This document shows, piece by piece, positions 1 to 64,000 of a stretch of 64,000 bases of DNA. Origin of the DNA: an uncultured Pelagibacteraceae bacterium (GTDB taxonomy: Bacteria > Pseudomonadota > Alphaproteobacteria > Pelagibacterales > Pelagibacteraceae); assembly GCA_902563575.1 (NCBI GenBank), contig CACEXV010000001.1:248001-312000 (forward strand), read 5' to 3'. The notes under the pieces were generated by a model. The model had not been told where the DNA came from and searched no databases. It saw only the letters and a list, made by a program, of their open reading frames with translations. The position numbers were made by a program, and so were the translations under genes. Numbering within the stretch: position 1 is the stretch's first letter; each line of letters opens with the position of its first letter.

Positions 1-741
1 TGGACCTATATAATAAAATCCAAGCTCACTGAATAATGTTCCCCCTTGAACAATACCTCTCAGTATATCTTCTGCTTTAGCAGCTTTTTTACTAAATCTT
101 TTTGAAAAAGATGAGATAATCATTTTAATAGTTTCCCTAAAACTGAAGTAAAGTTTTCCTGAAAGAAGTTTAGATAAATATTTACTCATAGCACCAACTG
201 GCTTAGCAATTGACATGTCATTATCATTTAAAATTACAATTAATTTTGACTTTAGTGCCCCAGCATTATTCATTGCTTCATAAGCCATTCCAGCACTCAT
301 TGCTCCGTCTCCAATTACTGCAACAACATCATTCTTGTCATTTGATAGTTTTTTTGCAACAGCCATTCCTAAAGTTGAAGAAATTGAAGTTGAACTATGT
401 GCAGCACCAAAAGGATCATACTCACTCTCTGTTCTTTTGGTGAAGCCGGATAAACCATTGCCTTTTCTTAGTGATCTAATTTCATTTTTTCTACCAGTTA
501 ATATTTTATGGGGGTAGCATTGATGACTCACATCCCAAACCAGTTTATCGTTAGGCGTGTTGAATACATAATGCAAGGCGACCGTCAATTCTATAACGCC
601 TAGCCCTGCACCGAGATGACCTCCGGTTTCTGAAACAACATCAATTAATTCTTCCCTCAGTTCTTCTGATAGTTGCTGTAGCTGATTTTTTTTAAGTTTT
701 CTTAAATCTTCTGGATAATTAATATTTTTTAATAAGTTCAT
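1..741 (-). CDS. dxs: 1-deoxy-D-xylulose-5-phosphate synthase, N-terminal part (runs off the window)
   Basis: This enzyme makes 1-deoxyxylulose 5-phosphate from pyruvate and glyceraldehyde 3-phosphate with thiamine diphosphate, the entry step of the MEP isoprenoid pathway. The first 247 residues are visible, starting [14 protein letters not shown] at 741. Family marks include [16 protein letters not shown] (residues 37-52), [16 protein letters not shown] (69-84) and the thiamine-binding GDG...NDN motif at 144-174. The frame stays open to base 1, so about 60% of the roughly 620-residue protein lies outside. It starts one base after the ispA stop, giving the common alphaproteobacterial xseB-ispA-dxs operon. 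Confidence 0.95.
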
Positions 742-742
742 T

Positions 743-1618
743 TTAAAAATTTCTCTCAAATACAAAATTTATTGTTTTTTCTAATTCATTAGCTTTCTTT
801 CCATGTTTTTTTAGTTTTCTCAATATTTTTATTCTTAATTCTTTGGCGAATTTAATTGTATTATTAACACCCAATAAACTAATTAAAGTGGATTTACCTT
901 TTTTTTTATCTTTTCCTGTCGATTTTCCGATCTTTTTCTTTTTCCCCTTTCTATCTAATAAATCATCGGTAATTTGAAATAAAAGACCAATGTCCTCTCC
1001 AAACTTTGACATTAATTTTAGCTCTGATTTCTTTTTATTTGCTAATAATGTTGGCGCATAACAACAAAAATTAAAAAGTTTGCCAGTTTTTTTTCTTTGC
1101 ATTTCAATTACTTTATTTAGACTAATATTCTTTTTTTCGTATCTTAAGTCTAGTTCTTGACCACCAGCTATACCTGAGTGTCCAGCGCAAAAAGCCAATT
1201 CTTTAATTAATAAATTTTTAATTTTAGAATTTACTATGAAATCATTGCCTGAAATCATCTCAAAGCCTAAAGTTAATAAAGAATTACCTGCCAGTACAGC
1301 GTTAGCTTCACCAAATTTTATGTGAGTTGAAGGTTTTCCTCTTCGCGTTTTATCATCATCCATGCAAGGTAAATCGTCATGAATTAAAGAATAAGAATGT
1401 ATACATTCAACAGCTCCACAAATGGGTTTTAATTTTGATTTTGAAATGCCATAAAGTTTTCCTACACCGAATATTATTGAAGATCTAATCTTCTTCCCTC
1501 CAAATAAGACGCCGTATCTCATGGGTGCAAGAAGATTTGTTTGATGTTGTTTATTTAAGTATCTTTTTAAAAAAAGATTAATTTGTTTTGCATTAGCGTT
1601 AAATAATTTTAATTGCAT
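743..1618 (-). CDS. ispA: Polyprenyl synthetase, probably farnesyl diphosphate synthase
   Basis: A short-chain trans-prenyltransferase that condenses isopentenyl diphosphate with allylic diphosphates. It is 291 residues, the usual length. The first aspartate-rich motif is DDLPCMD (81-87), followed by RRG; the second is DDLLD (218-222). The residues just before the first motif (YSLIH) match bacterial farnesyl diphosphate synthases, which argues for a C15 product, although a C20 product cannot be excluded. It lies between xseB (which ends one base upstream) and dxs, so supply and use of the MEP products are probably co-transcribed. Confidence 0.93.
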
Positions 1619-1831
1619 CTATTTTTTTGAATTTTTTGATATCTGTTTTAATCTTTTTTTAAACAAATCATCCATATGTTTATTTAATTTAAGTAGTCTG
1701 TCGTAATCATTTGTCGTCTCTCTTAAATTTGTGTTTTCATTTTCAAGTTTTTGCAAGATTTTATTGATTTCTTCTTTAGTTTCTCGTATTGATTTACTGT
1801 TAATGTCTTTTGAATTTTTTTCACTATTCAT
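1619..1831 (-). CDS. xseB: Exodeoxyribonuclease VII small subunit
   Basis: The small subunit of ExoVII, which degrades single-stranded DNA to oligonucleotides together with XseA (not in this window). It is 70 residues, the family size, and is largely helical: KEEINKILQKLENENTNL followed by YDRLLKLNKHMDDLFKKRL corresponds to the LEeIVerLE...y..G..L...c...L pattern of XseB. The similarity is distant, and part of the assignment rests on its position directly upstream of ispA-dxs, the standard location. It is divergent from tsaC with only about 20 bases between the two starts. Confidence 0.8.
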   Translation of the reverse strand: MNSEKNSKDINSKSIRETKEEINKILQKLENENTNLRETTNDYDRLLKLNKHMDDLFKKRLKQISKNSKK

Positions 1832-1836
1832 AAATA

Positions 1837-1842
1837 TATAAT
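1837..1842 (+). promoter_or_regulatory. Possible -10 element for tsaC
   Basis: A perfect TATAAT lies ten bases before the upstream ATG of tsaC, in the roughly 20-base gap between divergent xseB and tsaC. No convincing -35 hexamer sits at 16-18 bases. If the element is real, the transcript would begin almost at the ATG at 1852, so translation would be leaderless or would use the ATG at 1882. In such AT-rich DNA the match may be chance. Confidence 0.3.
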
Positions 1843-1851
1843 AGTTACATT

Positions 1852-2805
1852 ATGAGAAATATCTATTCAAATATAATCGAAATGAACAGAAAATCTCTGA
1901 CGAAAATTGAGAAGATTTTAACAAAGGGTCAAATAATTGCTTTGCCTACTGAAACTGTGTACGGGTTAGCTGGTAATGCTTACTCTAATTCTGCAGTCAA
2001 AAAGATCTACAAAATAAAAAGAAGGCCAAAAAAAAATCCTCTAATTGTACACTATTATGATTTAAGTAAAGCTGGAAATGACTTTCACTATGATAAAAAT
2101 TTCTTAAAACTTTATAAGAAATTTTGCCCAGGCCCTATAACGTTTATTGTTAAAAGAAAAAAAAACTCAAGAATTTCAAGTTATGCATACTCAAAACTAG
2201 ATACAGTCGCAGTAAGATTTCCAAAACATAAAAAAATTAGAATATTGTTGAAAAAATTGAAATTTCCATTAGCGATGCCGAGTGCTAATTTGTCTGGCGG
2301 TGTAAGTCCAACTTCACCAAAAGATGTGATAGATGAATTCAAAAATAGAATTAAGGTCGTTAATGGAGGTCGATCTAGAGTTGGAGTTGAGTCAACTGTA
2401 GTTGACGTAACCGATAAAAATAAAATTCTAAGACCTGGTGCTATAAATTCAATTGATATAAATAAAATAATTGGAAAAAAAGTATCTTTTTCACGTGGGA
2501 CGAAGATAATTAAATCTCCAGGTAACTTGGGCAGACATTACTCCCCGGGAATACCAGTGGTTTTGAATGTAAAAAAGAAACTTAAGGGATGTGCTTTTAT
2601 TGTCCTTGGAAAGATGAGAAAAAATGATAAAGATACTTTTAGCTTAAGTTTAGATGCTAATTTAAGTGAAGCTGCTAAAAATTTATATAAAACTCTAAGA
2701 AAAGTTAAAAAATTAAATTACAAGAAAATTTGTGTCATGAAAATTCCAAATAAAAAACTCGGCATAGCAATTAATGATAGATTGAAAAGGGCTGCTATAA
2801 AATGA
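1852..2805 (+). CDS. tsaC: L-threonylcarbamoyladenylate synthase (Sua5/YciO/YrdC family)
   Basis: It makes threonylcarbamoyl-AMP from threonine, bicarbonate and ATP, the first step of t6A formation at position 37 of ANN-decoding tRNAs. At 317 residues it is the long Sua5 type: a YrdC domain at about 15-210 (GQIIALPTETVYGLAGNA, KIKRRPKKNPL, the nucleotide-binding PSANLSGG) and a C-terminal Sua5 domain beginning near SPGNLGRHYSP. The start is uncertain. The ATG at 1852 gives ten extra residues; the ATG at 1882 (MNRKSLTK) fits the usual family start. Neither has a clear Shine-Dalgarno site. The stop overlaps the next gene by four bases (ATGA). Confidence 0.92.
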   Translation: MRNIYSNIIEMNRKSLTKIEKILTKGQIIALPTETVYGLAGNAYSNSAVKKIYKIKRRPKKNPLIVHYYDLSKAGNDFHYDKNFLKLYKKFCPGPITFIVKRKKNSRISSYAYSKLDTVAVRFPKHKKIRILLKKLKFPLAMPSANLSGGVSPTSPKDVIDEFKNRIKVVNGGRSRVGVESTVVDVTDKNKILRPGAINSIDINKIIGKKVSFSRGTKIIKSPGNLGRHYSPGIPVVLNVKKKLKGCAFIVLGKMRKNDKDTFSLSLDANLSEAAKNLYKTLRKVKKLNYKKICVMKIPNKKLGIAINDRLKRAAIK

Positions 2806-3536
2806 AAATTGAGGCAATTAATTTAAAAAAAAAATTTGGTAATAAATATGCAGTAAACAATATTAGTTTCGTTATTCCTGAAAATGAAACAATAGGTTTG
2901 CTTGGTCCTAATGGCTGCGGAAAAACTACGACTATTGGTATGATGTTAGGTTTGATTAAGCCTTCATCGGGTATGATAAAGATAGATGATCAGGACATAA
3001 ATAGAGTAGAAAGAGTAAAAATTTTAGAAAAGGTTAACTTCGCGTCGCCGTACATTGAGCTACCAAAAAGACTGACCGTCAGACAAAACCTAGAGGTATT
3101 TGGCAAACTGTACGGTATCGAAAATTTGGAAAAAAGAATTATCGAAATTGCTCAAGATTTAGATTTAAGAAATTTTTTAGAAAAGAAAACTGGTGAATTA
3201 TCTTCAGGACAAAAAAATAGGGTCTCTTTAGCAAAATCTTTATTAAATAAACCAAGATTGCTCTTACTTGATGAACCGACTGCAAGTTTAGATCCAGATA
3301 TCGGGGACTTTGTAAGGAGTTATATTGATACTTATAAAAAAATAAATAAAGTAACTATTTTACTGGCATCTCATAATATGTCGGAGGTTGAGAGACTTTG
3401 TAGTGATATTTTAATGCTCAAGGAGGGTAAAATTGTTGATAAAGGAAGCAGTAAATTTTTAATAAAGAAGCACGGAAGAAATAATTTAGAGGAAACTTTC
3501 TTAAAAATTGCTAGGGGGAGCAATGAGATGGCATAA
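2802..3536 (+). CDS. ABC-2 type transporter ATP-binding protein
   Basis: The ATPase subunit of an export-type ABC transporter, 244 residues. Walker A is GPNGCGKT (35-42), the signature LSSGQ is at 133-137, Walker B LLLLDEP at 153-159, and the H-loop histidine is in ASHNMSE. The permease gene follows with a 14-base overlap, so the two form one complex. Sequence alone does not give the substrate. The downstream GT17 glycosyltransferase suggests a glycolipid or polysaccharide, but drug or cytochrome-maturation exporters look alike. Confidence 0.92.
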   Translation: MKIEAINLKKKFGNKYAVNNISFVIPENETIGLLGPNGCGKTTTIGMMLGLIKPSSGMIKIDDQDINRVERVKILEKVNFASPYIELPKRLTVRQNLEVFGKLYGIENLEKRIIEIAQDLDLRNFLEKKTGELSSGQKNRVSLAKSLLNKPRLLLLDEPTASLDPDIGDFVRSYIDTYKKINKVTILLASHNMSEVERLCSDILMLKEGKIVDKGSSKFLIKKHGRNNLEETFLKIARGSNEMA

Positions 3537-4314
3537 AATTTACGCGTTGAGTTTGAGGCATATATATTTAATTAAAAGTTCATTTCCTAGAATTTTAGAC
3601 TTAATATATTGGCCTACTATACAAATTTTTCTATGGGGTTTTATTTCAAAATTTTTTACACTAAGTTCTAGTTACTATAACAACACAGTCGGTGTAATAC
3701 TTTCCGCGGCTATTCTTTATGACTTCTTATTCCGTTCAAGTATAAGTTACAATATGATGTTTTTGGAAGAAATTTGGAGCAGGAACTTTACTAATCTATT
3801 TATAGCTCCTATTAAAATAAGCGAGATTATAGCTGCATTAACTTTTACTGCAATAATTAGAACTTTAATCGGAATGGTGCCGGCTGCAATAATTGCTATC
3901 CCATTATTTGGTGTTTCAATTTTTAAAATTGGAGCACCTTTAATTTTTCTTTTAGTTTGTCTATATTTATTTGGGGTTACGCTAGGATTGATTGTAACCG
4001 CAGGACTAATTAGATTTGGTCCCTCATTTGAAAATATTGCTTGGGCGAGTTTATTTTTTTTAGCGCCTTTAGGGTGTATATATTACCCTATAGATATACT
4101 ACCTGATTGGTTACAATTTTTGGCAAATGGCTTGCCTCTTGTCCATATTTTTGAAGAAATGAGAAACATTTTAATTAATGATACATTTATAATCTCATCA
4201 ATATTTACCGCGTTTATAATTTCATTAATTTACTTTGTTTTAGGTGTTATAATTTTCTATATTGCTTATTTTGGAGCTAGAGAAAGAGGAACACTAATAA
4301 ATATGGGAGAATAA
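3523..4314 (+). CDS. ABC-2 type transporter permease
   Basis: An integral membrane subunit of 263 residues with about six hydrophobic segments, partner of the ATPase just upstream. The frame could open at a TTG at 3508, but the ATG at 3523 is preferred because an AGGGGGAG ribosome-binding sequence (3513-3520) precedes it. The start lies inside the ATPase gene, a normal coupled overlap. The pattern of helices, with a long cytoplasmic N-terminal stretch (RHIYLIKSSFPRILDLIYWPT), is typical of the ABC-2 family. The stop shares one base with the next ATG (TAATG). Confidence 0.9.
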   Translation: MRWHKIYALSLRHIYLIKSSFPRILDLIYWPTIQIFLWGFISKFFTLSSSYYNNTVGVILSAAILYDFLFRSSISYNMMFLEEIWSRNFTNLFIAPIKISEIIAALTFTAIIRTLIGMVPAAIIAIPLFGVSIFKIGAPLIFLLVCLYLFGVTLGLIVTAGLIRFGPSFENIAWASLFFLAPLGCIYYPIDILPDWLQFLANGLPLVHIFEEMRNILINDTFIISSIFTAFIISLIYFVLGVIIFYIAYFGARERGTLINMGE

Positions 4315-5129
4315 TGAAATTAATAGATTGTTTCATGTATTTTGATGAAGATTTAGTTCTGGATATTAGGTTAAACACTTTAAACGACATTGTTGATAGG
4401 TTTGTGATTGTTGAGGCCACTACTGATCATGCGGGTAATCAAAAAAAATTAAATTTTAACAAAAAAAACTTTAAGAAATTTGAAAATAAAATTCATTATA
4501 TAGTAGACCAAAATTTACCTGAACAAGTAAGTTTTTTTAAAAAAAATTGGAGACCAGAATGGCATAGGGAAAATGCCCAGCGAAACAGGTTGGAGGTTGG
4601 TTATTCAGATTGCTCCGACGAAGATATGATAATGATATCAGATATAGATGAAATACCTAATCCTAAAAGAATAAAAGATTTTGACTCAAATTATAATTAT
4701 GGATGTTTTATGCAAATGAATTTTCAATCAAAAATAAATTTATTAAACATGGATTTAAAATCTTGGCCAGGCACTAAGATTTGTAAAAAAAGAAACTTGA
4801 AATCTCCTCAATGGCTAAGAAATATTAAAATCAAGAAAAGACCATTTTGGAAATTTTATAAACCAAAGCAACCACAATTAATTTATGACGGTGGATGGCA
4901 TTTCAGTTTTTTAAAAAGTCCAGAAAATATTTCTTTAAAAATAAAGTCTTATGTTCACCAAGAACATAATAAAGAAAAATTTACCAATATAGAAAATATA
5001 AAAAAAAGAATTTATGATAAAGAGGATATTTTTGGAAGAAATTTTAATTATAAGCCAATTAAAATTGACGACACATTTCCAAGCTATATTTCTAGTAATA
5101 AAGAAAGATTTAAAAATTGGATCATTTAA
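4314..5129 (+). CDS. Glycosyltransferase family 17 protein
   Basis: A 271-residue protein resembling family GT17, whose eukaryotic members add a bisecting N-acetylglucosamine (MGAT3). Its N-terminus MKLIDCFMYFDEDLVLDIRL, the VDRFVIVEA segment and the acidic SDIDEIP (109-115), a likely nucleotide-sugar/metal site, are family marks. WHFSFLKSPENI occurs near residue 198. It is soluble with no signal peptide. Coupling to the ABC-2 exporter (one-base overlap) suggests that the sugar it adds belongs to the exported product. Donor and acceptor are unknown. Confidence 0.8.
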   Translation: MKLIDCFMYFDEDLVLDIRLNTLNDIVDRFVIVEATTDHAGNQKKLNFNKKNFKKFENKIHYIVDQNLPEQVSFFKKNWRPEWHRENAQRNRLEVGYSDCSDEDMIMISDIDEIPNPKRIKDFDSNYNYGCFMQMNFQSKINLLNMDLKSWPGTKICKKRNLKSPQWLRNIKIKKRPFWKFYKPKQPQLIYDGGWHFSFLKSPENISLKIKSYVHQEHNKEKFTNIENIKKRIYDKEDIFGRNFNYKPIKIDDTFPSYISSNKERFKNWII

Positions 5130-5133
5130 AAAT

Positions 5134-5210
5134 TGGTGCGCCCGGAAGGAGTCGAACCCTCAACCTTCTGATCCGAAGTCAGACGCTCTATCCAGTTGAG
5201 CTACAAGCGC
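5134..5210 (-). tRNA. tRNA-Arg, anticodon TCG
   Basis: Read on the minus strand, a full cloverleaf begins GCGCTTG at 5210. The D arm is followed by the anticodon stem CTGA / TCAG around loop CTTCGGA (anticodon TCG, reading CGA and perhaps other CGN codons). The T arm contains GGTTCGACTCC, and the acceptor CGGGCGC is followed by A and an encoded CCA. The acceptor helix contains two G-T wobbles. It sits between convergent GT17 and divergent rluD and is transcribed opposite to both. Confidence 0.95.
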
Positions 5211-5232
5211 ATATGATTATAATTAATTTAAA

Positions 5233-6216
5233 ATGAATAATAAAACAACACAATATTACGTAGGTAATGATTTTATTGATAAAAGGATTGATTTGTTTCT
5301 TAAATCAAAAATGAACCTTAACAGTAGATCCTATATAAAAAAGCTTATTAATTTAGGTTGTATATTTTTAAATCAAAAAAAATTGGCTTCTGCCTCTAAA
5401 AAAGTCAAAGAGGGAGATATAATTATCATTACAGAGCAACCGACTCAAAAAAATAAGATTATCCCTGAAAAAATAGATCTTGATATTGTTTATGAAGATA
5501 ACGACTTAATTGTAGTTAACAAACCAGCCGGTATGGTGGTCCATCCAGGTGCAGGTAATAAAAATGGAACATTGGTGAATGGATTGATGTTTAAGTTTGG
5601 AAATAAATTGTCGAACTTAGGTGGGTCAGAACGGCCAGGAATAATTCATAGGCTTGATAAAGACACAAGTGGTTTAATCGTAATTGCTAAAAATAATTTT
5701 TCGCACAATTTTTTATCTGAACAATTTAGCAAACATACTATAATTCGAAAATATCTTGCTTTTATATGGGGTGTTATCAGACCTTTAAATGGAAATATTT
5801 CAACTTTAATTTCAAGAGATAAGTTTAATAGACAAACAATGAGTGTGAGCTCAAGTAAAGGAAAACATGCAGTGACAAACTATAAGACTTTAAAAGTTTT
5901 TCAAAATAAAGATATTCCAAAAATAAGTTTAATAGAATTTAAAATTGAAACAGGTCGAACACATCAAATTCGAGTTCATATGAAATATAAACAAACAAAT
6001 ATTATAGGGGATAAAGTTTACGGAAAAAAAAGATTAAAATTTAAAAAAATAAACAATATATTAGAGAAAAAAATTCAAGAATTGAAAGGTCAAATGCTAC
6101 ATGCTGGGACATTAGGTTTTGCTCATCCAAAAAATAATAAAATTATGAAATTTATTATAGAACCTCCAAATAAGTTTAAAAACCTACTTAATTTTCTTGA
6201 AAAAAATAGCAATTGA
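5233..6216 (+). CDS. rluD: RluA-family rRNA pseudouridine synthase (RluD-like)
   Basis: It isomerises uridine to pseudouridine in RNA; RluD acts on helix 69 of 23S rRNA. The protein is 327 residues with an N-terminal S4 RNA-binding domain (about 17-80) and the catalytic domain. Motif HRLDKDTSG at 139-147 carries the catalytic aspartate (D142), and GRTHQIRVHM lies near 240. NKPAGMVVHPGAG (97-109) is typical. The presence of S4 and the length favour RluD over RluA or RluC, but the exact target is inferred. rpoH follows 31 bases later. Confidence 0.88.
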   Translation: MNNKTTQYYVGNDFIDKRIDLFLKSKMNLNSRSYIKKLINLGCIFLNQKKLASASKKVKEGDIIIITEQPTQKNKIIPEKIDLDIVYEDNDLIVVNKPAGMVVHPGAGNKNGTLVNGLMFKFGNKLSNLGGSERPGIIHRLDKDTSGLIVIAKNNFSHNFLSEQFSKHTIIRKYLAFIWGVIRPLNGNISTLISRDKFNRQTMSVSSSKGKHAVTNYKTLKVFQNKDIPKISLIEFKIETGRTHQIRVHMKYKQTNIIGDKVYGKKRLKFKKINNILEKKIQELKGQMLHAGTLGFAHPKNNKIMKFIIEPPNKFKNLLNFLEKNSN

Positions 6217-6247
6217 AAGTTGTATTGTCAAAGAGTAAACATTTCAT

Positions 6248-7144
6248 ATGAGTGGTAGTAATAAAATAAGTAATCTTCCAGTTCCTTCGTCGGGAGGACT
6301 GTCAATTTATCTTTCTCAAATTAAAAAATTTCCTATGCTAGATGCTGAAGAGGAATACATGTTAGCTAAAAATTGGAAAGAGAATGGGAATTTGAAATCA
6401 GCTCATAAATTAGTTACTAGTCACTTAAGATTGGTCGCTAAAATTGCAATGGGCTACAGGGGTTATGGCCTACCAATGAATGAAATAATTTCTGAGGGAA
6501 ATATAGGTCTAATGCAAGCAGTAAAAAAATTTGATCCGGACAAAGGTTTCCGTTTAGCTACTTATGCTATGTGGTGGATAAAAGCAGCTATACAAGAGTA
6601 TGTGCTTAGGTCTTGGAGCTTAGTAAAAATGGGAACCACAACTGCTCAAAAAAAATTATTTTTTAATCTCAAGAAGATTAAAAATCAAATTGCACCTAAT
6701 GAGGAAGGTGACTTAAAAGAAATTCATGTGAATGAAATTTCAAAAAGGTTAGATGTTGATAAGAATGAAGTGATTAATATGAATAGAAGAATGATGGGTC
6801 AGGAAAAATCCTTGAATGATCCAATTAAAGATGGTGAGGGTTCTGAATGGCAAGATTGGTTAGTTGATGAACGGTTAGATCAAGAGTTTACAACATCGCA
6901 AAAACAAGATTATGAGGACAAGAAAAAATTGCTGTACAAATCTATAGGAATTTTATCTGAAAGAGAAAAAGAGATTCTTGAGGCTAGGAGATTAACAGAA
7001 GAGCCTAGAACTTTAGATGAATTAAGTAAAAAATACAAAATAAGTAGAGAACGAATAAGGCAAATAGAAACTAAAGCTTTTGAAAAACTTCAAAAAGCTA
7101 TGATTAATTCAAGTAAGTCAGAAAATCTTCTTCCTTCTAATTAA
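6248..7144 (+). CDS. rpoH: RNA polymerase sigma-32 factor
   Basis: The heat-shock sigma factor, 298 residues. Region 2 is clear (HKLVTSHLRLVAKIAMGYRGYG, then AVKKFDPDKGFRLATYAMWWIKAAIQEYVLRS) and region 4 has the helix-turn-helix TLDELSKKYKISRERIRQIE near the C-terminus. The WSLVKMGTTTAQKKLFFNL stretch (RpoH box area) separates it from RpoD, which is much longer. It starts 31 bases after rluD and its stop abuts the purA stop on the other strand. No hairpin terminator is visible between them. Confidence 0.95.
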   Translation: MSGSNKISNLPVPSSGGLSIYLSQIKKFPMLDAEEEYMLAKNWKENGNLKSAHKLVTSHLRLVAKIAMGYRGYGLPMNEIISEGNIGLMQAVKKFDPDKGFRLATYAMWWIKAAIQEYVLRSWSLVKMGTTTAQKKLFFNLKKIKNQIAPNEEGDLKEIHVNEISKRLDVDKNEVINMNRRMMGQEKSLNDPIKDGEGSEWQDWLVDERLDQEFTTSQKQDYEDKKKLLYKSIGILSEREKEILEARRLTEEPRTLDELSKKYKISRERIRQIETKAFEKLQKAMINSSKSENLLPSN

Positions 7145-9228
<2,084 letters not shown>

Positions 9229-9245
<17 letters not shown>

Positions 9246-10578
9246 TTTGTTTAATGCTTTTTTTAACTATACTAATACATTTCGTAATCAAATTTTTGTT
9301 ATTCGACTCAGCCATAATTCTTATTTTTGGCTCCGTGCCAGATTTTCTAACTAAAATTCTTCCCTTATTTTTCATTAATGAATTAGCTTTTTTTACTGCT
9401 TTTATGCAAATTTTATGATTTATAATATCCTTATTCTTAACAATAATATTTTCAAGCTTTTGTGGAAAAGGTTTAAATACATTAAGAGTTTCACTGGCTT
9501 TTTTGCCTTTTCTCAGAGAAAATAAAACTTCTAGCGCAACTAATAATCCATCCCCAGTTGTCGCAAATTTGCCCAAAATTATGTGACCTGATTGTTCTCC
9601 ACCTAGATTATAATGAAATTTTTTCATTTTCTCTTTTACATACCTATCGCCAACTTTTGCACGTCTAAAATTAATTTTTTCTTTTTTCAAAAAATTTTCT
9701 AATCCAAGATTTGACATTAATGTGCCTATGACACCTCCTTTAAGAATTTCTTTTGTTTTCCATCTTTTAGCAATCATTGCGATAATTTGATCTCCGTCAA
9801 TTATTTTGCCTTTTTCATCACACATAATTATTCTATCCGCGTCGCCATCAAAAGATATTCCTATATTTGCCTTATATTTTTTTACAGCTTTTTTAATTTT
9901 AGAAGGATACATCGACCCACACTTATCATTTATATTAAGACCATTAGGCTTTATTGATAAAGAAATTACTTTCGCACCTAATTTTTTAAGTAAATTTGGG
10001 GCTGCTTTATAAGAAGCTCCATTAGCACAATCTAAAACAATTTTAGTCCCTTTTAAACTATAAGATTGCGGGAAATTTTTTTTTAATATTTGAATATATC
10101 TTTCATTTCCATCTTCTAACCTTTTTACTCTACCTAATAATTTGGGACTTGTTAATTGTTTGTTAATTTTTTGATCTATTAATTTTTCAATTTTCTTCTC
10201 AATTTTATCAGATAATTTCATACCATCTGGGCCAAAAAGTTTTAGACCATTATCATAATAAGGGTTGTGAGATGCCGTTATCATGATACCCATGTTAGCT
10301 CTCATCGATTTGGTCAACATCGCTAATCCATTTGTAGGTAGTGGTCCAAGTGTAAAAACATGCATACCGCCAGAGACTAATCCCGAGACTAATGCGGGCT
10401 CTAAAGTATAACCGGACAACCTTGTATCTTTAGCTATAATTGCAATTTGTTTAGTTTTTTTTTGATTTTTAAAATAATTTCCCGATGCTAGACCAAATTT
10501 AAAAAATTTTTCACCTGTAATTATACCCTGGTTTACAGTTCCTCTTATTCCATCGGTGCCAAAGTATTTATTTCTCAT
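9229..10578 (-). CDS. glmM: Phosphoglucosamine mutase
   Basis: It interconverts glucosamine 6- and 1-phosphate for UDP-GlcNAc, hence peptidoglycan and lipid A. At 449 residues it is full length. FGTDGIRG opens the protein, the phosphoserine loop TASHNPYYDNG puts the catalytic serine at 103, the metal loop is DGDADR (about 241-246), and GGEQSGH (sugar-specificity loop) and the C-terminal RKSGTEPKIR phosphate-binding loop are present. It overlaps folP by 11 bases, and thiD overlaps its end, consistent with one operon. Confidence 0.96.
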
Positions 10579-11626
10579 TTAATATTTTCTCAAAAACTAA
10601 TAGTGCTTGTTTGACCTCCAAAACATTATGCACTCTAAAAACTTGAACACCTTGAAGAAGAAGATGCAACACCGATGCTATTGTACCGCCAGCTCTTTCT
10701 TTACTGTCGTATACATCTGATATCTGGCCAATAAATCTTTTTCTAGATGTACCTACTAAAATTGGTAGTCCAAGACTATGAAACAAAGAAATCTTAGAAA
10801 TTAAAGTCAAATTATGTTTCAAAGTTTTACCAAAGCCGATTCCTGGGTCAATTAATACATTCATACTTCCTACCTTTTTTAATTTTTTTTCGAAGTAATC
10901 ATAAACATCTAACAATACATTATTATAGCGTGGATTATTTTGCATAGTATTGGGTGTTCCTATCATATGATGTAAAACTTTTGCTTTATGACTTTTTTTA
11001 ATAAAGCTCATAGACTCTTTATCATAATTAAAACCTGAGACATCATTTATCAAATCAGTTTTATACTTTAAGCTTTTCCTCATTATTTCTAATTTTCTTG
11101 TGTCGACCGAAAGATTTATTTTCTTAAAATTTTTTTTGAAATTTTTTACGACTCCGCTTAACCTTCTCCATTCAATTCTTGGATTAATAGTTTTTGAGCC
11201 TGGTCTAGTAGACTCTCCCCCTACATCAATAATACTGGCGCCTGAGTCAATCATTTTTTTAATTTGAGATACAGATTTGTTTTTCTTATTGAATTTTCCA
11301 CCATCAGAAAAACTATCTGGTGTCAAATTAAGTATGCCCATTATAGAAGGTTTAGTAAAATTTACATGTTTTAGAAAATTTTTTCTTTTTTTTATTATTT
11401 TTTTTAAATCTTGCTTCACAATAAAGAATTTATTGTTTAAGTTTTTTATTTCTTTAATATTAACTAACTTACTTTTTACTCCTTTTTTCTCCCTAGATAG
11501 TATTTCGATAGTATCAAAAGCTATATCTCTCCTGTCATTTAGCGGTAAAGCCTTGTTTTTTTGAATTAATTTTTTAGCAGCATATCCATAATAAAAATTA
11601 CACGGTCTTGTGTAATATTTCCTCAT
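10568..11626 (-). CDS. folP: Dihydropteroate synthase
   Basis: It joins p-aminobenzoate to the pterin diphosphate to give dihydropteroate in folate synthesis. The DHPS core starts near residue 93 with GILNLTPDSFSDGG (97-110), followed by DVGGESTRPGS, LSVDTRK, INDVSG and the substrate-loop region VGTSRKRFIG. The first ~92 residues are an extra N-terminal region (the usual enzyme is about 270-280 residues, this one 352). Similar extensions occur in some alphaproteobacteria, and their role is unclear. It lies between ftsH and glmM. Confidence 0.94.
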   Translation of the reverse strand: MRKYYTRPCNFYYGYAAKKLIQKNKALPLNDRRDIAFDTIEILSREKKGVKSKLVNIKEIKNLNNKFFIVKQDLKKIIKKRKNFLKHVNFTKPSIMGILNLTPDSFSDGGKFNKKNKSVSQIKKMIDSGASIIDVGGESTRPGSKTINPRIEWRRLSGVVKNFKKNFKKINLSVDTRKLEIMRKSLKYKTDLINDVSGFNYDKESMSFIKKSHKAKVLHHMIGTPNTMQNNPRYNNVLLDVYDYFEKKLKKVGSMNVLIDPGIGFGKTLKHNLTLISKISLFHSLGLPILVGTSRKRFIGQISDVYDSKERAGGTIASVLHLLLQGVQVFRVHNVLEVKQALLVFEKILNEK

Positions 11627-11635
11627 TACTATAGA

Positions 11636-13531
11636 TTAGATGGCAGGTTTTGGTTTTAGACCAATGGTGTCTAATGCTGAAGTTTCCTTGTTATCTTCTT
11701 CTTTGTCATCATTAAAAGATCTTGAAGGTTTAATGTCCTTTAAAATTAAGTCTCTTATTTCATCTCCACTTAATGTCTCATATATAAGTAAAGCTTTTGC
11801 AATTTTATGCAGATCGTCAATTTTATCAGTTAGAATATTTTTTGCTCTCTCATAACCCTTATCAACTATTTTTTTAACTTCAAAGTCGACCTTCTTTGCT
11901 GTCTCTTCCGACATATTTTGCTGTTTTGTGACTGATCTTCCCAAAAAAACCTCTTCTTCGTTTTCCCCATAAGCAATGGTTCCTAACTCTTTGCTCATAC
12001 CGTATTTAGTAACCATATTTTTTGCCATTTTAGTCACCATATCTATGTCTGAAGATGCGCCTGAAGTTACTTTATCGTGACCAAAAATTAATTCTTCAGC
12101 GATTCTTCCTCCCATCGCTACAGCAATATCTGAATGCATTTTTTCTCTGGAAATTGACAATTGGTCTCTCTCTGGAAGTCTCATGACCATGCCAAGAGCT
12201 CGACCTCTTGGTATAATTGTAGCTTTATGTATCGGGTCTGAAGCTTTTTCATTAAGAGCTACAATTGCGTGACCACCTTCGTGATAAGCAGTTAGCTTTT
12301 TTTCATCTTCGCTCATTACCATAGATCTTCTTTCAGCTCCCATCATAACTTTATCTTTTGCTTCTTCTATATCTGACATTGTAACTACTCTTTTATTTTT
12401 TCTAGCTGCTAAAAGAGCTGATTCATTTATTAAGTTAGCCAAGTCTGCACCCGAAAATCCCGGTGTGCCTCTTGCGATGGTTCTTAGCTTAACATCTGGA
12501 CCAGTATTAATTTTTTTAACATGAACTTTTAATATCGCTTCTCTTCCAATTATATCTGGATTTCCAACAACGACTTGTCTATCAAATCTTCCGGGTCTTA
12601 ATAAAGCAGGATCTAAGACATCAGGTCTGTTTGTTGCAGCAATTAAAATTATACCTTCATTCGTATCAAAACCATCCATTTCAACAAGAAGCTGATTGAG
12701 GGTTTGTTCTCTTTCATCATTTCCACCACCTAGGCCAGCTCCTCTGCTTCTACCAACTGCGTCAATTTCATCTATAAATATTATACACGGAGAATGTTTT
12801 TTTCCTTGTTCAAACATATCCCTAACCCTTGAAGCACCAACACCCACAAACATTTCTACAAAGTCAGAACCTGATATAGAGAAAAAGGGAACATTTGCTT
12901 CGCCAGCTATTGCTTTTGCTAAAAGTGTTTTCCCTGTCCCTGGGGGGCCAATCAACAAAGCGCCTTTGGGTATCTTTCCACCAAGTCTACTAAATTTTCT
13001 TGGATCTTTTAGAAATTCTACAATTTCTTCTACTTCTTCTTTTGCTTCTTCAACACCAGCAACATCGTTAAATGTTACTTTTCCTTGTGCCTCATTTAAA
13101 AGTTTTGCTTTTGACCTTCCGAAGCCCATGGCACCACCTTTTCCACCCTGCATTTGTCTCATAAAGAAAATCCAAACACCGATTAGTAGCAGCATCGGAA
13201 ACCATGATAGAAGTATTCCAAATAATGATGGCATTTTATCCTCTAGAGGGCTAGCGATTATGCTTACACCTTTGTCTGAAAGCTTTTCAACTAAGTCTGG
13301 ATAATTTGGGGAATAAGTTTTAAAATTATTTCCGTCTGACAAAGTTCCTTTAATATTATTGCCTTGAATTTCAACCTCTACAACCCTTCCGTCATCAACT
13401 TCTTTAAGAAATTTTGAGAAAGAAATTTGATTGTTGTTTTTAGCTAAATTTTCAGGACTTTGAAACATATTAAACAATCCTACAGAAAGTAGAATTATTA
13501 CTGCCCACATCGCTAGATTTTTAAAATTCAT
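11636..13531 (-). CDS. ftsH: ATP-dependent zinc metalloprotease FtsH
   Basis: A membrane-anchored AAA+ protease that degrades misfolded membrane proteins and regulators such as sigma-32. In its 631 residues there are two transmembrane segments (about 7-22 and 103-124) flanking a periplasmic domain, Walker A GPPGTGKT (195-202), Walker B IIFIDEID (250-257), the second region of homology ending in RPGRFDRQ, and the zinc site HEGGH (417-421). It is complete and ordinary. About 100 bases of AT-rich DNA separate it from tilS upstream and probably hold its promoter. rpoH, its known substrate in E. coli, is also in this window. Confidence 0.97.
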
Positions 13532-13635
13532 ATATTATAAATAGTATTTAAATTTAATTAAACAATACTTTAAAGCAAAATAATTAAATCAAAATATGAC
13601 AAAATATATCATTTTTGCTTAAAAATTGGTATTTT

Positions 13636-14661
13636 TTATATTTCTTTCGTAATTTTTAGCTTATTATCGTAATTTTCAATAACACATCCGCCCAAAGTCT
13701 GTTTTTTTAGCCCTCCAATATTTATTTTATTTATAATATTAAAAATTTTTTTTGATCTCGGCGGGTAATATTTGCCTGAAAATTTTACTATTGAACTACT
13801 TAGAATCCTGTATTGCAATTCTGTTGTTTGCTCCCTTAAGTCACTTAAATTTATCTCATACGATTTCTTAGTTTTTTTTAAACTATTCTTTTCAAATTTA
13901 CCTAGATAATAATCTATAGTGTCGTTAGTCATTGCTAAGTTTTTTATTGACTTAATAATTTGATCAGGTTTTATCCCACTTTTCTCTAAAATCCTATTTA
14001 AATTTCTCATCTTTGTTCTAAGATATTTTTTATCTCTGTTTGAGGGATCTTTTATATATTTTCCAAAAATATTTTTGGTCAGTTTCACAAGGTCATCTTT
14101 TTTTATATCAAGTAAGGGTCTTACAATCATAATTTTTTTATTGTTCTTAAATGAAGATATAGGTTTCATGGAAGATAAACCTAGCACACCACTCCCTCTA
14201 GACAGTCTAATTAAAAATGTTTCAATTTGATCTTCTCTATGATGGCCTGTCAAAATATATTTAATTTTTCTTTTTATACAAAATTTGAACATTTTGTCAT
14301 ATCTAATATCTCTAGCATTTGATTGAATATTTTTAGTAATTTTCTTTTTATTTGTAATGATATTCAATTTAATGCCTACATCCTTTAATAATTTCCTTAC
14401 GGTATTTGCTTCGATTGAGGAATTTTTTCTTATGTTATGATCAATATGAACAAAATAAGGTTTTAGAAATAATTCATTTTGTAATTTGCTTATAAGATAA
14501 CTTAATGCCAGGCTATCTGGGCCGCCAGATACAGATACTAGAATTTTCTTTTTTTTTAAGAAGCTTAATTTCAACTTTATTTGACTAAAGATTTTTAAAA
14601 GATTTTTATTTTTAGAAAAAAAAACTTTATTATTTAACACATTTGAATTTTTTTTGCTCAT
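13636..14661 (-). CDS. tilS: tRNA(Ile)-lysidine synthase
   Basis: It adds lysine to C34 of the CAU-anticodon tRNA-Ile, switching it from Met to Ile identity. The PP-loop ATP site SVSGGPDSL lies about 43 residues in, followed by HIDHNIRKNSSIEANTV and GHHREDQIETFLIRLSRGSG, the core of the family. I chose the ATG at 14661 (341 residues, MSKKNSNV); a longer frame to 14721 would overlap cpoB by 92 bases. The chosen start still overlaps cpoB by 32 bases. The C-terminal part is shorter than in E. coli TilS (about 430 residues), as is common in reduced genomes. Confidence 0.9.
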   Translation of the reverse strand: MSKKNSNVLNNKVFFSKNKNLLKIFSQIKLKLSFLKKKKILVSVSGGPDSLALSYLISKLQNELFLKPYFVHIDHNIRKNSSIEANTVRKLLKDVGIKLNIITNKKKITKNIQSNARDIRYDKMFKFCIKRKIKYILTGHHREDQIETFLIRLSRGSGVLGLSSMKPISSFKNNKKIMIVRPLLDIKKDDLVKLTKNIFGKYIKDPSNRDKKYLRTKMRNLNRILEKSGIKPDQIIKSIKNLAMTNDTIDYYLGKFEKNSLKKTKKSYEINLSDLREQTTELQYRILSSSIVKFSGKYYPPRSKKIFNIINKINIGGLKKQTLGGCVIENYDNKLKITKEI

Positions 14662-15577
14662 ACTGAGCTTTTTGTAACACAGACTTACTCGCTTTAGGAT
14701 ATTGTTTTTTAATACCAGCAATCATATTGCATCCTTCGTCCTTTTCACCTAATTGAACCATGGTTATTCCTAACTTTAACAAATTGTCAGGAGCTTTTTT
14801 GCTTTTAGGATAATTTTGATAACCGTCAAGATAAGCTGTCGCGGCGTCTGAATAAAGCTGTCGAATTCTAAATGTCTCTCCATACCAATATTGCGCATTT
14901 CCAGCAAGATCATGATCTTTATTTTTATCTATAAATTCTTTCAATGCAAATTCTGCAGTTTCATAGTCTCCAACTTTCATGAAACTCAATGCAAAGTCAT
15001 ACTGAACTTTTGCAGGTTTGTTTGGTAACAGTGACTCTCTTTTTTCAGGCTCTGAAGTTACAACGCTAGCAGCTGTTTCTATTGAATTAATTTTTTGACT
15101 CTCTTCTTCATTAGTCTTCTGATATCCTGAGCCACTTAAGAAATCTTTCGGTTTGTCAGTACCGGGTAAATTATTTTTTTTTTCGATTTTTTTAGAAATT
15201 TTAACTTGATCCTCTGAATCCTCTAAATCACTTAATCGAATTTGAGTATCAGACTGTATTTTTGTTATACGAGAGGATAGTTTGTCCATTTTAAAATTAA
15301 TTTCTTCAAATCGATTTGTTAATTCTCTAAATTGATCTTCTATTTTATTTAATTTTAGTAAATGTCTTGTCAACACATCTTCGTTTAAGTCATTTGATTG
15401 TAAACCAGAAGAATTTGAAACGTCAGACTTGTTATAAACAGCTTTTTCTAAAGTTTTCAAATCTTTAGTCAAAATTTGCATTTGATCTACAATTGCATCA
15501 ATTTTTTCGTTTCCATAAGAATAAGTGGAAATAATATTAAAAAGCGAAATTAAGATTATTGATTTAATCAACTTCAT
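14630..15577 (-). CDS. cpoB: Tol-Pal associated periplasmic TPR protein
   Basis: Also called YbgF, a periplasmic partner of TolA that coordinates outer-membrane constriction with peptidoglycan synthesis. It has 315 residues: a signal peptide (MKLIKSIILISLFNIISTYSYG), a trimerising coiled coil (about 30-125), a low-complexity linker, and TPR repeats at about 190-310 (YDFALSFMKVGDYETAEFAL, GNAQYWYGETF). It follows pal, as usual, but a strong terminator lies in the gap, so it may depend on read-through or on its own promoter. Confidence 0.9.
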   Translation of the reverse strand: MKLIKSIILISLFNIISTYSYGNEKIDAIVDQMQILTKDLKTLEKAVYNKSDVSNSSGLQSNDLNEDVLTRHLLKLNKIEDQFRELTNRFEEINFKMDKLSSRITKIQSDTQIRLSDLEDSEDQVKISKKIEKKNNLPGTDKPKDFLSGSGYQKTNEEESQKINSIETAASVVTSEPEKRESLLPNKPAKVQYDFALSFMKVGDYETAEFALKEFIDKNKDHDLAGNAQYWYGETFRIRQLYSDAATAYLDGYQNYPKSKKAPDNLLKLGITMVQLGEKDEGCNMIAGIKKQYPKASKSVLQKAQYEQKKFKCVK

Positions 15578-15604
15578 ATTCTATTTAATATTTCTACATA
15601 ATGG

Positions 15605-15639
15605 CAAAAAAAAGACCCTTTGGATGTCCAAAGGGTCTT
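15605..15639 (-). terminator. Rho-independent terminator after pal
   Basis: A perfect 12-13 bp inverted repeat (left arm 15612-15624, right arm 15627-15639) lies in the 93-base gap between pal and cpoB. On the minus strand it is followed by a run of seven T residues (15611-15605), the classic intrinsic-terminator shape. In the direction of tolQ-R-A-B-pal transcription it should stop or attenuate messages before cpoB-tilS. It is the clearest terminator in the window. Confidence 0.88.
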
Positions 15640-15670
15640 ATAAATATAGTTTTTAAATATAGTTAAAAAT

Positions 15671-16144
15671 CTAATTAACTTTAACTGTAACTGATCTTCT
15701 ATTTTGAGACCATGCTAACGGGCTTGATTCTGTATTAACTGGTTTTTCTTTACCATAGCTAATGACAGATATTCTTTTGCCAGAAATACCGTAAGTCATC
15801 AAATAATCTTTTACTGCATTAGCTCTTCTTTCGCCTAATGCTAAGTTATACTCTCTTGTTCCTCTCTCATCGGCATGACCTTCTACAACAACGTTAAGAT
15901 TTTTATTTTTTCTTAAATATGTTGCTTGTTTTCTTAAAGTTTCTCTAGAAAGTGAAGTTAAAGATGATTTATTTGTTGCAAAAAATACTCTGTCTTTAAC
16001 ACCTGTTGCTAAGTACTCAACTGTATCTGTTCCCGTATATACGTCTCCAGAAACGTCAGCTTTTTTTCCTGTAGAACAAGCGCTAAGAATTAAAGCAGCT
16101 GCTAAAATTAAAAAAGTGTTTTTCAGGCTCTTATAAAAATTCAT
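15671..16144 (-). CDS. pal: Peptidoglycan-associated lipoprotein Pal
   Basis: An outer-membrane lipoprotein that binds peptidoglycan and TolB. It has 157 residues with an N-terminal lipobox LSAC (lipidated Cys23). The OmpA-like domain follows: VFFATNKSSLTSLSR, VVEGHADERGTREYN (peptidoglycan-binding aspartate and arginine), LGERRANAVKDYLMTYGI and QNRRSVTVKVN. The start is supported by an AGGGGA sequence just upstream. It is last in the tolQ-R-A-B-pal group before the terminator. Confidence 0.97.
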   Translation of the reverse strand: MNFYKSLKNTFLILAAALILSACSTGKKADVSGDVYTGTDTVEYLATGVKDRVFFATNKSSLTSLSRETLRKQATYLRKNKNLNVVVEGHADERGTREYNLALGERRANAVKDYLMTYGISGKRISVISYGKEKPVNTESSPLAWSQNRRSVTVKVN

Positions 16145-16222
16145 ATGTTTCCCCTAAGTTGATTGATGCAATATTTCAAATTATTTTAGAATATTCAAGA
16201 GTAAAATTACATAGTAATACCC

Positions 16223-17560
16223 TCACTTTGTGAGCAATGAAGACCAAGATGGGTCGGATGCGTCTGTTTCGGTTGATATTTTTCTCTCATTGTAACCTGT
16301 TATATCTATTGACCATAATTTAGCTGTGAAACCCTCTCCTTTTGGACCTGATTTTGTTTCTCTATAAAACACTAGCACTCTACCATTCGGAGACCATGAC
16401 GGTGCTTCTTGATAAAAATTTTCTGTTAACAGCCTTTCTCCAGTTCCATCCGATCTCATTACCCCGATATAAAATCTTCCTTTTCTTACTTTTGTAAAAG
16501 CGATTAAATCACCTCTTGGCGACCAAACTGGAGTTCCGTAAATACCTTTTCCAAAAGTAATTCTCTTAACATTACTACCATCGCTTTTCATAACATAAAT
16601 TTGTTGTAATCCACTTCTATCAGAATTGAAGCATATATATTTTCCGTCTGGTGAATACGAAGGAGATGTATCAATTGCTGAATGTTCTGTGATCCTTTCA
16701 ACAACTCTGGTTTCTAAGTCCATCGTGTAGATATCAGAATTTCCGTCTTGAGCAAAACTCATTATGATTTTTTTTCCATCTGGTGAAAATCTAGGTGCAA
16801 AAGTCATGCCAGGAAAATTACCTACAACTTCTTGTGATCCTGTCTCAATATCCAAAAGATAAACTCTTGGAAGATTTCTAAAATAAGACAAGTAAGTTAC
16901 CATCTGATTTGTAGGATTAAATCTTGGAGTTAAAACTAACTCATTTCCTAAAGTTAAGTACTTGGTATTTGCTCCATCTTGATCCATAATTGCGAGTTTC
17001 TTTACTCTTTGATCCTTAGGTCCTTCTTCTGAAACATAAATAATTCTTGTATCAAAATAACCATTTTCTCCAGTCAATCTTTCATAAATCTTATCTGAAA
17101 TTATGTGGGCAACTCTTCTCCAATTGCTAGGTGTTGTAGTAAATGCTAGAGCTATCATTTCTTTTGAAGCGGTTAAATCCCACAGTCTAAATTCTACTTT
17201 CAGCTTTGAATCTTTGACTAATATTTTTCCTGTAACTAAAGCTTGAGCTTTAATTAATCTCCAATCTTCAAATCTAGGTTTAATGTGTGCAATGTCAGGT
17301 TTTTGAACAAAAGCATCTTTTTTTAGAGGATTAAACAAACCGGTAGATTTAAAATTTTTTTCAATAACTGATGATATGTCTGAACCTAAGGATTTTACTT
17401 TTAGTCCTTCAAATTTATCTGATTTTATATCAACATGTAAAGGCGAAACTGCAATAGGTAATGGATCTAGATTTCCTCTAGTAATATCTACTTCAATTAA
17501 CCCGTATGCATTGGAAATATAAAATAATTTTAATAAAATAATTAAAGCAATTTTCCTCAT
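16223..17560 (-). CDS. tolB: Tol-Pal system protein TolB
   Basis: A periplasmic protein that shuttles between Pal and TolA, 445 residues. The signal peptide is [20 protein letters not shown]. The N-terminal domain (about 21-165) is followed by a six-bladed beta-propeller with repeated SPDGK / WSPNG motifs (for example [38 protein letters not shown]). It lies directly after tolA without a gap and 78 bases before pal, as in most proteobacteria. Confidence 0.96.
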
Positions 17561-18367
17561 TTACCCTTTCAGCATTTCAGTTGGATCAAAGTTTAATTGG
17601 ATATTTTTCCATTTTTCATACCCTGTTGGCGGAACTTTTAATGGCTGACACAATCTTACAGCTCTTAAAGCACTTTCAGCTAATATCTTATAAAATTTTT
17701 GACTAGGTTTGTTCATTCTTTCATGATCTAATATTTCTGATTTGATAATTGTTCCATCTTTTTTTAATTCCAATTTAATTCTAACTAATAAGTTATCATC
17801 ATAAGGTAAACCAAGTGGTATACTCCAGCAACCAAAAATCTGGGCTCTTAATGCGTCCTCTTCTGACAAAGTAAGCCCTGTAGCAAAAGAATTCTTAACA
17901 CTACTTTGTGTCAATTTATTGGTGCTTTTATTTTTTACTGCCTCTTCCTCTTTTGCTTTATCGATTAATGCGGCGATTTGATTAGTGTCTATTAATTCTT
18001 TTTTTTCAAATTCTGAAGATTGTCTAATTTGTGGCTTTATTTCCTCTGGGTTTTGTTTTTTCTTAACTAATTTTTTTTCTTTATCACTATCTTCTGGCAT
18101 TGGTATCCGGTCAGGTTTTTCTTTTGCTTTGGCTGAGGGTGGTGCCTGTTCGGATACTACTCTTTTCTCCTCTTTAATTTTTTTGTCTATAATTTTTCTA
18201 ACTTTTGGAGCGTATGGAATGTTAGTCTTATCAGAAATTTGTATTAATTCTACAGAAACTATTGGAGGAAGATCTATAGGGCTTCTTTTCATGAATGGTA
18301 ATGAGATTGCTGTAAGTATAATCATCAGAACATGAAAAGAGACTGAGTATATTAAGCTTTTTGACAT
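17561..18367 (-). CDS. tolA: Tol-Pal system protein TolA (TonB-like C-terminus)
   Basis: The energy-transducing arm that spans the periplasm and contacts TolB, Pal and CpoB. It has 268 residues: one N-terminal transmembrane helix (about 7-24), a long lysine/glutamate-rich helical middle (about 60-165), and a C-terminal domain with FGCWSIPLGLPYDDNLLVRIKL, like other alphaproteobacterial TolA/TonB domains. The identity rests on both structure and position between tolR and tolB. Confidence 0.88.
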   Translation of the reverse strand: MSKSLIYSVSFHVLMIILTAISLPFMKRSPIDLPPIVSVELIQISDKTNIPYAPKVRKIIDKKIKEEKRVVSEQAPPSAKAKEKPDRIPMPEDSDKEKKLVKKKQNPEEIKPQIRQSSEFEKKELIDTNQIAALIDKAKEEEAVKNKSTNKLTQSSVKNSFATGLTLSEEDALRAQIFGCWSIPLGLPYDDNLLVRIKLELKKDGTIIKSEILDHERMNKPSQKFYKILAESALRAVRLCQPLKVPPTGYEKWKNIQLNFDPTEMLKG

Positions 18368-18370
18368 ATA

Positions 18371-18784
18371 CTAATTTTTATATGGCTCTGATATTAGTGC
18401 TACCTTTGAAAAACCTGCTCCTGACAATCTTCCCATAACTTCTAAAATTCTTCCGTAATTTATATTTTTGTCTCCTCTTACATATATTCTTGTATCAGTT
18501 CTGTTTTTTGCGATAGCTAAAAGCTTTGGAATAATTTTATTAAAATTAACTTGATGCTCTTGTATAAAAATTTCACCTTTGGCATTAACTGAAATTGTCA
18601 AGGGCTCTTGGTCATCTGGTAAAGAGTCTGCTGCAGATTCTGGTAAATCAACCTGTACTCCCACTGTTAATAGTGGAGCAGTTACCATAAAGATAATCAA
18701 AAGCACTAACATTACATCTACAAAAGGTGTAACATTAATTTCACTCATTGGTTCGTTTTTCGAGCGATTAAAATTAAAAGCCAT
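18371..18784 (-). CDS. tolR: Tol-Pal system protein TolR
   Basis: An ExbD/TolR-family proton-channel subunit of 137 residues. A short cytoplasmic N-terminus with MSEINVTPFVDVMLVLLIIF forms the single transmembrane helix and carries the conserved aspartate used in proton transfer. The periplasmic domain contains VDLPESAADSLPDDQEPLTISV and a GRILEVMGRLSGAG segment. It lies two bases after tolQ. Confidence 0.96.
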   Translation of the reverse strand: MAFNFNRSKNEPMSEINVTPFVDVMLVLLIIFMVTAPLLTVGVQVDLPESAADSLPDDQEPLTISVNAKGEIFIQEHQVNFNKIIPKLLAIAKNRTDTRIYVRGDKNINYGRILEVMGRLSGAGFSKVALISEPYKN

Positions 18785-18786
18785 GA

Positions 18787-19467
18787 TTAGATAATTGATA
18801 AAAATCTTTTACAAAAGTTATCTATTCGGGATGCATACCTTCGAGAGTCTGAGTTAAACTTATTATAAGCTATCACAGCTGGTATAGCTGCTAACAATCC
18901 TAAAGCAGTTGCAAATAATGCTTCGGCTATTCCTGGAGCAACAATTGCCAAACTTGTATTTCTAGAAATTGCAATGGATTGAAATGAATTCATAATACCC
19001 CAAACGGTCCCAAACAAACCTATAAAAGGAGCGGTTGCTCCAATGGTCGCCAAGTACGTAAAATTTTTTTCTAGTATTTTAATTTGTTTATCTGATGATA
19101 TTTCTAAAACTCTTTCAACTCTTGCAGTTTGGACTGCCGAAGACTTAGATTTTGTTCGAAGCAATTCTGTCATCGCATCTTTAAAAATTAGTGTCACTGG
19201 ATCAGCGGATTTAGCTGGTAAACTATTATTAAAACTTTCAGCCGATTTTGATTTCCAAAATTTATTTTCAAACTCTTCTGTTGTAATATTAATCTTTTTA
19301 AAAAGTTTATACTTTTCAAATATGAGTGCCCAGGAGTAAACTGAACTGGCTATTAAAATTATAATGACTGATTTAACTACGAAATCAGCTCTTAAAAAAA
19401 GTTGTAATAATGAAAAATCAGTAGCTCCTCCTAAACCAGCTACTTGTGTTGCAATTTCTTGTTCCAT
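18787..19467 (-). CDS. tolQ: Tol-Pal system protein TolQ
   Basis: An ExbB/MotA-type proton-channel subunit of 226 residues with three transmembrane segments (about 26-48, 138-160 and 172-195). The last two carry the conserved ATIGATAPFIGLFGTVWGIM and ALGLLAAIPAVIAYNKF stretches. It forms the inner-membrane motor with TolR that energises TolA. It opens the tol operon; 69 bases separate it from ruvC upstream. No strong Shine-Dalgarno site is visible before its ATG. Confidence 0.96.
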   Translation of the reverse strand: MEQEIATQVAGLGGATDFSLLQLFLRADFVVKSVIIILIASSVYSWALIFEKYKLFKKINITTEEFENKFWKSKSAESFNNSLPAKSADPVTLIFKDAMTELLRTKSKSSAVQTARVERVLEISSDKQIKILEKNFTYLATIGATAPFIGLFGTVWGIMNSFQSIAISRNTSLAIVAPGIAEALFATALGLLAAIPAVIAYNKFNSDSRRYASRIDNFCKRFLSII

Positions 19468-19536
19468 GAAGAAGGATTACTTGTAGAATGTGTCATGAAT
19501 TTGGCGATTTACATTTAAAAAATTTAGATACCTAGA

Positions 19537-20034
19537 TTATTTTGGGTCTATTAAAGCTTTGGTATCATAAAAGTATCTGGCTATAAGAACTGCGTCTGAT
19601 TTATTTACATCTTTTTTTTTTGCTAAATCCTTGGATAGGTTTGGATACATTTGTATGACCTTAGTTCGACTCGCATCTTTAGAAGAATTAATTAGCTCAA
19701 AATGTTTTTTCCATTTTGAGGGTCTAACTAAATAAATGGGTAATTGAAGCGCGGCACAAACTCCTTTAATTGCCCCAAAAGTTTGGCCAAAATTGAACAT
19801 GCTGGTGACACCTTGACCCGGCATTGCATTAACCTGCTCTACAACAACAGCAACCTCTTCGTTATCAACTCTCAAATGTTCATTTATTATATTTACTAAT
19901 TGTGCACTATTTAATTGTTTCTTATTTTTTTTGCCTTCAGACATGACTGGCATTTCATATAGATTTAACACTTTTTTTTTGTGTAGGATTGCAATTGCGC
20001 CGCTTAATCCTGGATCTATGCCAAATATAATCAT
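19537..20034 (-). CDS. ruvC: Crossover junction endodeoxyribonuclease RuvC
   Basis: The Holliday-junction resolvase, 165 residues. The retroviral-integrase-like fold opens FGIDPGLSGAIAIL with catalytic Asp6, VVVEQVNAMPGQG supplies the glutamate, and KSDAVLIARY the C-terminal acidic residue. The MPGQG(V)TSMFNFGQ region is the junction-contacting loop. The usual partners ruvA and ruvB are not next to it here. It lies two bases after yebC, a common alphaproteobacterial order (yebC-ruvC, then ruvAB and tol). Confidence 0.92.
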   Translation of the reverse strand: MIIFGIDPGLSGAIAILHKKKVLNLYEMPVMSEGKKNKKQLNSAQLVNIINEHLRVDNEEVAVVVEQVNAMPGQGVTSMFNFGQTFGAIKGVCAALQLPIYLVRPSKWKKHFELINSSKDASRTKVIQMYPNLSKDLAKKKDVNKSDAVLIARYFYDTKALIDPK

Positions 20035-20036
20035 AG

Positions 20037-20759
20037 TTAAGATTTTACCTTACAATTTAAAAAGGTTTTTTGAACATCATCATCTTCGGAAAGTTCAAAA
20101 ACTATGTTTGCAATTTCATCAATTTGTTTTTGTTTCAGATTAATATAATTCAGCGGCCTCCACTCAATATCTGCATAAATTATATCTTGAATTTTTTTTT
20201 CTAGTTCAGTTTTTACTTTGTAAAAATCCTCTTTTTTACAATATATTTCGTGGTAATTGTTATCTGTTTGAATATCTTCTGCTCCTGCACCTAAAGCAAT
20301 ATCCAGTGCATCGTTTTCTTTAATTGACGTTTTTTTTATTTTTATGACTCCACAATTTTTGAATAAATGTGATGCTGATCCATTCTCACCTAGTCTGCCT
20401 CCATTTTTTTGTAATATTTTGCGAATATTTGAGGCTGATCTATTTTTATTATCTGTTAATGTTTCAATAATAAAAGCTACATTATGAGGACCAAATCCTT
20501 CATACCTTAGGCTGGTATAATTTTCTGTTGTTCCCACATTTGATTTTTTAATTGCTCTATCAATATTATCTTTTGGCATATTAGAGCCCTTTGCTAACTG
20601 TATAGCAGACCTCAATCGAGGATTGCTCTCGGGATCAGACGAGCCAAGTTTTGCGGCAACTGTAATTTCTCTGGACAGTTTTGAAAAAAGTTTTGCTCTT
20701 TCTTTATCTTGTCTGCCTTTTTTATGTTTGATTCCTGCCCAATGTGAGTGTCCCGCCAT
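20037..20759 (-). CDS. yebC: YebC/PmpR family protein
   Basis: A member of the YebC family, annotated as a transcriptional regulator; recent work links the family to translation of difficult sequences. It has 240 residues, full length, opening MAGHSHWAGIKHKKGRQDKERAKLFSKL, with NPRLRSAIQLAKGSNMPKDNIDRAI and an acidic middle domain. It sits between ymdB and ruvC without gaps. Confidence 0.95.
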   Translation of the reverse strand: MAGHSHWAGIKHKKGRQDKERAKLFSKLSREITVAAKLGSSDPESNPRLRSAIQLAKGSNMPKDNIDRAIKKSNVGTTENYTSLRYEGFGPHNVAFIIETLTDNKNRSASNIRKILQKNGGRLGENGSASHLFKNCGVIKIKKTSIKENDALDIALGAGAEDIQTDNNYHEIYCKKEDFYKVKTELEKKIQDIIYADIEWRPLNYINLKQKQIDEIANIVFELSEDDDVQKTFLNCKVKS

Positions 20760-21566
20760 TTAGATTTCCTTATGCTCCCCAATTTTTAATCTCTGAATAT
20801 TTTTTGCTAAACCTGTTTTAGTGTCTGCTGTAACAATCAAACCAGATATTGTCCCTGGGCCATTGGCCGGGAAATTTTTGATAGCATCTTTATCTCTTTG
20901 AAATTTTTTTAAAGAATTTTCTTTGTTAAATCCTATTACAGAATCATAATCACCGCACATTCCAATATCTGTTTGATATGCTGTTCCCTTTTTAAGTATT
21001 CTTGTATCGGAAGTTGGGGCATGAGTGTGCGTTCCAAAAACACAAGTAGCCTTACCATCGAATAAATAACCACATGCCAGTTTTTCACTGGTTGTTTCTC
21101 CATGAAAGTCGACTATTAAAAAATCGATATTTTTTTTTAGTACTAGCTTTTTTAAAGTTGATTGAGCCGTTTTAAAAACATCTTCAGTTTTTTTCATAAA
21201 AACGTTTCCCATTAAATTTAATACACCAACTTTAAATTTATTATTTCTTGAATTATAAATGTTAAAACCTTTACCAGGGGAGCCATCTGCCATATTTGCT
21301 GGTCTTAACAATCGCGACTCATTATTTATAAAATCAAGTGTTTCTATTTTATCCCAAATATGATTGCCTGAGGTGATGACATCTATACCAAGGTTTAAAA
21401 ATTCGTCAGTATTTTTTTTTGTAATACCGTGCCCATCGTCTGCAGCATTCTCACCATTAGCTATTATAAAGTCTATCTTAAATTTATTGGAAATTTTTTT
21501 AAGATTTTCTTTCACTACTTCCCTGCCTGATTTACCAACTATGTCACCTAATATTAGAAAATTCAT
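20760..21566 (-). CDS. YmdB-type metallophosphoesterase (TIGR00282 family)
   Basis: A calcineurin-like phosphoesterase of 268 residues. Metal-binding motifs are GDIVGKSGRE (7-16), NGENAADDGHG, SGNHIWD, and the terminal DFHGETTSEK and GTHTHAPTSD. The Bacillus YmdB member hydrolyses 2',3'-cyclic nucleotides; activity in this organism is unproven. It lies between 5-formyl-THF cyclo-ligase (five bases upstream) and yebC, matching other alphaproteobacteria. Confidence 0.92.
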   Translation of the reverse strand: MNFLILGDIVGKSGREVVKENLKKISNKFKIDFIIANGENAADDGHGITKKNTDEFLNLGIDVITSGNHIWDKIETLDFINNESRLLRPANMADGSPGKGFNIYNSRNNKFKVGVLNLMGNVFMKKTEDVFKTAQSTLKKLVLKKNIDFLIVDFHGETTSEKLACGYLFDGKATCVFGTHTHAPTSDTRILKKGTAYQTDIGMCGDYDSVIGFNKENSLKKFQRDKDAIKNFPANGPGTISGLIVTADTKTGLAKNIQRLKIGEHKEI

Positions 21567-21571
21567 TTAAA

Positions 21572-22117
21572 TCAATTAAGTCCTTTCTCAGTTAAAATAT
21601 AATCCATTTTAACGTCATGTTTATTCACTGGTATTTTATTAGTTTCTTGAAATGAGTATGCTATTCCAATAGTTTTTATTTTTTTTTTTTGATTGTTTAA
21701 GTAATGATCGTAATATCCCTTGCCGTAACCTAGTCTGTAATTATTTTTATCATATGCTAATAGCGGCAGTAATATAATATCTGGCAAATAACTTTTCTTC
21801 TTTGTGGTTATTGGTTCCAATATGCCATATTTATTTACCTGAAAAACATCATTTTTCTTAATGTTAAAAAAATTCATATTATTTTTATCCGTAACTATTG
21901 GGGCTAAAAAATAAATCTTTTTAGAACTTTGTATATTCATACTAAGCAGAGCGTCTAACTCATAATTAATTGGCATATAAATAGCTATACAAACACTAGT
22001 TTTTTTAATTTTTTTGATAATCTTTTTTAACGGATCAAAGAAAAAATTTTTTACTTTACGGTGCTTTTTTTTTCTTTTTTTTAAAAACTTATTTCTTAAG
22101 ATATCTTTACTAAGCAT
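21572..22117 (-). CDS. fau: 5-formyltetrahydrofolate cyclo-ligase
   Basis: It converts 5-formyl-THF to 5,10-methenyl-THF with ATP, clearing an inhibitory folate. It has 181 residues with a basic N-terminus (the ATP-binding RNKFLKKRKK region) and the diagnostic DIILLPLLAYD...RLGYGKGYYDHYL motif. It follows zapA with a one-base overlap, so the 6S RNA gene often placed between zapA and this gene in other proteobacteria is not here. Confidence 0.93.
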   Translation of the reverse strand: MLSKDILRNKFLKKRKKKHRKVKNFFFDPLKKIIKKIKKTSVCIAIYMPINYELDALLSMNIQSSKKIYFLAPIVTDKNNMNFFNIKKNDVFQVNKYGILEPITTKKKSYLPDIILLPLLAYDKNNYRLGYGKGYYDHYLNNQKKKIKTIGIAYSFQETNKIPVNKHDVKMDYILTEKGLN

Positions 22118-22563
22118 TATTGAACTTTTGATATATTTTCAGTTTTTTCAATAATTTTTTCAAGAGACTTCGTTGTTTTATCAATTAAGCTTTCATAAGT
22201 ATTGTTATTTTCTTCTATAGCATTTTTAAAATTATCAATTTTCGAGTTTAAATTAATTATTTCTTTGTCTTTATTGTCTTTATAATTTATTGCCAACTTC
22301 TTTAATTCTAAAAATTTTTTCGATAATTCATCTAATTTTTGTTTTTGAGAGGTAATTTTTTTTCTTAGGTCGAAATATTCATCTATCAATTGTATTGTTG
22401 TAATAAGTAAAAGTTTATTTTCCCCAATATTACCAAGTTTTTCTTTAAGCTCATTATATTTTTTATCTAAAAACTTTGTTAAATTTTTAAGAGACTCTTC
22501 TTGTCCGTCATCACATGACAGAAGATAGTCTTTACCGTTAAATTTTATATTTACATTTGCCAT
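22117..22563 (-). CDS. zapA: Cell division protein ZapA
   Basis: It cross-links FtsZ filaments at the division ring. It has 148 residues: the globular N-terminal ZapA domain (NVNIKFNGKDYLLSCDDGQEE, then TKFLDKKYNELK) followed by a long coiled coil (about 45-145). The helical tail is longer than the ~100-residue E. coli protein, as in many alphaproteobacteria. It overlaps the upstream coiled-coil gene by 13 bases and the downstream cyclo-ligase by one. Confidence 0.87.
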   Translation of the reverse strand: MANVNIKFNGKDYLLSCDDGQEESLKNLTKFLDKKYNELKEKLGNIGENKLLLITTIQLIDEYFDLRKKITSQKQKLDELSKKFLELKKLAINYKDNKDKEIINLNSKIDNFKNAIEENNNTYESLIDKTTKSLEKIIEKTENISKVQ

Positions 22564-22874
22564 TTATTCACCTGTTTAACTAAATTTTCAGTTTCTTGAT
22601 TAAGCTCATCAATATCCTGGTTAAATTCATCCTCCTTCTTATTTTTTTCTTGAATGTCGTTTTGTAATTTTAAGATTTTTTCTTTTAAATATTTATGTTC
22701 ACGTAAAAGCTCTAAATTTTTTTTTTCTAAGTCATTTTTCTGTCTAATGAGTTGTTTTTTCTCAGTGATTAACACCTGAACATCATATCCTGACTGTGTA
22801 TAACTTGAGGTAATCTTATTCAATTTTACAACTAGATTATTTAAATTTTTTTCTTTTTCGGATAAATTATTCAT
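22551..22874 (-). CDS. Small coiled-coil protein, upstream of zapA
   Basis: A 107-residue protein that is almost entirely predicted coiled coil (heptad pattern over about 5-100, rich in Lys, Glu, Asn and Leu), with no signal peptide or enzyme motif. It sits where alphaproteobacteria carry a DUF4164-like helical protein before zapA. A role in division with ZapA is plausible from the 13-base overlap, but I cannot name the function. Its ATG lies 61 bases from the divergent tkt start. Confidence 0.75.
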   Translation of the reverse strand: MNNLSEKEKNLNNLVVKLNKITSSYTQSGYDVQVLITEKKQLIRQKNDLEKKNLELLREHKYLKEKILKLQNDIQEKNKKEDEFNQDIDELNQETENLVKQVNKWQM

Positions 22875-22901
22875 AACAATATTTATATATCATAATATTG
22901 A

Positions 22902-22920
22902 TATACTTACTTTAAGTATA
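22902..22920. promoter_or_regulatory. Perfect 8-bp dyad in the tkt divergent promoter region
   Basis: TATACTTA and its exact reverse complement TAAGTATA are separated by three bases, 16 bases before the GTG of tkt and 28 bases from the ATG of the coiled-coil gene. Position and symmetry suit an operator for a dimeric regulator of the divergent pair. The sequence is AT-rich, so chance is possible. No known consensus was recognised. Confidence 0.35.
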
Positions 22921-22935
22921 TATAGGTTATTAATA

Positions 22936-24918
22936 GTGAAAATTAAATTTAACGAACTATCAAATGCTATAAGATTTTTATCTATAGACGCGGTGCAAAA
23001 AGCAAATTCTGGTCATCCCGGAATGCCGATGGGAATGGCAGATGTTGCGACTGTTTTATTTAAATACTACCTCAGGTTTAATCCTAGTAATCCAAATTGG
23101 ATCAACAGAGATAGGTTCATTCTCTCAGCTGGACATGGTTCAATGTTACTTTATTCTCTACTTTATTTAACCGGCTACTCATCAATTAGTTTAGACGATA
23201 TAAAAAGTTTTAGACAGTTAAACTCTATTTGCGCTGGTCACCCGGAGTACAAAAAAGGATCTGGGATAGAGACCACGACTGGGCCATTAGGACAGGGTCT
23301 GGCTAATTCTGTTGGATTAGCTTTGGCCGAAGAAATTTATAAAGCAAAATTCGGATCCAAAATTATTAATCATAAGACCTATGTATTTGCCAGTGATGGC
23401 GATATGATGGAAGGGATCAGTCATGAAGCATTAAGTCTAGCCGGTCATCTTAAACTCAGAAATCTAATAGTGTTTTTTGATAATAATAATATTTCGATAG
23501 ATGGGTCGACATCTTTAAGTGTTTCAGATGATTACAAAAAAAGATTTAGCTCCTACGGTTGGGAATTTATTGAAATAAATGGTCATAATGAAAAACAAAT
23601 TTTTAATGCAATTAAAAAAGCTAATAAATCAAAAAAACCTGTATTAATATCCTGTAAAACTAAAATTGGCTACGGTTCACCCAATAAGCAAGGCACGGCG
23701 TCTTCTCACGGTTCTCCGCTAGGTGAAGATGAAATAAAACTTGTAAGAAAAAAATTAGGTTGGAAAGACCAACCCTTTGTAATTCCCGAAAAGATATTAA
23801 ACGAATGGAGAGAGATTGGCAAAAAAGGAAACAAATTGGAGGAGGAGTGGAATAAAGTTTATGATAATCTGAGTCAAGGTACGAGAAAAGAATTTGAAGA
23901 CTTTAGACATGGAATAAACATAAAAAGTTTAGAAGATGTCATTATTGCTGAGAAAAAAAATTTTTTTAATGATCAACCTACACTAGCGACTAGACAGTGT
24001 TCAATGATGGTTATTGAGAAACTAAAAAAATTTCTTCCAAATTTAATCGGGGGATCAGCAGATTTAAGTGGTTCAAACAATACTAAAACTAGTTTGTCTA
24101 AAGTAATAAGTTCTAAAAGTTTTAAAGGTAATTATATTCATTATGGAGTTAGAGAGCACGGTATGGCTGCTGTAATGAATGGACTTGCGCTATATGACAA
24201 TATAATACCTTATGGGGGTACATTTTTAATTTTCTCAGATTATTGCAAACCTTCAATTAGGCTTTCTGCATTGATGGGTTTAAGAGTTATTTATATTTTT
24301 TCTCATGATTCGATAGGTTTGGGGGAAGATGGACCGACCCACCAGCCCATAGAACAACTTACTGGACTACGTTCAATTCCAAACTTGAAGGTTTTTAGAC
24401 CAGCGGACATCAATGAAACTTTTGAGTGTTGGGAAGCGGCTATAAAAAATGAGTCAGGTCCAAGTGCAATAATATTATCCAGACAAAAATTAAGATATAT
24501 CAACCAAAATTTGGATGAGAAAAATAAATCATTACACGGTGGCTATGAGCTAAAAATAACTTCGCACGACAGCAAAGTAACTTTAATTGCTTCTGGCTCA
24601 GAAGTTGAACTAGCACTTGATGTTCAAGATGAACTTAAAAATTTAGGAATTGAGTCAAAAGTTGTCTCTATGCCGTGTCAAGAGCTGTTTGATGCTCAAC
24701 CAGAGGATTACAAAGAAAAAATTCTTGAAAGAAACAATTTGATGGTTAGTCTGGAAGCGGGAAATTCACTTTCCTGGAGCAAATATGTTAAAGACAATGA
24801 TATTTCAGTTGGCATAAATTCATTCGGTCAAAGCGCTCCTTATAAAGATCTTTTTGAAAATTTTAATCTTACAAGTAATAAAATTGTATCGCAAATTCAA
24901 AGAAAAATTAGAAAATAA
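22936..24918 (+). CDS. tkt: Transketolase
   Basis: It transfers two-carbon units between sugar phosphates in the non-oxidative pentose phosphate pathway. It has 660 residues, full length. Thiamine diphosphate binding is shown by GDGDMMEG (154-161) through FFDNNNIS, with SGHPGMPMG (25-33) and HDSIGLGEDGPTHQP in the pyrimidine domain. The start is GTG at 22936. It heads a plus-strand run tkt-pgk-fba, six bases before pgk. The gapdh gene that often lies between them in alphaproteobacteria is absent. Confidence 0.96.
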   Translation: MKIKFNELSNAIRFLSIDAVQKANSGHPGMPMGMADVATVLFKYYLRFNPSNPNWINRDRFILSAGHGSMLLYSLLYLTGYSSISLDDIKSFRQLNSICAGHPEYKKGSGIETTTGPLGQGLANSVGLALAEEIYKAKFGSKIINHKTYVFASDGDMMEGISHEALSLAGHLKLRNLIVFFDNNNISIDGSTSLSVSDDYKKRFSSYGWEFIEINGHNEKQIFNAIKKANKSKKPVLISCKTKIGYGSPNKQGTASSHGSPLGEDEIKLVRKKLGWKDQPFVIPEKILNEWREIGKKGNKLEEEWNKVYDNLSQGTRKEFEDFRHGINIKSLEDVIIAEKKNFFNDQPTLATRQCSMMVIEKLKKFLPNLIGGSADLSGSNNTKTSLSKVISSKSFKGNYIHYGVREHGMAAVMNGLALYDNIIPYGGTFLIFSDYCKPSIRLSALMGLRVIYIFSHDSIGLGEDGPTHQPIEQLTGLRSIPNLKVFRPADINETFECWEAAIKNESGPSAIILSRQKLRYINQNLDEKNKSLHGGYELKITSHDSKVTLIASGSEVELALDVQDELKNLGIESKVVSMPCQELFDAQPEDYKEKILERNNLMVSLEAGNSLSWSKYVKDNDISVGINSFGQSAPYKDLFENFNLTSNKIVSQIQRKIRK

Positions 24919-24924
24919 TTTTCG

Positions 24925-26115
24925 ATGAAAAAAATTAAATTTTTCTCTACAGACATAAATGTGCGTGAAAAGACAATATTAATAAGACTAGACTTAAACG
25001 TTCCGTTCAATGATAAAAAAATTTCCGACACTACTAGAATTGATTTTGTGTTACCCTTTCTTAAAAAATTATCAAGCGGTAAAGCAAAAGTTGTCATTCT
25101 TTCTCATCTCGGCAGACCAAATGGAAAAAAAATTAAAGAAATGTCTCTATTTCCAATATTTCAATATTTAAAAAAAAAGATTGGTGAAATTGTATTTTTT
25201 TTAGATGATGAAATAAATATTAATTTAAAAAATAAGATTTCTAACTTCAAATATGGAGACATAATTCTTTTAGAAAACATAAGATATTATAGAGAGGAGA
25301 TTGACAATGATGAGTCATTTGCAAAAGAATTAGCTTCTTTCGGAGATATTTATATTAATGACGCATTTTCATGTTCTCACAGAAAACAAGCCTCGATCCA
25401 TCAGATCGCAAAACAAATAAAAAATTGTTATGCAGGTCCGCTTCTTAAAAAGGAACTAACGTCAATTAATATGATTATAAAAGATAGGAAGGAGCCTATT
25501 ACTTGTATTTTAGGTGGTTCTAAAATTTCTACAAAAATAAAAATTATTAATAATTTGATCAAAATTGTGCAGAATATCTATTTAGTGGGTGCTATGGCCA
25601 ACAATTTTTTCATATATCAGGGATATAGTGTGGGAAAATCATTAATTGAAAAAAATACAAAACAATTAATTGAAGAAATTTACTCCAATGCTCAAAGATT
25701 TAATTGTAAGATTTTTGTGCCCATAGATTGTATTGTTTCAAAAAATTTTACTGAAATAGGAAATAAAAAAAATATTAATGAAATAGATGATAAAGAAATA
25801 ATTCTAGATGTAGGTCCAAAAACTCTTGATGATTTAGTTAAAAAAATCGAAAGCTCAAAAACAATTTTATGGAACGGTCCTGCTGGTTATTTTGAAAACG
25901 ATTTTTTTGCTAAAGGAACAAATTCAATTGCAAAAAAAATATCATCTCTTACCACTCAAGGTAAAATATTATCAGTTGTTGGTGGAGGTGACACAGTAAG
26001 TGCAATAAATAACATTTCGTCAGAATTGAAATTTACTCACTTATCAACAGCAGGTGGAGCTTTTTTGGAATTTTTAGAGGGAAAAGACTTGCCTGGCCTC
26101 GATGTTTTAAAATAG
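24925..26115 (+). CDS. pgk: Phosphoglycerate kinase
   Basis: It interconverts 1,3-bisphosphoglycerate and 3-phosphoglycerate with ADP/ATP. It has 396 residues, normal size, with LIRLDLNVPFND, SHLGRPNG, INDAFSCSHRKQAS, LGGSKISTKI and the C-terminal nucleotide site WNGPAGYFE and GGGDTVSAI. It lies six bases after tkt and nine bases before fba, so the three are very likely one transcript. Confidence 0.97.
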   Translation: MKKIKFFSTDINVREKTILIRLDLNVPFNDKKISDTTRIDFVLPFLKKLSSGKAKVVILSHLGRPNGKKIKEMSLFPIFQYLKKKIGEIVFFLDDEININLKNKISNFKYGDIILLENIRYYREEIDNDESFAKELASFGDIYINDAFSCSHRKQASIHQIAKQIKNCYAGPLLKKELTSINMIIKDRKEPITCILGGSKISTKIKIINNLIKIVQNIYLVGAMANNFFIYQGYSVGKSLIEKNTKQLIEEIYSNAQRFNCKIFVPIDCIVSKNFTEIGNKKNINEIDDKEIILDVGPKTLDDLVKKIESSKTILWNGPAGYFENDFFAKGTNSIAKKISSLTTQGKILSVVGGGDTVSAINNISSELKFTHLSTAGGAFLEFLEGKDLPGLDVLK

Positions 26116-26124
26116 ATATTAAGT

Positions 26125-27141
26125 ATGACATTAGAAGATATAGCAAAAAAAATGTGTGCTAAAGGAAAGGGAATATTAGCTGCAGATGAGAGCACTGGTA
26201 CAATAGCTAAACGATTTAATAGTATAAACGTCGAAAATACAGAAGTTAATAGATTAGCTTTTAGAGAAACTCTTTTTAAATCTGAAGCAATAAAAAATTA
26301 TATTGGTGGTATAATTCTTTTTGATGAAACAATACGACAAAAAACATCATCTGGATTATCCGTGCCTGAATTAATTGTAAAAAATGGCTCAATACCAGGA
26401 ATTAAAGTTGATAAAGGAGCAAAAGTTTTATCTGGTTCGCCAGAGGAAACGGTAACGGAAGGCCTAGATGGTCTTAGAGACAGACTTAAAGAGTATTATA
26501 AGCTTGGTGCTCGCTTTACCAAATGGAGAGCAGTAATAAAAATTACTGACAATTATCCAACAGTGCAATGTATAAAATCTAATTCACACGCTCTTGCTAG
26601 ATACGCTGCAATGGTCCAGGAGTGTAATATGGTACCAATAGTTGAACCTGAAGTTTTAATGGACGGTAGTCATGATATTGACAAATGCTATAATGTTACT
26701 GAAAACTTGCTTAATGATTGTTATGAACAGCTAGCTTTACACAAGATAGATCTTAAAGGCACGGTTCTCAAACCGAATATGGTGATACAGGGAATTGATT
26801 GTCAAAAAAAATCGACTTCAAGTGAGATAGCAAGAAAAACTTTAGATTGTCTGAAAAGAAATGTTCCTGAAGAGGTAACTGGTATTGCATTTTTGTCAGG
26901 AGGACAATCTGAGATAGAGTCAAGCAAAAATCTCAACGAAATCAACAAAATAAATGATACAAAGTTTCTTATAACATTCTCTTACGGTAGAGGCCTTCAA
27001 GCAAGTGCTTTAAAAGAGTTTGGAAAAAATAAGGAAGACATTAAAAAAATTCAAAATGCCTTTAATCATAGAGCAAAAATGAATGGTCTCTCATCAAAGG
27101 GTGAGTGGTCTGAAAAGCTTGAAAAGGAAATAGCGGCCTAA
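26125..27141 (+). CDS. fba: Class I fructose-bisphosphate aldolase
   Basis: It splits or forms fructose 1,6-bisphosphate through a Schiff base, without metal. It has 338 residues with GKGILAADESTGTIAKRF, the loop EPEVLMDGSHD, and the Schiff-base lysine in GTVLKPNM (K216). This is the eukaryote-like class I family rather than the metal-dependent class II enzyme more usual in bacteria, though many alphaproteobacteria have it. The C-terminus lacks the mammalian tyrosine tail. Confidence 0.95.
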   Translation: MTLEDIAKKMCAKGKGILAADESTGTIAKRFNSINVENTEVNRLAFRETLFKSEAIKNYIGGIILFDETIRQKTSSGLSVPELIVKNGSIPGIKVDKGAKVLSGSPEETVTEGLDGLRDRLKEYYKLGARFTKWRAVIKITDNYPTVQCIKSNSHALARYAAMVQECNMVPIVEPEVLMDGSHDIDKCYNVTENLLNDCYEQLALHKIDLKGTVLKPNMVIQGIDCQKKSTSSEIARKTLDCLKRNVPEEVTGIAFLSGGQSEIESSKNLNEINKINDTKFLITFSYGRGLQASALKEFGKNKEDIKKIQNAFNHRAKMNGLSSKGEWSEKLEKEIAA

Positions 27142-27146
27142 GTGCT

Positions 27147-27746
27147 TTGAGATATATTTATTTAATTTCACCAAAAAAAATTAAAAAAAATTTTTACAAA
27201 GATTTGGATGAGGTACTATCCCAAAAAAAAGTGAGATACTTTCAATTAAGGCTAAAGAATTTATCTAAAAAAAAGATTATTCAGATTTCAAAAAAAATAA
27301 AAAAAATTACAATTAAACATAATGTAAAATTTATACTAAATGACAAGTACAAATTAGTGAAGGACACAAGAGCTGATGGATGTCATGTTGGACAAAAAGA
27401 TGGGCCATTAAAAGAAATAAAAAAATTTTTAAATAATAAAATTTTCGGTGTCACCTGTCACAATTCTTTGATGTTGGCAAAAGAAGCAATAAAATTTAGA
27501 CCGACGTATTTAGCATTTGGATCCTTCAACAAATCAAGTCTTAAACCTAGGGCCATAAGAGCTAATCTGAAATTAATACCAAAAATAAAAAAAAAAATTA
27601 AAATTCCAATTGTTGCGATTGGAGGAATAAATAATAGAAATTATAAAAAGTTAATAAAATTGGGTGTAAATCTTATTGCAATATCAAGTTTTATCTGGGA
27701 TAACCCGAAATTAAAACCAAAACAAGCAATTAAAAAGTTTATATGA
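27147..27746 (+). CDS. thiE: Thiamine phosphate synthase
   Basis: It joins HMP diphosphate and thiazole phosphate to thiamine phosphate. It has 199 residues. A TIM-barrel pattern shows RYFQLRLKN, FILNDKYKLVKDTRADGCHVGQKDG (diphosphate/metal site), GVTCHNS, AFGSFNKSSLKPRA and IVAIGGINNRN. The start is TTG at 27147, since no ATG fits. The sequence is very lysine rich and the N-terminus is slightly short. It sits between fba and efp with a four-base overlap into efp, away from thiD. Confidence 0.85.
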   Translation: MRYIYLISPKKIKKNFYKDLDEVLSQKKVRYFQLRLKNLSKKKIIQISKKIKKITIKHNVKFILNDKYKLVKDTRADGCHVGQKDGPLKEIKKFLNNKIFGVTCHNSLMLAKEAIKFRPTYLAFGSFNKSSLKPRAIRANLKLIPKIKKKIKIPIVAIGGINNRNYKKLIKLGVNLIAISSFIWDNPKLKPKQAIKKFI

Positions 27747-28309
27747 AAATAACTGCTAATGAAATTAAGCCAGGGATGGTAATTGAACATAAAAATGATT
27801 TCTGGAATGTTCTAAAAACTCAACATGTAAAACCAGGCAAAGGTGGTGCGTTCAACCAAGTTGAATTGAAAAGTGTTTTGAAAGGGACAAAATTAAATGA
27901 ACGTTTTAGATCTAACGAGACTGTTGAAAAGGCAGATGTGAATGAAAAAGAATTCAACTTTTTATACATTGATGATAGCAGCTGTCACTTTATGGACAAT
28001 GAAACATTCGAACAGGTAGAATTATCTAAATCTATTGTAGGTGAAAAATATAAATTATTAAGAGAAAACCTTAAAGTGACAATATCATTTATGGATGAGA
28101 AGCCTATATCGGTTGAACTTCCAAATACTATCGAATGCGTGATAAGTGTTACTGATGTAGCTATAAAAAATCAAACTGCATCATCATCATACAAGCCAGC
28201 AACACTAGATTGCGGAATAAAGATAAACGTTCCTCCTTTTGTGGAGAGTGGAGAAAAAATTATCATTGATACGAGGACTTTAGAATATATTAAGAGAGTC
28301 AATCAATGA
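27743..28309 (+). CDS. efp: Elongation factor P
   Basis: It helps ribosomes through polyproline stretches. It has 188 residues with the KOW-like N-terminal domain (ITANEIKPGMVIEHKNDFW), the modified-lysine loop HVKPGKGGAFNQVEL and C-terminal OB domains ending CGIKINVPPFVESGEKIIIDTRTLEYIKRV. The loop residue is lysine (PGKGG), the form that EpmA-type enzymes lysylate; no epmA is in the window. ATGA overlaps on both sides tie it to thiE and suhB. Confidence 0.96.
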   Translation: MKITANEIKPGMVIEHKNDFWNVLKTQHVKPGKGGAFNQVELKSVLKGTKLNERFRSNETVEKADVNEKEFNFLYIDDSSCHFMDNETFEQVELSKSIVGEKYKLLRENLKVTISFMDEKPISVELPNTIECVISVTDVAIKNQTASSSYKPATLDCGIKINVPPFVESGEKIIIDTRTLEYIKRVNQ

Positions 28310-29109
28310 GATTAGAGTCACCAAAAATAAATGTGATCACCAAAGCGTGTTTAAAAGCATCTAAATCTATAATTAGAGACTTTGGAGAAATAGAAAAGCT
28401 ACAAGTTTCATCTAAAGGTCCGGGAGATTTTGTTTCTTCAGCAGATAAAAGAACAGAAAAAATTTTGATTTCGGAGCTAAGGACAGCTCATCCAGATTAT
28501 GAAATAATAACAGAAGAATCAGGTATTTTGGCTGGCACAAAAAAAAATTGTAGATGGATAATTGACCCTATAGATGGTACTACAAATTTTTTAAATGGAA
28601 TACCGCAATTTGCTATATCTGTCGGATACGAAGAAGATAATGAGATAAAATGTGGTGTAATCTTTGATCCAATAAAAAATGAAATGTTCGTGGCAGAAAA
28701 AGGCAGTGGGGCTTACTTAAATAATTCTAGAATTAGAGTATCGAAGAAAAAGAAACTCCAAGATGCACTTGTAGTGACAGGCGGCCCAAAAAATTCAAGC
28801 AAAAATAGAGAGTATATTTTTTCTGAGTTTTTAAAAGTATCAAATGAAGTAAACAGTCCTATTAGAAAATTTGGAAGTGCATCTTTAGATATGGCATATG
28901 TAGCTTCTGGTAGATTTGACGGATACTGGCAAAGAGAACTTAGTTACTGGGATATTGCTGCTGGAATAATAATTGTTAAAGAAGCCGGTGGTTTTGTTAA
29001 TATTTTTGATGAAGATGTTAAAACTCCCTTGAAAAGGAATATTTTAGCTAGTAATGGCGAAATTTATGATGAAATGTGTGATTTGATTGTAAAAAAAAAT
29101 ATTGAGTAA
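28306..29109 (+). CDS. suhB: Inositol monophosphatase family protein
   Basis: A Mg-dependent sugar-phosphatase-fold enzyme of 267 residues. The metal sites EESG (about 70-73) and DPIDGTTNF (about 88-96) are present, with the C-terminal SYWDIAAG motif. In E. coli SuhB also works in rRNA antitermination. Here the substrate could be inositol phosphate or a related sugar phosphate; sequence does not decide. It overlaps efp by four bases and precedes rpmE. Confidence 0.92.
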   Translation: MRLESPKINVITKACLKASKSIIRDFGEIEKLQVSSKGPGDFVSSADKRTEKILISELRTAHPDYEIITEESGILAGTKKNCRWIIDPIDGTTNFLNGIPQFAISVGYEEDNEIKCGVIFDPIKNEMFVAEKGSGAYLNNSRIRVSKKKKLQDALVVTGGPKNSSKNREYIFSEFLKVSNEVNSPIRKFGSASLDMAYVASGRFDGYWQRELSYWDIAAGIIIVKEAGGFVNIFDEDVKTPLKRNILASNGEIYDEMCDLIVKKNIE

Positions 29110-29137
29110 AAAGCCCTATTAATATAAAACACGCTTC

Positions 29138-29359
29138 ATGAAAAAAAAAATACACCCAGATTATCATAAAATTAAAGTAGTAATGACTGACGGAACAGAA
29201 TTCGAAACAAGATCAACTTGGGGAAAAGAGAATGATGTATTAAAATTAGATGTTGATCCAAAATCACATTTTGCATGGACAGGTGGAAGCCAAAAAATTC
29301 TAGATAAAGGCAGAGTAAGTAAGTACAACAAAAAATTTAGTAATTTGAGAAAAAAATAA
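29138..29359 (+). CDS. rpmE: 50S ribosomal protein L31
   Basis: A large-subunit ribosomal protein of 73 residues: [29 protein letters not shown], then [11 protein letters not shown] and [12 protein letters not shown]. It lacks the CxxC zinc ligands, as alphaproteobacterial L31 commonly does. It starts 28 bases after suhB and is followed after three bases by the DUF1013 gene, an arrangement shared with other alphaproteobacteria. Confidence 0.95.
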
Positions 29360-29362
29360 ACT

Positions 29363-29962
29363 ATGCCAGAAATACCTTTTATGCCAAAAGCAACAGCTGT
29401 TTGGTTAGTAGAAAATACAACTCTCACTTTTAAGCAAATCGCAAGATTTTGTAATTTACATGAACTGGAGGTTAAAGGCATAGCTGACGGGGATGTCGCT
29501 AAAGGTATTAAAGCATATAATCCTATTTTAGCGGGTCAGCTTTCAAGGCAAGAAATTGATGAGTGTTCAAAAAATCCTGAAAAAGAACTTAATTTATTAA
29601 AAAAAGGCGAAGATTATAAAGTGCAAGAAAGAAAGAAGCCAAAATATACTCCATTGTCAAAGAGGCAAGACAGACCAGACGCTATTCTATGGCTTTGTAA
29701 AAATTATTCTGAATTAAATGATGGTCAAATATCCAAATTAGTTGGGAGCACAAAAAATACGGTTTCATTGATTAGAAAAAGAAGTTATTGGAATTTTTCT
29801 AACCTAAAGCCAAGAGATCCAGTAATATTATCGTTGTGTACACAAGATACCTTTCAGAAAGCTCTGGATAAGGCTAAAAGAAGGGTTGAAAGAGAAAAAA
29901 AAGCCAAAATTAGAGAGGAAAAAAAACTCAATAAAATAAATGAGGAATCTAATAATGCTTAA
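29363..29962 (+). CDS. DUF1013 family protein
   Basis: A 199-residue cytoplasmic protein of the alphaproteobacterial DUF1013 family (COG3820, some members named TrcR). It has two repeated helix-turn-helix-like units: TAVWLVENTTLTFKQIARFCNLHELEVKGIADG (about 8-42) and AILWLCKNYSELNDGQISKLVGSTKNTVSLIRKRSYWN (about 110-147), then a basic helical tail. The repeats suggest nucleic-acid binding. The function is not established. It follows rpmE by three bases. Confidence 0.85.
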   Translation: MPEIPFMPKATAVWLVENTTLTFKQIARFCNLHELEVKGIADGDVAKGIKAYNPILAGQLSRQEIDECSKNPEKELNLLKKGEDYKVQERKKPKYTPLSKRQDRPDAILWLCKNYSELNDGQISKLVGSTKNTVSLIRKRSYWNFSNLKPRDPVILSLCTQDTFQKALDKAKRRVEREKKAKIREEKKLNKINEESNNA

Positions 29963-29978
29963 GTTTTTTCAATATAGA

Positions 29979-30016
29979 CAATTAACCAGTGAGATGGTAA
30001 CACACAGCAATTAACC
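29979..30016 (+). repeat. Paired 9-base direct repeat upstream of rpsU
   Basis: CAATTAACC occurs at 29979-29987 and again at 30008-30016, 29 bases apart start to start, the second copy abutting the GGAGG ribosome-binding site of rpsU. A regulatory role in the rpsU leader is possible, since ribosomal protein leaders often carry repeated protein-binding elements. It may also be chance. Confidence 0.3.
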
Positions 30017-30026
30017 GGAGGTTTTT

Positions 30027-30221
30027 ATTAAGATAGAAGTTAAAGATAACAATGTTGAGCAAGCAATTCGTGTTTTAAAAAGAAAATTACAAAAGGAAGG
30101 ATTTTTTAAAGTTATAAAAATAAAAAGTGTATATGAAAAACCTTCTGAGAGAAAAAAAAGAATTAAAACAGAGAATATCAAAAGAGTAAAAAAGCTGCAG
30201 AGACTAAGAAATAGATACTAA
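30027..30221 (+). CDS. rpsU: 30S ribosomal protein S21, with ATT start codon
   Basis: A small-subunit protein near the anti-Shine-Dalgarno region of 16S rRNA. The 64-residue frame reads KIEVKDNNVEQAIRVLKRKL then QKEGFFKVIK and KPSERKKRIK, a clear S21. The frame between the upstream TAA (30012) and the TAA at 30221 contains no ATG, GTG or TTG at all. A strong GGAGG (30017-30021) lies exactly five bases before ATT at 30027, and that codon matches the family N-terminus, so AUU initiation is inferred. A base-call error is the main alternative. Confidence 0.9.
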   Translation: MKIEVKDNNVEQAIRVLKRKLQKEGFFKVIKIKSVYEKPSERKKRIKTENIKRVKKLQRLRNRY

Positions 30222-30237
30222 AATTGCAGGAGACAAA

Positions 30238-30441
30238 ATGCCATCAGGAAAAGTTAAGTGGTTTGACCAAAAAAAAGGTTACGGTTTTATAAAAGAACAA
30301 GATACAGATAGAGACATTTTTTTACATATTTCTGCTTTGGAAAAGTCAAAACTCCGTATTTTAAAAGAAGACCAGAAATTGATTTTTGACATTAAAAAAG
30401 ATAAAAATAGACTTCAGGCAATAAACTTAAAAAAAACTTAA
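30238..30441 (+). CDS. Cold-shock family protein
   Basis: A 67-residue single cold-shock domain with both RNA-binding motifs: GKVKWFDQKKGYGFIKEQ (RNP1 is KGYGFI) and DIFLHIS (RNP2). It binds single-stranded RNA/DNA and acts as a chaperone or antiterminator. A GCAGGAG sequence precedes the ATG. It follows rpsU by 16 bases and leads to the initiator tRNA five bases after its stop. Confidence 0.93.
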   Translation: MPSGKVKWFDQKKGYGFIKEQDTDRDIFLHISALEKSKLRILKEDQKLIFDIKKDKNRLQAINLKKT

Positions 30442-30446
30442 TTTAT

Positions 30447-30523
30447 CGCGGGGTGGAGCAGCCTGGTAGCTCGCAAGGCTCATAACCTTGAGGTCGGCGG
30501 TTCAAATCCGTCCCCCGCAACCA
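30447..30523 (+). tRNA. Initiator tRNA-fMet, anticodon CAT
   Basis: A 77-base cloverleaf begins CGCGGGG and ends CCCCGCA ACCA with encoded CCA. The unpaired C1-A72 at the top of the acceptor stem and A11-U24 in the D stem are bacterial initiator marks. The anticodon loop is CTCATAA. The anticodon stem is CAAGG/CCTTG, so only the two pairs next to the loop are G-C; the third is A-T instead of the standard G-C. Confidence 0.96.
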
Positions 30524-30526
30524 GAT

Positions 30527-31186
30527 TTATTTTTTTAAATTATACAATAGAACAGACATCGGTAAGTAAAATAATATCGAAATGAGAAAAAAATTCCACT
30601 CAATTACATTTTTTAAGTTATAGGGGTAATCTATAAGAGGATTTACCCATGGAGATCCAATGATTACAAATAAAGACATCACGATTAAAAAAAATATACA
30701 AATATTTTGACTTAAGATTAAAAAAAATCCTTTTTTTTTGTTTGTTAAAATTTTTAGATAAAAAAAAGATCGGATGTGTATAATAAACAATAGAATAATA
30801 TATAATATTATTGCTATTCTACGTATTAAACTTGATAGATCCAGACTTTTATCTCCTAAAAATATCAAATAAATGAATAAGAATATATTTAGAAATAACC
30901 CCATTATATTCATATTATTTTCCAACTTAAATTTATTAAAATGTGTAAAAAGAAAAGAATAGAATAAAATGGATAATAAACCATAAATTAAAAAAGAAAG
31001 TTTAAATAGAATTACATTGTAAAATTGTCTACCGACCAAACTTATTGATACTTTACCATCAAAAAATGGAAAGATATCTTCATTTTTAAAGTTAGAGTGA
31101 TTTTCTAAGCAAATTATTATTGTAAAAAAAGGGATTAAAAATAATAAAATTGAAACAAGTGATAATTTTTTATTAGAAACTCTCAA
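30527..31186 (-). CDS. Hypothetical six-helix membrane protein
   Basis: A 219-residue integral membrane protein with about six hydrophobic segments (near 10-27, 60-82, 92-110, 121-143, 157-177 and 197-215). I do not recognise it with certainty. The VGRQFYN loop and NVIEWNFF before the last helix are faintly like the Frag1/DRAM/Sfk1 group. The start is TTG, overlapping the transaldolase stop (TTGA), so the two are translationally coupled. No function is proposed. Confidence 0.65.
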   Translation of the reverse strand: MRVSNKKLSLVSILLFLIPFFTIIICLENHSNFKNEDIFPFFDGKVSISLVGRQFYNVILFKLSFLIYGLLSILFYSFLFTHFNKFKLENNMNIMGLFLNIFLFIYLIFLGDKSLDLSSLIRRIAIILYIILLFIIHIRSFFYLKILTNKKKGFFLILSQNICIFFLIVMSLFVIIGSPWVNPLIDYPYNLKNVIEWNFFLISILFYLPMSVLLYNLKK

Positions 31187-31881
31187 ACTTTAAATTTAGA
31201 TTTTTTACTGTCTATCAAAAAACCCTTGACAGTATCTATGGTTAATTTTTTTGAATTATTATTGAAGTTTTCAATTTTTTGGATAATTTTAGGTGGCATG
31301 GTTATTATATGGCACTTTAATTGTTTGGCTTGAGAATAATTATATGCTTCTCTCGTACTTGCCCAAAGTATTTGAATTTTTTTATTTTTTTTACAGAATT
31401 TAATACTTTTTTTAAATATTGGAATTGGGTCTGTTCCTTTATCTGCCATTCTTCCAGCAAATATAGAAATTATAGATTTAGATTTTGAGTTTAGCGTTTT
31501 AAAAATTTTTTTTACCTGATTAAAGGTGTATACAGCTGTGATATTGAGTTTTATTCCTTTTGAGCTTAATTCTTTTATGACATCTCCCATAAATTCTCCT
31601 TTTGAATTAACAACGGGTATCTTTACAAAGACATTTTTTCCCCAATCATTAATTATATATGCTTGCTTAAGCATACTTTTTTTATCATCAGCAAAGACCT
31701 CGAATGAAATTGGCTTTTTGTTGCAAATTTTTAGAATTTTTTGTGAGTACAGTTTATAACTTTTTGCTCCAGCATTTCTCATTAAGCTTGGATTAGTTGT
31801 GAAACCACTTACAAGTTTGTTTTTATTCAATCTACTGATCGTTTTATAATCGGCACTATCACAAAAAATTTTTGTATTCAT
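31183..31881 (-). CDS. Transaldolase family protein
   Basis: A TIM-barrel aldolase of the small transaldolase / fructose-6-phosphate aldolase type, 232 residues. It has the N-terminal IFCDSADYKTI, the SGFTTNPSLM segment, the Schiff-base lysine in VFVKIPVVN, and ITAVYTFNQV and IFAGRMADKGTDP further on. The length fits TalC/Fsa-like enzymes rather than the ~315-residue TalB. It would work with transketolase (22936) in the non-oxidative pentose phosphate pathway. It overlaps the pntB stop by one base. Confidence 0.88.
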   Translation of the reverse strand: MNTKIFCDSADYKTISRLNKNKLVSGFTTNPSLMRNAGAKSYKLYSQKILKICNKKPISFEVFADDKKSMLKQAYIINDWGKNVFVKIPVVNSKGEFMGDVIKELSSKGIKLNITAVYTFNQVKKIFKTLNSKSKSIISIFAGRMADKGTDPIPIFKKSIKFCKKNKKIQILWASTREAYNYSQAKQLKCHIITMPPKIIQKIENFNNNSKKLTIDTVKGFLIDSKKSKFKV

Positions 31882-33284
31882 TAATCTAAATTTTTTACAA
31901 TATCCTCTGTCATCTTTTTAGCATCAGCGAATAACATTAGTGTATTATCCTTATAGAATAATTCATTATCAACACCTGCATATCCTGGTGATAAGCTTCT
32001 CTTAACAAATAGGACTGATTTGCACTTTTCGACATCTAAAACCGGCATACCAAATATTGGGCTTTTAGGGTCAGTCTTAGCAATTGGGTTTGTTACATCA
32101 TTTGCTCCAATTACAAAAGCTACATCTGAATTTGCAAAATCATTATTAATATCATCTAATTCAAAAACCTCATCATAAGGAACATTCGCCTCAGCTAGTA
32201 ATACATTCATATGACCTGGCATTCTTCCCGCAACTGGATGGATTGCGTATGAAACTTTAATATCTTTTTTTTTAAGTTTATCTACCATTTCTTTAAGAGC
32301 ATGTTGGGCTTGAGCAACTGCCATACCATAACCTGGAACAATTATTACGGAAGCAGCATTTTTCATTAGAAATGCTGCATCCTCGGCATTTCCGCTTTTT
32401 ACAGGCTTTTGCTCCTTGCTACTTTCCTTTTTATCGCTATCAGAATCTCCACCGAAACCACCAAGTATAACATTAAAAAAAGATCGATTCATGCTCTTAC
32501 ACATTATGTAAGACAATATTGCTCCAGACGATCCCACTAAAGCACCAGTAATTATTAAAGCGGTATTTTCTAAGGTGAATCCAATTCCAGCTGCTGCCCA
32601 ACCAGAATAAGAGTTAAGCATTGAGATTACAACTGGCATGTCAGCACCACCTATCGGTATAATCAGCATTGCACCAATTAAAAATGAGAGAATAACAACT
32701 GTCCAAAATAATGTCGGAAGTTGAGTTTGACACAAAAAGTAAATCAAAACGATAATAGAAAGACCTAGAAAAAGGTTAAGAAAGTGTTGACCTTTAAATA
32801 CGATTGGAGAGCCAGACATTATTCCCCTTAACTTTAAGAACGCTATAACAGAACCTGAGAAGGTGACTGCTCCAACTGCAGCTCCTATAGACATTTCTAT
32901 CAAACTTGCTAATTTTATATTAAGCGGAAGCCCAAGACCAAAAGCCTCTGGATCTAGAAATGCAGCAATAGCCACAAACACTGCAGCTAATCCCACTAAA
33001 CTATGAAAACCTGCAACTAACTCTGGCATTGCAGTCATTGGTATTTTGAAAGCAATAAAGGCTCCAGCTGCTCCACCTAATAAAAGAAAAATTAGTACAT
33101 AAATTAAACTAATTGAAAAATTCCCAACTGATAGGAATGTTACAATTATAGCTATTAACATTCCAATTATACCAAAAAGATTTCCTGTTCTTGATGTTTC
33201 AGGTGAAGATAGACCTCTGAGTGCAAGTATGAATAATATTCCGGAGATTAAGTAAAAAGTAGCTGACAAATTTGGTGAAATCAT
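31881..33284 (-). CDS. pntB: NAD(P) transhydrogenase subunit beta
   Basis: Part of the proton-translocating transhydrogenase that uses the proton gradient to make NADPH. It has 467 residues: about eight or nine transmembrane helices in the first ~270, then the soluble NADP-binding domain beginning near VIIVPGYGMAVAQAQHAL, with HPVAGRMPGHMNVLLAEA, VIGANDVTNPIA and KRSLSPGYAGVDNELF. The preceding pntA is split in two genes, the usual alphaproteobacterial form. It overlaps both neighbours. Confidence 0.96.
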   Translation of the reverse strand: MISPNLSATFYLISGILFILALRGLSSPETSRTGNLFGIIGMLIAIIVTFLSVGNFSISLIYVLIFLLLGGAAGAFIAFKIPMTAMPELVAGFHSLVGLAAVFVAIAAFLDPEAFGLGLPLNIKLASLIEMSIGAAVGAVTFSGSVIAFLKLRGIMSGSPIVFKGQHFLNLFLGLSIIVLIYFLCQTQLPTLFWTVVILSFLIGAMLIIPIGGADMPVVISMLNSYSGWAAAGIGFTLENTALIITGALVGSSGAILSYIMCKSMNRSFFNVILGGFGGDSDSDKKESSKEQKPVKSGNAEDAAFLMKNAASVIIVPGYGMAVAQAQHALKEMVDKLKKKDIKVSYAIHPVAGRMPGHMNVLLAEANVPYDEVFELDDINNDFANSDVAFVIGANDVTNPIAKTDPKSPIFGMPVLDVEKCKSVLFVKRSLSPGYAGVDNELFYKDNTLMLFADAKKMTEDIVKNLD

Positions 33285-33592
33285 TTTTTATTTTTTTTCT
33301 TTTTTTTGTACATTTGAAGCATACGCTGGGTTACTAAAAAACCACCAAATATGTTAATGGCAGCTAAAACTATTGCCAAGAAACCAAATATATTCGAAGT
33401 TTCAATTTTACCTATGTCAGAAGAGGCTAAGGCTGCTATAATTGCCCCAACTATGATCACCGATGATATGGCATTTGTCACCGACATAAGTGGAGTATGT
33501 AATGAAGGTGTCACACTCCAAACAACGTAGTAACCGACAAAAATTGAAAGTATAAATATGCTCAATCTGAATATAAAAGGATCTATTTCCAT
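33281..33592 (-). CDS. pntA2: NAD(P) transhydrogenase subunit alpha, membrane part
   Basis: The membrane-spanning piece of the split alpha subunit, 103 residues with three transmembrane helices. YYVVWSVTPSLHTPLMSVTNAISS is the conserved core. The gene overlaps pntB by four bases at its 3' end and pntA1 by one base at its 5' end. In E. coli this sequence is fused to the NAD-binding part. Confidence 0.94.
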   Translation of the reverse strand: MEIDPFIFRLSIFILSIFVGYYVVWSVTPSLHTPLMSVTNAISSVIIVGAIIAALASSDIGKIETSNIFGFLAIVLAAINIFGGFLVTQRMLQMYKKKKKNKK

Positions 33593-34689
33593 TATTTAAC
33601 CTCTTTCACTAAAGTACTTTTGATTATTTCATCTTCCAAATTGACATTAAATGATTTTTTTTCTTTACTATATAAATTTCTTATAAAACTAAATACATTT
33701 TTAGCATATAAATTTGAAGCAGTTATTGGTAGTTTATTCATTAAGTTTTTCACCCCAATAACTTTAATACCATTTACTATATTAATCTTGCCTGGTTCTG
33801 AGAAGGCGGAGTTACCTCCGTTCTCAGCTGCTAAGTCGTAAATTACAGAACCTGGTTTCATCAACTTAACTAAACCCTCATTGAGTATTCTTGGGGCTGG
33901 TTTGCCTGGAATTAAAGCTGTGCAAATTACTATATCATTTTTTTTTAATGCTTCTCTCATTAGTTCAGCTTGTTTTTTTTTGAATTCCTCAGTTGCCTCT
34001 TTCGCGTAACCTCCAGCAGTCTCAAGATTTTCACTTTGTTCAACCATCAAAAATTTACCGCCTAAGCTCTCAACTTGTTCTTTTGAGGCTATTCTCACAT
34101 CAGTGGCAGAAACAATCGCACCAATTCTTTTAGCAGTAGCTATTGCTTGCAATCCAGCAACTCCGGCACCAATTATTAATATTTTTGCTGGAGGGACTGT
34201 TCCAGCAGCTGTCATCATCATTGGAATGGCTTTTTCGAATTCAAATATAGAATCTATCACAGATCTATAGCCCGCTAGATTTGATTGTGAGGATAAAACA
34301 TCCATCGATTGTGCTCTGGTTATTCTTGGTAAAAGTTCTAAAGAAAATATATTAATTTTTTTACTTAAGATATCATTAACTTCTTTTTTGTTTTTTGTAA
34401 CATTAAGAAATCCTACTAGATTTGTGTTTTCTTTAAGATTTTTTATTTCAGTGTTGTTTGGACAGTTTATCTTTATAACTAAGTCTGATGATTTTAATAC
34501 TTCTTCGGGTTTTTGCTTAATTTCAACTCCTAGAACCTCGTAATCTTTGTCTTCGATTCCTAAGTGAGTAGCATAATTTTTTTCAATACAAATTTTAAGT
34601 CCTAATCCTATTAAACTTTTAGCCGATTCTGGCGTGATTGAAATTCTTTTTTCATAAGCCAAATCTTCTTTAATAGAACCTATTTTCAT
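33592..34689 (-). CDS. pntA1: NAD(P) transhydrogenase subunit alpha, NAD-binding part
   Basis: The soluble NAD(H)-binding domain of transhydrogenase, 365 residues, related to alanine dehydrogenase. Rossmann motif GAGVAGLQAIATAKRIGA, RITRAQSMDVLSSQSNLAGY, and the mobile-loop region near YDLAAENGGN are present. It precedes pntA2 and pntB in one operon, 12 bases after a tiny cytochrome oxidase subunit gene. Confidence 0.96.
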   Translation of the reverse strand: MKIGSIKEDLAYEKRISITPESAKSLIGLGLKICIEKNYATHLGIEDKDYEVLGVEIKQKPEEVLKSSDLVIKINCPNNTEIKNLKENTNLVGFLNVTKNKKEVNDILSKKINIFSLELLPRITRAQSMDVLSSQSNLAGYRSVIDSIFEFEKAIPMMMTAAGTVPPAKILIIGAGVAGLQAIATAKRIGAIVSATDVRIASKEQVESLGGKFLMVEQSENLETAGGYAKEATEEFKKKQAELMREALKKNDIVICTALIPGKPAPRILNEGLVKLMKPGSVIYDLAAENGGNSAFSEPGKINIVNGIKVIGVKNLMNKLPITASNLYAKNVFSFIRNLYSKEKKSFNVNLEDEIIKSTLVKEVK

Positions 34690-34701
34690 GATTATTTTAT
34701 C

Positions 34702-34812
34702 TTAAAGTAAGGTTAAAGCTAAAATTACTAATATTGCTATCACTGCTAACGTTCCCCAAGTTACAAGTTTGGTAAAGCCTTTCCACGTATCTTTGTGATC
34801 TTGCTCGCTCAT
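34702..34812 (-). CDS. Small aa3-type cytochrome c oxidase subunit IV-like protein
   Basis: A 36-residue protein: a hydrophilic N-terminus (MSEQDHKDTWKGFTKLVTWG) and one transmembrane helix to the end (about 18-36). This layout, with a WxxFxKL.TWGT pattern entering the helix, matches the alphaproteobacterial aa3-type oxidase subunit IV (CtaE-associated small subunit). It lies between rpmJ (three bases upstream) and pntA1. No other oxidase gene is in the window. Confidence 0.8.
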   Translation of the reverse strand: MSEQDHKDTWKGFTKLVTWGTLAVIAILVILALTLL

Positions 34813-34815
34813 TTT

Positions 34816-34941
34816 TTATCCTTGACGAGCTTTAAATCTTGGGTTTTTTTTATTTATTACGTAAAGTTTCCCCCTTCTCTTAACTAATTTAGAGTTAAGA
34901 TCTCTCTTTTTTAAAGACTTAAGTGAGCTTGCTACTTTCAT
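34816..34941 (-). CDS. rpmJ: 50S ribosomal protein L36
   Basis: A 41-residue basic ribosomal protein: [20 protein letters not shown], then [20 protein letters not shown]. It lacks the CxxC/CxxxxH zinc ligands, the zinc-free alphaproteobacterial type. The ATG lies only about nine bases after the predicted 3' end of 5S rRNA on the same strand, which leaves no room for a separate promoter or a normal leader, so it is probably co-transcribed with 5S. Confidence 0.94.
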
Positions 34942-34950
34942 AATATTTAA

Positions 34951-35068
34951 AGCCTGGCAACGTCCTACTCTCCCGCGTCTTAAGACGAAGTACCATTGGC
35001 GCTGAAGAACTTAACTACCGAGTTCGAAATGGTATCGGGTGTAACCCCTTCGCAATAATCACCAGGCG
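34951..35068 (-). rRNA. rrf: 5S ribosomal RNA
   Basis: On the minus strand the sequence begins GCCTGG(T) near 35067 and ends with complementary GCCAGGC near 34952. Between them are the conserved CCGATACCATTTCGAACTCGG block and the loop E/helix IV region GGTACTTCGTCTTAAGACGCG followed by GGAGAGTAGGACGTTGCC. The length of about 118 bases is normal. There is no 23S or 16S gene immediately upstream; instead come tRNA-Val and the polysaccharide island. Confidence 0.95.
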
Positions 35069-35142
35069 GAAGTTTTATAGTATTTTTGAATTAAATTGTA
35101 AAGAGACTAAAAAATAGCTCAAGGCAGGGATAATTTAATGAA

Positions 35143-35217
35143 TGGTGGGCGTGATAAGAATTGAACTTATGACCTCTACGATGTCAACGTAGCGTTCTAC
35201 CACTGAACTACACGCCC
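35143..35217 (-). tRNA. tRNA-Val, anticodon GAC
   Basis: A 75-base cloverleaf on the minus strand starts GGGCGTG at 35217 and ends CACGCCC, A and an encoded CCA. The anticodon stem CTACG/CGTAG encloses loop TTGACAT, giving anticodon GAC. The T arm has AAGTTCAATTCTT. It lies 74 bases upstream of 5S on the same strand and 13 bases from the end of the island's last gene. Confidence 0.95.
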
Positions 35218-35230
35218 TAAGATTTTTCAA

Positions 35231-35986
35231 TTACTTAATACCGTATTTCCTTAATGAATTAATAGATATCATTATAATTGAAAAAAAATTTTGAAAGATG
35301 TTTAAATTATTGTACTTAGAATTTAATTTCCATAAATTAAAAATATTTTTGAATTTATTACTGTTTCTTGAACCTCTGTATAATCTATAATAAGTTAATG
35401 GTTCATTTAATTTCATAGAGATTATTTTGCTCTTTCTTAATATTTCACATTTAAAAACATAGTCCTCCATAATATTAGTATTTTTAAATCTAATATTTTT
35501 AATAATTGATCTTTTTATTATCATAGTTGATGTACCGATTGATGAATTATAAATAAACTGATTGTAATTTAGAGACTTATCAATATTCGTAGCTTTTAGA
35601 TATCTATTTGATTGGCTAATAAAAGGAATATAATCTGTAAATGTAAATGGTAATTTATATTTTTTCATAAAATCAATTTGTTTTTTTAGCTTTTCTTTAG
35701 ACCAAAAATCATCGGAGTCAAGAAAAGCAATTAATTCTGATTTAGATTTTGAGATTGCGAAATTTCTACAGTAACCTGGTCCCATATTCCTTTTTAGATA
35801 AAAAAGTTTAATCTTTTTATTATTTTTATATTTTTTCAATATGCTCCTTGAATTATCAGTAGAACTGTCATCAACAATATAAATTCTCCAATTTTTAAAT
35901 GATTGTTTGATTACAGATCTTATTGATTTATTCAAGAATGCCCCGTTATTATAATTAGGGATTATTATGTCTATTTTCTTGTACAT
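35231..35986 (-). CDS. Glycosyltransferase family 2 protein
   Basis: A GT-A fold transferase of 251 residues. It opens IDIIIPNYNNGAFLNKSIRS, has VDDSSTDNS after the second strand and the metal-binding acidic motif LDSDDFW (about 90-96), then the acceptor part with EDYVFKCEIL. It has no transmembrane segment. The sugar is unknown. It is the last island gene before tRNA-Val and 5S, eight bases downstream of a second GT2 gene. Confidence 0.88.
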   Translation of the reverse strand: MYKKIDIIIPNYNNGAFLNKSIRSVIKQSFKNWRIYIVDDSSTDNSRSILKKYKNNKKIKLFYLKRNMGPGYCRNFAISKSKSELIAFLDSDDFWSKEKLKKQIDFMKKYKLPFTFTDYIPFISQSNRYLKATNIDKSLNYNQFIYNSSIGTSTMIIKRSIIKNIRFKNTNIMEDYVFKCEILRKSKIISMKLNEPLTYYRLYRGSRNSNKFKNIFNLWKLNSKYNNLNIFQNFFSIIMISINSLRKYGIK

Positions 35987-35993
35987 TATTTTT

Positions 35994-36863
35994 TCAAAAC
36001 TTTTTAAATAAAAAATAAACTAATGATTTGAATTTTGAAATATCTTTTTTTCCAAATATGATAAATTTTATAAAATTAAGAAGACTCATTTTCTGAATCT
36101 CAAATTTAATTACCATTCTATCAATATGTTTTTTTAATTTTATTATTTGATCGTTTGTAAAATTATTTTCTTTTTTAAGATTAGCGCTCCATAAAATCAT
36201 TTGTTCGATTTGGGTCTTAAAATTAATTAACGACATGTTATTTTTATGTTTTCTATAATAATGCAACGGTTTTTGAACACATGCCAAATGATTTTTTTTT
36301 GTGAATCTGATCATAAAATCAAAATCTGAAATAAGATCAAATTTTTCTGAAAATACATTGGGAAAATTTTCTAGTTTGTTTTTTCTAAATAAAGCAGATC
36401 CTAAGGAAAAATTATACTCATTTAATAATCTATCGAGAATTTTTCCTTCGGGTAAATTTTTAAATGTTATTAATTTATTTGGTATAAAAGAGTTTTCATA
36501 CTTTACCCAGAATTTCGTATAAACACAATCTACTTTGGACTCTCTCTCGAAGATTTCAATTTGATCTTTTAGTTTATTTACACTCCAATAATCATCAGTA
36601 TCTAGAAAGCCAATTATATCTCCGCTACACTTACTCAACGCTAAATTTCTTGCCTTATGTAATGATGTATGTTTTTCCGCTCTAAAATATTTAAACTTTT
36701 TATCTTTAAATTCATTAAATATTTCATAACTATTATCCTCTGATTGATTATCCCAAAATATCAATTCCCAATTTTGATAAGACTGACTAATTACGCTTTC
36801 TAAAGTTTTCTTTAAATACCTAGATCCGTTGAAACAATTAATTATGATACTAACTTTTAACAT
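35994..36863 (-). CDS. Glycosyltransferase family 2 protein
   Basis: A second GT-A transferase, 289 residues. SIIINCFNGSRYLKKTLESV opens it, WDNQSEDNS follows, the DXD-like site is LDTDDYW (about 91-97), and SDFDFMIRF gives the catalytic-base region. It starts three bases after the SDR gene of the CDP-sugar module, so its donor may be the CDP-linked sugar made next door; this is inference from position. Confidence 0.87.
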   Translation of the reverse strand: MLKVSIIINCFNGSRYLKKTLESVISQSYQNWELIFWDNQSEDNSYEIFNEFKDKKFKYFRAEKHTSLHKARNLALSKCSGDIIGFLDTDDYWSVNKLKDQIEIFERESKVDCVYTKFWVKYENSFIPNKLITFKNLPEGKILDRLLNEYNFSLGSALFRKNKLENFPNVFSEKFDLISDFDFMIRFTKKNHLACVQKPLHYYRKHKNNMSLINFKTQIEQMILWSANLKKENNFTNDQIIKLKKHIDRMVIKFEIQKMSLLNFIKFIIFGKKDISKFKSLVYFLFKKF

Positions 36864-36866
36864 TTT

Positions 36867-37763
36867 TTAAAGAGCGTTAATTGTTTTTTTAATACCATTC
36901 TTAAGACTTGTTTTGGCTGACCATTTTAAAATTTTTTTTGCCACAATTAACTTAGGATATAAAATTAAATTCTCTGAATGTTTTATTTTTTTTACACCGA
37001 ACTGGGGTTTCCCTTTTTGGTAAATAGATCTGATATATTTAACTAAATTTCTAATAGAAATAGGTTTTCCATAACCCACATTTATAATTTTACCATTTAC
37101 TTTATCATTTGATAAGGATTTAAATATAGAGTTAATTAAATCATCGATATATAGAAAATCTCTTAATTGATTACCTTTAGTTATCCTGAAAAATTTACCT
37201 TTTTTACAATTTAAGGCTGAGAAAGGAATAATTTTATCTCTTTGTTGGTTAGGGCCGTAGACTTGAAAGACTCTTAATACTACGCTGGGAAAACCTTCAA
37301 TTAAAAATTTTTTTTTTAAATAATCAGTACACTTTAATTTGACCCTTCCATAGTAATTATTTGGTTTACATTTATTTTTTTCGTATTGAGGGCCTGGAAT
37401 TAACCCATACTCCATTGAACTACCAATATGTACAAATCTTTTTAAAGTTTTTTTATTAAGTGCGCTAATAAGATTTAACATGCCGTAATAATGGTTGTTT
37501 AGTAGATTAATTTTTTCTGGTTTGTTTTTTGGAAAAAAGGAGCGACCGGATGAATTTACAACATAATCGTAATTAAAATCATATTTTTTTAGAGAATTTT
37601 TTTTAGTCAAATCAGCAATTAAATATTTTACCTTTTTTAATCTATATATTCTTTTGGGTTTTTTTTTTGAGATGCTATGAACAGTGAAATTCATTTTGAT
37701 AGCTTTTTTGCATACATTAAAGCCAATAAATCCTGTACCACCCATGACTAAAATTTTTTTCAC
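36867..37763 (-). CDS. NAD-dependent sugar epimerase/dehydratase family protein (CDP-sugar reductase candidate)
   Basis: An extended SDR enzyme of 298 residues: nucleotide-binding GGTGFIGFN near the start, and the catalytic YxxxK in YYGRVKLK. Directly following rfbF and rfbG, it most likely reduces or epimerises CDP-4-keto-6-deoxyglucose to a final CDP-deoxysugar (abequose-, paratose- or tyvelose-like routes use such enzymes). The frame extends to a TTG at 37769, but GTG at 37763 gives the usual four-base overlap (GTGA) with rfbF and is preferred. Confidence 0.8.
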   Translation of the reverse strand: MKKILVMGGTGFIGFNVCKKAIKMNFTVHSISKKKPKRIYRLKKVKYLIADLTKKNSLKKYDFNYDYVVNSSGRSFFPKNKPEKINLLNNHYYGMLNLISALNKKTLKRFVHIGSSMEYGLIPGPQYEKNKCKPNNYYGRVKLKCTDYLKKKFLIEGFPSVVLRVFQVYGPNQQRDKIIPFSALNCKKGKFFRITKGNQLRDFLYIDDLINSIFKSLSNDKVNGKIINVGYGKPISIRNLVKYIRSIYQKGKPQFGVKKIKHSENLILYPKLIVAKKILKWSAKTSLKNGIKKTINAL

Positions 37764-38458
37764 AACCAAATTGCTTTTTTTTGTTTGATCATTTTATCTA
37801 GAATGTCCTTATCGCTTTTGTGATCCATACATTGCCAGAAACCAGGATGTTTAAATGCACTTAATTGTTTTATTTTGGTGACTTTTTCCAGAGGTGCTCT
37901 TTCAAGGATAGTCCTATCATTCTTTAAAAATTTAAAAAATTCTGGATTGATCACGAAAAATCCTCCATTAATCCAGCTCTCCCCTACTATATTTTTCTCC
38001 TTAAATTTTGTAACTTTATTTCCTCTTATTTCTAATGCCCCAAACCTCGCTGGAGGCCTAACGGCTGTGACTGTTACCATTTTTTTATTTTTCTTATGGA
38101 ATTTGACCAATTTATCAATATTAATATCTGAGACTCCGTCTCCATAGGTTAAAAGAAAAGTTTCATTTTTTAAGTATTTTTTTAATCTAAGGACTCTACC
38201 ACCGGTGTAGGTATTTATTCCTGTTTCTATTAAATGAATTTCAATATCTTTAAATTTTTTTTTATTAAAATAATTTTTTATAATATTTCCTCTATATCCT
38301 AATGCTATATAAAAGTTTTTGTGCCCATATTTAGTATAAATTTTAATTATATGTTCTAATATCGGTTTTCCACCCACAGGCACCATTGGTTTGGGTATTG
38401 TGCCAGTATATTCTGATAATCTAGTTCCAAATCCCCCTGCTAAAATTACGACTTTCAT
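37760..38458 (-). CDS. rfbF: Glucose-1-phosphate cytidylyltransferase
   Basis: It makes CDP-glucose from CTP and glucose 1-phosphate. It has 232 residues with the signature LAGGFGTRLSEYTGTIPKPM (7-26), YGDGVSDI for the metal site, and GFWQCMDHKSD near the end. It is about 25 residues shorter than typical RfbF (257) but all core motifs are present. It sits head to tail with rfbG (CDP-glucose 4,6-dehydratase), which fixes the assignment against other nucleotidyltransferases. Confidence 0.93.
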   Translation of the reverse strand: MKVVILAGGFGTRLSEYTGTIPKPMVPVGGKPILEHIIKIYTKYGHKNFYIALGYRGNIIKNYFNKKKFKDIEIHLIETGINTYTGGRVLRLKKYLKNETFLLTYGDGVSDINIDKLVKFHKKNKKMVTVTAVRPPARFGALEIRGNKVTKFKEKNIVGESWINGGFFVINPEFFKFLKNDRTILERAPLEKVTKIKQLSAFKHPGFWQCMDHKSDKDILDKMIKQKKAIWL

Positions 38459-39520
38459 TTATTTGATAGAATTATATTCATTTATTTGGTCGTTAGTGAA
38501 ATTTTCTACATTCTTATTTTTACTAAAAATTTTGTACCAGTCTACGGTAAATTTTATACTTTGATCAAAATTTAATTTTGGTCTCCAATTAAGTTGTCTT
38601 TTTGCTTTTGAAATATTTACTTTTAAATAGTCTGATTCATTAAATTCAGATTTTTTATTAATCACAATTCTTTTTTTAATATTCCAGACATTTAGAAATT
38701 TTTTTACAACATTAAGAACATTTTTATTGTTATGGTTATCTGGGCCGAAATTCCAAGCCGGCTGCACACTTTTATTGAACTTTCTGTCCAGTAATTTTAG
38801 TCCTAAAATGAGATAGCCAGATAGCGGTTCTAAGACGTGCTGCCATGGTCTTACAGATTGAGGATTTCTTATAATCAATTTTTTTCCACTTTTTATCGAT
38901 TTGTAAATATCGGGAATTATCCTATTTTTTTTCAAGTCTCCACCCCCAATAACATTTCCTGCTCTGGCGGATGCCAACCTTAGCTTTTCTTGATTAAAAT
39001 AACTTTTAAAATATGAGTTAAAAATGATTTCTGCTCCAGCTTTTGATGCTGAATAATTATCATTTCCTCCCAAAGTATCTTCTTCTTTAAAAGGTAAATT
39101 TTTATTATTGTTCAAATAGCACTTGTCTGAGGTAACATATACAAGTGAAATATTTTTGTTGCTTCGAAGTAAATTTAATATATTTGCGCTACCTATTATA
39201 TTTGTTTTGAAAGTTTCAATGGGCTGATGATAACCATCGAAAACTAAAGACTTTGCAGCTAAATGAAAAATAATATCAGGCCTTTTAATTTTAATGAGAT
39301 TTGCTAATTTTTTATAGTCTAAAATATTTATGTAATACTGATCAATTTTTTTATTGAGATTAAGTGCAGTAAATAACTTTTCATCTTTTTCAGGCTTTAA
39401 ACCCACGCCTATGACCTTAGCCCCCTCCTTATGAAGCCAGTAGCAAAGCCAGGAACCCTTGAAACCAGTAGATCCTGTAACTAATACTTTTAAGTTTTTA
39501 TAATTTTTAAAATTTTTCAA
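38459..39520 (-). CDS. rfbG: CDP-glucose 4,6-dehydratase
   Basis: It converts CDP-glucose to CDP-4-keto-6-deoxyglucose. It has 353 residues: VTGSTGFKGSWLCYWLHKEG (nucleotide site with the GFKGSW signature of this subfamily), YVTSDKCY, catalytic YSASKAGAE, and SVRPWQHVLEPLSGYL. The start is TTG at 39520; no ATG fits. Together with rfbF it supplies the base sugar for the CDP-deoxyhexoses of O-antigens. Confidence 0.94.
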   Translation of the reverse strand: MKNFKNYKNLKVLVTGSTGFKGSWLCYWLHKEGAKVIGVGLKPEKDEKLFTALNLNKKIDQYYINILDYKKLANLIKIKRPDIIFHLAAKSLVFDGYHQPIETFKTNIIGSANILNLLRSNKNISLVYVTSDKCYLNNNKNLPFKEEDTLGGNDNYSASKAGAEIIFNSYFKSYFNQEKLRLASARAGNVIGGGDLKKNRIIPDIYKSIKSGKKLIIRNPQSVRPWQHVLEPLSGYLILGLKLLDRKFNKSVQPAWNFGPDNHNNKNVLNVVKKFLNVWNIKKRIVINKKSEFNESDYLKVNISKAKRQLNWRPKLNFDQSIKFTVDWYKIFSKNKNVENFTNDQINEYNSIK

Positions 39521-39522
39521 GA

Positions 39523-40089
39523 TTAAACAGAATAAACACTTTTTCCAATGATCAAATCAATTAAAGAAAGTAAAATTAATTGATGGACATTTTCTATATG
39601 ATTGTAGGCTTTGCTATTAACCCAAAAATTTACATCTCCCAACTTAGATAGAGGATTACCTCTTTTATTTCCGGTAAGAGTAATTATTTTACTTAATTTA
39701 TTCTTTTTTGCAGATTTGGCACCATTTAACATATTTTTAGATTTGCCACTTGAAGAGATTAAAATTACAACATCACCTGGATTTGAAAAAAAATCTATAG
39801 ACTTTTCAACCCATCTTTCATAGCCGTAATCGTTAGAGAAACACGTTAGTAAATCGGACTCATTGTAATTAGTGCATCTAATTTTAGCATTCTTTGTCAA
39901 ATCTACACTAAAATGGCTAGCAATAGCCGCGCTACCTCCATTTCCAAAAATTAAAACTTTTTTTTTATCTCGTTTTAATTTGAGTAATATTTTTTTTGTT
40001 TTAATAATAAGTCCTAAGGTTTTGTTATCAAATAATGTTAAATTTCTATAATCATTAAAATACTTTCTAAGAAAGTTGAGCTGATCCAT
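39523..40089 (-). CDS. SIS-domain sugar-phosphate isomerase (GmhA-like)
   Basis: A single SIS-domain protein of 188 residues with FGNGGSAAIASHFSVDL, the sugar-phosphate loop LISSSGKSKNM and NHIENVHQLILL near the end. It resembles GmhA (sedoheptulose 7-phosphate isomerase, first step to ADP- or GDP-heptose) and DiaA. No other heptose gene is visible, so substrate and role in the CDP-sugar module are open. Confidence 0.82.
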   Translation of the reverse strand: MDQLNFLRKYFNDYRNLTLFDNKTLGLIIKTKKILLKLKRDKKKVLIFGNGGSAAIASHFSVDLTKNAKIRCTNYNESDLLTCFSNDYGYERWVEKSIDFFSNPGDVVILISSSGKSKNMLNGAKSAKKNKLSKIITLTGNKRGNPLSKLGDVNFWVNSKAYNHIENVHQLILLSLIDLIIGKSVYSV

Positions 40090-40094
40090 TAAAT

Positions 40095-40589
40095 TTAAGA
40101 TTTTAAAAGATTAATTTTACGGAATTTAAAATATAGTTGTATTAATAGTTCAATTAAAAATGAAAAAATTAATGTTGATAATAAACTGTAGCTAAAGAAA
40201 GGTATAGCTAGGGTATAAGATTCTATTAAACCCAAAAACGTTATACCATACATTCCTGTTGTCCAAACACCGAAGTTTGTAATTAGATAAAAAATAAATG
40301 CTCCTGAAAGAGCACCAGAAATTCTACCAACTAACTTGTTTGGAAAATAATTTGCTATAAGTCCAATAATTAACACCGAGCCCCAAGTCCAATGAGTAGT
40401 CAGATGGTATCCGATTATCAAATCAGTTAAAACAAATGATAATAAAATTGCAGGAATATATTTTCTACCAAATAGAAAAGGTATGTAAAAACTTATAGCT
40501 AATAAACTAGTAAAGTTTGGTGGATGAGGAACAAACCTGCTAAAGCCTAATATGACAAAAATTGTCAAAAAATAACTAGAATATCTCAT
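40095..40589 (-). CDS. DUF6580 family putative membrane transport protein
   Basis: A 164-residue integral membrane protein with five or six helices. HPPNFTSLLAISFYIPFLFG near the N-terminus and LLSFVLTDLIIGYHLTTHWTWGS are typical of DUF6580, a family that looks like small ECF-transporter S components. It lies 47 bases after a riboswitch-controlled B12 TonB receptor, which suggests it carries cobalamin or a related corrinoid across the inner membrane. That role is inferred. Confidence 0.72.
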   Translation of the reverse strand: MRYSSYFLTIFVILGFSRFVPHPPNFTSLLAISFYIPFLFGRKYIPAILLSFVLTDLIIGYHLTTHWTWGSVLIIGLIANYFPNKLVGRISGALSGAFIFYLITNFGVWTTGMYGITFLGLIESYTLAIPFFSYSLLSTLIFSFLIELLIQLYFKFRKINLLKS

Positions 40590-40636
40590 TAATAAATAAT
40601 ATATTTATAATAAACCTTTAACAACCTAAATGTGCG

Positions 40637-42592
40637 TTAAAAAGATCTTTTAAGTCCTAATTTAAAAGACCTACTTGGCTGTGAATAATGAAGTGCCGTA
40701 TTATATTCTTCGTCAAAGATATTGATTAATTTAAAATAAATATCGTATCCAGGTAAATAATCAAAATCTAATGTTAAATGATTAACTATATAAGCATCTA
40801 ATTTTACATCAGCATAACTACTACCGTGCATTGGGGAATTAAAATTACCATAATCTCTAGCGTTTGATGCAGCTATAGTTTGTAAGTTTAAAGCCAAGTT
40901 CTTATCTGGAAATTTAAAATAAGTATTTAAACCAATCATATGTCTTGGCACTCTTACCATTCGACTGTCAGTAAAAGCTCCACCTCCTGTTCCTCCAGTG
41001 TTTCCATCTTTATTTAATGCATCATCCATATCAGCTCCGTCATAAGTCCTTGATAAAGTATAATTTAAATTAAAATTTAATTTTGAGCTGTAATTATAAT
41101 TAGCCCCTAACTCAAAGCCTTCAGATTTTATAAGCCCAGGTTGATTATGATAATATGAATTGGTGTCAGAATTACTATCTTTCCATCCATCTAGGGTATC
41201 TTCATATTTATGATTAAAATAAGTTAAATCAAAACTAACCTTATCATTAAATATTTTTTTTTCTAAACCAATATCGTAGCTTCTGCCGGTTTCTGCTGTC
41301 ATTTTTCCTTTGAATTCGCTAGACGTCCAAACTTGATAGTTCTCATACAACGATGGAAACCTGAAGCTAGTTCCATAAGTTCCTTTATATTTTGTTTTTT
41401 TATTATCAGAAAGATAGGCAAAAGATACTCTGTGACTATCTTCATTGCCAGCCTCATTATGTTCGTCAAATCTCATTCCAACAGTCGTATATAAGTTTTC
41501 AGACAATCTACTTTGTAAATCGTAATAAAAAGATTTTATTTCATTACCTCTATATAGAGACTTTTTATACTTCATTTCATCGTTTTCATATTCAACACCA
41601 AACGATAAATTATTATCTAAGTTAATTTTGTAATTACCGCTATAATATATTGCGTCCCTAAAACCTAGATACTCTGCTTCAGATTTACCAGATCCCCACT
41701 CGCTAAATGCATCATATGTCCTATCATTGTAGCTATGTACAAGTTTTAATTGTTGATCAAATTTTTTTGAAGGACTGTGAATTATGCCAAATGAAGTGTT
41801 CCATTCTTTATTCCAATTTTGACTGTTATCATCTGTATCAGTGCTAAATTGACTATCTAAAGAATCATAGTTTAAAAAAGAGTAGATGAATCTAGAGTTA
41901 GCACTTAACTTAATTCGATCATTTAATTTGTATCCAAAGTTTCCAACAAAAGTATCATTATGATAAGCATCTGTTTCTTTATTGTCAGTCATTGCAGATT
42001 CACCGTCAGTCTGGAACTTTTCATAACCTAGCCAGAAATCTTTGGTTTCATCTGCGCCAGATATAGACCCAGATAAATTGAAAGTTTGTTCAGAACCAGT
42101 AACTAAATCTAAGTTTTTTTGAAATCCTTTTTTTCCTTTTTTAGTTGTTATATTTACTGTGCCTCCCATTGCACCACTTCCATATATTGAGCTTTGATTT
42201 CCTTTTAGAATTTCTATTCTTGAAACAGAACTTTTCATTAGATCATCAAAATAGTAGTCATTACTCACAGTAGATGGGTCTGATTGTTTTATTCCATCAA
42301 CGTAAATTGTTGTATACCGTTTGGGCAAACCTCTGATTTGAATACCAGATTGAGTTCCCGCTCCTCCACTTTGATAAGATGATACCCCCGGTGAACTATA
42401 ATTAAGTATATTATGCAAGAAAGTTTCTGTAGACTTGTCCAAATCGCTTTCGGTGAAGACCTTGACAGAACTACCAACTGTCGAGATAGACTGGGGGGTC
42501 TTGCTGGGTGCAATTACAATAACAGGTACATCTTCCGCAAAAGCAGATTGTGCGAAATTAAAGTATAAAAATAATATTAGTATTATTTTCAT
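40637..42592 (-). CDS. btuB: TonB-dependent vitamin B12 receptor (BtuB-like)
   Basis: An outer-membrane barrel receptor, 651 residues from the ATG at 42592. A signal peptide (MKIILILFLYFNFAQSAFA) is followed by a TonB-box-like VPVIVIAPSK, a plug domain (IQIRGLPKRYTTIYVDGIKQSD, GSGAMGGTVNITTK) and a barrel ending in phenylalanine (LGLKRSF). The frame extends to 42664, but that runs into the cobalamin riboswitch, and AAAGGAG precedes the chosen ATG. The riboswitch gives strong support for cobalamin as the cargo. Confidence 0.92.
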   Translation of the reverse strand: MKIILILFLYFNFAQSAFAEDVPVIVIAPSKTPQSISTVGSSVKVFTESDLDKSTETFLHNILNYSSPGVSSYQSGGAGTQSGIQIRGLPKRYTTIYVDGIKQSDPSTVSNDYYFDDLMKSSVSRIEILKGNQSSIYGSGAMGGTVNITTKKGKKGFQKNLDLVTGSEQTFNLSGSISGADETKDFWLGYEKFQTDGESAMTDNKETDAYHNDTFVGNFGYKLNDRIKLSANSRFIYSFLNYDSLDSQFSTDTDDNSQNWNKEWNTSFGIIHSPSKKFDQQLKLVHSYNDRTYDAFSEWGSGKSEAEYLGFRDAIYYSGNYKINLDNNLSFGVEYENDEMKYKKSLYRGNEIKSFYYDLQSRLSENLYTTVGMRFDEHNEAGNEDSHRVSFAYLSDNKKTKYKGTYGTSFRFPSLYENYQVWTSSEFKGKMTAETGRSYDIGLEKKIFNDKVSFDLTYFNHKYEDTLDGWKDSNSDTNSYYHNQPGLIKSEGFELGANYNYSSKLNFNLNYTLSRTYDGADMDDALNKDGNTGGTGGGAFTDSRMVRVPRHMIGLNTYFKFPDKNLALNLQTIAASNARDYGNFNSPMHGSSYADVKLDAYIVNHLTLDFDYLPGYDIYFKLINIFDEEYNTALHYSQPSRSFKLGLKRSF

Positions 42593-42625
42593 TAGCAAAG
42601 GCTCCTTTTTTTTGCCACTGCTAAT
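42591..42625 (-). promoter_or_regulatory. Hairpin enclosing the btuB Shine-Dalgarno site
   Basis: ATTAGCA (42625-42619, minus strand) is complementary to TGCTAAT (42597-42591) and a second short GGC/GCC pairing lies inside. The loop and inner stem contain the AAGGAG ribosome-binding site, and the lower stem covers the A and T of the btuB start. No T-run follows. This looks like the expression platform of the upstream riboswitch working on translation. Confidence 0.55.
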
Positions 42626-42639
42626 CAAATTAGAAGAAT

Positions 42640-42745
42640 TAGACTTTCCCTGGCCTTCATTCAACAGCGGGCTATACTGGGTGGCGCTCCGACTTTACGG
42701 TTGCAGGTACAGCCAGTGAATTACACACTGATTTCCCACCATGCA
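42640..42745 (-). ncRNA. Cobalamin riboswitch controlling btuB
   Basis: On the minus strand GGTGGGAA (42740-42733) opens the aptamer and pairs with CGCCACC (42692-42686). Between them are ATTCACTGG, the CCTGCAACCGTAAAG junction loop and TCGGAG. CCCGCTGTTGAATGAAGGCC follows. This order (GGTGGGAA ... CCTGCAAC.GT ... GGAGCGCCACC) matches the cobalamin riboswitch consensus. It ends about 50 bases before the btuB ATG. Binding of cobalamin should lower btuB expression. Confidence 0.9.
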
Positions 42746-42793
42746 TTTCAGTACAAATTTTTTATATTAAATTAAAATATCTGTGTCAATTAC

Positions 42794-44419
42794 TTATGCC
42801 ATTTCATCTGCATAACCCTTCTTGATATCATCTGGTATTTCTGGAATATCGCAGTAGGGATTTTCAACTTTTTCAAAATCTTGAGCTCCTCCATGTGGAT
42901 CTGCGTCTGGTTTAGGCATGTAAGTTTCTAAATACTCTTGTTTTAATTCTCTATAAATTTTATTTCCTTCTTTATCGTTTTTCTCTGCTCTTGCTATTTC
43001 CTTCCATCTATTTTTTGGAAATTTTACATATAAACTGAAACATTTTCTTATCTCATCAATTTCGTGTGGAGGATATTGAGGCATTTTTAGCTGCGGCGAC
43101 ATGGTGTTACATTTTGTAATTGTTTGATGATCAATCAGGCCAAGCTCTTCGCACATTTTTCTCAATGGAGTGCCATGAAATGGAATAAAAGTATAAATGT
43201 TTGAATTGTCAGCTAGTATGTGTCTATTTAGCTCTATCGTGTCAAAAGCCAATTTTTTTGTCTCAGTTGGAAACCCTGTAATATTATTTACACTAAATGC
43301 TACATTGTATTTGTGAGGTATTTTCAATTTTTCTATGATATCTTTATTTTTCCATCTTCTATCAAGAATTCTTGCTCTGAACTCCTCATTTCCATGTTCT
43401 ACCCCAAATGAAATTCTATGCAATCCTACTTTGCTAAGTTTTTCAATATTATAATCTGTTATGGTTTCTGGCCTTGTTTGCATCCAAAAAGGTAAATTTA
43501 TTTCTGAATATATCTCACAAAACTCATCGAGCTCTTTTTTGCTCATTCCTAAAAATGTATCTGCCCAAAAATACATGTATTCCACTTTATGAACTTCTTT
43601 AAAATGTTTCAGCTCTTTATGGACTAAGTCCATATTTTTCTTTCTGTAAAAATTATGTCCTAGACCCTTATAAAGTCTCGCTTGATCCGGGGAATTACAA
43701 AATCTACAGGTAAATGGACACCCACGAATTGTTTCTACGGGAAACATTTTATAAACTTTTCCAGCCATCGGTCTGTAAAGTCTTTTATCCTCAAAAATGG
43801 TTGTATCTATAATTGGGTTACTATTTATATCAACTGGTTTGGTAATAGAATTTTTTTTAATAACTTTTCCATCTTTCTTAATCCACAAGTTTGTTACATC
43901 GTTATAATCTTCTTTGTTTTGAATTTTCTTACACAAATCAATTAAAGCGTTTTCACCTTCGCCAACGCAAACCATGTCTATCAACTCGTGATTAATACAA
44001 ATGTCAGGAGCAAAAGTTGGAAAAACTCCACCGGCGATTACAGGTGTTTTGTTCTCTTTTATGTAGTATTTGATTTCAGAAAGTAATTTAATTCCAAGCT
44101 CCCACATATCTTCTGTAGTTGATAGTCCTATTAAGTCTGGTTTAAAATCTTCTATTTGCTTTTTTATATCATCTTCCCATCTTGTCGTTTTTGGTATTAA
44201 TCCACGTTTCACCATTTCTTTTGAAAAAGGTACAACGTTTAAACCTTCTTCTTTTGTGCCATCAGAATTATTACCATGATCTGTGGAATAGTAAGTTGTG
44301 TCGAACACAGAAATTTCGTGACCCTCTTTTTTTAGTATTGCAGAAAATGTTGCTATGGCCGGAGGCAACATGTTCATTCCGTAGGTATTCGGATATAAAA
44401 ATAAAACTTTGATTCCCAT
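42794..44419 (-). CDS. B12-binding-domain radical SAM protein
   Basis: A 541-residue enzyme: an N-terminal cobalamin-binding-type Rossmann domain (about 1-165; VLFLYPNTYGMNMLPPAIA, LIGLSTTEDMW, PVIAGGVFPTFAPD), then a radical SAM barrel with the cluster cysteines C234, C238 and C241 in RGCPFTCRFC, and a C-terminal helical tail. Such enzymes methylate or rearrange unactivated carbons in lipids, sugars or natural products. Its gene ends about 50 bases before the cobalamin riboswitch, next to a B12 receptor. The substrate is unknown. Confidence 0.88.
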   Translation of the reverse strand: MGIKVLFLYPNTYGMNMLPPAIATFSAILKKEGHEISVFDTTYYSTDHGNNSDGTKEEGLNVVPFSKEMVKRGLIPKTTRWEDDIKKQIEDFKPDLIGLSTTEDMWELGIKLLSEIKYYIKENKTPVIAGGVFPTFAPDICINHELIDMVCVGEGENALIDLCKKIQNKEDYNDVTNLWIKKDGKVIKKNSITKPVDINSNPIIDTTIFEDKRLYRPMAGKVYKMFPVETIRGCPFTCRFCNSPDQARLYKGLGHNFYRKKNMDLVHKELKHFKEVHKVEYMYFWADTFLGMSKKELDEFCEIYSEINLPFWMQTRPETITDYNIEKLSKVGLHRISFGVEHGNEEFRARILDRRWKNKDIIEKLKIPHKYNVAFSVNNITGFPTETKKLAFDTIELNRHILADNSNIYTFIPFHGTPLRKMCEELGLIDHQTITKCNTMSPQLKMPQYPPHEIDEIRKCFSLYVKFPKNRWKEIARAEKNDKEGNKIYRELKQEYLETYMPKPDADPHGGAQDFEKVENPYCDIPEIPDDIKKGYADEMA

Positions 44420-44420
44420 A

Positions 44421-45749
44421 TTATAAATTTATGCTTTTTACTTGTTTATTGAATGTTACACAATGTCCTCTTCTTTTCAACTTATAATTAAATATACCTT
44501 GTCCAATTTTTTTTGATTTTACGCTATTCCAGTAATCTGACGTTAGTGGGTCAAAAAAATCTGATGAACATACGTGTATTACGTCGGAACCACTTTCTAA
44601 AGCTTCAATAATGGTCGAGGTATTACCTATGTGCAAAGATAGGCTATTCTTTTTTTTCATTTTTGAATTTTTATATTTTTTCTTTAACCTATTTATATCA
44701 TTAAGAATATTTTTAAATCTTAAAATTTTTTTAGTCGCAGGATGTAAATTTACCTTGAATTTTTCAAAAGAGACCGTTTGCGATAAATTGTTAAATAGGT
44801 AATCTAGCCGTTCTAAAATCCTCTCATAGTCGTACATTAGTATTGGTAAAAAAATCCTATTATTAAAATATTTTTTATCTTTTTTAATCATTCTAGTAGA
44901 TGCAATTTTTTTTACTCTATTTTTTGGCCAATTTAATTTTTGAGTATAAAACTTATAACTAGAGTTGCTATGCACCACTAATTTGTCAGGAGAAATTGAA
45001 CTAAAGGAGTTATAAAATGGATAAGGGTTTCCGGTCTGATCATAGCCAATTGTCTCAATATTTTCTTTTTTTGCAAGATTAATAATATTATTTTGAAATG
45101 GCTGTGTCTCAAGGGGAAGATGCAAGAGTTTAATATTTGTCAGCAAATTATTTTCTTTAAAAATAAACTCTATTTCATTAGCAAGATATGAGTCATAAGA
45201 AAGTTGATGAAATAAATTCACAAAATTAAACTTCTCTTGATTAAATAACTTTTTAATGTATGTGAAAATGGTAACGATTCCGAGTAATAAACCTCCTTTT
45301 TTTGGGTGTATAATTAATAAGTTTTTATTTATTCTTTTGGGTAATTCATCATCGTTTAAAATTGTGATCCATAAAATATCATTTTTGTTTTTTACTGATT
45401 TAAAGTAGTTGTCTTTGTAATTTCCTTTTTCATCAAAATTATCTTTATAAGACCATGATAGCACCATCTTTTTATATCTTTTCAAATTTTGAAATGATGT
45501 ATTCCCGTGAAAATCTACTCCTTTATAATGTCTTATATAAAGAAAGTTTTTTAATTGGCATTTAAAATTAATTCTTTGGATATTTTTTTCTATATCTTTA
45601 TTTTTTTTTGGATTGAAGTTTGAAAAAATTAGATACCTTAAAGATACTAAGGAACTTTTATCAATCTTAACTCTTTTTTCTATCAAATGATTAACATATT
45701 TCTTTTTATAATTATTAATTTTTTCTCTAATACTTATAACAAAAGTCAT
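44421..45749 (-). CDS. Surface carbohydrate biosynthesis protein, GT-B-like
   Basis: A 442-residue protein I recognise only loosely. The C-terminal half has features of GT-B transferases of capsule and surface-carbohydrate loci: KVNLHPATKK, then NTSTIIEALESGSDVIHVCSSDFFDP (donor-side loop), while the middle has HLPLETQPFQ and GYDQTGNP. No transmembrane segment is evident. It resembles the TIGR04326-type surface carbohydrate proteins. It overlaps the upstream unknown gene by four bases and precedes the radical SAM gene by one. Confidence 0.6.
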   Translation of the reverse strand: MTFVISIREKINNYKKKYVNHLIEKRVKIDKSSLVSLRYLIFSNFNPKKNKDIEKNIQRINFKCQLKNFLYIRHYKGVDFHGNTSFQNLKRYKKMVLSWSYKDNFDEKGNYKDNYFKSVKNKNDILWITILNDDELPKRINKNLLIIHPKKGGLLLGIVTIFTYIKKLFNQEKFNFVNLFHQLSYDSYLANEIEFIFKENNLLTNIKLLHLPLETQPFQNNIINLAKKENIETIGYDQTGNPYPFYNSFSSISPDKLVVHSNSSYKFYTQKLNWPKNRVKKIASTRMIKKDKKYFNNRIFLPILMYDYERILERLDYLFNNLSQTVSFEKFKVNLHPATKKILRFKNILNDINRLKKKYKNSKMKKKNSLSLHIGNTSTIIEALESGSDVIHVCSSDFFDPLTSDYWNSVKSKKIGQGIFNYKLKRRGHCVTFNKQVKSINL

Positions 45750-46519
45750 TTTTTTATCTTTTTTAAGTGATTATATAGCTCTTGAATTTTGCACTGATAG
45801 AATATTCCTGAGTATTTAAATCTAAGAGTATTTTTAAATTTATTGTAAAGTTTAATATTTATATCACCATCAGATTTTAAAAATTGCCCCCACCAAGCTA
45901 TGCTATTCTTTTTTTTAATATTTCCATTAGGTGACCAACTTTTAGGAAATAAAACTCTAAATGGTTTGTATTGATTCATCCAAGAGCCCATTTGCACAAA
46001 AGATAAAGATGGATATTTTTTTTTTACAAAGCTTATTAAATTTAATAGGTCCTCAGACCTTAGAATAAATTTTTGATAAGAAGTAAAGATTTTTTTACCT
46101 GAATGCTGTGGATCTATGAACCTAAATACTGGCATATGTAAATCAACTTTATTATTTACTATTGAAAAATCAAAACACCCGAATTTTGCCAAAACGTTGT
46201 ATTCAACTAGTGTTTTGTTTTTTTTGATCCTGTTTAATAAATGAGGATATAAAAGTTTTAAAGATCTCTTTACAAAGTTTTTTTTGTTAAGCATAGTGTA
46301 ACTGTCAATTTGTTTCGCAAGTTCTTTCCATTTCTTTTTGCCATTTTTATAAAAATCTCCTTTTTTTAAGTTATACAAATCTGTTTTGCGATAAATGTCA
46401 CAATCATTATTAATCAATTTTACAAAACTCTTACTATTCTTTTTTTTATAACAATAAAGAAGCATCAGCTCAGTGATTTTCAGAGCATAATTTTTTTGCT
46501 TGCCTCTCGAAGGATGCAT
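45746..46519 (-). CDS. Hypothetical protein in the surface-glycan island
   Basis: A 257-residue soluble protein of no family I recognise. It is rich in lysine and aromatics, with FRFIDPQHSGKKIF in the middle and FVQMGSWMNQYKPFRVLFP and SIAWWGQFL towards the end. A TTG two residues upstream is possible, but the ATG at 46519 shares one base with the upstream epimerase stop (TGATG) and is preferred. Position between an epimerase and a GT-B-like protein suggests a glycan role, nothing more. Confidence 0.55.
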   Translation of the reverse strand: MHPSRGKQKNYALKITELMLLYCYKKKNSKSFVKLINNDCDIYRKTDLYNLKKGDFYKNGKKKWKELAKQIDSYTMLNKKNFVKRSLKLLYPHLLNRIKKNKTLVEYNVLAKFGCFDFSIVNNKVDLHMPVFRFIDPQHSGKKIFTSYQKFILRSEDLLNLISFVKKKYPSLSFVQMGSWMNQYKPFRVLFPKSWSPNGNIKKKNSIAWWGQFLKSDGDINIKLYNKFKNTLRFKYSGIFYQCKIQELYNHLKKIKK

Positions 46520-47460
46520 CAATTATTTTTGTAAAAGTTTTCTTCCGCCCAATTTTTAAAACGATTTAGACCTTTGAATAAATTAACTTTTGGAGTAAAT
46601 TTTAAGTCTTTCTTTATCTTTGTTAAATCAGCATAGCAACCTAACATGTCACCGGGCGTAGATTTAGAAACTTTAATTTTAATCAAGTTTTCTTTATTAT
46701 ATACTTTACTTATGATTTGAAGAAGTTTCTTAATTGTCGTTTTTTTTCCAGTGCCAACATTATATATTTGATTATTATTATTATTATCCTTAATTGTTAA
46801 AATTAAAGCGTCCACAACATCGTCAATGTAAATTAAATCTCTAAATCTTTTTAGACTTCCATTAACTTTGATGTTTGTTTTGTTTCGTATTAAATCTAAA
46901 AATATTGAGACGATGCCTTGATCTTTTCTGGACAAATCCTGCCCGGGTCCATATACATTAAAAAACCTTAAAATGTTCCATTTTATTTTGTATTTTTCTG
47001 ATAATTTAATTAAATAGTTTTCACTTGCAAGTTTTGATAGACCATAAAAAGATTTTGGGGCACATTTTTCTTTTTCATTAATTCTAGCTTTATCTGTATC
47101 TCCATATACAGTGAAGGTTGAGGAAAAAACAATTTTATTGATTTTTTTTAACTTAGAAAAATTAACTACATTAATCGTACTCAGTAAGTTTAGCCTCAGA
47201 TCTTCTTCAGGAATATGGAATGATTTAGGACCTGATGATTGTCCAGCTAAGTGAACTAAACAATGAATATTTTTTAAATTTATTTTATTGAGTGACTTTG
47301 AATTTGTTAAATCGCATTTAATAATTTTAACATTTTTAAGTTTTTTTTCCTTTTTTTTTGAATTGTCTAAAATAATGATACTATAATTTGGCAATAATCT
47401 ATTTATTAAGCTTGTTCCAATAAAACCTAATCCACCAGTAATTATAATTTTTTTTTTCAA
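46519..47460 (-). CDS. NAD-dependent nucleotide-sugar epimerase/dehydratase
   Basis: An extended SDR enzyme of 313 residues like UDP-glucose 4-epimerases: IITGGLGFIGTSLINRLL, VHLAGQSSGPKSF, SSTFTVYGD, catalytic YGLSKLASE, FFNVYGPGQD and FRDLIYIDDVVDAL. The start is TTG, overlapping the aminotransferase stop (TTGA). The exact substrate cannot be read from sequence. It belongs to the same operon as the CMP-transferase and aldolase upstream. Confidence 0.85.
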   Translation of the reverse strand: MKKKIIITGGLGFIGTSLINRLLPNYSIIILDNSKKKEKKLKNVKIIKCDLTNSKSLNKINLKNIHCLVHLAGQSSGPKSFHIPEEDLRLNLLSTINVVNFSKLKKINKIVFSSTFTVYGDTDKARINEKEKCAPKSFYGLSKLASENYLIKLSEKYKIKWNILRFFNVYGPGQDLSRKDQGIVSIFLDLIRNKTNIKVNGSLKRFRDLIYIDDVVDALILTIKDNNNNNQIYNVGTGKKTTIKKLLQIISKVYNKENLIKIKVSKSTPGDMLGCYADLTKIKKDLKFTPKVNLFKGLNRFKNWAEENFYKNN

Positions 47461-48539
47461 CTGAATAATTTTTTCGTTTTTGCTAATCTGATTTCCTTAA
47501 TAAATCTTTGCATTAAATTTGGTGGCCCCAAACTTATATTTATGTAATTATCCCAAGGCTTAGAATAGGGTCCCTTCACATATATAAATTTTTTTCTAAG
47601 ATATTTGACTACTTTTAATGCTTCAGTGCTTTTATTAAATTTGATAAGAACATAATTTCCAAATTCAGATCTTGAGTACAATCCTATCTTTTTTAATTTT
47701 TTCTTAACAATTTTTCTTGATTTCTTTATCAGGTTACTATTTTTTTTAACAATATGATAATTGTCAAGCAAGTATTCAGCGACTGCTATACTTACTGAGC
47801 TTAATTCATGGGCTATTCTTGCTTTTGAAATTATACTCATATTAATTTTGTTAGATACCGTGTATCCTGCTCGGATGGATGGCACCCCAAATGCTTTTGA
47901 AAATGTTCTTAAAACAACTAAATTAGAAAATTTTTTAATTAATGGTACTGCAGATTTTGAGCCAAAATGAAAATATGCCTCGTCTACTACTAAAAAACAT
48001 TTCACTTTCTTGCATTTTTTTGCAAGTTTAATAATGTCTTTATAACTAATAGTATCTTCAATAGGCTGATTTGGATTAGGTAAGAATAGAATTTTTGGTT
48101 TTTTTTTAAAAAATTGATTTAAACTTTTTTGGTTGATTTTATAATCTTTATTGTAACTTATTCTAAATAACTTAAGTTTAAAAATTTTAGTGTAAACTTC
48201 ATACATTGCATATGTTGGACTTAAAACAGAAATAACATCTTTTGGTTTAGTTAATAAACTCAATAAATTTTTAATACTTCCGTCTATACCTGAGGTAATA
48301 AGTATTTGATCTTCTTTAACTTTATCAAATTTTGCTATTCTTTTGTAAAGACCTGTAATCTCTGGATAAGTACTAAAAAAACTTTTTGGTTTTTTTCTTA
48401 GTACCTGGTTAATAAAATTCTTAGGCCAAATATCAACTTTTTCATTTCTATCAAGCCTTAAACCTTTGATTAAATTTCTACCTTCAGCAACGCGTTGCCT
48501 TGTTATATTTTTAAGATGTAAATTATTTTTTATAATCAT
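47457..48539 (-). CDS. Class I/II aminotransferase, histidinol-phosphate aminotransferase-like
   Basis: A PLP enzyme of 360 residues. LRLDRNEKVDIWP at the start, the VVDEAYFHFG segment and the Schiff-base lysine region RTFSKAFGVPSIRAGY are as in HisC. In this island it lies between a KdsB-like CMP-transferase and an epimerase, so it more likely aminates a sugar-derived ketone or serves the surface glycan than histidine synthesis. No his gene is nearby. True HisC function cannot be excluded. Confidence 0.8.
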   Translation of the reverse strand: MIIKNNLHLKNITRQRVAEGRNLIKGLRLDRNEKVDIWPKNFINQVLRKKPKSFFSTYPEITGLYKRIAKFDKVKEDQILITSGIDGSIKNLLSLLTKPKDVISVLSPTYAMYEVYTKIFKLKLFRISYNKDYKINQKSLNQFFKKKPKILFLPNPNQPIEDTISYKDIIKLAKKCKKVKCFLVVDEAYFHFGSKSAVPLIKKFSNLVVLRTFSKAFGVPSIRAGYTVSNKINMSIISKARIAHELSSVSIAVAEYLLDNYHIVKKNSNLIKKSRKIVKKKLKKIGLYSRSEFGNYVLIKFNKSTEALKVVKYLRKKFIYVKGPYSKPWDNYINISLGPPNLMQRFIKEIRLAKTKKLFS

Positions 48540-48540
48540 G

Positions 48541-49275
48541 TTAAATTAAAGTTTCTACGAGCTTAAGATCTTTAATATTGTCAACTGCATGAGTAAATTT
48601 TTTAATTTTAACAAATTTAAGTTTGTAACCGTTTTCTATAACTCTTAACATGTCAATTGACTCTTCAATCTCCAATTTTGTCTCACTTAATAAACTGTAT
48701 TTAAAAAGAAAATCTCTTCTAAAAGGTATTACACAAACCTGTTTATAAAAATAATTTTTCTTAAATTTATTATAATATGGAATTACAGATCGGGAAAGGT
48801 ATATGGCATTCATTTTTTTATCATGTGTAATTTTAATTGTATTTTTATCCAATAATTCTTTCTCTGATTTTATAGGGCCAACTAAGTTTACAACATTAAT
48901 TTTTTTGTCTTTGATTAGTGCTTTAGTAGCAAGATCAATCATCTTTCCACTAACCATCGGTTCATCTCCTTGTATCATAATTACAATATCGTAATTTTTT
49001 CTTTTTTTTCTCTCTATCTTTTTTACTGCTTCACACACTCTATCTGATGCGCGTGTATGTTTTTTACTAGTCATTACAACATTTTGATTAATAGATTTTA
49101 TAAATTTTGATATAGCAATATCACAGGTAGCTACGACAATTTCGGACGCTAATTTACTTTTTTTACAATTTTCTAAAATTCTTTGAACCATCGGCTTCCC
49201 TTTTATTTTCTTAAGCGGTTTGCCAGGAAACCTTGAACTCCCCATTCGAACTGGAATTACAGCCAAAATTTTCAT
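48541..49275 (-). CDS. KdsB-like CMP-sugar (3-deoxy-ulosonate) cytidylyltransferase
   Basis: A 244-residue transferase with ILAVIPVRMGSSRFPGKPLKKIKGKPMV at the N-terminus, VVATCD, MIQGDEPMV and a C-terminal EIEESIDMLRVIENG, matching the CMP-Kdo synthetase family. Family members activate an ulosonic acid with CTP. Next to an HpcH/HpaI aldolase, the substrate may be an aldolase-made 2-keto-3-deoxy acid rather than Kdo itself; the housekeeping kdsB need not be this copy. It could also serve the NeuB product at 57374. Confidence 0.85.
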   Translation of the reverse strand: MKILAVIPVRMGSSRFPGKPLKKIKGKPMVQRILENCKKSKLASEIVVATCDIAISKFIKSINQNVVMTSKKHTRASDRVCEAVKKIERKKRKNYDIVIMIQGDEPMVSGKMIDLATKALIKDKKINVVNLVGPIKSEKELLDKNTIKITHDKKMNAIYLSRSVIPYYNKFKKNYFYKQVCVIPFRRDFLFKYSLLSETKLEIEESIDMLRVIENGYKLKFVKIKKFTHAVDNIKDLKLVETLI

Positions 49276-49279
49276 TTTA

Positions 49280-50041
49280 TCATTTATTATTATATAGCTC
49301 TTTAATTGCTTTATTTATAATAACAGTGTCGACGCTATAAGGGATAAATTTGTACCCCTGCTTTTTATAGATTTTGAGTTTTTTAAGACTTGGCTCTATC
49401 AAATGTAAACCACACGGAATACCGAATTTTTTACAGTTAGTTTTAATAAATTTTAAATTTTCCTTAAATTTTTTATTTTTAAAATTTCCTGGAATACCCA
49501 TAGAAGCTGATAAATCATATGGTCCAATTAAAATTGCATCAAGATTTTTAACCAATAATATTTTTCTCAAATTTTTAATAGCTTTTAAATTTTCAATCAT
49601 CGCTATTATCACAGGTTGAGTTTTGGATTTTAAATATTTTCCAAACTTCTTTCCAAAATTATTAGTTCTAGAAAAACCAACACCTCTTCTCCCTTTTGGT
49701 GGTAGAATACTAATATCAATTATTTTTTTTAATTCAATATCGTTGCTAATATTTGGGATTATTATCCCATCCGAACCTGTGTCTAAAACTTGACGACAAA
49801 TTTCTAAATTTTTGTTAGGCAATCTAACAAGTGAAAGTTTTTTGTTTATTTCTAAAACTCTTAATAAATTTGGCAAGGTTTCAATACTAAATATTCCGTG
49901 TTCAAAATCTAAAGTTGAACAATCAAACTTTTCGTGTGTAATAATTTCTAATAAATTTGGGTCTGCAATTTGAGACCATGAGCTAACAACAGCTCCTTTT
50001 TTTAATTTTTTTCTAAATCTATTAATAAGTTGGGAATTCAT
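49280..50041 (-). CDS. HpcH/HpaI family aldolase
   Basis: A class II pyruvate-type aldolase of 253 residues. SWSQIADPNLLEI, TLDFEHG, VRLPNKN, the IIPNI strand, catalytic/metal MIENLKAIKNL and LIGPYDLSASMGIPG are the family pattern (as in 2-keto-3-deoxyrhamnonate and 4-hydroxy-2-oxoheptanedioate aldolases). These enzymes usually split 2-keto-3-deoxy acids but are reversible. Here a synthetic role, joining pyruvate to an aldehyde to make a keto-deoxy acid for CMP activation, is an attractive inference. Confidence 0.88.
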   Translation of the reverse strand: MNSQLINRFRKKLKKGAVVSSWSQIADPNLLEIITHEKFDCSTLDFEHGIFSIETLPNLLRVLEINKKLSLVRLPNKNLEICRQVLDTGSDGIIIPNISNDIELKKIIDISILPPKGRRGVGFSRTNNFGKKFGKYLKSKTQPVIIAMIENLKAIKNLRKILLVKNLDAILIGPYDLSASMGIPGNFKNKKFKENLKFIKTNCKKFGIPCGLHLIEPSLKKLKIYKKQGYKFIPYSVDTVIINKAIKELYNNK

Positions 50042-50904
50042 TTTTTTTGTTTTTTTAAGTCTTTAACATATTCTAATATATTTTTTTTAAAATTTGATCT
50101 AAATGGAAAAATATATTTACCATTTCTTGGTTTAAATGGAGTAGGTTTTTTATCATAATGACCTTTATTTTTTAGATAAATTGAATTTTTTTTTGGTATA
50201 TTAAAAAGTTTAGAAAAAAGTGATAATAATTTATTTGAATCGATGCCGTTTTTTCCAGTTAGGATTAAGTATTTATTATCAAATTTTTTTGAAATGGATT
50301 TATAACACAACTTTACCGCATCTTTTACGTAAATATATCTTCTTACAGAATTTTTAGTCCCCCTATAAATTAGTTTTTTTCTAAAAATTATATTTTCCAA
50401 TACTTGCCTTATTCCATTATCTGGACCGGCTCTTTCACCAAAAATCGATCCAAACCGCAAAATTGTATATTTTAATTTAAATCTATTTTTGTATTCTTCA
50501 ACATAATCTTCTGCTGCTTTTTTGCTTCGTCCATAAAATCCACCTTCTTCGGTATTTGCATATATTGTACTAGCATGTATAAACTTTTTTACTTTAAATT
50601 TATTTGCTATTTCAAGCGCATTTACAGTACCTAAAATATTATATTCCACAGTTTTTATTGCCTTATCTTTTAATAAATCCATATTTGCAGCTGCAGCAAA
50701 ATTGAATATGTAATCAGACCCTTTAATAGCTTTAGCCAGTTTTTTTTTGTTTAAAATATTACCTCTCACAAATTTTTGTTTTTTTTTTAACCATGGTGAT
50801 CTTTTTAAGTCTAAAATTGTAACCTTATAATTTTTACTAATTAAATAATCTGCTAAATGTGACCCGATAAATCCGCTTCCACCTAATATGGTTATTTTTT
50901 TCAT
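50038..50904 (-). CDS. NAD-dependent nucleotide-sugar epimerase/dehydratase
   Basis: An extended SDR enzyme of 288 residues: ITILGGSGFIGSHLADYLI, FNFAAAANMDLLKD, HASTIYAN, catalytic YGRSKKAAED, LRFGSIFGERAG and VRRYIYVKDAVKLC. It overlaps the aldolase by four bases and the upstream GT-B-like gene by four, so it is the first enzyme of the epimerase-aldolase-CMP transferase-aminotransferase-epimerase block. The substrate is unknown. Confidence 0.85.
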   Translation of the reverse strand: MKKITILGGSGFIGSHLADYLISKNYKVTILDLKRSPWLKKKQKFVRGNILNKKKLAKAIKGSDYIFNFAAAANMDLLKDKAIKTVEYNILGTVNALEIANKFKVKKFIHASTIYANTEEGGFYGRSKKAAEDYVEEYKNRFKLKYTILRFGSIFGERAGPDNGIRQVLENIIFRKKLIYRGTKNSVRRYIYVKDAVKLCYKSISKKFDNKYLILTGKNGIDSNKLLSLFSKLFNIPKKNSIYLKNKGHYDKKPTPFKPRNGKYIFPFRSNFKKNILEYVKDLKKQKK

Positions 50905-52598
50905 TTTATTTTTTTAAAAAGATTTTTGATATTTACTAAATATCCTAAAAATCTTGGTTCCTTAACATATTTTTTAAAGTTTATTTTATTACTTAATTTT
51001 ATAGTCTTGATACATTGAATAAAGTCCTTCTCATTATTTAAATAATAAACTGCAGAATTTTTTTTATATGGATTCGTCTCACTATCACAGTGTTTATATC
51101 TTTTCCATCTGTCGAAAAGTATAACTGGAATTTTAGAGTTAAGAGAGTCTTCGATTACTGTTGATGAAAAGCTTACAGTCACATAGCAAATTTTGAGAGC
51201 TTTACTAATTTTTTCCGTTGAAAATGTTAAATGATTAAATTTTTTTTCAAGTAATTTGATACTTTTATATTCTGATGAGTGAGGTTTTACTACAATATCT
51301 AAATCTTCTGTTTTAGCTAAATTGTTAAGTGTTATTAAATTATCGTAAAACTCATAAAAACTTTCAATGCCATGAAAATGTGAATTTTTAAAATCACGAT
51401 TTGTCACTGCGTATAAAATTTTTTTTCTTTTAATAGAAAATAAAGATGGAGATGCAAAAATTAAATTTCCAATGTCTATAAATTTATTTTTAAAACCAAA
51501 TTTGTTTTTAAAACTATTTGCCAGATTTGACTGAGAAATTATTGTTAACTTACCATTATAGAAAAGGGTATCGGAAATGGCTTTATTGTATAATTTACCG
51601 TAAATATCGTAATACTTAGTTACAGTTCCATGAGGAATACAAAAAGATTTTATTTTATTTTTTATTCCCTTTTCAATAAAATATCCACTTAAACCTCTAC
51701 AAAAGTTTACGAAAATAAATTTAAATTCAATTCTATTATAAAGTTTATTCACTAAATGAATTTGGGAAAATAAAGAATAATGATTTCCGATTTCTTGTTC
51801 TCTAAAATAATTTAAGATATCGTTAAGTGATTTCTTATTATATTTAAACTTAATTTTGGGAATATGAAATTTTATTTTTTTTTGAACTTTATCTTTCGAC
51901 AGATATAAAAAATGAACACCTAGTAACTTATAAAAAAATTTATGTAATTTACTTATTTGAGTATCTGACTCAATTATAGGGACAATTGTTTTGTATCTAT
52001 TAAAATATAGATACAATAAAAGTCTATTAAAGTTATAACCAAGATTATTTAATAACACATATTTTCCATTTTTTAATAATTCATAATTTTTTAATTTATA
52101 ATTATAAGCTGCAGATTTTTTGATTAATAGATTATTATTAGAAAACTTTTTGACTTTAAGGTTTTTGAAAAGACTTTCTACCATAAAGGATAAAAAATAA
52201 TTATTATAAGAATATTGTTTTTCATAGCTGTGCCATCCGGACAAAAATATCTTTTCAATTTTATATTTTTTTTTTATTTCATCGATTGATTTAATAAGTA
52301 AAAACATGGAATTGAATTTAAATCTAATTAAAGATCTGTAAATTTCTTTTTGACTTTTAAACTTAAGATCTCCAAATTTCAAATTTTTTATTAATTTTTC
52401 TGAAGTAAGTATACCCTCCTTGTGAAAATTTTTTTTTAAAAGCTTTATTAATTTGAAATATCTAATGTTATTTAATTCACAATATAATTGTATTTCCAAT
52501 GTTAATGGTAAACAAATAAATTTATCTTTTTTTGTTTTGCTTAAGATAAATTTAAATTCTTCAAGTGTTTGAGCAATTAAAATATTTGATTTTATCAC
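50901..52598 (-). CDS. Large GT-B-like surface polysaccharide biosynthesis protein
   Basis: A 565-residue soluble protein. The C-terminal half carries CIPHGTVTKYY, DLDIVVKPHSSEY and TVSFSSTVIEDSLNSKIPVILFDRW, the donor-binding pattern of capsule-type glycosyl- or CDP-glycerol glycerophosphotransferases. The N-terminal half is not recognisable and unusually rich in Lys, Asn, Phe and Tyr. The start is GTG at 52598; no ATG lies near. A transferase for the sugar made by the following block is likely, but unproven. Confidence 0.62.
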   Translation of the reverse strand: MIKSNILIAQTLEEFKFILSKTKKDKFICLPLTLEIQLYCELNNIRYFKLIKLLKKNFHKEGILTSEKLIKNLKFGDLKFKSQKEIYRSLIRFKFNSMFLLIKSIDEIKKKYKIEKIFLSGWHSYEKQYSYNNYFLSFMVESLFKNLKVKKFSNNNLLIKKSAAYNYKLKNYELLKNGKYVLLNNLGYNFNRLLLYLYFNRYKTIVPIIESDTQISKLHKFFYKLLGVHFLYLSKDKVQKKIKFHIPKIKFKYNKKSLNDILNYFREQEIGNHYSLFSQIHLVNKLYNRIEFKFIFVNFCRGLSGYFIEKGIKNKIKSFCIPHGTVTKYYDIYGKLYNKAISDTLFYNGKLTIISQSNLANSFKNKFGFKNKFIDIGNLIFASPSLFSIKRKKILYAVTNRDFKNSHFHGIESFYEFYDNLITLNNLAKTEDLDIVVKPHSSEYKSIKLLEKKFNHLTFSTEKISKALKICYVTVSFSSTVIEDSLNSKIPVILFDRWKRYKHCDSETNPYKKNSAVYYLNNEKDFIQCIKTIKLSNKINFKKYVKEPRFLGYLVNIKNLFKKIK

Positions 52599-52616
52599 TT
52601 TGAAAATTAATGATTT

Positions 52617-53534
52617 TTATTTTTTTAAAACAAAAATTGATTGCAAGTTGTCTGGAAGATAACTTACTCCTTTTTCTCTTTGAAAACTTAGAAGTTGGTA
52701 GTTTTTACTATTTAACATTTTGAAAATTTTACTCTCTTCAATTTTTTTGACATTTTCCTCTATGTCGACCATAACCTTAGCTGGAAGAAATTTTGTATCT
52801 GAATTTGTTATTGATTTTATTATACTTTCCTCCGCTCCATAAGCATCTATGTAAACATGGGTGGGTACTTCTAGTTTGAATGTTTCTATAATATTTTGAT
52901 AAGTCATAAATGTGGAGTTACAATAAAAATTTTCCTCATGCACATTTTTGTCAAATTTCATAGAATGCATTCCCATTGAACTCATCGGTAATCGATTTTT
53001 TTTTTTTAAAAACTTAGTATTATAATAAAATTTTGATATTTTATCTTCATCTGAGACACCAATATTCATAGGTGTAATATTTTTTAATTTATTCAATATA
53101 ATATTATTACAAAGAGTTTTATAATTTGTAGGTTCGATTTCAAATGAGTAAACTTTTCCTTTATTTTCTAAAAACTTTGATAATAATAGAGAGCAGTATC
53201 CAGTGTTCGCACCAATCTCATAAAAAATTATTTTTTTATCATCACTTCCATTAAAATCTTTATCTTTTCTTAAATAATTTATTGGATAAGATTCAAAATT
53301 TCTAATTCTCCAATAATCCCAGTAATTATTTAATTTCACTTTAATATTGAGATCTTGATGTTTGATATTTTTAACAATATTTATATCTGTTTCAAATTCT
53401 TTAAAAAATATATTGCCGCCAAATAAAAAGACAAACCTTGAGGCTAAGTATCCAAAAAATAATTTAAGTAAATTTAGAATTTTTCCAGGAATCGAAAATC
53501 CTAGATAAATGATTTTAGCAAAAATTATGTACAT
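52617..53534 (-). CDS. FkbM family methyltransferase
   Basis: A SAM-dependent O-methyltransferase of 305 residues. A short hydrophobic N-terminus (about 1-40) is followed by FYEIGANTGYCSLLLSKFL, the SAM site (motif I EIGANTGY near 104-111), then VYSFEIEP and MNIGVSD. FkbM enzymes methylate hydroxyls, often terminal sugars of surface glycans. The N-terminal hydrophobic stretch may place it at the membrane. Confidence 0.85.
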   Translation of the reverse strand: MYIIFAKIIYLGFSIPGKILNLLKLFFGYLASRFVFLFGGNIFFKEFETDINIVKNIKHQDLNIKVKLNNYWDYWRIRNFESYPINYLRKDKDFNGSDDKKIIFYEIGANTGYCSLLLSKFLENKGKVYSFEIEPTNYKTLCNNIILNKLKNITPMNIGVSDEDKISKFYYNTKFLKKKNRLPMSSMGMHSMKFDKNVHEENFYCNSTFMTYQNIIETFKLEVPTHVYIDAYGAEESIIKSITNSDTKFLPAKVMVDIEENVKKIEESKIFKMLNSKNYQLLSFQREKGVSYLPDNLQSIFVLKK

Positions 53535-53550
53535 AAAAAGTTTTGAATTA

Positions 53551-54273
53551 TTATTTAATTGCTAAAAAACCTGAGAAACAAACATATTTAAATATATTTG
53601 TGTAGTCCTTGAAGCCAGCTCTATCTAAAAGCTCACAGTTACCTTTTGTAGAGAAGGGCTCCAATACGCCCTTTAGACTTCTGGATTTATTAAATATTTG
53701 TGATGGAGTGTAGTTGTTAGAAAGTTTAAACTCGTTATACAATGCAACGGCCAAGTCTTGGAACCTGGCATCTCTTGCTCTTACTTTTTCAAATAAAATA
53801 AATGCGCCACCCCAGTTTAGAGCTGAAAATATTTTGTTAAATAGTTTTTGCCTTTCACTAGGTCTTATAAATTGCATCGTATAGTAAGATATAATCAAAT
53901 CAGATTTTTTAAATTTAAAAGTGTTTGCATTTGTACAATGAAACTTAGTATTTTTTAATTTATTTGTTTTCTTATTAGCAAATTTGATCATATCACTTTC
54001 TATGTCTAAGCCGACGAAATTAGCTTTACTTTTTTCAATATGTCTTTTAGCAAGCATATTTGTAAGCGTTCCTGTTGAACAACCAATTTCATAACAATTT
54101 GAGTCGTTTTTTATAAAAAAATCGCTTATCTGAGTAACAAGTTTATGTCCGTCTTTAAAGTATGGTACGGATCGTGAGATATGATTATCAAATGTCTTTA
54201 CTACTTTCCCTTTAAAAGACCAACTGGAATTTCTTGCTTTAATTCCATCACCAACTTTAGATTTAATTTTCAT
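53551..54273 (-). CDS. Class I SAM-dependent methyltransferase
   Basis: A 240-residue methyltransferase with motif I CYEIGCSTGTLTNMLAKR (about 70-87), acidic FVGLDIESDMI, and LIISYYTMQFIRPSERQ. The overall pattern (WSFKG...FDNHISRSVPYF at the start) is reminiscent of CmoA, the carboxy-SAM synthase, but position in the island between asnB and fkbM argues for glycan methylation or another decoration. Confidence 0.8.
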   Translation of the reverse strand: MKIKSKVGDGIKARNSSWSFKGKVVKTFDNHISRSVPYFKDGHKLVTQISDFFIKNDSNCYEIGCSTGTLTNMLAKRHIEKSKANFVGLDIESDMIKFANKKTNKLKNTKFHCTNANTFKFKKSDLIISYYTMQFIRPSERQKLFNKIFSALNWGGAFILFEKVRARDARFQDLAVALYNEFKLSNNYTPSQIFNKSRSLKGVLEPFSTKGNCELLDRAGFKDYTNIFKYVCFSGFLAIK

Positions 54274-54280
54274 TTCAATT

Positions 54281-56200
54281 CTATTTATTTAAACTGTACA
54301 ATAATGTTTTAATTTCGTTACTTATATCATCATATTTTTCATTATGCTGAAAAATTCTTAAAAAGATCTCCGTCTGTAAAAAAGAAAAGTTTAAATAGGT
54401 ATATTCGTTGTTATTTATAAGATTTTGGAGCTCTGCTTTACTCATTTTGAATAATTCAGCTAAATTATCAGTTTTAATCTTAGAAAGTAATAATTGAGCA
54501 AATTTATAATCCATTGGTATACCTGTTTTTTTTCTATTAATAATTACATTATTTATCTTACCTTTAAATTTAGCCAACTTTCTCAATATTATTTTATGTT
54601 TTAAAAATGAGAGTTTAGTATGGGAAGAATAATTATTAAATAAACTATAGCCCATCTTAAATCTTACTGGAGTGTTTAAAGCTAGCTTTACAAACTCATC
54701 ATCCAAAAAAGGTATTCTTAGTTCAACCGAATTTTGCATTCCTGATATATCAGATCTAAACAGGTATCTTTTTAAATTAGTTTGAAAATAGTGTAAGAAA
54801 TAAGATTGCATTTTTTTTTCAAAATCTTTTTTTATAAAACCAAAACTTGAGTAATTTCTGGTCCAGTTTTTGAATAAGGAAGAGTTATTAAGTATAATAT
54901 CGCTTGAAATATGCATAATTTCTCTATCGTTAAGATAATCAGACAAATAATTATTTTTAATTTTTTCGGAATACTTATGAAATCCAGGCATTATATTATT
55001 GAGCAACTTGGTGAATAACATGAATATTTTATTGTTTGATAATAAAAGTTTATTATAAAATGTAGCATGTTGGGCGTAACCACCAAACAGCTCATCTGCA
55101 GCATCTCCAGTCAACATAGACTTTACTCCTGAACCTTTTGCAAATTCTGTTAAAGATTGTAAGGGTGATCCAGTTGGATTCAGAATATTCTCGCTGAAAT
55201 AAACCATTTTAGGAAGATTAATTATGCTTTCGTATTTTTTTTCATTATAAATTTGCAAATTTGCTTGGATATCATCCTTGACAATCTCTGCTGTTTTAAC
55301 AAAATTTTTATAATTAGAATTGTAAAAGAAACATTTTATATCACTATCATAATCACACGCATATCTCGTAATCAACGAAGAGTCTAAACCAGCACTATAT
55401 GCAATAGAAGTAGGTGCATCACTAACTAGGTGCATTTTGACTGCATTACTAAAATGCTTGTCATATTCAATTAGCATATTTTTTTCATTCAAATTATCGA
55501 GATGCTTGAAGTAATCTTCATCTATAAATTCGTTCAAAGAGAAAAAGTTTTTTGATAAAATTTTATCACTATTTAAATCATAAATTAAGATCTCACCCGG
55601 TTTTACCTCGAAGATATTCTTAAAATTTGTGAACGGGTAGGAATGTAGACCTAGAAATGAGGAAATTACTAGTTGTTTTCTATCTAGTTCCACTTTATCT
55701 ATGAAAGAGTTTATTGGTTTGACTTCAGAAGAAAAAATAAAACCATACTTTGAATTCGATGTATAATATAAAGGTTTCATCCCGTATTTATCTCTTACCA
55801 GAAATATTTTATTTTCTTTTTTATTAAAATAAGCAAAACTAAACATGCCTCTGAACAATTTAAGACTTTCTTGTAGTCCGTAACTGCTTATTGATTTTAA
55901 AATTACCTCTGTGTCAGTCTGAGTATTGAAAGTATTATTTCTTTGTTTTAATTTTTCTCTCAAAATTTTAAAATTATAAATTTCACCATTATAAATTATG
56001 CAATTTTTTTGGTCGTCAAACATAGGTTGATTACCTGTTTGAGAAAGATCTTGTATTGAAAGTCTGGTGTGTCCAAAAGCAAATTTTTCAAAATACGATC
56101 TATTTATATTATCTGGTCCTCTATGAGATAATAGATTTAGAGAAGAATCAAATTTATTCTTGTTTATTTCTTTATTTACTACTCCGAAAATTCCGCACAT
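54281..56200 (-). CDS. asnB: Asparagine synthase (glutamine-hydrolysing)
   Basis: A 639-residue two-domain amidotransferase. MCGIFGVVN gives the catalytic Cys2 and the glutaminase domain (about 1-210: LSHRGPDN, NGEIYNF, DTEVIL, RDKYGMKPLYY). The synthetase domain has a PP-loop read as SAGLDSSL instead of the usual SGGxDS, and LTGDAADELFGGY. In O-antigen clusters such enzymes amidate uronic acid sugars; that role fits here better than asparagine supply. The position suggests glycan modification. Confidence 0.9.
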   Translation of the reverse strand: MCGIFGVVNKEINKNKFDSSLNLLSHRGPDNINRSYFEKFAFGHTRLSIQDLSQTGNQPMFDDQKNCIIYNGEIYNFKILREKLKQRNNTFNTQTDTEVILKSISSYGLQESLKLFRGMFSFAYFNKKENKIFLVRDKYGMKPLYYTSNSKYGFIFSSEVKPINSFIDKVELDRKQLVISSFLGLHSYPFTNFKNIFEVKPGEILIYDLNSDKILSKNFFSLNEFIDEDYFKHLDNLNEKNMLIEYDKHFSNAVKMHLVSDAPTSIAYSAGLDSSLITRYACDYDSDIKCFFYNSNYKNFVKTAEIVKDDIQANLQIYNEKKYESIINLPKMVYFSENILNPTGSPLQSLTEFAKGSGVKSMLTGDAADELFGGYAQHATFYNKLLLSNNKIFMLFTKLLNNIMPGFHKYSEKIKNNYLSDYLNDREIMHISSDIILNNSSLFKNWTRNYSSFGFIKKDFEKKMQSYFLHYFQTNLKRYLFRSDISGMQNSVELRIPFLDDEFVKLALNTPVRFKMGYSLFNNYSSHTKLSFLKHKIILRKLAKFKGKINNVIINRKKTGIPMDYKFAQLLLSKIKTDNLAELFKMSKAELQNLINNNEYTYLNFSFLQTEIFLRIFQHNEKYDDISNEIKTLLYSLNK

Positions 56201-56209
56201 AAATTAGAT

Positions 56210-57364
56210 TTAATTAGCACTTTTGTGGTTACTTAAAATATTTTTTATCAATTTATTTAATGTTTTATTCTCATGATCGTATTTAACGAGATCAAAATAT
56301 TTTTTTGACTCATTTCTTATTTTATTTGAACTAACTCTCAACATTTGATCAATTTTTTTAAAAATCTTATCTTTATCTGTTCCTTTGTACCAAAACAGTC
56401 CCTCCGATTTTTGGCTTTTAAACTCCCACTCATAAGCAAAATGATTATAATTCAAAAATAAAACTTTATGACCTTTTGAGAAAAGCAAAGGACCTAGATT
56501 TGAAGATACACATATTATCAATTTAGACATCTCTGCTAGAGTTTCTGAGTCACAATTTTCAGTATAGTGGTTAGGAGCATGTATTTTGTAAAAAAAGTTT
56601 TCATCATTAATTGATATTTTGTTTTTTTTATCTTCCCTCATAGAGGACCTAGCAATACAAAGTTTTTTATTTTTCTTTTTACAATACTCATGTAAATAAC
56701 TAACTATAATCGATGGAATAACGTTTCCAAATTTTTTTGGATTTAAATCATTTTTATTATATTCTAAATTTGTTTGAGGGGACGGAAAATATTCATTTTT
56801 TTGGCTAGGATTAAAATTAATTTTTTTCTCATTATCTAGAGATCTAAACTCGGAAATAAACATAATATCATATTTTTTTTTTCTTTGCGTTCTTGATCTT
56901 AAATTATTTTTAACTGAGCCAGCGATAAAAAATTTTGTTTTACGTTTTTCTAAAATTTTTGGCAACCTGTTGTTCCATGTCAAAAAATAATCTATTTTTT
57001 TTTTTGAAAATCTTGTCTTTAGCTCAGAATAAAATCTTGGAAAAAAGTTTCCAAATTGATAAATGATTAACTTGCTTGATGGATATAGTCTTTTTAATTT
57101 ATATCCTCTATCCGTAAGTTCATGCGAAACAAGTATTTTAGGTTTTAATTCCTCTAAAATTATTTTCAAATAAACATCTTTAAAACTAAATTTGAAGAAA
57201 CCAAAAAGATATTTAATTAAAGTATGAGGTAAGTAATATAGATTAATTTCTCTATTATTAATTGTGTAAGAACTAATATTTTCAAATTTTAATTTACACT
57301 GATTATTATCAGCAAATAAAATTTGTTTTGGTTTAATTTTTCTAAATATTAATTTATATTTCAT
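56210..57364 (-). CDS. Putative surface carbohydrate biosynthesis protein, GT-B-like
   Basis: A 384-residue protein resembling the LA_1612-type putative O-antigen biosynthesis proteins. PKILVSHELTDRGYKLKRLYP at the N-terminus, IIYQFGNFFPRFY, IMFISEFRS, and ESLAEM-like SETLAEMSKLIICVSSNLGPLLFSKGHKVLFLNY (donor-side pattern) support a GT-B fold. There is no signal or membrane helix. It lies nine bases after the NeuB-like gene. Donor and acceptor are unknown. Confidence 0.62.
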   Translation of the reverse strand: MKYKLIFRKIKPKQILFADNNQCKLKFENISSYTINNREINLYYLPHTLIKYLFGFFKFSFKDVYLKIILEELKPKILVSHELTDRGYKLKRLYPSSKLIIYQFGNFFPRFYSELKTRFSKKKIDYFLTWNNRLPKILEKRKTKFFIAGSVKNNLRSRTQRKKKYDIMFISEFRSLDNEKKINFNPSQKNEYFPSPQTNLEYNKNDLNPKKFGNVIPSIIVSYLHEYCKKKNKKLCIARSSMREDKKNKISINDENFFYKIHAPNHYTENCDSETLAEMSKLIICVSSNLGPLLFSKGHKVLFLNYNHFAYEWEFKSQKSEGLFWYKGTDKDKIFKKIDQMLRVSSNKIRNESKKYFDLVKYDHENKTLNKLIKNILSNHKSAN

Positions 57365-57373
57365 TTTATTAAG

Positions 57374-58384
57374 TTATTTGAAATATCTTTTATTTATTTT
57401 TTTATCAATTTTAAGATTAAATTTACTTTTTTTTCCGATCATTTTTGAAAAATATCTTGGATGTAATCCAGTTTGAGGTCTTTTTAGTGTTAAATTTTTT
57501 TTGGTGAAAATTTCTCCCTTTTTAATAAACGATTTTGTAGTAATAGATCTTCTAAAAGGAATTCTCATTGACTTTTCTTTCTTTGATGGATCTATTTGTT
57601 TTTTTCCAAGCATAATCCCAGCTAATTTAATATTTTTAATATATTTTCTAAATTCTTTGGGACTAGCAGAAATTAAATGATCTGGACCTGACAAAGATTT
57701 ATTTAGTGTAAAATGTTTTTCAAAAATATTTACACCAAAAGCTGCAGCCACAACTGCTGACAAATAATTTGTTGTATGGTCCGAATACCCTATCTCTAAA
57801 TCTTTATATCTCTCTCTCAGTTTTAAAATTCTCAAAATTTTTGCCTCATTATCTGGTGTTGGGTATAGAGATACACAATGAAACAGGCAAAGTGGTGTAT
57901 TTGATCTTTTAAAAATTCTTACGGCTTGATCTATCTCCTTTGTGTCGCCCATGCCAGTAGATACGATTGTTCTTCTACCTAAATTAGCTACATATTTTAA
58001 TAGCGGATAATTTGTTAGATCCGGTGATGCAATTTTTATAAACTTAACTTTTAGCTTATTTAAAATATAAGCAGACTCTTTATTTCCAGCAGTTGAAAAA
58101 AAATCAACATTATGCTTTTTGCAGATCTTAAATAGTTTTTTATACCAATCATAAGGAAATTCTAATCTTTTGAACATTTTATACATTTCCTCTTTTCTTG
58201 TTCCATTTTTTGTTTTGTAGGAATAAAATTCTTTGCCCTTAGACATAAATTCATCAGCATCAAAACTTTGAAATTTTACAGCACTTGCACCGCACTTTGC
58301 TGCTTCGATGATACTCTTAGCAGCTAATTTAAAGCTACCATTATGATTTACGCCGACTTCAGCTATTATGTAAGGCTTGTGCAT
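57374..58384 (-). CDS. N-acetylneuraminate synthase family protein (nonulosonic acid synthase)
   Basis: It condenses phosphoenolpyruvate with a six-carbon amino sugar to a nine-carbon ulosonic acid. It has 336 residues. The NeuB barrel is clear (IIAEVGVNHNGSFKLAAKSI, AVKFQSFDADEF, STGMGDTKEID, HCVSLYPTPDNEAKI, GYSDHTTNY, FEKHFTLNKSLSGPDH) with a C-terminal SAF antifreeze-like domain (RRSITTKSFIKKGEIFTKKNL). Sialic, legionaminic and pseudaminic acid synthases look alike; the PseG-like fusion at 62164 favours a diamino nonulosonate. Confidence 0.9.
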   Translation of the reverse strand: MHKPYIIAEVGVNHNGSFKLAAKSIIEAAKCGASAVKFQSFDADEFMSKGKEFYSYKTKNGTRKEEMYKMFKRLEFPYDWYKKLFKICKKHNVDFFSTAGNKESAYILNKLKVKFIKIASPDLTNYPLLKYVANLGRRTIVSTGMGDTKEIDQAVRIFKRSNTPLCLFHCVSLYPTPDNEAKILRILKLRERYKDLEIGYSDHTTNYLSAVVAAAFGVNIFEKHFTLNKSLSGPDHLISASPKEFRKYIKNIKLAGIMLGKKQIDPSKKEKSMRIPFRRSITTKSFIKKGEIFTKKNLTLKRPQTGLHPRYFSKMIGKKSKFNLKIDKKINKRYFK

Positions 58385-58389
58385 TTAAA

Positions 58390-59079
58390 CTAGTTGAAAC
58401 CAACTCTCACAATAATCGACCATCTTGGCGGACCCTTAGTCTTTTTTGCGGTCTCATGTAAAATGTGTTTACCTATAATTGCCGCTTCACCCGCAAAAAA
58501 TTTTCTTTCAAATTTGGATTTAATTATTTTTTTTTCATCTACGGTAAGAGAATTGGTAATCTCAGGACGATATTCTTTTTCATTTCTAAAGTGAGGAATT
58601 GTGTATTTAAGATCCTTTTTTACAAACATTAGTCCCCCTTCTGACTTTTTTACGTCATGAAGAGCTATAAAAAAAACCAAACCCTCTCTTGATTTTATTT
58701 GTTCTTGATGCATTGTAAAAAATCTTGAATTTTTAATTTCATGTATTCTTGGTCCTTGTGTTAAAACTTTCGCTTGACTAGAAAATTTTAGTTTGCAGTA
58801 TTTTTTAATTTTTTTAATTACAATTTTTTTTATTGAGGGTAATTTTCTAAAATTCTCATAAATTTGAGACCAGTTTTTATGTTTTTTTGCTACATTGTAA
58901 ACAATATCAAACTGCTCTCGGTCACTTAAAAAATCAATTTGTCTATTGGTAATATGCCTGTATTTCTTATTTCCCAATTTATTTAACATTGAAAAATAAA
59001 ACTCCTGCATGATCGAATTTATATCTTTTTTGCTTAAAAAATTTTTAACAAAAGATTTTCTGTTATTTATCTTCTTCAT
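58390..59079 (-). CDS. Phytanoyl-CoA-dioxygenase-like (2-oxoglutarate/Fe(II)) protein
   Basis: A 229-residue protein of probable double-stranded beta-helix fold. FTMHQEQ offers the HxE/D iron ligands (around 133-137), and HILHETAKKTKGPPRWSIIVRVG near the end offers the distal histidine and the 2-oxoglutarate arginine, as in PhyH-like enzymes. GLVFFIALHDVKKSEGGL lies between. The frame opens at a TTG (59094), but ATG at 59079 is preferred; it overlaps the WbqC-like gene by 17 bases. It may hydroxylate a sugar or lipid; the substrate is unknown. Confidence 0.68.
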   Translation of the reverse strand: MKKINNRKSFVKNFLSKKDINSIMQEFYFSMLNKLGNKKYRHITNRQIDFLSDREQFDIVYNVAKKHKNWSQIYENFRKLPSIKKIVIKKIKKYCKLKFSSQAKVLTQGPRIHEIKNSRFFTMHQEQIKSREGLVFFIALHDVKKSEGGLMFVKKDLKYTIPHFRNEKEYRPEITNSLTVDEKKIIKSKFERKFFAGEAAIIGKHILHETAKKTKGPPRWSIIVRVGFN

Positions 59080-59869
59080 AATTTTTGACCTCAAGGTAAT
59101 TTACCCAAGATGAGTGGTTTTTTAAATAATCTTTTGTTAAGTTATCTTTTAAAAATATTTTTTTACTTTCATCTGGCCCCAAATTTAACAATAAATCAAG
59201 TGCAGATAAGTTTGGAACAAATCCATTATATCTTTGTTTGTATACCGGAGAGATATATTTCTGAAAATAAACTAATATTTTATTTTTAGAAAATTTATTG
59301 ACATCAACATAATCCTTTCCCTTTTCACCAAAAACTACAGCATTACAATTTAATTTAATGCAATGGTCGAGTACAAGATTATCTTTTTTTCCTTCAAATT
59401 TCATTTTTGACATTCTAACAATTCTTCTATCAGATAATCCTAGATACTTTGCAAATAAATTAAATTGATACCAACAAACTTCTATTAAACTTTTCCACTT
59501 TTTCTCAAGATACATTATTTCTAAATCTTTCTTAAAGTACTCAAAATATGGACATTTTGAATAATTAATTTTTATACTCTCCCAATGTTTTCTTTGCCAA
59601 AAATCTCTACTCTTTTCTCTGTCATGACCAAATATAATGAGATCATTTAAATTATTACTTAAAGATTTTTTTTTATCAATTGGTATTGATAGCATAAGTG
59701 TATTTTGTGATGTTTTGATCAAATTTCTATTATTCCAATCAGAATCTAAATATTGCAAGGTATCCATAAACACAAAAGTGTCTGAGAGATAGAGTTTGTG
59801 AAAGAGACCCAGCCAGGGGAGATAGGCTGGTTGATGGCCAGAAACTATATTGATTTTATCAAAATTCAT
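59063..59869 (-). CDS. WbqC-like family protein
   Basis: A 268-residue protein with the WbqC signature VSGHQPAYLPWLGLFHKLYLSDTFVFMDTLQY near the start, WNNRNLIKT, and WYQFNLFAKYLG. WbqC-like proteins occur in O-antigen and other surface-glycan loci, next to aminotransferases and acetyltransferases; their chemistry is not well defined, though N-formyl or N-acyl modification of amino sugars has been discussed. It overlaps the DegT aminotransferase by 11 bases. Confidence 0.85.
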   Translation of the reverse strand: MNFDKINIVSGHQPAYLPWLGLFHKLYLSDTFVFMDTLQYLDSDWNNRNLIKTSQNTLMLSIPIDKKKSLSNNLNDLIIFGHDREKSRDFWQRKHWESIKINYSKCPYFEYFKKDLEIMYLEKKWKSLIEVCWYQFNLFAKYLGLSDRRIVRMSKMKFEGKKDNLVLDHCIKLNCNAVVFGEKGKDYVDVNKFSKNKILVYFQKYISPVYKQRYNGFVPNLSALDLLLNLGPDESKKIFLKDNLTKDYLKNHSSWVNYLEVKNYEEDK

Positions 59870-60881
59870 GTCTTATTTTATTTATGGTTTTTTCAATGTA
59901 ATTTAGATCTTGAGATGTTAGAGATGGATAACAAGGTAACGATATGGTTTGTTGTGTCAATTTTTTTGAATTTTGAAAATTATTTGAGTTACCAAGCAGT
60001 TCCCATGTCTCAAGCGGATTTATGACCTGTATTTTATATTCCCTAAATTTTTTAACGACTTTTTTGGGATTTTTACATAACATTATACATCTATAGGGAA
60101 CTGTATTAATTTTTTTTTCATTTTTATTAATAGTCAATAAATTTAAGTCTAGGCTTTTATAAAGATTAAATATTTTTTTTCGTATTTTTATAAAGTTATT
60201 TAGTCTTTTTAATTGCGTTCTTCCCATCGCAGCTTGAATATCAGTCATTTGAAAATTAAATCTAAATTTTTTTTCTTTTCTCATATCAAAATTTAAAAAA
60301 TCCTTAATCTCTTTAATTAATGCAGTATTTTTTGAAACGATCATGCCGCCCTGTCCGGCTGTAGTAATCATTTTGGTGGCGTAAAAAGAAAAAATACCTA
60401 CATTGCCTTGAAGTCCAGAGTGTATCTTATCAACTTTACCCCCTAAAGATTGGCAAGCATCCTCTATTATTGAAACTTTTTTTTTTAAGACTAATTTACT
60501 AATGTTACCGTACATTTGAGGGTAAATTACAATTTCGCCTGACTTTCCATGATGAATGGACATATTAGGTGAATTTTTTTCTACATCTTTTAAATCTGCT
60601 TTTCCACACGCAAGTTTAGTGGCATGAGCTAATGATGAGCAAGAATATGCTGGAAAAATAACTTTTTTATTTCTTGCATCAAGGAAATAGAGTGCAAGGT
60701 ACAAAGCTGATGTACCGTTAGAAACAGCAACGGCGGAGCCTTTTTTTAAACCCAAGTATTTCTCAAATTCCTCCTCAAATTTAAACACTTCTGAGTTTTG
60801 AGAAAGTTGGCAGGATTTTAACACTCTATCTATAGCCTTGTAGTCTTCAGACTCTATAGTGGGTCGATTATGTGGGATCAT
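59859..60881 (-). CDS. DegT/DnrJ/EryC1/StrS family sugar aminotransferase
   Basis: A PLP enzyme that transfers an amino group from glutamate to a keto-sugar nucleotide. It has 340 residues with SNGTSALYLAL, EDACQSLGG, and the PLP lysine K170 in SFYATKMITTAGQGGM. The C-terminal domain has YRCIM and LSCYPSL-type ending (ISLPCYPSL). It lies between the acetyltransferase and WbqC-like genes with overlaps, supporting an aminate-then-acylate path for a sugar such as a nonulosonate precursor. Confidence 0.92.
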   Translation of the reverse strand: MIPHNRPTIESEDYKAIDRVLKSCQLSQNSEVFKFEEEFEKYLGLKKGSAVAVSNGTSALYLALYFLDARNKKVIFPAYSCSSLAHATKLACGKADLKDVEKNSPNMSIHHGKSGEIVIYPQMYGNISKLVLKKKVSIIEDACQSLGGKVDKIHSGLQGNVGIFSFYATKMITTAGQGGMIVSKNTALIKEIKDFLNFDMRKEKKFRFNFQMTDIQAAMGRTQLKRLNNFIKIRKKIFNLYKSLDLNLLTINKNEKKINTVPYRCIMLCKNPKKVVKKFREYKIQVINPLETWELLGNSNNFQNSKKLTQQTISLPCYPSLTSQDLNYIEKTINKIRHEF

Positions 60882-61338
60882 TATTTTTTTTGTAAAAGTT
60901 TTTTTTTATTTTCGCAGGATTACCTATTACTAAAGAGTTTGGTGGAATTTTTCCCCTTCTTACAATAGTTCCGGCAGCAATTACGCTATTGTCTCCTATT
61001 TCAGCACCGCCTAATATCGCGCAATGTGAACCAATAAATACATTGTTTCCAATTATAATTTTTTCTCTATCTATTTTTTTGCTTATTCCTATGCATTTTT
61101 TGTGACTGTCAGCAACATTTATGGCTACGAAAGATGCTATATCACAGTTTTGACCTATTAAAACAGACGAATTTTTTGAGTTAATTTCCGAAAATCCACC
61201 AATGTATGTGCCTTTTCCGATTTTGGGTTTACCAGAAATCCACACAAGAGGATGAAAAATATTTTTTTTGTTATTAATTAATTTTAAAAATTTTTTTTCA
61301 AAATTTGAAATATTTTTAGAAGAATTTTTTTTGCGCAT
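60868..61338 (-). CDS. Hexapeptide-repeat acyltransferase
   Basis: A 156-residue left-handed beta-helix transferase with repeats such as GKGTYIGGFSEI, IIGNNVFIGSHCAILGGAEIGDNSVIAAGTIVRRG and SLVIGNPAKI. ADSHKKC holds the likely catalytic histidine. It should acetylate an amino or hydroxyl group of a sugar from acetyl-CoA. It overlaps the DegT aminotransferase by 14 bases and the amidohydrolase by 23, as in sugar N-acetylation pathways. Confidence 0.88.
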   Translation of the reverse strand: MRKKNSSKNISNFEKKFLKLINNKKNIFHPLVWISGKPKIGKGTYIGGFSEINSKNSSVLIGQNCDIASFVAINVADSHKKCIGISKKIDREKIIIGNNVFIGSHCAILGGAEIGDNSVIAAGTIVRRGKIPPNSLVIGNPAKIKKNFYKKNNDPT

Positions 61339-62167
61339 TTTTATATCTTATTATATTTTCTAGGTGTTTAGTTAATGATAATTTTTTAAAAACCTTCAAA
61401 AAGTCACTGTATTTATTAAAATGATTAAATGGATAGTCTGTTCCAAACAAAAGATTTTTAGGTAAAATTGATCCAATCTTATTTATGAAATCCAAGTTTT
61501 TTGAAGCAGCGGTATTAATTAAAACATTTCTATAAGTTTCTTCTATATTTTTTATATTTAAATAATTCGTAACACCACCGCCAAAAGCAGTTATAAAAAA
61601 TTTATTATATTTATATTTTTTTATAATTTCATTATATAAGAAGATATGGCTGACACTATGCTGATGGGAATGACGACCTATTAATCGCAGAAATTTTTTT
61701 TTATTTATTATGTTTTTTATTATTTTTTTTAGATATCTGTGTTTTTTTTTATTCATGAAAAGAAAACTATGAGGATTTAATTCAAATCCTAAAATTTGAG
61801 AATTGTTTGAGAAATTAATCAGGTTCATTGAATAATTAAAATTACTATAATTAGTGAAATCTATATTATAAAAAACTTTAAATTTTTCAGGATACTTTTT
61901 TGCACACATCAATAAATACTGATTACTTAAATTTAAATTTTTTATTTTCTCCCAATGCAAACCTGTTATTATTGCTTTTTCAATTTTATTTTGTCTCATA
62001 ACCTTCAGAAAACTCTCTAGAGAAGCTTGTTTTAAAGATAAATTTATCTTTTTATGATAATAAACGTTTTTTTGCATATTGATTTCTCCAGAATTCTTAC
62101 AAAAATTCTGATTTCTTGCTTGAGGATGTACGAGTCTTATTTCCGTGTCTATAATTTTCTTAATCAT
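61316..62167 (-). CDS. Amidohydrolase-like TIM-barrel protein
   Basis: A 283-residue protein resembling the amidohydrolase_2 group: IIDTEIRLVHP at the N-terminus, KAIITGLHWEKI, GFELNPHSFLFM, LIGRHSHQHSVSHI, ITAFGGG and LLFGTDYPFNHFNKY (the terminal metal aspartate loop). The usual N-terminal HxH is replaced by VHPQAR, so metal binding may differ. The reaction is unknown; deacylation or ring opening of a sugar intermediate is possible. It is embedded by overlaps in the nonulosonate-like operon. Confidence 0.68.
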   Translation of the reverse strand: MIKKIIDTEIRLVHPQARNQNFCKNSGEINMQKNVYYHKKINLSLKQASLESFLKVMRQNKIEKAIITGLHWEKIKNLNLSNQYLLMCAKKYPEKFKVFYNIDFTNYSNFNYSMNLINFSNNSQILGFELNPHSFLFMNKKKHRYLKKIIKNIINKKKFLRLIGRHSHQHSVSHIFLYNEIIKKYKYNKFFITAFGGGVTNYLNIKNIEETYRNVLINTAASKNLDFINKIGSILPKNLLFGTDYPFNHFNKYSDFLKVFKKLSLTKHLENIIRYKNAQKKFF

Positions 62168-63756
62168 AATATTTTTTTTACAATAAAAAAAATGCAGTGG
62201 GTTTTATTTAAGGATACCTCTTGATTTTTTTTTGTATCGAAGCCATGAATTTTCAAAATTTTGAGATTTTTAATTTCTTTAATTTGTTTTTTAACATTAA
62301 TTACGGAAAACCAATTATGACGAGGTTCCCTATAAAAATTCCGATATTTGAATTTAATCCAATCAAAATTAGTAATGTCAAAAATTAAGATACCATTACG
62401 ACTTAAAAATTTAGATGAGATTTTTAATAAATTATCAATTTTTAAATTTGTCTTTGATAAAACGCCATGACAAGTAATGAGATCATATTTCTTTTTAAAT
62501 TTAAAACTACTAAAATCATTTAAATAGAAGTTTGTTCTAATTATTCTCTTTGATAAGGAATTTTTATATAATTTACTTGAAATCTCTAAAGCATCACATT
62601 TTAAATTTTTAAATTTTGGTACAATGAATTTCTGAAAACTTCCATCTCCTGACCCGATATCAAGCCAATTTTGAAATTTCTCAAATTTAACTAAACTTTT
62701 GATAAATTTATATCTATTGAACATTGTTTTGTTTGAGCTCCAATGTAATCTTTTATGTTTAAATTTTTCTTTAAATGATGAATTATATTCTTCTTTAATT
62801 TCTTTTTTTGTAAATTCTTTTAAATAGTCTTTTTTCAGCCAATTAGAAATATCTTTAACGAGAAGATTATGTCCATTAAAACTAAAGCTTACTTCCTTAT
62901 TTTTAAATCTTTTTTTATTTTCTACTTTTTTAAGAGCGCTAACAAATTTTTGATCTTTTAATTTCTTATAATATCCCAGATAATCAATATTTTCATTATT
63001 GAAATATTTAGTTTGTTTCAGTTGATTTTTTGCCAGGGCAATGCAAACTATTTTTTTCTTTAAACTTGTTAGTTCTGTCAAAACTGTACCACAAGAACTG
63101 ATTGCAAATTTGGCTTCTCCCATGATTTTTTTTAAATTTTTTGGGTTGATAAATATTTTCACTCTTTTATTTTTTTTTAGCTTTAGCAATTTATTATTAG
63201 GCTTAATGATGGCTACTATGATTTTTAATTTGCTATTTTTTAAAGATAGGCTGATATACTTGGGTAATAAATTTAATGGATCGCTACCGCCAAAACAGAT
63301 AAAAATATATTTTTTTTCTTTAAATTTTTTATACTTGTATTTTTTGTTCAAAAGTAAGTATTTTTTTCCAAAAAAACATTTGAGGTCTTTTATTTTTTTG
63401 TCGCTAATACCTGAGTTTATTACACCAGAAATAAATTTTATATTGTAATTTTCTTCTTCTTGAAATATTAAAATTTTCTTAGATATCCTTGAGAAAATTT
63501 TTGAATAAAAACTTTGACTACTTTCGTAACAATCAATAATAACAAGATCTGATACCTGCTGTATTTTATCAACATCGTCAATAAATTTTATGCTTTTATT
63601 TCTTTTACCATAATTAAACCTTTTTCCAATAACATATAAGTTTGTAAGGTGGTTTTTGTCTAAAAATTCCTCTAATAAAATTTTACATCTATTGAAATGT
63701 CCAAAGCCTAATGCCTCATCAGCTCTCGTCAAAATATTAATAGTAAAATAATTCAC
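62164..63756 (-). CDS. PseG-like UDP-sugar hydrolase fused to a class I methyltransferase
   Basis: A two-domain protein of 530 residues. Residues 1-310 resemble PseG, which removes UDP from a diacetamido sugar before the NeuB-type step: TRADEALGFGHFNRC (GxGH with H20), CFGGSDP (154-160) and SSCGTVLTELTSL. Residues about 345-530 are a SAM methyltransferase with LDIGSGDGSF (365-374) and LITCHGVLSKTN. The longest frame starts at an ATG at 63828 inside the upstream gene, but GTG at 63756 gives the family N-terminus (VNYFTINILTRAD) and avoids a 64-base overlap. Confidence 0.82.
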   Translation of the reverse strand: MNYFTINILTRADEALGFGHFNRCKILLEEFLDKNHLTNLYVIGKRFNYGKRNKSIKFIDDVDKIQQVSDLVIIDCYESSQSFYSKIFSRISKKILIFQEEENYNIKFISGVINSGISDKKIKDLKCFFGKKYLLLNKKYKYKKFKEKKYIFICFGGSDPLNLLPKYISLSLKNSKLKIIVAIIKPNNKLLKLKKNKRVKIFINPKNLKKIMGEAKFAISSCGTVLTELTSLKKKIVCIALAKNQLKQTKYFNNENIDYLGYYKKLKDQKFVSALKKVENKKRFKNKEVSFSFNGHNLLVKDISNWLKKDYLKEFTKKEIKEEYNSSFKEKFKHKRLHWSSNKTMFNRYKFIKSLVKFEKFQNWLDIGSGDGSFQKFIVPKFKNLKCDALEISSKLYKNSLSKRIIRTNFYLNDFSSFKFKKKYDLITCHGVLSKTNLKIDNLLKISSKFLSRNGILIFDITNFDWIKFKYRNFYREPRHNWFSVINVKKQIKEIKNLKILKIHGFDTKKNQEVSLNKTHCIFFIVKKIL

Positions 63757-63764
63757 TCTAATTC

Positions 63765-64000
63765 TTAAATTTTTCTTCCTAATACAAAAGCTTCTGCAAA
63801 ATGATAACCTGCTGTTGCACCTCTCCATTTAGCAAGAGATTCAACTCCTTTTATTGATCTAGGATGAGGCCATTTTCTTAATTCTTTTTTATAAATTTTA
63901 AGAGCTTTCATTTTGATTTTATTAGTAGAAGAAATATTTTGAAACCAGTTTGGACTAAATAGATTTCTTTTTTTAAAATCAATTTTCCATTCTGTACTTG
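63765..64000 (-). CDS. PIG-L family deacetylase, C-terminal part (runs off the window)
   Basis: The last 78 residues of a protein entering from beyond 64000 on the minus strand and ending TAA at 63765. The tail KWPHPRSIKGVESLAKWRGA followed by AGYHFAEAFVLGR is the characteristic C-terminus of PIG-L/LmbE zinc deacetylases, which remove N-acetyl groups from GlcNAc-like substrates. The zinc ligands lie outside the window. It stops eight bases before the PseG-like fusion, so it likely acts in the same pathway. Confidence 0.82.
   Translation of the reverse strand, partial: STEWKIDFKKRNLFSPNWFQNISSTNKIKMKALKIYKKELRKWPHPRSIKGVESLAKWRGATAGYHFAEAFVLGRKI

Follow-up and report, generated by a model that had tools for sequence, protein, structure and literature searches.

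IF3 represses initiation at non-canonical start codons, and infC exploits this by starting with ATT in Escherichia coli and ATC in Streptomyces (accessible text of PMC5472188) and with AUA in Staphylococcus aureus (accessible text of PMC13009471). Conserved non-canonical starts that follow a strong ribosome-binding site have also been described, in the same parts of these two papers, for Streptomyces sigR, whose GTC start is repressed by IF3 and found in 32 of 34 genomes, and for S. aureus cvfC1 (AUU) and ccpN (AUA), in which the start follows an extended Shine-Dalgarno (SD) sequence and supports less translation than AUG. In Flavobacterium johnsoniae, autoregulation of rpsU, encoding ribosomal protein bS21 (S21), involves an exceptionally strong SD on a short leader in an SD-poor genome; bS21 joins late in assembly, its Tyr54, a hallmark of Bacteroidia S21, holds the 16S tail, and ribosomes lacking bS21 favour the strong-SD rpsU mRNA, with an interplay with IF3 (accessible part of PMC9976891).

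The rpsU gene of SAR11 bacteria described here resembles each of these systems in part. Like infC, it is a gene of the initiation machinery with an AUH start (AUU, AUC or AUA) behind an SD, but its product is S21, so that any feedback would have to pass through the ribosome instead of acting via the fidelity factor. Like rpsU of F. johnsoniae, it has an outstanding SD and a short leader, but for F. johnsoniae only an extended SD is described, which is stronger, whereas SAR11 rpsU adds a non-canonical start. In contrast to S21, sigR encodes a sigma factor of an actinobacterium and starts with GTC and not AUH, and cvfC1 and ccpN encode a small protein of unknown function and a repressor, respectively, neither of them ribosomal and both from another phylum. 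In the open-licence papers searched, including the accessible parts of PMC8710568, PMC10783764, PMC2704228, PMC9723584 and PMC6375957, we found no earlier report of a non-AUG rpsU start or of a class-wide rarity of AUG at rpsU.

The window, a stretch of 64,000 nucleotides corresponding to positions 248001-312000 of contig 1 of a 970-kb Pelagibacteraceae assembly (~84% complete), contains rpmE (L31), TrcR, rpsU, a cold-shock-domain gene (csp) and tRNA-Met in this order, with the following features at and downstream of rpsU.

29975-30003, plus strand: promoter-like element, consisting of TAGACA (29975-29980), a 17-nt spacer ending in TGG (29995-29997) and TAACAC (29998-30003)
30012-30014, plus strand: in-frame TAA that closes the rpsU frame upstream of the start, read from the sequence
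30017-30021, plus strand: Shine-Dalgarno sequence GGAGG, 5 nt (five T) ahead of the start codon, -10.6 kcal/mol against the genome's own 16S tail
30027-30029, plus strand: ATT start codon of rpsU
30027-30221, plus strand: rpsU, ribosomal protein bS21, 64 codons and stop (PF01165, TIGR00030)
30238-30441, plus strand: csp, cold-shock-domain gene downstream of rpsU (PF00313, 6.3e-22), with an ATG start
30447-30523, plus strand: tRNA-Met gene (ARAGORN) with initiator marks (C1 x A72, loop CUCAUAA), in which A-U replaces the first of the three anticodon-stem G-C pairs

The S21 frame contains no ATG, GTG or TTG between its two stops (30012-30221), and 64 codons separate the ATT from the terminal TAA at 30219-30221. 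Profile searches identified the product as S21 (PF01165, 1.8e-14, 53.6 bits, above the cut-off of 27; TIGR00030, 2.6e-14, 52.8 bits, above the cut-off of 28.95), and an ORF lister restricted to canonical starts and a 40-aa minimum listed nothing in this frame. Direct reading of the sequence bore out the claims of an earlier note on this DNA that the frame lacks canonical start codons and that GGAGG lies five bases before the ATT; its expectation that gene finders ignoring ATT would miss the gene also held, in that such tools would miss, shorten or lengthen it.

Comparison with relatives showed that this codon is conserved. Among 119 loci from the window's genus (39) and from named relatives (80), two sets that partly hold the same organisms, the codon before KIEV or KIDV was ATT in 114, ATA in three, ATC in two and ATG in none. 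The named relatives (81-92% S21 identity) are titled Pelagibacteraceae, Pelagibacterales or Pelagibacter (SAR11), with one Rhodospirillaceae; the genus search gave no rpsU match in 35 of 169 genomes, yet in just one of 14 good-quality genomes. Eleven further genera of the family contributed 30 loci, with ATT in 28 and ATG in two. With 30 sister-family loci and 80 more, the total came to 259, one of which (L148) has stops inside rpsU, and dropping copies identical over the gene and 20 nt upstream left 230 unique loci. In the window's family the 192 unique loci start with ATT (181), ATG (five), ATC (three), ATA (two) and ACG (one, at L297, where ATT is the preceding codon), and in the sister family 37 of the 38 start with ATA and one with ATC, ahead of a GTN codon. 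Thus, a start other than AUG, GUG or UUG occupies the fixed site in 225 of the 230 unique loci (ATT, ATA, ATC or ACG), and five have ATG at the same codon.

Codon choice and position both set this site apart. Where family loci carry an isoleucine codon at the start, it is ATT in 181 of 186, compared to 374 of the 844 internal isoleucine codons of the same genes (chi-square p 7e-39, ignoring shared ancestry), and in the sister family ATA makes up 37 of 38 starts but only 10 of 139 internal isoleucine codons. Because this bias differs from the internal one in both families, the start codon behaves unlike an ordinary internal isoleucine. Of the 187 non-ATG family loci, 184 have 4-6 nt between start and SD and three have 9 nt; the spacing is 8 nt in all 38 sister-family loci. 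All 192 family loci have T before and A after the start codon, a pattern not seen in the sister family; such flanking bases could allow additional pairs with the initiator tRNA. In the five ATG genes, ATG occupies exactly the position of the ATT and the encoded peptide is the same, MKIEV, which fixes the start position by homology and agrees with the proposal of the earlier note that ATT at 30027 aligns with the family start. The comparison of relatives' rpsU 5' regions called for in that note accordingly found conservation of ATT and not a uniform ATG.

Two other explanations of the ATT can be weighed against these data. It is very improbable that translation begins farther upstream at a canonical codon, for instance the in-frame TTG that overlaps the SD in many relatives: 62 of the 225 non-ATG loci do have an upstream in-frame canonical codon, 53 of them a TTG with its final G as the first base of the SD, but the window and 163 of the 225 have none, the TTG is a product of the T-run and the SD itself, and the ATG of the five ATG genes sits at the ATT codon. 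Of the remaining unique non-ATG genes, 154 have canonical codons only internally and nine have no in-frame canonical codon anywhere. Less credible still is that the ATT reflects gene decay or an error of sequencing or assembly; in-frame stops inside rpsU in three relatives (G047, G111 and G202) point to assembly error or decay in single genomes, but 181 unique family loci share this codon and the protein is conserved, which refutes this explanation for the start. Judged by this conservation, the AUU start is neither a sequencing error nor peculiar to the window genome, ATT at 30027 is almost certainly the real start codon, and a non-AUG start has very probably been kept at rpsU by selection. 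A short upstream ATG frame (from 29994) was considered as a leader peptide or a source of frameshifting and rejected, as its frame and length vary among relatives (by eye); this ATG also falls in the conserved -10-like element.

Presence of the non-canonical start correlated with that of a strong SD. GGAGG, AGGAG or GGGGG was found upstream in 225 of 225 non-ATG loci and 0 of 5 ATG loci (Fisher 1.9e-10, ignoring ancestry), with a median pairing energy of -10.6 kcal/mol for ATT loci (range -13.4 to -6.9) compared to +0.4 for ATG loci. All five ATG genomes are from a single genus; in an rpoB tree of 28 genomes they occupy at least three places (at least three label changes), and in a short rpsU tree of 55 genes the ATG genes are loosely grouped and compatible with a single origin (p-AU 0.33). 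The paired switch of SD and AUU may have occurred once, with later exchange, or several times.

The anti-SD core of the window genome is intact, since its 16S tail reads GGATTACCTCCTTT. None of 64 window genes of at least 90 aa has an SD as strong as the -10.6 kcal/mol of rpsU (best, -7.3), even with the best alternative start; among the small genes (up to 73 aa) outside this set, csp has -7.4 kcal/mol. The median of the 64 genes (-0.4) is no better than that of mock positions (-1.4), one of which reaches -10.4 kcal/mol by chance; some SDs exist, as nine of the 64 genes compared to two mock positions are at least as strong as -6 kcal/mol. The window is therefore SD-poor with one exceptional SD at rpsU, as described for Flavobacterium rpsU. 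The rpsU SD is weaker than the < -13 kcal/mol reported for Bacteroidia, for which the energy tables and tail length differ from ours, and residue 54 of the window S21 is Val by plain numbering, without alignment to the Flavobacterium protein. The 16S gene was sought in ten genomes, two of which gave only pieces with N runs in which the tail was unreadable. Beside the anti-SD, the tail, read at L433 and other 16S loci, is GGATTACCTCC in the window genome as well as in six further genomes of the family, and GGATCACCTCC in one genome of the same genus (G085) and in the sister family; our initial anti-SD patterns matched nothing in the window genome because its 16S tail is GGATTACCTCC and not GGATCACCTCC. 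The 5S rRNA gene (34952-35066) adjoins tRNA-Val; on this contig, the 16S gene is ~60 kb away.

The neighbours of rpsU start with ATG in every scorable copy (L31, 126/126; TrcR, 115/115; Csp, 119/119), in counts that were not freed of copies and with three L31 and 22 TrcR set aside for an unaligned N-terminus. On these alignments, the non-canonical start is special to rpsU among the genes looked at. Farther along the window, an AdoCbl-II (B12) riboswitch (42674-42754, minus strand) lies upstream of a 675-aa ORF (40637-42664).

An initiator tRNA-Met gene follows rpsU in 138 of the 143 family loci that extend far enough, and none was found within 700 nt of rpsU in 30 sister-family loci. The two genes are >200 nt apart in the window's genus, with csp between them, and <200 nt apart in 23 of 25 other-genus loci. 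C1 x A72 was present in 140 of the 142 downstream tRNA-Met genes, the other two not being read, and the anticodon stem ended AGG/CCU in 138 of 138, with A29-U41 instead of G-C. The three G-C pairs of this stem are highly conserved in all domains, and their selection is linked to IF3 (accessible part of the review PMC7949028).

A search of 31 genomes gave 29 infC loci, 12 from the sister family and 17 from the window's genus. All 12 sister-family loci (L366, L377-L380, L384-L387, L389, L390 and L392) have GGAG, six bases and then an apparent ATA (11) or ATC (one) start, making autocontrol of IF3 through an AUH start likely in this family; in the window's genus, infC starts with GTG directly after TAA in 17 of 17. 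The parallel with infC drawn in the earlier note gains some weight in this way, through the sister family, where infC itself is apparently ATA- or ATC-started.

Outside the order, rpsU starts were read in 130 alphaproteobacterial loci, from 130 of the 276 such genomes with a match and all among the better-scoring listed matches. With starts assigned by alignment and a canonical codon at the family start position preferred, so that some GTG and TTG could be wrong, we found GTG in 67, TTG in 26, ATG in 21, ATC in 12, ATA in two and CTG in one, with one locus (L490) lacking an assignable start. Five of these (four ATC, one ATA) were chosen on account of AUH in relatives and are tallied separately; the 125 untargeted loci include 21 ATG and nine ATC or ATA. 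The 14 ATC or ATA loci span six family labels (f14, f29, f45, f87, f98 and f127), and in f14, f29, f87 and f98 all three members read have AUC or AUA. A+T pressure is not the cause of these AUH starts, since 13 of the 14 loci have 50-71% G+C. Outside the class, ATG was found in 30 of 30 loci, these being the 30 best-scoring of 197 matching genomes in a sample that included class members as well. Genome-wide, a proteogenomic count in one alphaproteobacterium gave 94% ATG, 5% GTG and 1% TTG starts (accessible part of PMC3305630). From these assignments, AUG is uncommon at rpsU across the sampled Alphaproteobacteria, with Pelagibacterales as the extreme.

A search of viral contigs found no relative. 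Annotated phage S21 matched in 11 records, of which four were looked at: HTVC008M and Aegir have ATG, Mosig has TTG and Melnitz-3 was assigned no start. Because pelagiphage S21 (L270-L272) starts with ATG or TTG and not AUH, a phage-borne S21 gene would not be subject to any start-codon control acting on the host gene.

Upstream of rpsU, TRGAC and TGnTA are present in 192 of 192 unique family loci, with a 17-nt spacer in 191, suggesting that this conserved element acts as a promoter; a sigma-70 consensus scan does not list it. The start codon lies 24-37 nt after the start of the second (-10-like) hexamer, which would give a leader of roughly 15-25 nt. No structured leader was found: the region from -30 to +40 folded with a median of only -4.6 kcal/mol (40 loci), and inverted repeats were trivial. 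Because a short leader has little room for structure, control probably acts in initiation itself.

We propose that rpsU of Pelagibacterales is translated from AUU (AUA in the sister family), which would be read by the initiator tRNA at a site combining a strong SD on a short leader with a codon discriminated against by IF3. IF3 would lower initiation at AUU, and sensitivity of the rpsU start to IF3 is likely. The best translators of rpsU would be 30S subunits in which the anti-SD is free and start-codon checking is relaxed, chiefly those at a late stage of assembly that have yet to receive S21. When S21 is scarce, S21-less subunits would pile up and more S21 would be made; when S21 is plentiful, replete subunits with full checking would make less. 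Feedback through the start codon and the SD would in this way keep S21 matched to 30S subunits.

That the AUU and SD form part of an S21 feedback loop on 30S assembly is a plausible but tentative reading. Conservation of the codon across the order, the all-or-none association of the SD with non-ATG starts, selection for a particular isoleucine codon and an SD stronger than that of any of the 64 window genes count in its favour, as do the ATG starts of the neighbours, the apparent ATA and ATC starts of sister-family infC, a leader too short for structure, and the scarcity of AUG at rpsU in the class with AUC or AUA fixed in further families. Counting against it, rpsU evidently works without either element in the five ATG genomes, S21 has Val at residue 54, the SD is weaker than reported for Bacteroidia, SDs are not absent from the window and chance alone produced a mock position of nearly equal strength. 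In addition, starts in the class are mostly GTG and TTG, which IF3 tolerates, and simple compensation of strength would also account for the link between SD and AUU. The last point leads to the main rival, in which AUU merely holds down S21 synthesis from a strong SD and promoter, without feedback, and SD with AUU or no SD with AUG reach the same level. This static tuning explains the joint absence of SD and AUU in the five ATG genomes, accounts for the SD-AUG exchange equally well and is nearly as likely as feedback. The AUU start of E. coli pcnB reportedly holds synthesis down. Yield-lowering non-canonical starts behind extended SDs are known in S. aureus (accessible text of PMC13009471). 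Static tuning leaves unexplained, however, why one costly solution has been kept in 225 of 230 unique loci while AUH recurs in other families, and why such a start falls on S21.

A wider reading, which we consider unlikely, would make the rpsU start codon a sensor of 30S maturity, with AUH read mainly by S21-less, IF3-relaxed subunits. In Pelagibacteraceae, together with the initiator tRNA of weakened anticodon stem (A29-U41) at the same locus, it would belong to a small set of initiation-fidelity genes self-controlled by start-codon choice, and this control would take a wider form in Alphaproteobacteria, as avoidance of AUG at rpsU.

In sum, gene finders limited to ATG, GTG and TTG lose or mis-start an rpsU gene throughout one order, and a ribosomal protein gene joins the few genes known to have a conserved non-canonical start, in very abundant ocean bacteria. 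Whether start-codon fidelity senses the composition of the 30S subunit becomes directly testable, and the findings suggest that SAR11 bacteria regulate the assembly of their own ribosomes through a weak start codon.
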